This document shows positions 1-33,189 of a stretch of 33,189 bases of DNA, piece after piece. The position numbers and the translations under genes were made by a program. Below the pieces are notes generated by a model. The model was not told the origin of the DNA and searched no databases. It saw only the letters and a program-made list of their open reading frames with translations. The DNA comes from Sphingomonadaceae bacterium (GTDB lineage Bacteria > Pseudomonadota > Alphaproteobacteria > Sphingomonadales > Sphingomonadaceae). The stretch lies in the NCBI GenBank assembly GCA_021732525.1, contig JAKFUU010000054.1, forward strand, positions 1-33,189, read 5' to 3'. The stretch's first letter is position 1; the number at the start of each line of letters is the position of its first letter.

Positions 1-113
1 TGCTCGCCAATGATATCTCCATGCGGATTGGCCGTAAATTCCTCGCCGATGTAAAGAAAATAGCGGGCAAATAGCGCATCACTATTGCCCGCCAGATTGT
101 TCAGAAAGGTCAT
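1..113 (-). CDS. Possible partial ORF at the left edge
   Basis: An ATG at 113-111 on the minus strand opens a frame that stays open to the window edge, 37 codons, beginning MTFLNNLAGNSDALFARYF. It would lie 11 bp downstream of the UrcA stop codon. No good Shine-Dalgarno sequence precedes it. The plus strand over the same bases also has an open frame entering from outside and ending at TAG 72-74 with the tail MRIGRKFLADVKKIAGK, so it is equally possible that a plus-strand gene ends here. Third-position base use does not separate the two readings. I do not recognise either product. Confidence 0.25.
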   Translation of the reverse strand, partial: MTFLNNLAGNSDALFARYFLYIGEEFTANPHGDIIGE

Positions 114-124
114 CACGCTCTAGG

Positions 125-472
125 TCAGCCTTTAACCTTCAAACTGCCGCTGGCCACGCCGCGCGTGCGGCTATAATTGGCGATAGCGATTTTGGCTTGT
201 GTCATCGCCGATTCCATTGCGCTTTTGCGGCATTTTTCGGAAAGCATCTGTTGGCTTACTGTGCGCCCTTGGCCGATTTGACAAACCGACCGCACGGCCG
301 ATCTGATCCGGGTTTCGAGCCGTTTTTGGCCCGAAGCACTGGCCAGGTTCAAATCAGAATAGCCAACAAGACGGGTTTGTTCCTGCACGGCCGCTGCTAC
401 GGGCGCGGTGATGGCGAGCGATGAAAGCGTTAAAGCCGACAGGCAGAGGAATGATTTGATGTGGGTTGTCAT
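125..472 (-). CDS. UrcA family secreted protein
   Basis: A 115-residue protein with an N-terminal signal peptide of about 28 residues (hydrophobic core LCLSALTLSSLAI, likely cut after the VAAA run). The mature part matches the UrcA pattern known from sphingomonads and relatives: a YSDLNLASASG block, then an ArgIRSAVRSVC helix, then a second cysteine in SEKCRK. The two cysteines (SVCQ and EKCR) probably form a disulfide in the periplasm. The function of this family is not established. The ATG is preceded by AAGGA with about 6 nt spacing, which supports the start. The gene stands alone; the next confident gene in the same direction is purD, about 300 bp upstream. Confidence 0.85.
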   Translation of the reverse strand: MTTHIKSFLCLSALTLSSLAITAPVAAAVQEQTRLVGYSDLNLASASGQKRLETRIRSAVRSVCQIGQGRTVSQQMLSEKCRKSAMESAMTQAKIAIANYSRTRGVASGSLKVKG

Positions 473-777
473 TTTCTATTCCTTGATCGTTTTTACGGCC
501 CGCGACCAAAGAAAGGCCCGAACCATTGGGAGAGGGGTGCAGGCCGACCCGAGTTAGCTGGGGAGCATCCTAAAAACCGACCTGCCCATTTTAAATAGGC
601 CTGCTGTATTACCGGTGCATTACAGCTTCGACGAGAAATGTTGTTTTTGCGGCCAATCGACGAACGACACGATGAACACCACGCTGCTATCGATGAACGC
701 CTCGCTCTTCCAATTTTATGACGGCGATAGGCCGGCAAATGGCCGGCAAGTGGATTCGAATCGATGTAAAAAGTGGC
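473..777. other. Intergenic gap between purD and the UrcA gene
   Basis: About 305 bp without a supportable gene. Open frames on both strands here have no family resemblance and atypical composition. It holds the ribosome binding site of the UrcA gene (473-490, minus strand) and a small tandem or foldback motif, GGCCGGC at 730-736 and again at 741-747, 30 bp past the purD stop. That motif could fold into a 6-bp stem but has no T-run behind it, so it is not a convincing terminator. Confidence 0.5.
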
Positions 778-2082
778 TTAAGATTGCGCGCTTGGCAAGC
801 CGCGACTTTCGCGTTCCACTTCGCGCCACCCAATATCGCGGCGGCAAAAACCCCATGGAAAATCAATATGGTCGATCATTTCATAGGCCTTTTTTTGTGC
901 GGCGGTGACGGTGGCTGCCATAGCGACCGCATTCAGCACGCGGCCGCCGCTGGCGACAAATGCGCCGTCTTTCATTGCGGTTCCGGCATGGAACAGCTTT
1001 CCTTTCGGTGTTTGCGCCAACGCGCGGTCAAGCCCCGAAATGACACCGCCTTTTTCAGGCGCCGCGGGATAGCCAATTGCCGCGATCACGACGATCAAAG
1101 CAGCCATATTGTCAAATTCCGGCGGCGGGACATCGGCCAATCGCCCCGTTGCCACCGCGAGCATCAATGCGGCAAGATCGCCCTTAAACCGCATCATCAA
1201 CACCTGACATTCGGGATCGCCAAAGCGGGCGTTATATTCGATGAGCCTGGGCCCGCCGCTCGTCAGCATCAATCCAGCGAACAAGACGCCGCTATAGGGC
1301 ATGCCGCGACGCGCCATATAGTCCACGGTGGGCCGGATGATTTCGGCCATCACCTGCGCCTCATATTCGGGCGTTAGCACCGACGCAGGGGAGTAAGCGC
1401 CCATGCCGCCGGTGTTGGGACCGGTATCGCCTGCGCCAACCCGCTTATGATCCTGCGCGCTGCCAAATGCAGCGATGTTTTTGCCGTCGGTCAGTGCGAA
1501 GAAGCTCACTTCTTCGCCGGTCATAAATTCTTCGATCACCACCGAAGCGCCCGCCGCGCCAAAGCCGCCGCCGAACATATCCTCGATCGCAGCCCTTGCT
1601 TCGCCCTGCGTTTCGGCGATGATAACGCCTTTGCCCGCGGCAAGCCCATCGGCCTTTATCACCACGGGCAAGCCAAAATCGGCCAGCGCGGCGAACGCAT
1701 CGGACTTATTGGTTAAATGGCGGTAACCCGCCGTTGGGATGTTGGCGGCGCGGCATATTTCCTTGGTAAAGCTTTTCGATCCTTCAAGCTGCGCTGCGGC
1801 TTGGTTGGGGCCAAAGACGGCAAAGCCCGCGCCGCGCAGGCTATCGCCAAGACCGCCGACCAGCGGTGCTTCTGGCCCGACCACGACAAGCCCGATAGCA
1901 TTATCCCGGCAAAAGGCCACAACCGCCGCATGGTCGTTAATATCAAGATCAACAAGCTGCGCTTCCTGCGCTATTCCGGGGTTGCCGGGTGCGGCAAAAA
2001 GCGTATCACAAACTTCCGATTGCGCCAGCTTCCATGCAAGGGCATGTTCGCGCCCGCCCGAACCGATGAGCAAGATATTCAT
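778..2082 (-). CDS. purD: Phosphoribosylamine--glycine ligase (GAR synthetase)
   Basis: This cytosolic enzyme joins glycine to 5-phosphoribosylamine using ATP, the second step of de novo purine synthesis. The 434-residue length fits the family. The N-terminal domain begins [18 protein letters not shown]; the ATP-grasp region carries [15 protein letters not shown] and [11 protein letters not shown]; the metal-site stretch [14 protein letters not shown] follows; the C-terminal domain ends near [16 protein letters not shown]. The frame is open further upstream, but the conserved MNILLIG start and a GGAG 8 nt before it (bases 2094-2091) fix the ATG at 2082-2080. This start codon overlaps that of xseA on the other strand, so the purD promoter must lie inside xseA. 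Confidence 0.97.
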
Positions 2083-3562
2083 GAATGACACTCCAAATTT
2101 GGATAGCGGTGGCCGCCTGTTAGCCGAGGTGGCGGGCAGCGACAATGCGCAACCTTTTTCGGTATCCGAGCTTTCCCATGCGCTCAAACGATCCATCGAA
2201 GACCAATTTGGCCATGTCCGCGTGCGCGGGGAGCTTTCGGGGTTCAAACGGGCAGCATCGGGGCATCTTTATTTCGGCCTGAAAGATGACGCCGCGATGC
2301 TCGACGGGGTGATGTGGAAGGGTAATGCAGGGCGGCTCGCCTTCGCGCCCGAAGACGGCCTGGAGGTGATCATCACCGGCAAGCTGACCACTTATCCCGG
2401 CCGGTCAAAATATCAGATCGTGGCCGATCGGATGGAGCTGGCCGGGGAAGGCGCGCTGATGCTATTGTTCGAAAAGCTGAAGGCGCGGTTGGCCGGCGAG
2501 GGCCTGTTCGATCCGCAGCGCAAGCGTAGCATCCCCAAAATGCCGCATTGCATCGGCGTGGTCACATCGCCCACCGGCGCGGTGATCCGCGATATATTGC
2601 ACCGGCTGAACGACCGCTTCCCCGTCCATGTCCTCATTTGGCCGACATTGGTGCAGGGCGAGCAAGCCGCCGCGCAAATCGCCGCAGCGGTGAATGGTTT
2701 TTCGGCGATGGAACCGGACGGCGGCGTTACCCGGCCCGATCTGATCATCGTGGCGCGCGGCGGGGGTTCGGTTGAGGATCTGTGGGCTTTCAACGAAGAG
2801 GTGGTGGTGCGCGCGGTGGCCGGCTGTTCGATCCCGGTGATTTCGGCGGTGGGCCATGAAACCGATACCACTTTGTGTGATTTTGCCGCCGATTTGCGCG
2901 CGCCAACCCCCACTGCCGCTGCGGAAATGGCGGTTCCGGTCCGCGTTGAACTGCTCGACCGGACCATGCAAAACGCACTGCGTTTGGGCCGCGCCATCCG
3001 CCGCACATTGACGCATAGCGCCGAACGGTTGGAGGCGCAGCAGCGGCTGCTCCCGAAGCTTTCCGAATTGACCGCGCCGCAGCAACAACGAACCGACGAG
3101 TTGAACGAACGGTTGATGCGCGGTTTGGAACGGCGGCTATCATATGCAAAGCTGGCCTTCGCCGTTCCCGCCAATGCTTTGAACCCGGCGCTGTTAAGAC
3201 GGCTTGCCGAAACGAAACAGCAACGATTATGGGCCGCGCGGCTGCCGGTGGCGGCGCTGCACACGCGGCTTGCCCATGATCAGCAGCAATTGGACGGCGC
3301 GGTGCGGTTGATGGCAAGCCTGCATCCCGACGCCCCGCTGCACCGCGGTTTCGCACGCGTAACAGATAGCGATGGCAATATCATCATGACCCGTGACCGC
3401 GCCGCGCAGGCAAGGGACGTAACGCTGCATTTTGCCGACGGGAAAATCGCCGCGACCCTGGGCAGTGAAGCAGCGGGCGTGCCGGATCCGCCAACCAAAT
3501 CTGCATCAAAACGGAACAAACCCGCATCTCCGCCCACCAATCAAGCCGATTTATTCGGCTAA
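2081..3562 (+). CDS. xseA: Exodeoxyribonuclease VII large subunit
   Basis: Large subunit of the exonuclease that degrades single-stranded DNA from both ends together with the small XseB subunits (not in this window). The 493-residue protein has an OB-fold at about residues 25-120 ([46 protein letters not shown]), then the catalytic domain with [18 protein letters not shown] at 158-175, [17 protein letters not shown], and [20 protein letters not shown], followed by a coiled-coil-rich region and a C-terminal segment with HRGFARV. The start is chosen from alignment to the family's N-terminal region; its Shine-Dalgarno is weak (GAGCAAG). The ATG overlaps the purD ATG, so regulatory signals lie within purD. 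DUF2093 and an M23 gene follow. Confidence 0.96.
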
Positions 3563-3612
3563 CCGGCGGTGAATGCATTGCCAGTTTGGCCCGGCCGCGC
3601 CATATAGTCCCC

Positions 3613-3813
3613 ATGTTAATGTCCAATCGAAACAAACTGGCAAAGCTTTATTACACGGCCAACGGCTTTCGCATGCTGGCTTCGGGCGACCATGTGCTCT
3701 GCGCGGTTACCGGGGAGCGGATCGCGCTTGAAGATCTGCGTTATTGGAGCGTTTTGCGGCAGGAGCCTTATGCGAATGCGCAAGTGTCAACCCAGGCGCT
3801 GATGCCGAAATGA
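3613..3813 (+). CDS. DUF2093 family protein
   Basis: A 66-residue protein of the DUF2093 family, small alphaproteobacterial proteins of unknown function often found next to xseA, as here. The recognisable core is GDHVLCAVTGERIALEDLRYWSV, with a probable zinc-free single cysteine in VLCAV. No signal peptide or membrane segment. Start is ATG 3613; an internal ATG at 3619 is a possible alternative, and neither has a strong ribosome binding site. The stop TGA (3811-3813) overlaps the ATG of the next gene by ATGA, which points to coupled translation of the two genes. Confidence 0.85.
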   Translation: MLMSNRNKLAKLYYTANGFRMLASGDHVLCAVTGERIALEDLRYWSVLRQEPYANAQVSTQALMPK

Positions 3814-4778
3814 GCCGCCGATGCTGGCAAGGCGGTCATAGATTCTTTCCAGCGCGAACCGAGGTTTTATTGTTGGCGGCCGCATGCGTTATCGGATGCG
3901 GCGGAGCGCCAGATAACAGCGACGGTGCAGCGCCGCTTGCCGCCGCTGCGGCCTTTGCCAAGCTTTCGGCTATAAAAATCGACACAGCCAATTTGGAAGC
4001 CGAGGCCGAAACCGAAATATACAGCGAATTTTGGCTGGAGGATGATCCGGTGCAAGGCGCGGTAATTTTGGCACGCGCGCCCAGCGGGGCCGATAAAGTG
4101 ACGTTGGACGGACAGCCCTTGGCGATCGAACCGGACGGCTTTTTCTTGATCGGGTTCGATCGGGACAGCGCAGACCATGCGCGGTTGGCAGCGAAGCTTG
4201 ATAGCGGCAAGACGATCGAAAAAAACATCCGCGTGCGCCCCGGCGATTGGCGGATCGAGCGGGTGACTGCCCCCGCCACTGGAACGGCAAAGACCACGGC
4301 AGAATTTCGCGCGCGCCGGGCCGGCGAATTGGCGCAGATCAACGCCGCGCGGGCCGTGAAAACAGACAGCGGCGGCTGGCGGCAGGATTTTATCTGGCCG
4401 GCAAAAGGCCGGGTTTCGGGCGTTTTCGGGTCACAGCGCATTTATCAAGGCGTGCCCGGCAGCTACCATAGCGGGCTGGATATTGCGGCCCCTGCTGGAA
4501 CCCCCTTTGCTACGCCCGCCGACGGCGTGGTTATTCTGGCCGCCGAAACACCCTTCACCTTGGAAGGCTATTTGCTGATAATCGATCATGGTATGGGCCT
4601 AAGCAGCGCTTTTTTGCATTGTAGCGCGCTGTTGGTGCAAAAGGGCGACCGTGTGAAACAAGGCCAGGTGATTGGCCGCGTGGGCAGCACCGGGCGGTCC
4701 ACCGGGCCGCATCTCCACTGGGGCATGAAATGGAATGTTGCGCGGGTCGATCCCCGCTTGCTGCTACCGAAAGGGTGA
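3810..4778 (+). CDS. M23 family metallopeptidase, predicted lipoprotein
   Basis: A 322-residue LytM-type zinc peptidase expected to act on peptidoglycan cross-links or to activate amidases at the cell envelope. The N-terminus has a basic stretch, the hydrophobic LLLAAACVIGC and a possible lipobox VIGC with Cys30. A middle domain of about 130 residues precedes the peptidase domain (about 215-322), where the metal ligands are visible: HSGLDIA (His and Asp) and HLHWG (HxH). All expected catalytic residues are present, so activity is likely. The start ATG lies in an ATGA overlap with the DUF2093 stop. The stop is only 13 bp before a palindromic repeat element, and the next gene is convergent. Confidence 0.9.
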   Translation: MSRRCWQGGHRFFPARTEVLLLAAACVIGCGGAPDNSDGAAPLAAAAAFAKLSAIKIDTANLEAEAETEIYSEFWLEDDPVQGAVILARAPSGADKVTLDGQPLAIEPDGFFLIGFDRDSADHARLAAKLDSGKTIEKNIRVRPGDWRIERVTAPATGTAKTTAEFRARRAGELAQINAARAVKTDSGGWRQDFIWPAKGRVSGVFGSQRIYQGVPGSYHSGLDIAAPAGTPFATPADGVVILAAETPFTLEGYLLIIDHGMGLSSAFLHCSALLVQKGDRVKQGQVIGRVGSTGRSTGPHLHWGMKWNVARVDPRLLLPKG

Positions 4779-4791
4779 TCGCATCACGCTC

Positions 4792-4928
4792 TAAAGTCTG
4801 TTTCAGTTACACTGAAACATTGAAGGCACCAGCCCACTCCCCCACCCGGCCACCCGTAGCATATCCTAACCGGGTGGTCGGGTGGGGGAGTGGGCTGGTG
4901 CCGCTTCCACGTAAGTGGAAAAACTCTA
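4792..4928. repeat. Triple-hairpin MITE-like element, copy 1
   Basis: A 137-bp element matching a second copy at 14787-14925. It has three foldbacks: a 9-bp stem with a TAC loop (4799-4819); a central stem of 31 bp with one G-T mismatch (4825-4855 with 4872-4902; the flanking G4856-C4871 pair adds one more); and a 6-bp stem TTCCAC/GTGGAA (4905-4920). The ends are TAAAGT and ACTCTA, an imperfect inverted pair, and the terminal 17 bases are imperfect inverted repeats of each other. TA at both borders would fit a TA-target transposition, as for Tc1/IS630-type MITEs, but that is inference. It lies between convergent genes, and its right end supplies the stop codon of the dipeptidase gene. Confidence 0.85.
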
Positions 4929-5636
4929 AAGCGCAGAAAAAACCACATCCAAAACCGGATATTTTGCCCAGTCGCGATGGTCGAAATGCCACCATTCATT
5001 CGCAATGCCGAAAAAACCGGCGGATTCGACATAATAGGTTAACCGGTCCCTATTCTGCCTTTCTTGCGCGCTACCGCCCGGAAAATCCCGATAGGCGCGA
5101 TCGGAAAATTCATCATAGGCGCTGGGCATTGGGACAAGCTGACCATCGGAAAGCCGGTGCAAGCCAATATCGACCGAACAGCCGCGATTATGGCGGCTTC
5201 CTCTTGCTGGATTGGCAACAAAGCTGCGTTTGGCGGGCGGGGTCGCATCCCATAACTGTTTGGTGACCGACCAAGGACGATAGGCGTCGAATATCGTCAG
5301 GCCAAAACCGTCTTTACCGGCCAGGGCAATCGCTTTACCCAAATCCTGAGCCGCCACGCCAACCAAAAAAGCGCGCGCCGATTGATATAACACCCGCCCG
5401 GTGAAATTGTTGGCAGTGGCATAGCGAATATCAAGCCGCAGACCATTGGGGCCATCAAACAACTCGGTAAGGCTGGCTTGCTTGGCATCCGTCAACGGGA
5501 TCACTGGCTCTCCTGCTAACGGGGGCGTTGGCCCGGCCGGCCCCGTGCGGCGCGTATCTTGCCCGCACCCCGCCACGCCTGCCGCCGCCGATAGCGCCGC
5601 ACCCACAACAACCGAACGCCGGGTTAAAGCCATCAT
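4926..5636 (-). CDS. D-alanyl-D-alanine dipeptidase (VanX/DdpX-like, M15D), predicted lipoprotein
   Basis: A 236-residue zinc dipeptidase predicted to split D-Ala-D-Ala. Visible family residues are the DIRYATANNF block, FDAYRP with Arg120, SRHNRGCSVD with ligands His149 and Asp156, and NEWWHF with the catalytic base Glu214 and ligand His217, so the active site looks complete. The N-terminus has twin arginines (TRRSVVV), a hydrophobic stretch and a lipobox VAGC with Cys24, so the protein is probably envelope-anchored and may recycle peptidoglycan fragments. No vanH/vanA-like genes are present, so a glycopeptide resistance role is not supported. The ATG is one base after the uvrA stop, with AAGGGA inside the uvrA end; MM gives two possible starts. 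The TAG stop lies in the terminus of the adjacent repeat element. Confidence 0.9.
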   Translation of the reverse strand: MMALTRRSVVVGAALSAAAGVAGCGQDTRRTGPAGPTPPLAGEPVIPLTDAKQASLTELFDGPNGLRLDIRYATANNFTGRVLYQSARAFLVGVAAQDLGKAIALAGKDGFGLTIFDAYRPWSVTKQLWDATPPAKRSFVANPARGSRHNRGCSVDIGLHRLSDGQLVPMPSAYDEFSDRAYRDFPGGSAQERQNRDRLTYYVESAGFFGIANEWWHFDHRDWAKYPVLDVVFSAL

Positions 5637-5637
5637 A

Positions 5638-8556
5638 TCATCCCTTTCGCGCCATCTTGGCCCGTTCCAACAAGGGCCTTAAATAATGCCCGGTATAGCT
5701 TGCCGGGGCCTTCACTATTTCCTCGGGCGCGCCCGCCGCGACAATTTCGCCGCCCTTCACGCCGCCTTCGGGTCCAAGGTCGATCACCCAGTCGGCGGTT
5801 TTGATCACGTCGAGATTATGCTCAATCACCACCACGCTGTTGCCGCCTTCGACCAAGCGGTGGAGCACTTCCAATAATTTACGGACATCTTCAAAATGCA
5901 AGCCGGTGGTGGGCTCGTCAAGGATATAGAGCGTTTGACCCGTTGAACGCCGCGATAATTCCTTGGCCAGTTTCACCCGCTGCGCCTCGCCGCCCGACAA
6001 GGTGGTTGCCTGCTGCCCTACCTTGATATAGCCGAGGCCCACTTCGCAAAGCATCGCCATACGCTCGCGGATCGGCGGCACCGCCTTAAAGCTTTCTTGC
6101 GCATCTTCGATCGTCATGTCGAGCACATCGGCAATCGACAGGCCTTTCCACTTCACCTCCAACGTTTCGCGATTATAGCGTTTGCCGCCGCATTCTTCGC
6201 AAGTGACATAAACATCGGGCAGGAAATGCATCTCAATCTTGATCAGGCCGTCGCCGCGGCAAGTTTCGCACCGGCCGCCTTTGACGTTGAAGCTAAACCG
6301 CCCCGGCTTATAACCGCGCGCCTCGCTTTCGGGCAGGCCGGCAAACCAGTCGCGAATATTGGTGAAGGCACCGGTATAGGTCGCGGGGTTGGATCGCGGC
6401 GTGCGGCCAATCGGCGATTGGTCAATTTCGATCACCTTGTCGAGATGTTCAAGGCCGGTCACTTTGTCATGCACCCCCGCGATCACCCTTGCGCCATTCA
6501 AGCTGCGCGCGGTGGCGGCATAAAGCGTGTCGATGGTGAAGCTTGATTTGCCGCTGCCCGAAACGCCGGTGATGCAGGTGAAGGTGCCCAGCGGCACGCC
6601 GGCCGTCACATTCTTCAAATTATTCGCCCGTGCGCCGTGGAGGGTCAATTTCTTGCCATTGCCCTTGCGGCGTTTTTTGGGAACCGCAATTTCGCGCGTT
6701 CCGTTCAAATAATCGGCGGTGAGCGAGCCTTTTGCTTTCAGGATTTCGGATAGCGGCCCCTCAGCCATTACCATGCCGCCATGCACGCCCGCACCAGGAC
6801 CAAGATCAACCACCCAGTCGGCGGTGCGGATCGCGTCTTCATCATGCTCCACCACGATCACGGTATTGCCCAAATCGCGCAGCCGCCGCAAAGTGGCGAG
6901 CAGCCGGTCATTATCCTTTTGATGCAGGCCGATACTCGGTTCATCGAGCACATACAGCACCCCCGAAAGCCCACTGCCAATTTGCGACGCAAGGCGGATG
7001 CGCTGGCTTTCGCCGCCCGACAAGGTGCCCGATGTGCGGTCCAGATTGAGATAATCAAGGCCGACATTGTTGAGGAAGCCCAGCCGTTCATTAATCTCTT
7101 TCAGGATCGCTTTGGCAATCTGCTGCTGCTGATCGGTAAGTGTTTCATTGACGCTGGAGAACCAGGCAAGCGCGTCACCCACGCTCATTCGGGTTGGGGT
7201 GGCGATATCGACACCGGCAATTTTGACAGACAAAGCCTCGGGCTTTAACCGCGCGCCGTGGCAGGTATCGCAGGGCTTTGAGGTTTGAAATTTGGATAAT
7301 TCCTCACGCATCCAGGCGCTGTCGGTTTGCAGCAAGCGGCGATGGAGATTGCCAACCACCCCCTCAAACGCCTTGCGCACGGTATATTCCTTGCGGCCAT
7401 CTTTGAAGGTCAGCTCAACCGGCATCCCGCTGGTGCCATGCAGGATGATCATCCGCTGATCGGGGGCAAGCGCGTTCCACGGGGTATCGAGGCTGAAATC
7501 ATAGGCTTTGGCGAGGCTGGCCAGCACTTGCATATAATAAGGCGAAGGCGGGTTCGATTTCGCCCACGGCACAATTGCCCCTTTTTTGAGGCTAAGGCTT
7601 TCGTTGGGGATCACCAGTTGCTCATCAAACTCCAGCCGTTCGCCCAGCCCGTCGCAATCGGGGCAAGCGCCTTGCGGCGCGTTAAAACTGAACAGGCGCG
7701 GCGCAATTTCGGCGATGGTAAAGCCGGAGACGGGGCAAGCGAATTTTTCGGAAAATACGATCCGGTTGGGCGGCAGACCGGTGCCTTTCATCGCGCCGCT
7801 GCCAGCGGCCTCGCCTTCGCGGCCCGGAACCGTGCCATCGGCCAGATCGACAAAGGCCAATCCGTCGGTCAGCTTGAGCGCGGTTTCAAAACTATCGGCC
7901 AGCCGGGTCTGGATGCCTTCCTTAATCACGATCCGGTCGACCACCACTTCGATATTATGCTTATATTTCTTGTCGAGTGCGGGGGCGTCTTCAATGGGAT
8001 AAAATTCGCCGTCGATACGCACGCGGGTAAAGCCGTCCTTCTGCCACCCGGTCAGCTCTTTGCGATATTCGCCCTTGCGCCCCTGCACCACAGGTGCGAG
8101 CAGGAAGGCGCGCGTTCCCTCGGGCAGCTGCATCACCCGGTCGACCATCTGTGTCACCGTTTGCGCGGTGATGGGAAGGCCGGTGGCCGGCGAATAAGGT
8201 ACGCCGACGCGCGCCCATAACAGCCGCATATAATCGTAAATTTCGGTCACCGTCGCCACGGTCGAACGCGGATTGCGCGACGTAGTTTTCTGCTCGATCG
8301 AAATGGCGGGCGACAAGCCTTCGATATGTTCGACATCGGGCTTTTGCATCAGCTCCAGAAATTGCCGGGCATAGGCGGACAGGCTTTCGACATAACGCCG
8401 CTGTCCTTCGGCATAAATCGTGTCAAACGCCAGCGACGATTTGCCGCTGCCCGAAAGACCGGTGATCACGATCAATTGATCGCGCGGCAGATCGATATCA
8501 ACGCCCTTGAGATTATGCTCGCGCGCGCCGCGAACTTTTATGTGGGTCAGGCTCAT
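5638..8556 (-). CDS. uvrA: Excinuclease ABC subunit A
   Basis: The DNA damage sensor of nucleotide excision repair, working with UvrB as a dimeric ABC-type ATPase in the cytosol. The 972-residue protein has two ATPase halves: Walker [10 protein letters not shown] near residue 33 and GVSGSGKSS in the second half; signatures [12 protein letters not shown] and [12 protein letters not shown]; Walker B ends [10 protein letters not shown] and [10 protein letters not shown]. The zinc module of the second half is complete (CETCRGDG and CEECGG). The first zinc motif reads CPVSG rather than CPxCG, as in many alphaproteobacterial UvrAs. A LexA box lies 10 bp before the ATG, so SOS induction is expected. 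The dipeptidase follows with 1-bp spacing. Confidence 0.98.
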
Positions 8557-8566
8557 GAGTGAAGTT

Positions 8567-8581
8567 GTTCCATATTTGTTC
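8567..8581 (-). promoter_or_regulatory. LexA (SOS) box upstream of uvrA
   Basis: GTTC-CATATTT-GTTC on the plus strand (GAAC-N7-GAAC in the uvrA reading direction) is an exact match to the alphaproteobacterial LexA consensus GTTC-N7-GTTC. It ends 10 bp before the uvrA start codon, where it would overlap the transcription start and block the promoter. No other exact match was noticed near recX or other repair genes in the window. Confidence 0.85.
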
Positions 8582-8616
8582 TGAAATTACAAGCATCAGT
8601 TGAAAAATAAATTGCT

Positions 8617-10308
8617 TTATTCTTCTGCCCGCGCGCGCTGAAACACCGGCTGGCCGGCGATCCATGTTTGGTCGACGATCGTGCGCCGAATTTCGCCGGG
8701 GGATGCCAGCAACGGATCGATATCAATCAGGATAAAATCGGCATGATGGCCGGGGGTTAACATGCCCAGCTTACCCTCGGCAAAGGCCGCATAAGCCCCG
8801 CCAGTCGTAAAGCCTTTCAGCGCTACCACGCGGCTGACGCGCTCTTGCGGCCGCCATCCGCCAAAGGGTTGCCCGCCCGCATCCTCGCGGGTGATGGCGG
8901 CGGCGATACCGGCAAAGGGATCGGCGGATTCCACCGGCACGTCCGATCCAAATGCAAGCCGCCCGCCAGCATTCAATATGCTTTGCCACGCATAAGCGCC
9001 GTCCAGCCGGTCCGGCCCCAGCCGCGCCTCGGCCATGGTCCGGTCCGATGTTTGATGCACCGGCTGCATCGACGAAATTATGCCAAATTTGCCCAGCCGC
9101 GGCAGATCGCGAGGATCGACAATCTGCACATGCTCAACCCGCCAACGGCGGTCCCCCGGAAAAGTTTCGGATAATTCCTCCACCGCCGCGATAACCTCTC
9201 CATTGGCGGCGTCACCAATGGCATGCACCGCGGGCTGGAACCCGTCCATCACCGCGCGCACCATCAAATTGCGCAGCTCGGCGCTGCCCAGAAACATCAG
9301 TCCCTTGTTATCCGCCGCGTCGGCATAAGGGGTTTTGAGCGCCGCCCCCCGGCTTCCCAATGCGCCGTCCAGATACAGCTTCACCCCGCCCAGCCGCAGC
9401 CGGTCATCATATAGCCACGGTGTCGGTCGCGGTCCGGCGATCGCCACCATATGATCGATGCCCGCCGCATAGCCGAAAATCCGGATATTCAGCGTTCCGG
9501 CATCTCCGGCCCGCCGGTAACTTTGCCAATCCTCGATCGTCGTCCCCATATCGGCGATTGCGGTGATGCCTTGCCGGATCAATATCTCCTGCGCCTTTTG
9601 CAGGGCGAGATCGCGTTCGGCGGGGCGCGGCGGCGGCACAAATTTGCCGATCAATTCGGACGCGGCGTCGACGAAAATCCCGCTTGGCTTGCCCGCCAGC
9701 TTTTCGATCCGCCCGCCGCTGGGGGATTGGCTGGCCGCGGTTACGCCAGCGATTTCCATCGCCCGGCTATTGGCCCAGCCGGCATGGCCATCCACCCGCT
9801 CCAGAAAAACTGGCCGGTCGGCGACCACGCTGTCAATATCGCCCGCATTGGGAAAGCGGGCCAGCCCCCATTTTTCCTGATTCCACCCTCTGCCGATGAT
9901 CCATCGGCGTTCGGGATATTGCGCGGCATAGGCGGCAATCGCCGCCTGCGCTTGCGCCAGGCTTGTGGTTTCGGTCAAATCCAGCGTCAGGGCTTGAAAG
10001 CCAATCCCCATGACATGGCCATGCGAATCGATCAGCCCCGGCAGCATTATTTTGCCCCCGGCATCGGTTTTAAAATCAAGCTGCTTGGGCCGTTTATCTT
10101 GCCGCTGAAGCAGCTGACTGACCTTGCCATCCTTGCCGATCAACAAGCCATTGAAACGGATCACCTCGCCTTTGTCATTCAGCGTGATGCCATTGACATT
10201 TTCGATCAAACCATCGGCCCATGCGGATGGCGCATACAGCAGAAGGCCCGCCGCGATGGCGGCAGTCCTGACCCATTTGGACATGACATAACGGTAAAAT
10301 GGCGTCAT
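8617..10308 (-). CDS. Secreted amidohydrolase family 3 protein (YtcJ-like)
   Basis: A 563-residue metal-dependent hydrolase of the amidohydrolase 3/YtcJ group. The N-terminus is a signal peptide (hydrophobic IAAGLLLYAPSAWA, likely cut after residue 31), so it should act in the periplasm. Metal-site motifs are present: DSHGHVMG after the first strand, VHAIGDAANGE, VEHVQI and AFGSDVPVE. The substrate cannot be told from sequence; amide or N-acyl compounds are typical of the fold. The start ATG overlaps the stop of the dehydrogenase gene (ATGA), with AAGG about 13 nt upstream, so both are probably translated from one mRNA. An internal Met at residue 9 lacks a ribosome site. Confidence 0.9.
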   Translation of the reverse strand: MTPFYRYVMSKWVRTAAIAAGLLLYAPSAWADGLIENVNGITLNDKGEVIRFNGLLIGKDGKVSQLLQRQDKRPKQLDFKTDAGGKIMLPGLIDSHGHVMGIGFQALTLDLTETTSLAQAQAAIAAYAAQYPERRWIIGRGWNQEKWGLARFPNAGDIDSVVADRPVFLERVDGHAGWANSRAMEIAGVTAASQSPSGGRIEKLAGKPSGIFVDAASELIGKFVPPPRPAERDLALQKAQEILIRQGITAIADMGTTIEDWQSYRRAGDAGTLNIRIFGYAAGIDHMVAIAGPRPTPWLYDDRLRLGGVKLYLDGALGSRGAALKTPYADAADNKGLMFLGSAELRNLMVRAVMDGFQPAVHAIGDAANGEVIAAVEELSETFPGDRRWRVEHVQIVDPRDLPRLGKFGIISSMQPVHQTSDRTMAEARLGPDRLDGAYAWQSILNAGGRLAFGSDVPVESADPFAGIAAAITREDAGGQPFGGWRPQERVSRVVALKGFTTGGAYAAFAEGKLGMLTPGHHADFILIDIDPLLASPGEIRRTIVDQTWIAGQPVFQRARAEE

Positions 10309-11174
10309 CTTTTCGGTAACCTTCGGATAAGCGCGCTGGTGTCTTGCCGCCCGCCGCCCATAAATTGAATGTCGGAATAATATTGGTCAACCATCGCCGC
10401 CAGCGGGATCGACGCACCATTGGACCTGGCCTCGTCCAGCGCCAGACCCAGGTCTTTGCGCATCCAATCGACCGCAAAGCCAAAATCAAATTCGCCGCGC
10501 GCCATGCTTTGCCAGCGATTATCCATTTGCCAGCTTTGCGCCGCCCCGCCCGAAATGGCTTCGAAAACCCAGTCCAGATCAATCTCGGCGCATTGCGCGA
10601 AATGGAGCGCTTCGGACAGGCCTTGTAAAATTCCGGCTATGGCAATTTGATTGACCATTTTGGCGGTCTGCCCCGCGCCCGGCCCGCCGACATGAACGAT
10701 CCGCTTGGCATAGGCTTGCATCACTTCGCCCGCCTGTGTTACCGCTGCCTCGCTGCCGCCGCACATGATCGACAAAGTGCCATTCTCCGCGCCGGCCTGA
10801 CCCCCCGAAACCGGCGCATCGACGCTGTGAATATCACGCGACTTCGCCTCCACCGCAAGCTGCCGCGCGATCCGCGCCGAAACCGTGGTATGGTCGATGA
10901 ATAACGCGCCCTTGCTCATCGCGCCGAATGCGCCGCCTTTGCCCAGCGTGACACGGGCCAAATCATCATCGGTGCCAACGCAGGCGATGACAATGTCGGC
11001 ACCATCGGCGGCCTCCGCCGGGGAAGCCGCAATGGTGCCTCCGTGCAAGGCGGTCCAGCCTTCCGCCTTGCCGCGCGACCGGTTGAAAATGGTCAAGCCA
11101 TGGCCCGCAGCAGCCAGATGCCGGGCAATCGGGCCGCCCATAACGCCGATTCCGATAAAAGCGATCTTCTTCAT
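10305..11174 (-). CDS. NAD(P)-dependent beta-hydroxyacid dehydrogenase (3-hydroxyisobutyrate dehydrogenase family)
   Basis: A 289-residue cytosolic oxidoreductase of the 3-hydroxyisobutyrate/6-phosphogluconate dehydrogenase superfamily. It has a Rossmann domain with GIGVMGGPIA at 8-17, the substrate motif DAPVSGGQAGAENGT at 119-133, and catalytic Lys172 in GQTAKMVNQ. The N-terminal NRSRGK after the second strand suggests NADP rather than NAD, since an Arg follows where NAD-dependent members have an acidic residue. The exact substrate (3-hydroxyisobutyrate, tartronate semialdehyde, succinic semialdehyde) cannot be assigned. AGGTGG precedes the ATG by 5 nt. It is divergent from threonine dehydratase over 59 bp and overlaps the downstream amidohydrolase by 4 bp. 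Confidence 0.9.
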   Translation of the reverse strand: MKKIAFIGIGVMGGPIARHLAAAGHGLTIFNRSRGKAEGWTALHGGTIAASPAEAADGADIVIACVGTDDDLARVTLGKGGAFGAMSKGALFIDHTTVSARIARQLAVEAKSRDIHSVDAPVSGGQAGAENGTLSIMCGGSEAAVTQAGEVMQAYAKRIVHVGGPGAGQTAKMVNQIAIAGILQGLSEALHFAQCAEIDLDWVFEAISGGAAQSWQMDNRWQSMARGEFDFGFAVDWMRKDLGLALDEARSNGASIPLAAMVDQYYSDIQFMGGGRQDTSALIRRLPKR

Positions 11175-11233
11175 GCCGCCACCTCTAAACGCTGTTTCTT
11201 CTATACGCCAGATAAGATAGGGGCCATTGCGAT

Positions 11234-12451
11234 ATGACCGACCACCTCACGCTTTCGCATGTTCAAGCTGCTCATCACCGGATTAAGGATGCCATCGTCA
11301 AGACGCCGACTTTGCATAGCAAAACGCTGTCGATGTTGACCGGTGCCAATATTTATCTGAAGTTTGAAAATCTGCAATTCACGGCCGCCTACAAAGAACG
11401 CGGCGCGCTTAATGCCTTATTGCTATTGTCCGAGCAGTCGCGGTCACGCGGGGTCATCACCGCATCGGCGGGTAACCATGCGCAGGGGCTAAGCTATCAT
11501 GGAACGCGGCTGGGCGTGCCTGTTACCATTGTCATGCCGGTGCCGACGCCCACGGTGAAGATTGTGCAAACCGAAAGCGTTGGCGGCACCGTGGTGCTGC
11601 ATGGGGAGACTTTCGATGATGCTTATGCCTATGCCCGGCAATTGGAGGCCGAACGCGCGCTCGTCTTTGTGCATCCTTTTGATGATCCCAATGTCGCCGC
11701 CGGGCAGGGCACGGTCGCGCTCGAAATGCTGGAGGCGGTGCCGTCATTGGATATGCTGGTCGTGCCGATTGGCGGCGGCGGTTTGATTTCGGGCATGGGC
11801 ACCGCATCGCGCGCGTTGAAACCGGACATCGGCTTGATCGGGGTGCAAGCGGCGCTTTATCCATCGATGTATGCGCAGATAAACGGCCGGCAAATGGCCT
11901 GCGAAGGCGATACGCTGGCCGAAGGGATCGCGGTGAAACAGCCGGGTGCATTCACATCCAAAATCGTCGAAAAGCTGGTCGATGAAATATTGCTCGTTTC
12001 CGAAGCGCAGCTTGAATCGGCGGTTAGTTTGTTATTACAAATCGAAAAGACGGTGGTGGAAGGGGCCGGTGCCGCCGGGCTTGCCGCGATCATCGCGCAT
12101 AAGGAAAAATTCGCGGGCCGCAATATCGGCGTGGTCCTGTGCGGCGGTAATATCGATACGCGGCTCCTCGCCAATGTTCTGCTGCGCGATTTGGCGCGGT
12201 CGGGGCGGGTCGCGCGGCTGCGCATTACCTTGCAGGACCGCCCCGGCGCGCTGTTCAAAGTGATGCGATCCTTCGATGCCCATCATGTCAATATCATCGA
12301 AATTTATCATCAGCGGATTTTCACAACGCTTCCCGCCAAGGGCTTGATCACCGATATTGAATGCGAGGCGCGCGATGCGCAGCAATTGCAAGGATTGGTC
12401 GAAGGTTTGCGCGCAGAGGGCTATACGGTCGAGCGGGTCGAGCTGAATTAG
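11234..12451 (+). CDS. ilvA: Threonine ammonia-lyase (dehydratase) with ACT domain
   Basis: A 405-residue PLP enzyme that deaminates threonine to 2-oxobutanoate, the entry to isoleucine synthesis. The Schiff-base lysine is Lys54 in AAYKERGALN; SAGNHAQG (78-85) and the glycine loop VVPIGGGGLISG bind substrate and PLP phosphate. A single C-terminal ACT-like domain (about 330-405, RLRITLQDRPGALFKVMR) indicates allosteric control. The length and single ACT domain match the short IlvA/TdcB-type enzymes rather than the ~514-residue E. coli IlvA, so biosynthetic versus catabolic use is not certain. AGGGG lies about 10 nt before the ATG. Confidence 0.92.
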   Translation: MTDHLTLSHVQAAHHRIKDAIVKTPTLHSKTLSMLTGANIYLKFENLQFTAAYKERGALNALLLLSEQSRSRGVITASAGNHAQGLSYHGTRLGVPVTIVMPVPTPTVKIVQTESVGGTVVLHGETFDDAYAYARQLEAERALVFVHPFDDPNVAAGQGTVALEMLEAVPSLDMLVVPIGGGGLISGMGTASRALKPDIGLIGVQAALYPSMYAQINGRQMACEGDTLAEGIAVKQPGAFTSKIVEKLVDEILLVSEAQLESAVSLLLQIEKTVVEGAGAAGLAAIIAHKEKFAGRNIGVVLCGGNIDTRLLANVLLRDLARSGRVARLRITLQDRPGALFKVMRSFDAHHVNIIEIYHQRIFTTLPAKGLITDIECEARDAQQLQGLVEGLRAEGYTVERVELN

Positions 12452-12525
12452 GGTCGGGACCGCGGGCATAGCATGACAATCAATAATCATTGCGCGTTAT
12501 GGGCGAAGACGGCTATCATTCTGAC

Positions 12526-13299
12526 ATGAAAAAACTTCGCTATCTTTGGGGTATTCCTGCCCTTGTCGCCGCGCCGGTTTCGGCCGAGGTCAGAAATGCC
12601 GAGGACAATGGCTTTGTCATCTTCCACACCGCCGAAATATCGGCATCGCCCGATGAAATATGGAAGCGATTGTTGGCACCCAAGGATTGGTGGCAAAAGG
12701 AACATAGCTGGTCGGGCAGCAGCGAGGGATTTTCTATCGAGCCGAAAGCGGGCGGCTGCTTCTGTGAATTATTTCAAGAAAAACAGGAAGACGGCACGCA
12801 AAAAACGGTTGGCAGCGTCGAACATATGCGGGTGATTTTTGCCCGGCCGGGCATGGTGCTGCGGATGCAAGGCGCGCTTGGCCCGCTGCAATCCGAAGCG
12901 GTCACCGGCACATTTACCGTCGCTATGGCGCAGCAGCCGGGCGGTAAAACCAGCAAACTCAGCTTCTCCTACATCGTCGGCGGCTATATGCGTTACAAAG
13001 TGGCGGCCATCGCGCCGGCGGTCGACAAGGTTTTGGCCGCACAATTTGCCAGTTTGATCGCGCCATTCCAAATTGCCGAAGTCAGCCCCGAATTGCCCGA
13101 CGGTTGGAAACTGGATGTTAAGGATCTGAAGCGCGCTGACGAGAGTGGGACCGATGATGCGGAAACGAGCAAACCGGATGATCCAGCGCCAAAATCTTCC
13201 GCAACCGTAACCCCTCCACCGGGAAAAGGAGGTAAACCCGCAGCGAAGGTTCAATCGCCGGTAACCGATCCCGCCAGCGCCGCGAAAAAGGACCGTTGA
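12526..13299 (+). CDS. Exported SRPBCC (START-like) domain protein
   Basis: A 257-residue protein from ATG 12526. That start gives a clean signal peptide (MKKLRYLWGIPALVAAPVSA), whereas the longer frame from TTG 12490 would bury it. Residues about 30-185 resemble the SRPBCC/polyketide-cyclase fold (VIFHTAEISASPDEIWKRL, WWQKEHSWSG, the paired strands before YIVGGY). The last ~70 residues are low-complexity, rich in Lys, Pro, Ala and Asp, and end AAKKDR. Function is unknown; the fold normally binds hydrophobic ligands. Its TGA is directly followed by the TTG start of the RimB-like gene, whose ribosome site lies inside this coding sequence, so the three genes to RimK look like one operon. Confidence 0.75.
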   Translation: MKKLRYLWGIPALVAAPVSAEVRNAEDNGFVIFHTAEISASPDEIWKRLLAPKDWWQKEHSWSGSSEGFSIEPKAGGCFCELFQEKQEDGTQKTVGSVEHMRVIFARPGMVLRMQGALGPLQSEAVTGTFTVAMAQQPGGKTSKLSFSYIVGGYMRYKVAAIAPAVDKVLAAQFASLIAPFQIAEVSPELPDGWKLDVKDLKRADESGTDDAETSKPDDPAPKSSATVTPPPGKGGKPAAKVQSPVTDPASAAKKDR

Positions 13300-13800
13300 T
13301 TGGTTGCCGTTTTGCAAAAAGGGCCCCGGCAAACCCGATCAAAAAAGAAGATAAATACCGTTAAAGAGATTGGCTGGTGCGAATTGGTGGATATTCCAAG
13401 CCTAGGCCTTAAACAAGTTCATGCCAAGATGGATAGCGGCGCGGCCACATCGTCAATCCATGCAACACGGATAAAATCATTTGAAAAAGATGGCCAAAAA
13501 TGGGTGGAATTTTCTTTTCACGCCAGCGCAAAAGACCAGATAGAGCGGATCCAAGCAAAGGTTGCCGATCAACGCAAAGTGCGCAGTTCCAACGGCAAGG
13601 AACAATTGCGCTTTGTCATCGAAGCGCAACTTTGTCTGGGCAAGCTATGTTGGGATGGGCATCTGACTTTGGCCAATCGCGGGTCGATGGCTTTCCCGGT
13701 CCTGATCGGGCGGCGCGCGTTAAGACGAGGGTTTTTGGTTAATAGCGGCAAAAGATGGATGCTCGGCAAGCCGCCGTCGGCAACGAATAAGAAGGGATGA
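13300..13800 (+). CDS. RimB-like retropepsin-type protease (RimK/LysX-linked, PF05618 family)
   Basis: A 166-residue protein of the family annotated as ATP-dependent zinc protease, whose fold resembles retropepsin aspartic proteases. The key stretch is AKMDSGAATSSIHA, equivalent to the DTGA-type active-site loop of retropepsins, preceded by IGWCELVDIPSLGL. A second characteristic block is FPVLIGRRAL. Members encoded beside rimK (RimB in Pseudomonas) modulate the tailing of ribosomal protein S6, which makes that role likely here. No ATG is available in frame; TTG 13300 is chosen because AAGGA lies exactly 7 nt before it. It follows the previous stop codon with no gap and ends 3 bp before rimK. 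Confidence 0.85.
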   Translation: MVAVLQKGPRQTRSKKKINTVKEIGWCELVDIPSLGLKQVHAKMDSGAATSSIHATRIKSFEKDGQKWVEFSFHASAKDQIERIQAKVADQRKVRSSNGKEQLRFVIEAQLCLGKLCWDGHLTLANRGSMAFPVLIGRRALRRGFLVNSGKRWMLGKPPSATNKKG

Positions 13801-13803
13801 TAT

Positions 13804-14709
13804 ATGAAAATCGCGATGCTCGCTCGCAATCCCAGTCTTTATTCACATAAACGGTTGAAAGCCGTGGCCGAAGCGCGGGGGCACCAATTGGATGTTATCA
13901 ACACTTTGCGCTGCACCATGAATATTACCTCGCACCGGCCGAGTATCTTATATAATGGCGAACCGCTTGGCGCTTATGATGCGGTCATCCCGCGGATCGG
14001 CGCGTCGATCACCCAATATGGTCTGGCCGTGCTGCGGCAGTTTGAAATGATGGGCGTTTGGTCGCTCAACGAAAGCGTGGCCATCGGCCGCAGCCGCGAC
14101 AAGCTGCGATCGATGCAGATTTTTGCCAAGCATGGTTTGGGCTTGCCCGTTACCGCCTTTGCCCATGACCCCCGGCAAACCGACGAAGTGCTGAAAATAG
14201 TCGGCGGCGCGCCGGTGGTGATTAAACTGCTCGAAGGAACGCAAGGCATTGGCGTTGTTCTGGGCGATACCGCGCGGTCGGCAAAATCGGTGATCGAGGC
14301 GTTTCGCGGCGCAAATGTGAATATCTTGGTGCAGGAATTTATCAAAGAAGCGGGCAATAGCGACATTCGGGTTTTTGTGATCGGCGGCAAAGTCGTCGCG
14401 GCAATGATGCGCACGGGCACCAAGGATGATTTTCGGTCCAACCTGCACCGCGGCGGCAGCGCCAAGACGATCAAGATCACACCCGAAGAGCGCTCCACCG
14501 CAATCCGCGCGGCGCGGGTTATGGGGTTAAATGTCGCGGGCGTCGACCTGCTGCGCGCCAATCACGGACCGGTGATCATGGAAGTCAACAGCTCGCCCGG
14601 CCTCGAAGGATTGGAAGGCGCAACGGGCCTGGATGTCGCTGCACGAATTATCGAATTTATCGAAAAAAATGCAAAAGTCGGCGCAACAAAAACCAAGGGG
14701 AAAGGGTAA
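13804..14709 (+). CDS. rimK: Ribosomal protein S6--L-glutamate ligase (RimK)
   Basis: A 301-residue ATP-grasp ligase that adds glutamate residues to the C-terminus of ribosomal protein S6. It resembles E. coli RimK over its whole length: [91 protein letters not shown] and [11 protein letters not shown]. The last motif holds the metal-binding Glu and Asn. The N-terminal domain is about residues 1-95 and ATP-grasp about 105-290; the C-terminal tail is basic. AAGGGA precedes the ATG by about 7 nt. It is the third gene of the SRPBCC-RimB-RimK unit; the gene for S6 is not in the window. Confidence 0.95.
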
Positions 14710-14710
14710 A

Positions 14711-14736
14711 CCCGCCTTCGCGGGGGTAACGAAGCT
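14711..14736. repeat. REP-like small palindrome after rimK
   Basis: CCCGC-CTTC-GCGGG (14711-14724), followed by GGTAACGAAG, begins one base after the rimK stop. The motif resembles the short REP-type palindromes with a CCTTCGCGGG core that are scattered in many sphingomonad genomes. The stem is 5 bp and has no T-run behind it, so it is at best a weak terminator. Confidence 0.4.
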
Positions 14737-14786
14737 ATGGATTTTGCGCGACTTACAAAATAAATATCAACACGGCCTAAGGTTTT

Positions 14787-14925
14787 TAGAGTCTGTTTCA
14801 GTTACATTGAAACATTGGCAGCACCAGCCCACTCCCCCACCCGGCCACCCGATCAGGATATGCTATGGGTGGCCGGGTGGGGGGAGTGGGCTGGTGCCGC
14901 TTCCACATAAGTGGAAAAAACTCTA
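14787..14925. repeat. Triple-hairpin MITE-like element, copy 2
   Basis: A 139-bp element equivalent to copy 1 at 4792-4928. The ends are a perfect inverted pair TAGAGT/ACTCTA. It has hairpin 1 (14794-14814), a central stem of about 30 bp (14821-14850 with 14867-14897, one extra G on the right arm) and hairpin 3 TTCCAC-ATAA-GTGGAA (14901-14916). The outer hairpins have the same orientation as in copy 1. The 16-nt apical loop (14851-14866), however, matches copy 1 only as its reverse complement: TAGCATATCCT is read on the opposite strand. It lies between the convergent genes rimK and the GGDEF-EAL gene. There is no coding sequence inside. Confidence 0.85.
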
Positions 14926-14941
14926 GGCAGGCTGACATAAA

Positions 14942-17293
14942 TTATGCAACTGCGCGCTGGGCCGACTTGAACAAATCCAGACTATCGGCAAAACGCATAG
15001 GACGACCGAAATAATAACCTTGGATCTTGCTGCACCCCAATTGCTGAAGCAGTTGCAGTTCGGATTCTGTTTCAACCCCTTCGGCAGTGGTCGTAAGTTC
15101 CAAACTCTCTGCCATCGCAACCACGGCCCGGATGATCGCCAGGCTTTCCCGTTTGCTCTGCGCTGCGCCTTGGACAAAGCTGCGGTCGATTTTTATCGTG
15201 TCAAAACGCACATTCGACAGATAGCCGAGCGATGAATAGCCGGTGCCAAAATCATCAAGCGATAGTTTGACGCCCAGCGCGCGGACGCGTTCCAAAATTT
15301 TGATGGCCAGGCCTCCGTCGCGCAGAAAGATGCTTTCGGTCACTTCCAGCTCCAAACGCCATGCCGCCAGGCCGCTATCGTGCAGCGCGGAGATCACGGT
15401 TTCGACAAAGGCCGGAGAGGTTAGTTGATCGACCGAAATATTGACGGCTACCTTGGTTGCCTCAGGCCATTGCATCGCGTCCTTACACGCTTGTCGCAAC
15501 ACCCATTCACCAATCGGAACAATCAACCGTGCGTCTTCGGCAAGCGGGATAAATTTACCAGGTGACACATTACCGAATTTTGCATTATTCCAGCGGACCA
15601 GAGCTTCAAAACCCACCAGCATATGATCGCTTTTGGCGTTTACCACGGGCTGATACTCAATATGCATCTGATTTTTTTCCAGCGCATGGCGTAGTTCAAG
15701 CTCCATGATCCGCCGTTCTTCGGCGCTGGCGTGCAGCTTATGCTGATAATTATTATGGCTGTTGCCACCCGATTCCTTGGAACGATATAACGCGAGATCC
15801 GCGCTGCGCATCAACAACTCCACCGTACGGCCATCAGCCGGACCATAGGCACTCCCGACGCTGGCCCCTATAAAAAGGGTATTTTGATCCACCGCATAGG
15901 GTTTTGATAATGTTTCGATAATGCGTCTGGCAAGGCTGGCGACATATTGGCTATCGCTGGCATCGCGAATGACAACCGCAAATTCATCGCCGCCAAGCCG
16001 TCCGCAAAGCTCATTTTCGGACATGATCGTTTGCAAGCGCCGCGCCACTTGCGCCAATAGGCGGTCGCCAATGGGATGACCCAAAGTATCGTTGACCGCC
16101 TTAAATCGGTCCAGATCAATCATAAAAAAGGCACAGCGCCGCCGCCATTTTTCAGCCTCGACCAGCGCCGCGCCAAGCGCTTCATTTAACTGCAGCCGGT
16201 TCGGCAACCCAGTCAGCACATCAAACCGCGCCAGATGCGAAATTTTATCGGCGGATTCGCGCTGCTCGGTAACATCAGAACCAACGCCGCGAAAGCCAAG
16301 AAAACCGCCATTTTCTCCAAAGCGCGGGGAAGCGGATAGCTCCCACCAGCGACTAGCACCATTGATAATAACAGGAACAATCAAATTACTGAAAGCCTCG
16401 CGCCTTTTTAAGCGATCGGCAACATCATGTAATGCTTTTGCATATTTGCCATCGTCCCAACTGTCGCCGGCAATCAATTTGAGGAGCGGTTGTCCTTCGA
16501 TCACTTTCGTCTCTTGTCCAAGCGCAAAGGCGAAACGCGGGCTGACATGCGTAACACAGCGCGACACGTCGGTTTGCCAAAGCCAATCAGCACCGCTATC
16601 TTCAAACTCCCGCAGCAGGAGGCTCACCGTCTCCGATTTATCCTGCAATATCTTTCCGGCAACTTCGAACAAAATCTGGGCCCGCGCGGAACGCATCGCC
16701 GCCATAATCAGCAAGGCCCCGATACCAGTCGCCGCAAGCGCCAAATAATAGCTTTGAAAATAGAGAAAGGAAATAGCAGCAAAGATACTGGTCAAGCCGA
16801 TAAACACGCTCGCCCCCATGGGGGCTGTCGGCAATAATAGCGACGCATACACCATCATAGCGAGCATAATCGACCACAAGCCCAAGGCTTGCATCAGATT
16901 ACCATGGATACCCAGCGCGAAAAACGCACAACCCCATAGCAACCCGGAAATGCCCGCCTGTATTTGAAATTGAGTAAGATTGTCGGCGCTGAAATTACCG
17001 GATCGGCCGGATTGCAGCTGGTCGAATTTGTGGAAAGAATAAAGATGAAAAGCAGCAAATATGGCGAACCAAGCCATTGCCGCCCAGACCGGAGCAATGT
17101 TTTGGTAAAGCATTAAGGCAACGACGGCAAAGAACAAATTTATCGATATGCGCAGAAATGGCCGATCCCGCAGCGACCGTGCCTGGATCGAACTTACAAA
17201 TTCGCCGTCAATGCCGACAGGATCGGCAAGCCCTAAAAGCGCCCGGTAGGAAATATCCGCCGGCAATTCCAAATTCTGATTCAACTGTTCCAC
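14942..17293 (-). CDS. Membrane-bound GGDEF-EAL cyclic-di-GMP enzyme with PAS domain
   Basis: A 783-residue bifunctional signalling protein. Residues about 48-200 contain some six membrane helices. A PAS-like domain follows (about 235-345, ending FRGVGSDVTEQRE). The diguanylate cyclase domain (about 350-520) keeps GGDEF at 434-438 and MIDLDRFKAVNDTLGH. The phosphodiesterase domain (about 530-780) keeps EAL at 563-565, NIS at 618-620, EVTES, DDFGTGYSS at 680-688 and AEGVET, so both activities appear possible. The positions where the inhibitory RxxD site would sit (425-428) read SENE, so product inhibition by that site is unlikely. The start is GTG 17293 with a poor ribosome site; no upstream ATG exists near it. 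Confidence 0.93.
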   Translation of the reverse strand: MEQLNQNLELPADISYRALLGLADPVGIDGEFVSSIQARSLRDRPFLRISINLFFAVVALMLYQNIAPVWAAMAWFAIFAAFHLYSFHKFDQLQSGRSGNFSADNLTQFQIQAGISGLLWGCAFFALGIHGNLMQALGLWSIMLAMMVYASLLLPTAPMGASVFIGLTSIFAAISFLYFQSYYLALAATGIGALLIMAAMRSARAQILFEVAGKILQDKSETVSLLLREFEDSGADWLWQTDVSRCVTHVSPRFAFALGQETKVIEGQPLLKLIAGDSWDDGKYAKALHDVADRLKRREAFSNLIVPVIINGASRWWELSASPRFGENGGFLGFRGVGSDVTEQRESADKISHLARFDVLTGLPNRLQLNEALGAALVEAEKWRRRCAFFMIDLDRFKAVNDTLGHPIGDRLLAQVARRLQTIMSENELCGRLGGDEFAVVIRDASDSQYVASLARRIIETLSKPYAVDQNTLFIGASVGSAYGPADGRTVELLMRSADLALYRSKESGGNSHNNYQHKLHASAEERRIMELELRHALEKNQMHIEYQPVVNAKSDHMLVGFEALVRWNNAKFGNVSPGKFIPLAEDARLIVPIGEWVLRQACKDAMQWPEATKVAVNISVDQLTSPAFVETVISALHDSGLAAWRLELEVTESIFLRDGGLAIKILERVRALGVKLSLDDFGTGYSSLGYLSNVRFDTIKIDRSFVQGAAQSKRESLAIIRAVVAMAESLELTTTAEGVETESELQLLQQLGCSKIQGYYFGRPMRFADSLDLFKSAQRAVA

Positions 17294-17423
17294 AAGGCAA
17301 CTGCTAACCGAGGAACCTTACCGATTGGTAATCAACGGTCAATAAAAATACATACCGGACAATATTTTCGAATGTTGGCAGGCTTTTACTATGATAATTC
17401 GAAATTAAGGATGACAATATCGG

Positions 17424-19151
17424 TTATGCCGCAATGGCATAGGGTTGAATCTCACCCGACAGATACAGATTGCGGGCTTTTGCTCGGCTCAATTTGCCCG
17501 AGCTGGTTCGCGGCAGCGTGCGGGGCGGCACCAATTCGACAAGGCAGTTCATGCCCGTTACCGAACGCACCTTATCCTTGATCTGTTCGTGCAGCTTTGC
17601 GCGCTCATGGTCATCGGAGGTTCGGCATTGTACCAGCACCGCAGGCGTTTCTTCGCCGCCCGGCATTGTGATCGAAAATGCCGCAATATCGCCCGCCTTG
17701 AAACCGGGAAGCTGTTCCACCGCCCATTCGATATCCTGAGGCCAGTGATTTTTACCGTTGATAATAATCATATCCTTGGCGCGGCCGACGATAAAAATAT
17801 AGCCATTCGACATATAGCCCATATCGCCGGTATCGAGCCAGCCGTCGATCAAGCAAGCGGCGGTCGATTCGGGATCGCGAAAATATTCTTTCATCAACGA
17901 TGGCCCGCTGCACCAGACTTTGCCAATGGTTTGATCGGGCAAGCGGTTGCCCGCTTCATCGCGCACCTCAATCGTCATATCTTTAACCGCCTTGCCGCAA
18001 TTGACGATGGCGCGGTAGCGGGTTGGCCGGTCCGCGCTGCCGCTGATTCCGGTTAGCGCCGATTCTTCGACCAATTCGACCCTAATTCCTTCGCCCATCG
18101 GCATTACCGAAACCGCCAAGGTGGCCTCGGCAAGTCCGTAGCTCGGGGCAAATGCCCGCGCGTTAAAGCCCGCATCGCCAAAAGCATCAACAAAGCTTTG
18201 CATCACATCGGGCCGGATCATATCGGCGCCATTGCCCGCCAGCCGCCAGCGCGACAGATCAAAACGTTCCGCCACATGGCTTTTGCTCGAAATCCGGCGC
18301 GCGCAAATATCATAGCCGAATGTCGGCGAATAGCTGATCACGGTGCCGTCGGCGCCGCTAATCATATCCAGCCAGGCCAGCGGACGGCGGGCAAAATCTT
18401 CGGTTTTCATATAATCGGTTGAAACCTGATTGGCGATGGGCGACAGAAAGCATCCCACCAAGCCCATATCGTGATACCAGGGGAGCCAGGATACGCAGCG
18501 GTCATTGTCGCATATCTCCATTCCGTGCGAATGCGCCGACAGATTGTTGAGCAAAGCCCCGTGCGTTACCGCAACGCCATGCGGAAAGCGGGTCGATCCG
18601 CTCGAATATTGCAGATAACAAATTTCATCCGGGCCAGCGGTCGGCAGAGCGCATTTTTGCGCTTTTCGGCCTGCAAAGCTGGCCCAATCGATCGCCTCAA
18701 CGCCGCATAGCTCCGCCGCAGCCTGTGCCATTTCCGCCAATTCGGGCGGGAAGAAAAGTACCGATGGATCGCTGCTTTTCAACTGCACCGACAATTGCTC
18801 AATATAGCTTTCCTTGCCGCCAAAACTGGTCGGCAAGGGCAGCGGAACCGGCCAAGCGCCAGCATAGACACAGCCAAAGAATAACGCAGCGAAATCAGGA
18901 CCGGTTTCCGCGATCAACGCGATACGATCTTCCTTTTTGATACCATGGCTGATTAGGCGATAGGCAATATCGAGCGCATCCTCGCGCATTTCCGTATAGG
19001 GATAAGTGCGCGCCAATTTGCCCCGCATATCATGGAAATTAAGCCCTCTTGCGCCGGTTGCCGCATAATCCAGCGCCGCGCCCAAGGTGGTGAAATCGGA
19101 CAAGCGGCGGGGTAATTTATCCAGCGTGGGTGTCGGCATGAGTTTGCTCAT
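17424..19151 (-). CDS. Fatty-acyl-AMP ligase (FAAL-like acyl-adenylating enzyme)
   Basis: An adenylate-forming enzyme (575 residues from this start) that activates a fatty acid as acyl-AMP, usually for transfer to an acyl carrier protein. Motifs in order: YLQYSSGSTRFPHGV (P-loop-like A3, about 180-193), SWLPWYHDMGLVG, FAPSYGLAEATL (A5), DGWLDTGDMGY (A7), GRAKDMIIINGKNHWPQDIE (A8) and TSSGKLSRAKAR with the A10 lysine. WYHDMGLVG and the YGLAEATL form are typical of FAALs rather than acyl-CoA ligases. The start at 19151 (MSKLMPTPTL) is preferred because GGGA lies about 7 nt upstream; an ATG four codons earlier (19163) is possible. In sphingomonads such enzymes may feed sphingolipid synthesis, but no partner gene is adjacent. 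Confidence 0.88.
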   Translation of the reverse strand: MSKLMPTPTLDKLPRRLSDFTTLGAALDYAATGARGLNFHDMRGKLARTYPYTEMREDALDIAYRLISHGIKKEDRIALIAETGPDFAALFFGCVYAGAWPVPLPLPTSFGGKESYIEQLSVQLKSSDPSVLFFPPELAEMAQAAAELCGVEAIDWASFAGRKAQKCALPTAGPDEICYLQYSSGSTRFPHGVAVTHGALLNNLSAHSHGMEICDNDRCVSWLPWYHDMGLVGCFLSPIANQVSTDYMKTEDFARRPLAWLDMISGADGTVISYSPTFGYDICARRISSKSHVAERFDLSRWRLAGNGADMIRPDVMQSFVDAFGDAGFNARAFAPSYGLAEATLAVSVMPMGEGIRVELVEESALTGISGSADRPTRYRAIVNCGKAVKDMTIEVRDEAGNRLPDQTIGKVWCSGPSLMKEYFRDPESTAACLIDGWLDTGDMGYMSNGYIFIVGRAKDMIIINGKNHWPQDIEWAVEQLPGFKAGDIAAFSITMPGGEETPAVLVQCRTSDDHERAKLHEQIKDKVRSVTGMNCLVELVPPRTLPRTSSGKLSRAKARNLYLSGEIQPYAIAA

Positions 19152-19304
19152 ATAGTATCCCATTCAGTGTCTTACCAAAATCTTTGCTGCACGGTAGCAG
19201 CCTAAAGCGCGGTTGGCCCGCACACAAGCATCAACAATATTCGTTGATTGTGATAGCCACCGATTGGGGTGTAAAATTGGATAGGACTGTGGCACAAATA
19301 GGGC

Positions 19305-19841
19305 GTGGAACAGCTCCCTCGTCAAAAACGGCGCTTGCCGCCACTCGACCAACGCCGATTGCGCGATTTGGGCCTGCATTATGCCGGACGATACGCCACA
19401 ACAAAAGCTAAGCTTTCAAGTTATTTAACGCGCAAGATTCGCGAACGCGGTTGGACCGAAGGCGCGGAGCCACCCGATCTAAATGCATTGATCCATGATT
19501 TTGCCAGGCTGGGTTATGTTAACGACGCGGCTTATGCGGCGGCGCGGGCGCGCAGCTTTGTCCGGCGCGGCTATGGCAAGGGACGGTTGGAGCAAGATCT
19601 ATCCGCCGCCGGGATCAGCGATCATGAGGCAAATGAGGCGCGCGGGGTGATAAATGATGGTACCTATGCGAGCGCGCATGCTTTTGCCCGGCGCAAGCAT
19701 ATCGGCCCTTACGCGGCCGAAATGGCCTCGCCTGAGCTGCGGCAGAAACACCTGGCCGCCTTTATCCGGGCCGGGCATAGCTTTGATCTGGCCCGCCGAT
19801 TTGTCGCCGCAGCGCCGGGTGATGAAATTGAGGGGCCTTAG
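19305..19841 (+). CDS. recX: RecX family regulatory protein
   Basis: A 178-residue, helix-rich protein that binds RecA filaments and modulates recombination in the cytosol. It shows the three-helix repeat architecture of the family: KLSSYLTRKIRERGW, then ALIHDFARLGYVNDAAYAAARARSFVRRGYGKGRLEQDLSAAGI, then a third degenerate repeat with RRKHIGPYA. The DAAYA-R-R-GYGK-L-L pattern is the most diagnostic stretch. The start is GTG 19305; a later Met is not available in a sensible place. It is not adjacent to recA, and no LexA box was found upstream. It is divergent from the fatty-acyl-AMP ligase over about 150 bp and convergent with katG. Confidence 0.85.
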   Translation: MEQLPRQKRRLPPLDQRRLRDLGLHYAGRYATTKAKLSSYLTRKIRERGWTEGAEPPDLNALIHDFARLGYVNDAAYAAARARSFVRRGYGKGRLEQDLSAAGISDHEANEARGVINDGTYASAHAFARRKHIGPYAAEMASPELRQKHLAAFIRAGHSFDLARRFVAAAPGDEIEGP

Positions 19842-19930
19842 CGCCGTTTCAAACGCGGTGACAGCACCGAATATTCGGGGAAAACAGGCCCCAAAGCAAC
19901 ATACTCGCCAGATCGTCCGGTTTACTCGCC

Positions 19931-19966
19931 AAAAAAAAGGCGGTCCGGTATTAACCGAACCACCTT
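19931..19966 (-). terminator. Intrinsic terminator of katG
   Basis: In the katG direction, 22 bp after its TAA stop, a 13-bp stem with two mismatches (AAGGTGGTTCGGT, loop TAAT, ACCGGACCGCCTT) is followed by an unbroken run of eight T. This is a textbook Rho-independent terminator. On the other strand the hairpin lacks a T-run, so it probably does not stop recX transcripts. Confidence 0.85.
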
Positions 19967-19988
19967 ATATATTATCCTAACAAATCAA

Positions 19989-22313
<2,325 letters not shown>

Positions 22314-22340
22314 TCATTGTTACCGCCCTGCTTTTGCGGT

Positions 22341-24146
22341 TTATCGCGCCAACGGACGGCAAACACTCTCCAGCCATATTTTATCGTCGCCCGCCAGCAA
22401 GGGCGCGATTTTGGCCAAAACCTCGCGGTGATAATGATCCACCCAATCGCATTCGGCGGGGCTGAGCAAATTGACATCGATTAAACAGGGTTCGAGCGGA
22501 GCCCAGGTGAGATTTTCAAATTCCAGATAATCACCCTCCGCCCCCGCAATCTCTGCCTTGCGGACCAGCACCAGATTTTCGATGCGGATGCCAAAGCCGC
22601 CCTCTTTATAATAGCCTGGCTCATTCGACAGGATCATGCCCGCGCGCAAAGGCTCGCCGGTTCCCGCCTGCACGCCGGCCGATTTGCCAATCCGTTGCGG
22701 CCCTTCATGCACCGCCAGATAGCTGCCCACACCGTGGCCGGTGCCATGCGCATAATCGACGCCGTCCGCCCATAAATATTGCCGGGCGAGTATGTCGAGC
22801 GAACCGCCCGAGGTGCCCACCGGAAAGCGCGCCTGCGCCAGCGCGATATGCCCTTTCAGCACTTGCGTGTAGCGCCGCCGCATCTCCTGCGTTGGTTCGC
22901 CCACCGCGATCACACGGGTGACATCGGTGGTGCCGTCCAAATATTGCCCGCCGCTATCGACCAGATAAAGATGGCCTTCTTCGATTGCGAGATTGGTCGT
23001 TTCATTCACCGAATAATGGCACAAGGCGCCATGCGGCCCGGTGGCCGAAATGGTGCGAAAGCTTAAATCTTTGAGCATTCCGGTTTCTTCGCGAAAGGAG
23101 CGCAGCTTGGCCGCCGCCGACAATTCATCCTGCCCGCCCTTCACCAGCTCCTCGCTGCACCAGCGCAGAAAGCGCGTCAACGCCGCGCCGTCGCGAATAT
23201 GCGCATCGCGCGTGCCTTGTTGTTCCACCGGATTTTTCATCGCCTTGGGCAGCACGGCGGGATCGCGCATCTTCACAATTTGCGCCCCGCCCGCGCGCAG
23301 GGCTTGCGAAATTGCCGCGACCGACAGATCGGGATCAACGCCCACCTTTTTGCCCGATAGCTTGCTCAGCTGCGCTGCATATTCGTCATAACGGCGCACC
23401 GTTACCTGATTGCCCAAATGCATCTGCACTTCGGGAGTCATTTTTTCGGGCGCCACAAACAGCTCCGCCGTGCCGTCATTATGCAGCAAGGTGAAGGCCA
23501 GCGGCACCGGGGTATTGGCAACATCTTGCCCTCGAATATTGAATGTCCAGGCCACCGAATCGAGCGCGGCGATCACGGCGGCATCGACGCCTTTGGCTTT
23601 CATCTCTGCTGCCATCTGCCGACGTTTTTCATCGCTGCTTTTGCCCGCATCGGCGTTGGTATGCACGGCCAAAGGGGCCAGCGAGCGTTCGGGCCGGTCG
23701 GACCAGACGGCATCAATCGGATTGCCCTGAACCGCCACCAACGTCGCACCGGCCTTTGCGGCGGCGGCTTCGGCCATTTTTACCCAAGCCTCGGTATGCA
23801 GCCAGGCATCATAGCCGATTTTATCGCCCGCCGCTGCGTTGGCCGCAATCCATTGATGCGGTTTGGTTTCCGCCACCGACACATAGTCAAACAACGCGCC
23901 ATCAACCTGCGCGCGCACCTGCACCGTATAGCGGCCATCGGTGAAGATTGCGGCCTTATCCGCCATCACCACCGCGCTGCCCGCGCTGCCGCCAAAACCG
24001 GTTAACCAGCCCAAACGCTGCGCATATTCGCCGACATATTCGCTCATATGTTCATCACAAATTGGCACGACAAAGCCATTAAGACCGCGGCGCTTCAATT
24101 CCTCGCGCAAGGCAGACAGACGGGCTTCGTGAGTTTTCATCAACAT
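22341..24146 (-). CDS. Xaa-Pro aminopeptidase (aminopeptidase P, M24B)
   Basis: A 601-residue metallopeptidase that removes N-terminal residues preceding proline. It has the three-domain layout of the long (eukaryote-like) aminopeptidase P: two creatinase-like N-terminal domains (about 1-300) and a pita-bread catalytic domain. All five metal ligands can be placed: Asp397 and Asp408 (LVDSGGQYLDGTTDVT), His471 (HGTGHGVG), Glu509 (SNEPGYY) and Glu523 (RIENLV). There is no signal peptide, so it is cytosolic. The start MLMK offers ATG at 24146 and 24140; GGGA lies about 10 nt upstream of the first. It is divergent from the exported oligopeptidase gene over 76 bp. Confidence 0.95.
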   Translation of the reverse strand: MLMKTHEARLSALREELKRRGLNGFVVPICDEHMSEYVGEYAQRLGWLTGFGGSAGSAVVMADKAAIFTDGRYTVQVRAQVDGALFDYVSVAETKPHQWIAANAAAGDKIGYDAWLHTEAWVKMAEAAAAKAGATLVAVQGNPIDAVWSDRPERSLAPLAVHTNADAGKSSDEKRRQMAAEMKAKGVDAAVIAALDSVAWTFNIRGQDVANTPVPLAFTLLHNDGTAELFVAPEKMTPEVQMHLGNQVTVRRYDEYAAQLSKLSGKKVGVDPDLSVAAISQALRAGGAQIVKMRDPAVLPKAMKNPVEQQGTRDAHIRDGAALTRFLRWCSEELVKGGQDELSAAAKLRSFREETGMLKDLSFRTISATGPHGALCHYSVNETTNLAIEEGHLYLVDSGGQYLDGTTDVTRVIAVGEPTQEMRRRYTQVLKGHIALAQARFPVGTSGGSLDILARQYLWADGVDYAHGTGHGVGSYLAVHEGPQRIGKSAGVQAGTGEPLRAGMILSNEPGYYKEGGFGIRIENLVLVRKAEIAGAEGDYLEFENLTWAPLEPCLIDVNLLSPAECDWVDHYHREVLAKIAPLLAGDDKIWLESVCRPLAR

Positions 24147-24222
24147 TTGATCTAATCCCGTTGCTTGAAATGAGTTACCAAGCGTAACATAGCGATAAGC
24201 AGGCTATTTTGGGAGAGTGTTT

Positions 24223-26400
24223 ATGTATAAAATAATTTTGCCTGCGGCCTGCGCGCTCGCCATCATGACTGCTCCCGCTGCATCTTATGCGCAAGACAGC
24301 GCCATTCCATCCAAGAAAGAAGCTATGTCAGAAACCGTGAAATCCGAAATCCAACCCCCCGTCGCCGAAAAACGCCCGCATAGCTTTACCTATCATGGCA
24401 TCACCGTCGAGGATCCCTATCATTGGATGAAAGACCAAAGCTATCCCAAGATTGATGATGAAAATGTGCTTAATCATCTGAAGGCCGAAAATGCCTATTA
24501 TGACGCCAAAATGGCCGGGCAGAAACCGCTTATCGATAAACTTTTCAATGAGATGAAGGCGCGGATCAAGGAGGATGACAGCTCGGTCCCGCAAAAAGAC
24601 GGTGACTATATTTATTGGTCCAAATTTGATGAGGGCAGCCAATATCGCAAACATTATCGCAAAACCGCAGCGGGCGGTGCAGATCAGCTGATCCTCGACG
24701 AAAATGAACTGGCCAAGGACAAAGATTATTTCCGGCTGGGTGAGCTGGAGATCAGCCCCGACGGCCGGTTAATGGCCTATGCTTACGACAATAACGGATC
24801 GGAGCGGTTCGAACTGCATATTCGCGATCTGACCAATGGCGCTGAATTGCCCGATATTATCCCCGGCACGCTGTCCAGCATCGTCTGGACAGCGGATAGC
24901 AAAGGCTTTGTCTACGGCCTGGCCAACGAAAATTGGCGCACCGATAACGCCCGTTACCATCGGCTTGGCAGCGATCCTGAAACCGATGTGGAAATTTACC
25001 ATGAGGCCGACGAAGGTTTCCGCGTTGATGTCGGGGTTACCGCGCAGGAGGATTGGATCATCATTGCCACCGGCGATAATATCACCAGCGAAGTGCGACT
25101 GCTGCCGGCCAGCAACCCGCTTGCTGCACCCATCCTGATCAAGCCGCGCCAAATTGGCGTGCAATATTCGGCCGATATCCGCGATGGCGAAATTTGGGTG
25201 CTCGCCAATGACGAGCACATTAATTTTCGCATAGCCAAAGGCGCGTTGACCGCGCCGGGTGAATGGCAAACCGTGATTTCGGGGGACGATCGCAACTATC
25301 TGACGGGGATGGTGCTGTTCAAAGATTTCTTCGTCGTGCAAAGCCGCGTCAACGGCCTCGACCAGGTCGATATCAACGATTACGCCACCGGCAAAAGCCG
25401 CGAACGGATCAAATTTCCTGAGGCCAGCTATGATGCGGGGCTGGGCGATAATCCCGAATATAATGTGCGCAAGTTGCGGCTTGATTATGAATCGATGGTG
25501 ACACCTGACACCGTTTTTGATTATCATATTGCCGAAAAACGCCTCGAAACGCTGAAGGTTCAGGATATTCCTTCGGGCCATGACCCGGCCCAATATGTAA
25601 CCGAGCGGCTATCGATCACCGCGCGCGACGGCACGGCGGTGCCGGTGTCGATATTGTATAAAAAGGGCTTTAAGAAAGACGGGTCGCAGCCGCTCCATCT
25701 CTATGCTTACGGTGCCTATGGCTATGCCGTGCCGCCGGGTTTCAGCACATCGCGTTTCAGCCTCGTCGACCGGGGCTTTGCCTATGCCATCGCGCATATT
25801 CGCGGCGGGGATGATTTGGGTTATGGCTGGTATCTCGATGGCAAGCTGAAGAAACGCACCAACACATTCAATGATTTCGTCGATGTCGGCAAAGGCTTGA
25901 TCGAACGCGGCTATACCTCCGCGGGCAAGCTGACGGCATCGGGAGGCTCCGCGGGCGGCGAGTTGATGGGCGCGGTCGCCAACCAAGCACCGGAAATTTT
26001 TGGGGCGGTCGTGGCGCATGTGCCCTTTGTCGATGTGCTCAACACTATGCTGGACGAGACGCTGCCGCTGACGCCCGGCGAATGGCCCGAATGGGGCAAT
26101 CCGATCAAGGATAAGGAGGCTTTCGAATATATCCGCAGCTATTCGCCCTATGATCAGGTGACGGCCAAATCCTATCCACCGATGTTTTATACCGGCGGGC
26201 TTAATGACCCGCGCGTAACCTATTGGGAGCCCGCCAAAATGGTCGCCAAATTGCGCGAATATAAAACCGACAACAATCTGCTGCTGATGAAAATCAATAT
26301 GGGCGCTGGCCATGGCGGCAAATCGGGCCGCTGGAACGCGCTGGAGGAAACCGCCGAAGAATTTGCGTTTATCTTGTGGCAATTGGGAATGGGGGAGTAG
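24223..26400 (+). CDS. Exported S9A serine peptidase, oligopeptidase B-like
   Basis: A 725-residue prolyl-oligopeptidase-family enzyme with a signal peptide (MYKIILPAACALAIMTAPAA, likely cut near residue 23), so it should work in the periplasm or outside. The N-terminal part begins ITVEDPYHWMKDQSYP and continues into a beta-propeller that restricts access to peptides. The C-terminal hydrolase has Ser576 (GGSAGGE), Asp662 (GGLNDPRV) and His697 (GAGHGGKSG). The IKEDDSSVPQKDG and ISPDGRLMAYAYDNNGSERF blocks resemble PtrB, which cuts after Arg/Lys, more than proline-specific enzymes. ATG 24223 is chosen over GTG 24217 because GGGAG sits 7 nt upstream of it. It is convergent with comM with an 18-bp gap. 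Confidence 0.92.
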   Translation: MYKIILPAACALAIMTAPAASYAQDSAIPSKKEAMSETVKSEIQPPVAEKRPHSFTYHGITVEDPYHWMKDQSYPKIDDENVLNHLKAENAYYDAKMAGQKPLIDKLFNEMKARIKEDDSSVPQKDGDYIYWSKFDEGSQYRKHYRKTAAGGADQLILDENELAKDKDYFRLGELEISPDGRLMAYAYDNNGSERFELHIRDLTNGAELPDIIPGTLSSIVWTADSKGFVYGLANENWRTDNARYHRLGSDPETDVEIYHEADEGFRVDVGVTAQEDWIIIATGDNITSEVRLLPASNPLAAPILIKPRQIGVQYSADIRDGEIWVLANDEHINFRIAKGALTAPGEWQTVISGDDRNYLTGMVLFKDFFVVQSRVNGLDQVDINDYATGKSRERIKFPEASYDAGLGDNPEYNVRKLRLDYESMVTPDTVFDYHIAEKRLETLKVQDIPSGHDPAQYVTERLSITARDGTAVPVSILYKKGFKKDGSQPLHLYAYGAYGYAVPPGFSTSRFSLVDRGFAYAIAHIRGGDDLGYGWYLDGKLKKRTNTFNDFVDVGKGLIERGYTSAGKLTASGGSAGGELMGAVANQAPEIFGAVVAHVPFVDVLNTMLDETLPLTPGEWPEWGNPIKDKEAFEYIRSYSPYDQVTAKSYPPMFYTGGLNDPRVTYWEPAKMVAKLREYKTDNNLLLMKINMGAGHGGKSGRWNALEETAEEFAFILWQLGMGE

Positions 26401-26418
26401 GGGCCGGGCATATCGATC

Positions 26419-27927
26419 TCAATTTCGCGGCTCCTGTTTGCGGTAGGATAACGCCTCGGCAATATGGATGCGGCCAACGCCGGGCGCGCCCGCCAAATCC
26501 GCGATCGTTCGCGCCACCCGCAATATCCGGGTATAGCCGCGCGCGGATAGGCGCATCGCCTCTGCCGCCTGCGCCAGCAATTTTACGCCTGCCTCATCGG
26601 GGGTGGCATATTGCGTCAGCGCATCGCCATCCAATTCAGCATTGGTACGCGCATCCAGCCTCGATAGCCGCGCGCTTTGGATATCGCGGGCGGCTTTGAC
26701 GCGGGCGGCCACTTGCTGCGATCCTTCCGCCGGCGGGGGCAGCACGAGGTCGGCGGCGCTGACCGCTTGCACCTCAACATGCAGATCGATCCGGTCGAGC
26801 AACGGCCCCGATATCCGCGCCTGATAATCGGCGGCGCAGCGCGGTGCGCGGCTACAGGCGCGCGCCGCATCGCCCAAATGGCCGCAGCGGCAGGGATTCA
26901 TCGCCGCGATTAGCTGAACATTGGCGGGGAAGGTCACATGGCTGTTGGCGCGCGCAACGCTAACCGTGCCGGTCTCCAATGGCTGCCGCAGGCTATCAAG
27001 CACGCCGCGGCCAAATTCGGGCAGCTCGTCCAGGAATAACACGCCCAGATGCGCCAGGCTGACCTCGCCCGGCTTCACCTTCAACCCGCCGCCGACAAGC
27101 GCGGGCATCGATGCCGAATGATGCGGCGCGCGAAAGGGGCGCGTGCGCGACAGCCGCCCGCCCTCCAACGTTCCGGCCACCGATGCCACCATCGAAACCT
27201 CCAACGCCTCTGCCGGGGTTAGCGGCGGCAAGATGCCGGGCAAGCAAGATGCCAGCAGCGATTTGCCCGATCCCGGCGGACCGGACATGAGCAGGTTATG
27301 TCCACCCGCCGCCGCGATTTCGAGCGCGCGTTTGGCGGTTTCCTGTCCCTTCACTTGGTTCAAATTTGGACCAGCGGCAGGCGGATCGACATCGCCGGGC
27401 CGCGGCGCTGACAATACCGTCTGTCCTTTGAGATGGTTGAGTAACGACAATAGATCGGGCGCGGCCACCACCTCCACCCCGCCCGCCCAAGCCGCCTCGC
27501 TGCCTTGCAAAGCGGGACAGATAAGGCCCATGTCGCTCGCGCCTGCATGCAAAGCCGCAAGCAATACGCCGGGCGAAGCCGCAACCCGCCCATCCAGGCC
27601 CAGCTCGCCGACCACGATAAAATGCGACAGCGCTTCGGCATCGGCGATGCCCATCGCCGCCAGCAAGGCAAGCGCGATCGGAAGGTCATAATGCGATCCT
27701 TCCTTGGGCAGATCGGCGGGCGACAGGTTCACGGTGATCCGTTTGGGCGGCAGCGATAGCCCCAGCGCCGATATCGCCGCGCGCACCCGCTCCCGGCTTT
27801 CCGCGACGGCCTTATCACCCAGGCCGACGACCGAAAAGCCGACCATGCCCGGCGCAACTTGGCATTGCACCTCGACGCGGCGCGCCTCCAGACCCAAATA
27901 GGCTACCGTTGATACGATCGCTACCAT
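26419..27927 (-). CDS. comM: YifB/ComM family Mg-chelatase-like AAA ATPase
   Basis: A 502-residue protein of the YifB family. In naturally transformable bacteria ComM is a hexameric helicase that promotes branch migration during integration of taken-up DNA. It has an N-terminal Lon-protease-like ChlI domain (about 20-140, MVGFSVVGLGDKAVAESRERVRAA), the AAA core with Walker A GPPGSGKSLLA at 216-226, Walker B GVLFLDELPEF and sensor AAMNPCRCGH. A zinc-ribbon-like cysteine cluster follows (CRCGH, CSRAPRC), and the helical C-terminal domain includes LSARGYTRILRVARTIADL. AAGGAG lies before the ATG and partly inside a small hairpin. The gene is not near other competence genes here. Confidence 0.95.
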   Translation of the reverse strand: MVAIVSTVAYLGLEARRVEVQCQVAPGMVGFSVVGLGDKAVAESRERVRAAISALGLSLPPKRITVNLSPADLPKEGSHYDLPIALALLAAMGIADAEALSHFIVVGELGLDGRVAASPGVLLAALHAGASDMGLICPALQGSEAAWAGGVEVVAAPDLLSLLNHLKGQTVLSAPRPGDVDPPAAGPNLNQVKGQETAKRALEIAAAGGHNLLMSGPPGSGKSLLASCLPGILPPLTPAEALEVSMVASVAGTLEGGRLSRTRPFRAPHHSASMPALVGGGLKVKPGEVSLAHLGVLFLDELPEFGRGVLDSLRQPLETGTVSVARANSHVTFPANVQLIAAMNPCRCGHLGDAARACSRAPRCAADYQARISGPLLDRIDLHVEVQAVSAADLVLPPPAEGSQQVAARVKAARDIQSARLSRLDARTNAELDGDALTQYATPDEAGVKLLAQAAEAMRLSARGYTRILRVARTIADLAGAPGVGRIHIAEALSYRKQEPRN

Positions 27928-27933
27928 ATTGCT

Positions 27934-27952
27934 CCTTCAGACTTTTTGAAGG
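27934..27952 (-). promoter_or_regulatory. Small hairpin covering the comM ribosome binding site
   Basis: In the comM direction the leader reads CCTTCA-AAAAGTC-TGAAGG directly followed by AG, then the ATG 6 nt later. The right arm contains most of the Shine-Dalgarno sequence GAAGGAG. The stem is only 6 bp, so any effect on translation would be modest. Confidence 0.35.
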
Positions 27953-28100
27953 CTGATGTGGCCGGGTCGTGCGGATAAGTCGAGCAATCCGCTTGGTATA
28001 CCAAACGATAGGGTTAATTTTTCCGCAACCTTGCATTGTTACCCGGCGGCAACATCGCGGCGCTTAAGGTTCCATTTCATACAGATGGAATAGGGCAATT

Positions 28101-28784
28101 ATGACTCGCTTTTTGAAGCTTACCAATGCTGCAAACCGCGCGATATTCGCCTTATCCTTACCGCTTCTTGCCTCTCCGTTGCTCGCCAATGGCATTGCTG
28201 TCGACAGTGGAATATACAGCTGGTCAGAGACAGACACGCCAAACAATGCCGCCGATCTACCCGGCGGCCTGCGGACAAGCTTCGGCCCATTTCATGTTGT
28301 GGGGCATGACCGGGCCGAGCTTGCCGGTAGCATCGAAACCGATACGCCAGCGCAATTTCACGCTATGCTTAAGGCTTTTCCATCTATTAAACAGATTGAT
28401 ATGGTGGATTGTCCGGGCACCGGCGATGATGAGGCCAATTTTACGCTCGCCCGGATGATCCGCCGCGCGGGCATTGCGACTTATGTGCCCGGCGGCGGCT
28501 TTGTTGCCTCAGGCGGCGTGGAACTGTTCTTAGCGGGTGTTCATCGCCGCGCGGACCCGGACGCAGAATTTGCCGTGCATAGCTGGCGCGATTCCGATGG
28601 ATTGGAGGCCGCAGATTTTGCCAATGATGACCCGGTCAATGTGACCTACATCAATTATTATCGTGAAATGGGAATGGGTGAAGCACAGGCCCGCGCTTTT
28701 TACGCCTTAACCAACAGCGTGAACCATGATGACGCGCTCTATCTCAAAGCCGCCGATATCGCCCGTTACGTTCGGCTCGATTAA
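28101..28784 (+). CDS. Exported ClpP-fold (COG3904-like) hypothetical protein
   Basis: A 227-residue protein with a signal peptide (AIFALSLPLLASPLLAN, likely cut near residue 30). The centre resembles the ClpP/crotonase fold as seen in COG3904-type periplasmic proteins: ARMIRRAGIATYVPGGGFVASGGVELFLAG, then FAVHSW. Ser137 and His160 are 23 residues apart, close to the Ser-His spacing of ClpP, so they may be catalytic; a third residue cannot be placed. The C-terminal part has YINYYREMGMGEAQARAFYALT, similar to the helical segment of signal-peptide-peptidase-like proteins. Substrate and role are unknown. AGGG lies about 6 nt before the ATG. It points toward the TetR operon but is separated by 176 bp. 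Confidence 0.65.
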   Translation: MTRFLKLTNAANRAIFALSLPLLASPLLANGIAVDSGIYSWSETDTPNNAADLPGGLRTSFGPFHVVGHDRAELAGSIETDTPAQFHAMLKAFPSIKQIDMVDCPGTGDDEANFTLARMIRRAGIATYVPGGGFVASGGVELFLAGVHRRADPDAEFAVHSWRDSDGLEAADFANDDPVNVTYINYYREMGMGEAQARAFYALTNSVNHDDALYLKAADIARYVRLD

Positions 28785-28910
28785 CCGAATTTCGGCCCGA
28801 TGGAATCACCGGGCGGGCGCAAGAAATGGCCAAAGATGAAAGTTTCTGGACCGCATTTTGATTCCTGAAAAATGGACCGCTATTTTAAAGTCGGTGACAA
28901 TAACGCGCAG

Positions 28911-28928
28911 CAATATGTTAACATATTG
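28911..28928. promoter_or_regulatory. 18-bp perfect palindrome upstream of the TetR gene
   Basis: CAATATGTTAACATATTG is a perfect palindrome. Its right half CATATTG is also the outer end of the 42-bp palindrome that follows, so the half-site occurs three times (28911, 28922 and 28957). It may be a secondary binding site for the same regulator or for another dimeric protein. Confidence 0.55.
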
Positions 28929-28963
28929 ACCACATACCGACTGGTTGGTATGTGGTCAATATG
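28922..28963. promoter_or_regulatory. 42-bp palindromic operator and overlapping promoter of the TetR operon
   Basis: Two perfect 17-bp arms (28922-28938 and 28947-28963) flank the 8-bp spacer GACTGGTT. The centre TACCGACTGGTTGGTA fits the style of TetR-family operators (ACCnACnnGTnGGT). Inside lies a promoter-like pair, TTGACC (28926-28931) and TATGTG (28949-28954), 17 bp apart. The predicted transcription start falls on or next to the ATG at 28961, whose three bases are the end of the right arm. A bound repressor would cover the promoter and start codon completely. Confidence 0.75.
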
Positions 28964-29587
28964 ACGAGTCGCACTACAACCTCTCCTCGCCCGTCTGCTC
29001 GATTGAAACTGATCGAGGCGGCGCATATTCTGGTGCGGCGGCGGGGCTATGCGGCCACTTCGGTCGATGAAATCTGCGCGGGTGCGGGGGTTTCCAAAGG
29101 GGCTTTCTTCCACCATTTTGCCTCCAAAGAAGCGCTCGCCGCTGCGGCCGCGCAAGCATGGACCGCGCACGCCGAACAATTTATCTTCACCTTGCCCGAT
29201 TGGACCAGGATCAAAGACCCGCTCGAACGCCTGCTCGCCCATATTGATTTTCGCGCCGCGATGATGGACGGCCCCGCCGAAGCCTATACTTGCTATGTCG
29301 GCACGATGGTGCAGGAAAGTTTCGCCAGCAGCGAGATACTGCGTCAGGCGGGCGATGCGAGCATCACCGCTTACGCAGAACGGCTCGCCGAAGATATTGA
29401 CGCGGCCATTGCGCTTTATGGTATCAAGGACGGCGTCACTGGCATCAGCCTGGCCTATCATCTGCAGGCGGTGCTGCAAGGCGCTTTCATCCTCGCCAAG
29501 GCCAAGGCCGACCCCGCCATCGCCCGCGACAGTGCCGCACATTTGAAAAATTACGTTGTTATGCTGTTTGACAGAAAGGAAGCTTGA
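28961..29587 (+). CDS. TetR/AcrR family transcriptional regulator
   Basis: A 208-residue repressor-type protein. The N-terminal helix-turn-helix is clear: RLKLIEAAHILVRRRGYAATSVDEICAGAGVSKGAFFHHFASKEAL, about residues 14-58. The ligand-binding C-terminal part is all-helical and contains a cysteine in AYTCYVGTMVQ, which could sense an electrophile, though that is speculation. ATG 28961 is preferred over GTG 28952 because the latter would sit in the -10 box; no Shine-Dalgarno precedes the ATG, consistent with a leaderless message. It is the first gene of a co-directional group of six genes and probably controls that group and itself. Confidence 0.9.
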   Translation: MTSRTTTSPRPSARLKLIEAAHILVRRRGYAATSVDEICAGAGVSKGAFFHHFASKEALAAAAAQAWTAHAEQFIFTLPDWTRIKDPLERLLAHIDFRAAMMDGPAEAYTCYVGTMVQESFASSEILRQAGDASITAYAERLAEDIDAAIALYGIKDGVTGISLAYHLQAVLQGAFILAKAKADPAIARDSAAHLKNYVVMLFDRKEA

Positions 29588-29589
29588 CC

Positions 29590-30033
29590 ATGCCCAATAT
29601 CGTCCATCTTCACCGCATTTTTCCCGTATCTCCTGCTAAGCTGTTCCGCGCCTTCACCGATGCGCAGGCGATGGCGCAGTGGTTGCCGCCCTATGGCTTC
29701 ACCGCGGCCGTCCATCAATTGGAGGCGAAGGTCGGCGGCAGGCACCGCATGTCCTTCACCAATTTCACCAGCGGGAATAGCCATAGTTTTGGCGGCGAAT
29801 ATCTGGAATTTCTTCCCGATGAGAGGCTTAAATATACCGACCGTTTTGACGACCCTAATCTGCCCGGCGAAATGGTCGTGACGGTGGATTTTAAGGCGGT
29901 CGCTATGGGCTGCGAAATCCGCATCGAACAAGCGGGAATTCCCGATATGATCCCGGTGGAGGCCTGTTATCTGGGCTGGCAGGAATCGCTCGACAAGCTG
30001 GCACGGCTCGTCACCCCCGAAATCCCCGACTGA
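29590..30033 (+). CDS. SRPBCC/AHSA1 domain protein
   Basis: A 147-residue cytosolic protein of the AHSA1-type SRPBCC fold: FPVSPAKLFRAFTDAQAMAQWLPP near the start, GGRHRMSFTNF and FGGEYLEFLPDERLKYTDRF in the strand region, and YLGWQESLDKLARLV in the C-terminal helix. Such proteins bind hydrophobic ligands; the ligand is unknown. ATG 29590 is 2 bp after the TetR stop, with AAGGA about 9 nt upstream inside the TetR gene, so translation is coupled. The longer frame from TTG 29584 is less likely. Confidence 0.88.
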   Translation: MPNIVHLHRIFPVSPAKLFRAFTDAQAMAQWLPPYGFTAAVHQLEAKVGGRHRMSFTNFTSGNSHSFGGEYLEFLPDERLKYTDRFDDPNLPGEMVVTVDFKAVAMGCEIRIEQAGIPDMIPVEACYLGWQESLDKLARLVTPEIPD

Positions 30034-30062
30034 CTGGCAATTATTTTTTGAGGAGAAAGACA

Positions 30063-30494
30063 ATGAATGATCATGCAAACACCGCGCCCACCGGCGGCCT
30101 TACCCCGCATATCCAAATTGGCGATAAGCGCGCCGCCGAAGCCATCGATTTTTACAAAAAGGCATTTGAAGCCGTCGAGATACGGCGGATGCCCGCCGAA
30201 GACGGCGTTCGTTTGATGCATGCGCATGTTCACATCAACGGCGCGTCGTTGATGCTGCATGATGAATTCCCAGAATTTGTTAGTCCCGAAGAGGCCGACA
30301 TGGCGGTCGGTAGCGGCATGACGATCCACCTGCAAGTCGATGACGCCGACAAATGGTTCGACCGCGCGGTGGCGGCGGGCGCAACCCCCGTGATGCCGGT
30401 CGAGGACACATTCTGGGGCGACCGTTACGGCCAGGTTAAAGACCCCTTCGGCTATCGTTGGTCGATGGGTCATCCGCTCGCCAAGGACGCATGA
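30063..30494 (+). CDS. VOC (glyoxalase/PhnB-like) family protein
   Basis: A 143-residue single vicinal-oxygen-chelate protein of the PhnB/glyoxalase-like type. The first beta-alpha-beta unit is LTPHIQIGDKRAAEAIDFYKKAFEAVEIRRM, the second has MTIHLQVDDADKWFDRAVAAGATPVMPVEDTFWGDRYGQVKDPFGYRWSM. The GDRYG-V-DPFGYRW tail is typical of this subgroup. Function is not known; members include metal-dependent lyases, dioxygenases and binding proteins. GAGGAG lies 8-9 nt upstream of the ATG. It is the third gene of the TetR-led group. Confidence 0.9.
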   Translation: MNDHANTAPTGGLTPHIQIGDKRAAEAIDFYKKAFEAVEIRRMPAEDGVRLMHAHVHINGASLMLHDEFPEFVSPEEADMAVGSGMTIHLQVDDADKWFDRAVAAGATPVMPVEDTFWGDRYGQVKDPFGYRWSMGHPLAKDA

Positions 30495-30517
30495 TTAAAT
30501 ACGAAAGGAGAAAGACT

Positions 30518-30889
30518 ATGGCATATATAGACGGTTTCGTAATCGCCATTCCCAAGGCGAATAAGCAGAAATTTATCGACCATGCGCAAATGGCCGACGG
30601 CATGTTCATGGAAATGGGGGCAACGCGCATCCTCGAATGTTGGGGCGAGGATGTGCCCGATGGCACGACCACCGATTTTCGAAAGGCGGTGAAGGCGGCC
30701 GAGGATGAAGATGTCATCTTCAGCTGGATTGAATGGCCCGACAAGGAAACCCGCGACAAAGCCTATGCGATCATGATGGACCCGGACAATAAAGACCCGC
30801 GGATGGATATGGAGAAAAACCCCATGCCCTTTGACGGCAAACGCATGATATATGGCGGATTTGCGCCCGTTGTAACGATGGAGAAATAG
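30518..30889 (+). CDS. DUF1428 family protein
   Basis: A 123-residue protein of the DUF1428 family, recognised from YIDGFVIAIPKANKQKFIDHA, the ECWGEDVPDGTTTDF block, VIFSWIEWPDKETRDKA and FDGKRMIYGGFAPVV. The fold is a ferredoxin-like dimeric alpha-beta barrel; no activity is established. There is no signal peptide. The leader AAAGGAGAAAGACT just before the ATG closely resembles that of the preceding VOC gene (GAGGAGAAAGACA), suggesting matched translation rates in the operon. Confidence 0.92.
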   Translation: MAYIDGFVIAIPKANKQKFIDHAQMADGMFMEMGATRILECWGEDVPDGTTTDFRKAVKAAEDEDVIFSWIEWPDKETRDKAYAIMMDPDNKDPRMDMEKNPMPFDGKRMIYGGFAPVVTMEK

Positions 30890-30917
30890 GGATAGTGTCT
30901 AATAAAAGGAGATGGAG

Positions 30918-31721
30918 ATGACTAACAAACATGGCGATTTCATTTGGTATGAGCTGCTGACGGGCGATGCCGATGCGGCGGGCGATTTTTATGGCAAGGT
31001 TGTGGGCTGGACATCGGCCCGCGCGGGCCAGCCCGGCATGGATTACCGCTTCTTCTCCTCGGGCGACGGCAGCGATACTAAGGACGGTATCGGCGGTTAT
31101 ATGGCGATTACGCCGGAAATGGCCAGCGGAGGCGCGCAGCCTTGTTGGCTGGGTTATATCGCGGTGGACGATGCCGATGCAAGCTTGGCCAAGCTGACCG
31201 CTGCGGGCGGCACCGTGTTGATGCCCGCGATGGATCTGGACGGTGTGGGCCGGATAGCGATGGCCGCTGACCCGCAAGGCGCGCCCTTTTACATCATGAA
31301 GGATGCATCGAACGAAGCAAGCCACGCCTTTGCCGCAACCGAGCCCAAAATGGGCCATTGCGGATGGAACGAGCTATCCTCATCCGATCCGGAGGCCGCG
31401 AAGAATTTTTACGGCGCGCTGTTTGGCTGGATGAAAGATAGCGATATGGATATGGGACCGATAGGCAAATATGAATTTTGGAAACCCGGCGACGGACGCG
31501 AATTTATGCTCGGGGCGGTCATGCCGCTGATGCCCGGAATGCCCGCATCGGCCTGGACCTATTATTTCCGTGTGGCCGATATCGACAGCGCGGTTGCGGC
31601 GATCAAAGCGGGCGGCGGCAAGATGTTGCAAGAGCCAACCGAAATCCCCGGTGGCGATTTTTCCATCACCGCGGTGGACCCGCATGGCGCAGCATTCGGA
31701 CTGGTCGGGCCGCGAACATGA
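30918..31721 (+). CDS. Two-domain VOC (glyoxalase-like) protein
   Basis: A 267-residue protein made of two tandem VOC modules of about 125 residues each. Each starts with a similar phrase: FIWYELLTGDADAAGDFYGKVVGW at about residues 8-31, and CGWNELSSSDPEAAKNFYGALFGW at about 141-164. Each ends with AADPQGAPFYIM or AVDPHGAAFGLVG. It resembles CFP-30B/hydroxylase-like VOC proteins of unknown substrate. ATG 30918 is chosen over 30912 since AGGAG needs the longer spacing. Its TGA overlaps the ATG of the redoxin gene (ATGA). Fourth gene after TetR. Confidence 0.9.
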   Translation: MTNKHGDFIWYELLTGDADAAGDFYGKVVGWTSARAGQPGMDYRFFSSGDGSDTKDGIGGYMAITPEMASGGAQPCWLGYIAVDDADASLAKLTAAGGTVLMPAMDLDGVGRIAMAADPQGAPFYIMKDASNEASHAFAATEPKMGHCGWNELSSSDPEAAKNFYGALFGWMKDSDMDMGPIGKYEFWKPGDGREFMLGAVMPLMPGMPASAWTYYFRVADIDSAVAAIKAGGGKMLQEPTEIPGGDFSITAVDPHGAAFGLVGPRT

Positions 31722-32191
31722 GCCAGCCTGGGCAGATCGCCCCCGAACTTATCGTCAGCCAATGGTTCAACACGCCGGAGCCATTATCGCTCGAAGGATT
31801 GCGCGGCAGCGTCTTGCTGCTTCACGCTTTCCAGATGCTCTGCCCCGGCTGCGTCGCCCATGGCACGCCGCAAGCCGAAAAGGCGCACCGGTTGTTTAAG
31901 GGCGCGGGTCTGAAGGTTATCGGCCTTCACACCGTATTCGAACATCATGCGGCCATGACACCCATTGCGCTCGATGCTTATATTCACGAATATCAGCTAA
32001 CCATGCCGATCGGCGTCGATCAAGCGGGTGAAGGCACACCGATGCCCGTGACCATGGGCCGATATCATATGCGCGGCACGCCCACGCATATATTGATTGG
32101 CCGTGATGGCCGGATCCTGCATCACGGATTTGGTCAGGAGGAGGATATGGCGCTAGGTGCGCGGATTGCAGCGGCGTTGGAAAGGAAATGA
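31718..32191 (+). CDS. Redoxin/thioredoxin-fold protein with CPGC motif
   Basis: A 157-residue thioredoxin-fold protein of the redoxin/AhpC-TSA-like type. The active-site motif is CPGC at residues 42-45 (AFQMLCPGCVAHG), and the cis-proline loop is RGTPTHILIGRDGRI. The spacing of strands fits TlpA-like reductases, but there is no signal peptide or membrane anchor, so it is predicted cytosolic. It may reduce disulfides or peroxides. Start ATG 31718 overlaps the VOC stop by ATGA, so it is translationally coupled and forms the last gene of the TetR-led operon. Confidence 0.88.
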   Translation: MSQPGQIAPELIVSQWFNTPEPLSLEGLRGSVLLLHAFQMLCPGCVAHGTPQAEKAHRLFKGAGLKVIGLHTVFEHHAAMTPIALDAYIHEYQLTMPIGVDQAGEGTPMPVTMGRYHMRGTPTHILIGRDGRILHHGFGQEEDMALGARIAAALERK

Positions 32192-32378
32192 GCAAAAATA
32201 CGGTCTGTCTCTGGTATGATGGCGCAGTGGAAAAGGCCCCCCGCGGCGCGAGGGTGATGCGAATGGTGCAGCCAGTTTGCGGCGCGGCGGCCGGTTACTT
32301 AAGCGGATATCATCTGCTTCCCATGACCCTCTTGTTTTCGCGGTAAGATGCAAAGCGTAATATCGGCCTATCGCGCGG

Positions 32379-32407
32379 TTGACTTTTGCCGCACATCGCC
32401 ATAATGC
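32379..32407 (+). promoter_or_regulatory. Predicted promoter of rpmH-rnpA-yidD
   Basis: TTGACT (32379-32384) and TAATGC (32402-32407) are separated by 17 bp, a sigma-70-like pair, leaving a leader of about 70-75 nt before rpmH. The 294-bp gap from 32192 to 32485 shows no supportable gene and no clear terminator for the preceding operon. Confidence 0.55.
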
Positions 32408-32485
32408 GCCGATCAACAAAGGCGGTCTCCGTTTGGATTCGGGGGCATTTTGCTTTTTTTATCTATAATTCTAAGGATTACCGCA

Positions 32486-32620
32486 ATGAAGCGCACCTTT
32501 CAACCAAGCAACCTTGTGCGGGCGCGCCGCCATGGTTTCCGCCACCGGATGGCAACCGCCGCGGGCCGTGCCATCTTGAATGCCCGGCGCGCGCGGGGCC
32601 GCAAGAAGCTGTCCGCTTAA
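32486..32620 (+). CDS. rpmH: 50S ribosomal protein L34
   Basis: A 44-residue, strongly basic ribosomal protein. The start [19 protein letters not shown] and the end [10 protein letters not shown] match L34 along its whole length. It sits in the large ribosomal subunit. AAGGA is 8-9 nt upstream of the ATG. The gene is followed by rnpA and yidD, the conserved bacterial order. As in other alphaproteobacteria, dnaA is not upstream. Confidence 0.98.
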
Positions 32621-32641
32621 TTATTCACCTTAATTATTCAC
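32617..32641 (+). repeat. 12-bp direct repeat at the end of rpmH
   Basis: TTAATTATTCAC occurs at 32617-32628 and again at 32630-32641, a 13-bp period. The first copy contains the rpmH stop codon TAA. The second lies 17 bp before the rnpA start. It looks like a local duplication in the rpmH-rnpA spacer. Confidence 0.7.
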
Positions 32642-32658
32642 TGGGCGGGGGCGTGCCG

Positions 32659-32994
32659 ATGCCGCCTTACAAGATAATAACGAAACGCGCTGATTTCCTT
32701 CGCGCGAACCGGGGCAAACGATTCGCACGTCCCGGCTTTGTATTGTTGGTTTCCGATCGCGGCGATCATGATCCTGCCATTCGGCTGGGCATCACCATCA
32801 CCAAAAAAGTGGGTAACGCAGTGATCCGCAACCGGATGCGGCGGCGGTTCCGCAGCCTGATGCGTGAGATGTTGGCAGATAGCGGCAAACCCGGCGCGGA
32901 TCATATATTGATCGGGCGGACGGACGGGATCGAGATGGATTTTGGCCAGCTCCGCGCCGATTTGCATAAAGCCTTTGCGCGGATCGCGGTATGA
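32659..32994 (+). CDS. rnpA: Ribonuclease P protein component
   Basis: A 111-residue basic protein that pairs with RNase P RNA to cut tRNA 5' leaders. Visible features are KRADFLRANRGKRFARPGFVLLV near the start, LGITITKKVGNAVIRNRMRRRFR (the RNR signature that contacts RNA) and LIGRTDGIEMDFGQLRADLHKA at the end. Start is ATG 32659; GTG 32653 two codons earlier is possible. A G-rich stretch GGGCGGGGG serves as ribosome site. The TGA overlaps the yidD ATG by ATGA. Confidence 0.95.
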   Translation: MPPYKIITKRADFLRANRGKRFARPGFVLLVSDRGDHDPAIRLGITITKKVGNAVIRNRMRRRFRSLMREMLADSGKPGADHILIGRTDGIEMDFGQLRADLHKAFARIAV

Positions 32995-33189
32995 TGGCCC
33001 GGCTGCTGATCCTGATCGCGCGCGGCTGGCAGCTTGGCCCATCGCGGATTCTGCCGCCGACATGCCGTTATAGCCCCAGCTGTTCGCAATATGCGATTAT
33101 CGCGCTGCGCAAATATGGCGCAATTAAGGGTAGCTGGCTGGCGGCGAAGCGGCTATTGCGCTGCCAACCATGGGGCGGGCACGGGCATG
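32991..33189 (+). CDS. yidD: Membrane protein insertion efficiency factor YidD (partial)
   Basis: The first 66 codons of yidD, cut by the window edge. The family core is clear: PPTCRYSPSCSQYAIIALRKYGAIKGSWLAAKRLLRCQPWGGHG, with the conserved cysteines. YidD is a small, membrane-associated protein that assists YidC in membrane protein insertion; yidC would be expected to follow outside the window. The start MM overlaps the rnpA stop, so rpmH-rnpA-yidD forms one transcription unit. Confidence 0.95.
   Translation, partial: MMARLLILIARGWQLGPSRILPPTCRYSPSCSQYAIIALRKYGAIKGSWLAAKRLLRCQPWGGHGH

What the first reader, a model, noticed from the sequence alone, without database searches (positions are those of the whole stretch)
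4792..14925. Two copies of a triple-hairpin element whose central loop is inverted relative to its flanks
Copies at 4792-4928 and 14787-14925 align in the same orientation through both outer hairpins and both arms of the ~31-bp central stem. The 16-nt apical loop matches only as reverse complement: 13 of 16 identities inverted versus 3 of 16 direct, with TAGCATATCCT shared exactly. An element that flips its loop while its ends stay fixed suggests inversion between the long arms, by recombination, an invertase, or template switching at a replication fork. I do not know this behaviour to be described for such repeats.
Basis: seen in the sequence. Interest (0 to 1): 0.75.

Follow-up and report, generated by a model that had tools for sequence, protein, structure and literature searches.

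The report
DNA hairpins whose loops flip
A scattered, hairpin-forming DNA repeat found in many related bacteria has repeatedly turned its central loop around while its ends stayed put; this is best read as a copying slip at a long inverted repeat, a process known in other organisms, seen here in a whole repeat family.

Summary
The window's genome (a Sphingomonadaceae-like draft) has nine full copies of the ~138-bp element. Oriented by the outer hairpins, the loop reads one way in 3 and the other in 6; two pairs of copies have cores that are exact reverse complements over 76 nt. At orthologous sites of related species the loop is inverted at 6 of 15 loci with comparable loops. Only 5 of these loci keep both outer modules, and 2 of those 5 are inverted; in one, a 91-nt core is exactly reversed between unchanged outer hairpins. 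A two-contig genome shows both orientations too, which argues against misassembly. A model of the core matches 124 of 296 genomes sampled in the order and 18 further genomes of the class. Arms co-vary within copies in 11 of 12 genomes, though not in the home genome. Arm homogenisation plus spacer inversion are the published marks of polymerase template switching between inverted repeats in yeast; loop inversions are also known in rRNA genes and plastids. So the mechanism is probably known, and a bacterial repeat family doing it is a new variant. No Y1-transposase association was found; invertases and flipping in living cells were not tested.

The parts
4792..4928 (+). Element copy 1 (forward loop), from TAAAGTC to ACTCTA
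4799..4819 (+). Outer hairpin 1, TGTTTCAG-TTACA-CTGAAACA
4825..4856 (+). Left arm of the core palindrome
4857..4870 (+). Loop TAGCATATCCTAAC, forward orientation
4871..4902 (+). Right arm; carries the T variant (GGTGGTCGGG)
4905..4920 (+). Outer hairpin 2, TTCCAC-GTAA-GTGGAA
14787..14925 (+). Element copy 2 (reverse loop), from TAGAGTC to ACTCTA
14794..14814 (+). Outer hairpin 1 of copy 2
14821..14850 (+). Left arm of copy 2
14851..14866 (+). Loop GATCAGGATATGCTAT, reverse orientation
14867..14897 (+). Right arm of copy 2 (one extra G)
14901..14916 (+). Outer hairpin 2 of copy 2

Best explanation
The element is a non-coding, dispersed, mosaic palindromic repeat: a long GC-rich inverted repeat with a loop of mostly 10-17 nt, flanked by small hairpins. 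The loop inverts in place because the two arms are near-perfect inverted repeats. During replication the nascent strand switches at one arm to the other template strand, copies across the loop, and switches back at the other arm. This turns the loop, and whatever inner-arm differences it spans, while the ends stay fixed. The same switching copies one arm onto the other and keeps the palindrome near perfect. Shown: inversion in place, inclusion of inner arm, both orientations in several genomes, arms co-varying within copies in most genomes tested. Inferred: that the agent is template switching rather than another hairpin- or cruciform-based exchange, and that no dedicated enzyme is needed.
For: (1) 3:6 loop orientation among 9 copies with fixed outer hairpins. 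All four combinations of loop orientation and arm variant T/C occur among the 8 copies without an arm deletion, and the arm variant changes side with the loop; one single flip does not explain this unless the arm change recurred. (2) Orthologous sites: L136/L163, the 91-nt core (17-nt loop plus 37 nt each side) is identical when read with the flanks reversed, and the adjacent outer hairpins are the same; L272/L279, outer modules 0.93/0.91 identical, loop flipped with two substitutions; L314/L324, 60 nt reversed including an arm mismatch, left outer module 0.71, right one replaced 0.37. By rule, 6 loci flipped and 9 same-only; with both outer modules at least 0.7 identical, 2 of 5 flipped. (3) Two-contig genome G237: in the frame of the Q hairpin, the loop of L484 is the exact reverse complement of L483 and L485; 2 against 3 among the five copies with Q. 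(4) Variable arm positions pair within a copy more than across copies: position 7 0.92 v 0.62, position 12 0.97 v 0.61, position 20 0.90 v 0.56. (5) Control: other inverted repeats with 7-11 bp arms in the flanks of the same pairs, 64 of 66 same, 0 flipped, 2 unclear. In the home genome the loops of hairpins 1 and 2 are not inverted in any of the 9 full copies. (6) Arm homogenisation plus spacer inversion is the published mark of template switching (PMC8604942).
Against: No cell or read data: flipping is inferred from differences between copies and species. Published spacer inversions are shorter (2-5 bp changed in yeast; up to 7-8 nt in rRNA). In the home genome arm pairing within copies is no better than across copies (0.905 v 0.910; L008 and L009 carry arm indels). 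In 4 of the 6 flipped loci at least one outer module differs, so there a replaced or wholly inverted element could look like a flipped loop. The flank control has arms of 11 bp or less, only 5 cases of 9-11 bp, much coding DNA and non-independent rows. 16 of 40 rows are unrelated or ambiguous, so exchange between copies also occurs. Arm co-variation could also come from selection for the stem.
Confidence: 0.68

Rival explanations
1. Exchange between copies: because the arms are symmetrical, a copy can be converted by another copy lined up in reverse, which would replace the loop by an inverted one.
For: At many orthologous sites loop or outer modules differ, and outer modules occur on either side of the core (by eye), so copies do swap parts. 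The loop of L163 occurs also in L176 of the same genome.
Against: L314/L324: the 10-nt loop is found at no other copy read from G223, G083 or G368, yet 60 nt are reversed in place. In the home genome hairpins 1 and 2 never change sides in 9 copies. The arms of L163 match L136 and not L176.
Confidence: 0.14
2. A dedicated enzyme (invertase or hairpin-cutting recombinase) recognises the loop motif or the arms and turns the loop, perhaps as a switch.
For: Loop motif conserved: of 90 14-nt loops, T at position 8 in 82, A at 9 in 84, T at 13 in 81, A at 14 in 78 (loops were first turned to fit one reference, which raises these numbers). Arms and a related loop recur in more distant genomes of the class.
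Against: Y1 transposases do not track the element. The spread of orientations over species-level divergence needs only a low rate (inference). Other enzymes were not searched for.
Confidence: 0.11
3. The core is itself mobile and was inserted into the outer frame in either orientation, or two old subfamilies exist.
For: Outer modules and cores combine in many ways.
Against: Two orthologous sites with the same outer modules and arms differ in loop orientation. All four combinations of orientation and arm variant occur.
Confidence: 0.04
4. Assembly artefact: short-word assemblers cannot orient a loop between long perfect arms.
For: The home genome is a 68-contig draft; G223 and G368 are drafts of about 170 and 110 contigs. 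The sequencing method of no genome is known to me.
Against: Both orientations occur in G237, two contigs. Inner-arm mismatches flip with the loop, so only words shorter than about 25 would be ambiguous (inference).
Confidence: 0.03

Closest known systems
Inverted-repeat spacer inversion with arm homogenisation by polymerase template switching (yeast, PMC8604942; rRNA hairpins, PMC8794818)
   Same: Fixed ends, inverted spacer, arms corrected onto each other, recurrent and reversible; PMC8604942 also cites earlier work by its authors that infers repeated switching at short inverted repeats of proteobacteria
   Different: Here arms of about 31 bp, loops of mostly 10-17 nt, and a whole dispersed bacterial repeat family rather than scattered single sites
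Plastid trnH-psbA hairpin inversions (PMC2903610, abstract only)
   Same: Frequent inversions at palindromic sequence, also polymorphic within species
   Different: One plastid spacer, not a dispersed bacterial repeat
REP/BIME/REPIN palindromic repeats (PMC3733652 and PMC12306157 searched for terms; PMC3116915 listing only)
   Same: Largely intergenic, palindromic, dispersed, mosaic, many copies in some genomes
   Different: Much longer core; no Y1 transposase association; the string Sphingo is absent from five repeat or hairpin papers searched for it
MITEs (definition recalled)
   Same: Short, non-coding, inverted ends such as TAGAGT...ACTCTA in most home copies
   Different: No partner transposase and no target duplication identified

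Membership tests
Template-switch spacer inversion (process) | Spacer inverted between unchanged arms at the same locus | tested here: met
   L136/L163 exact, L272/L279 with two substitutions; L314/L324 exact over 60 nt but one outer module replaced
Template-switch spacer inversion (process) | Arms homogenised within a copy | tested here: met
   11 of 12 genomes with 4 or more copies, 171 cores; not in G000, the window's own genome
Template-switch spacer inversion (process) | RecA-independent, dependent on arm length and replication | not testable with these tools
   only indirect: 0 flips of 66 for arms of 7-11 bp
REP/REPIN mobilised by RAYT (Y1 transposase) | Y1 transposase (PF01797) in genomes that carry many copies | tested here: not met
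   E <= 1e-6 in 6 of 30 carrier genomes and 2 of 30 non-carriers; none in G000, G117, G231, G223, G164
Phase-variable inverton | Adjacent site-specific recombinase and mixed orientation in one population | not tested
   no reads available; neighbouring proteins were not searched for recombinases
RIB/RIP elements with IHF site between palindromes (recalled) | IHF consensus in the loop | tested here: not met
   WATCARNNNNTTR in 1 of 173 cores (0.3 by shuffling); without the final R 22 of 173 against 0.6, a partial likeness
MITE | Terminal inverted repeats and target duplication | tested here: inconclusive
   ends TAGAGT...ACTCTA in most home copies; no target duplication seen by eye
Rfam family | Score over gathering threshold | tested here: not met
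   7 loci scanned, 46 matches, all below threshold

The most novel reading that the evidence does not exclude
The conserved loop is a recognition site for an unknown hairpin-acting protein that maintains and spreads this class-wide palindrome, and flipping is part of, or a by-product of, its processing of a cruciform or single-stranded hairpin: an actively flipping bacterial repeat, in principle a very small orientation switch.
Probability: 0.12. Interest if true: 0.85.

Novelty: new variant of a known kind. Interest (0 to 1): 0.52.

Why it matters
It offers many natural records of loop inversion and arm correction in bacterial chromosomes, so the rate of template switching and the effect of arm and loop length could be measured by comparing genomes. 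It also points to a large palindrome family in Alphaproteobacteria, not found in the papers I could search, whose arms and loop are conserved without a known partner protein.

Tried and rejected
IHF site in the loop: not supported. Y1 transposase partner: not supported. Rfam family: none over threshold. Phage carriage: no match. Plasmids: 3 records, too few for same-site comparison. Same-site comparison in the home genus: I searched only the gene beside copy 2; the nearest relative was 79% identical there, and I did not inspect those loci for the element. Protein search for named relatives gave family-level placement only (best 85%, an uncultured Sphingomonadaceae, records near the window may be left out). 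Gene context by a rough reading-frame score: 7 of 9 home copies between convergent genes; over 172 copies 49 convergent, 30 divergent, 93 tandem, so no clear rule. A slice meant for hairpin 1 was cut wrongly and is not used. L128/L157 looks flipped by eye but fails the rule (an arm deletion spoils the loop bounds) and is not counted. G120 (one contig) copies with like outer modules look opposite in orientation by eye; not counted.

Full report
What is there. The two copies are real and placed as stated. Each has an AGAGTC-like end, a small hairpin (8-bp stem), a core palindrome of about 31-bp arms with a 14-16 nt loop, a second small hairpin (6-bp stem) and an ACTCTA end. The core folds as DNA at -46.8 and -43.5 kcal/mol against shuffle means of -17.1 and -18.4. 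The genome has nine full copies and several partial ones.

Loop orientation in the home genome. Oriented by hairpin 1, copies L001, L002 and L003 read TAGCATATCCT and L004 to L009 read AGGAYATGCTA. L002 and L004, and L003 and L006, have cores that are exact reverse complements over 76 nt. A T variant in the arm sits on the right in L001 and L003 and on the left in L006 and L007, so it moved with the loop. With the C form in L002 (forward) and L004, L005, L008 (reverse), all four combinations exist; L009 (reverse, C) lacks 8 nt of one arm. The loops of the two outer hairpins are not inverted in any of the nine copies.

Family. A covariance model of the core matches 14 of 45 genomes of the genus and 124 of 296 sampled from the order, in 32 of 79 genera, at E <= 0.001, and 19 of 289 sampled from the class at E <= 1e-5. 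One of the 19 is the home genome; the other 18 are listed as same class only. Nine of these distant loci were read: the arms and, in several, an AGGAT-like loop are recognisable. Of 173 cores scored, 169 have loops of 10-17 nt and 90 of exactly 14 nt, with a consensus near ATCAGGATATTCTA. That count first turned each loop to fit a reference, counts three loci twice, and includes one palindrome of another family (L347). No Rfam family reaches threshold.

Orthologous sites. Copies were fetched with flanks from two species groups: G117 (27 of 28 copies found), G231 (20 of 20), G188 (6 of 6) and G223 (21 of 21), G083 (23 of 23), G368 (19 of 19). Pairs were accepted when both flanks matched; three fetched loci with palindrome scores under 14 (L179, L346, L348) were dropped. 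The rule gave 40 rows: 8 flipped, 16 same, 16 unrelated or ambiguous. Three of the same rows are one locus fetched twice and are dropped, and one unrelated pair appears twice. By locus, 6 show a flip and 9 only the same orientation; flank identities run from 81 to 94%. Two of the six flipped loci also contain a same pair, because three species were compared. Among pairs whose outer modules are both at least 0.7 identical, 2 of 5 are flipped (L136/L163 and L272/L279; same: L104/L151, L155/L169, L285/L325). In the other four flipped loci at least one outer module differs, so they are weaker. In L136/L163 the 91-nt core is identical when the flanks are laid in opposite directions, and the third species has only 79 bp between the flank matches there. 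In L314/L324 60 nt are reversed with an arm mismatch included. As a control, inverted repeats with 7-11 bp arms in the flanks were 64 of 66 same, 2 unclear and none flipped.

Not an assembly error. In G237 (two contigs) five of the 19 printed copies carry the Q hairpin by pattern. In the Q-left frame L359 and L484 read GYCAGGCTATCCTCA, and L358, L483 and L485 read TGAGRATAGCYTGGC.

Arms. In 11 of 12 genomes with at least four copies the two arms of one copy pair better than arms of different copies, most at the variable positions (174 of 185 cores usable, 171 in these 12 genomes). The home genome is the exception (0.905 v 0.910). So arms are corrected, or selected, within each copy.

How it most likely works. 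Template switching between strands both inverts a spacer and homogenises arms; this is described for yeast, with 2-5 bp changed in the spacers and arms over 9 bp (PMC8604942, abstract and passages), and loop inversions up to 7-8 nt are shown in rRNA genes including bacterial ones (PMC8794818, passages). Plastid trnH-psbA inversions are polymorphic within species (PMC2903610, abstract). Here both marks occur with longer arms and loops. A rough inference: flips at 6 of 15 loci (or 2 of 5) at about 10% divergence mean a flip rate several times the per-site substitution rate, which is low compared with dedicated invertases (recalled) and needs no enzyme. A cruciform-based exchange would leave the same marks and is not excluded. 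Exchange between copies also happens, since loops and outer modules are often replaced at a site. After checking, confidence in this explanation was lowered from 0.70 to 0.68, because only two of the six flipped loci keep both outer modules.

What is not known. Function of the element, its mode of spread, and why the loop motif is conserved. Y1 transposase does not track it (6 of 30 carriers, 2 of 30 non-carriers). An IHF site is not supported. I found no paper on this palindrome family or on loop flipping in a dispersed bacterial repeat in nine searches of the open-access library; most subscription papers are not held there.

Noticed in passing
L019, L020, L021, L022, L023 (home genome): Partial elements: right halves, left halves, and one (L022) in which most of the core is deleted and the two outer hairpins are brought together.
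   Followed up: partly
L132-L179, L466-L479: In other genera small outer hairpin modules of several kinds occur on either side of the core, as if half-elements are exchanged between copies (by eye).
   Followed up: partly
L346 and L347, centre: Where G223 has the element (L079), two close relatives have a different palindrome family (CCCCTCCCCTTCAGGGGAGGGG, with a 28-29 nt loop) at the same site, same loop orientation in both.
   Followed up: no
L506-L514: Very similar core arms in genomes related only at class level; conservation over this distance is unexplained.
   Followed up: partly
window 14711-14726: A separate short GC-rich palindrome (CCCGCCTTCGCGGGGG) lies just upstream of copy 2.
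   Followed up: no
NZ_CP017076.1, NZ_AP017899.1, NZ_CP079204.1: Cores also occur on three plasmid records (Novosphingobium, Sphingopyxis, Sphingomonas).
   Followed up: no
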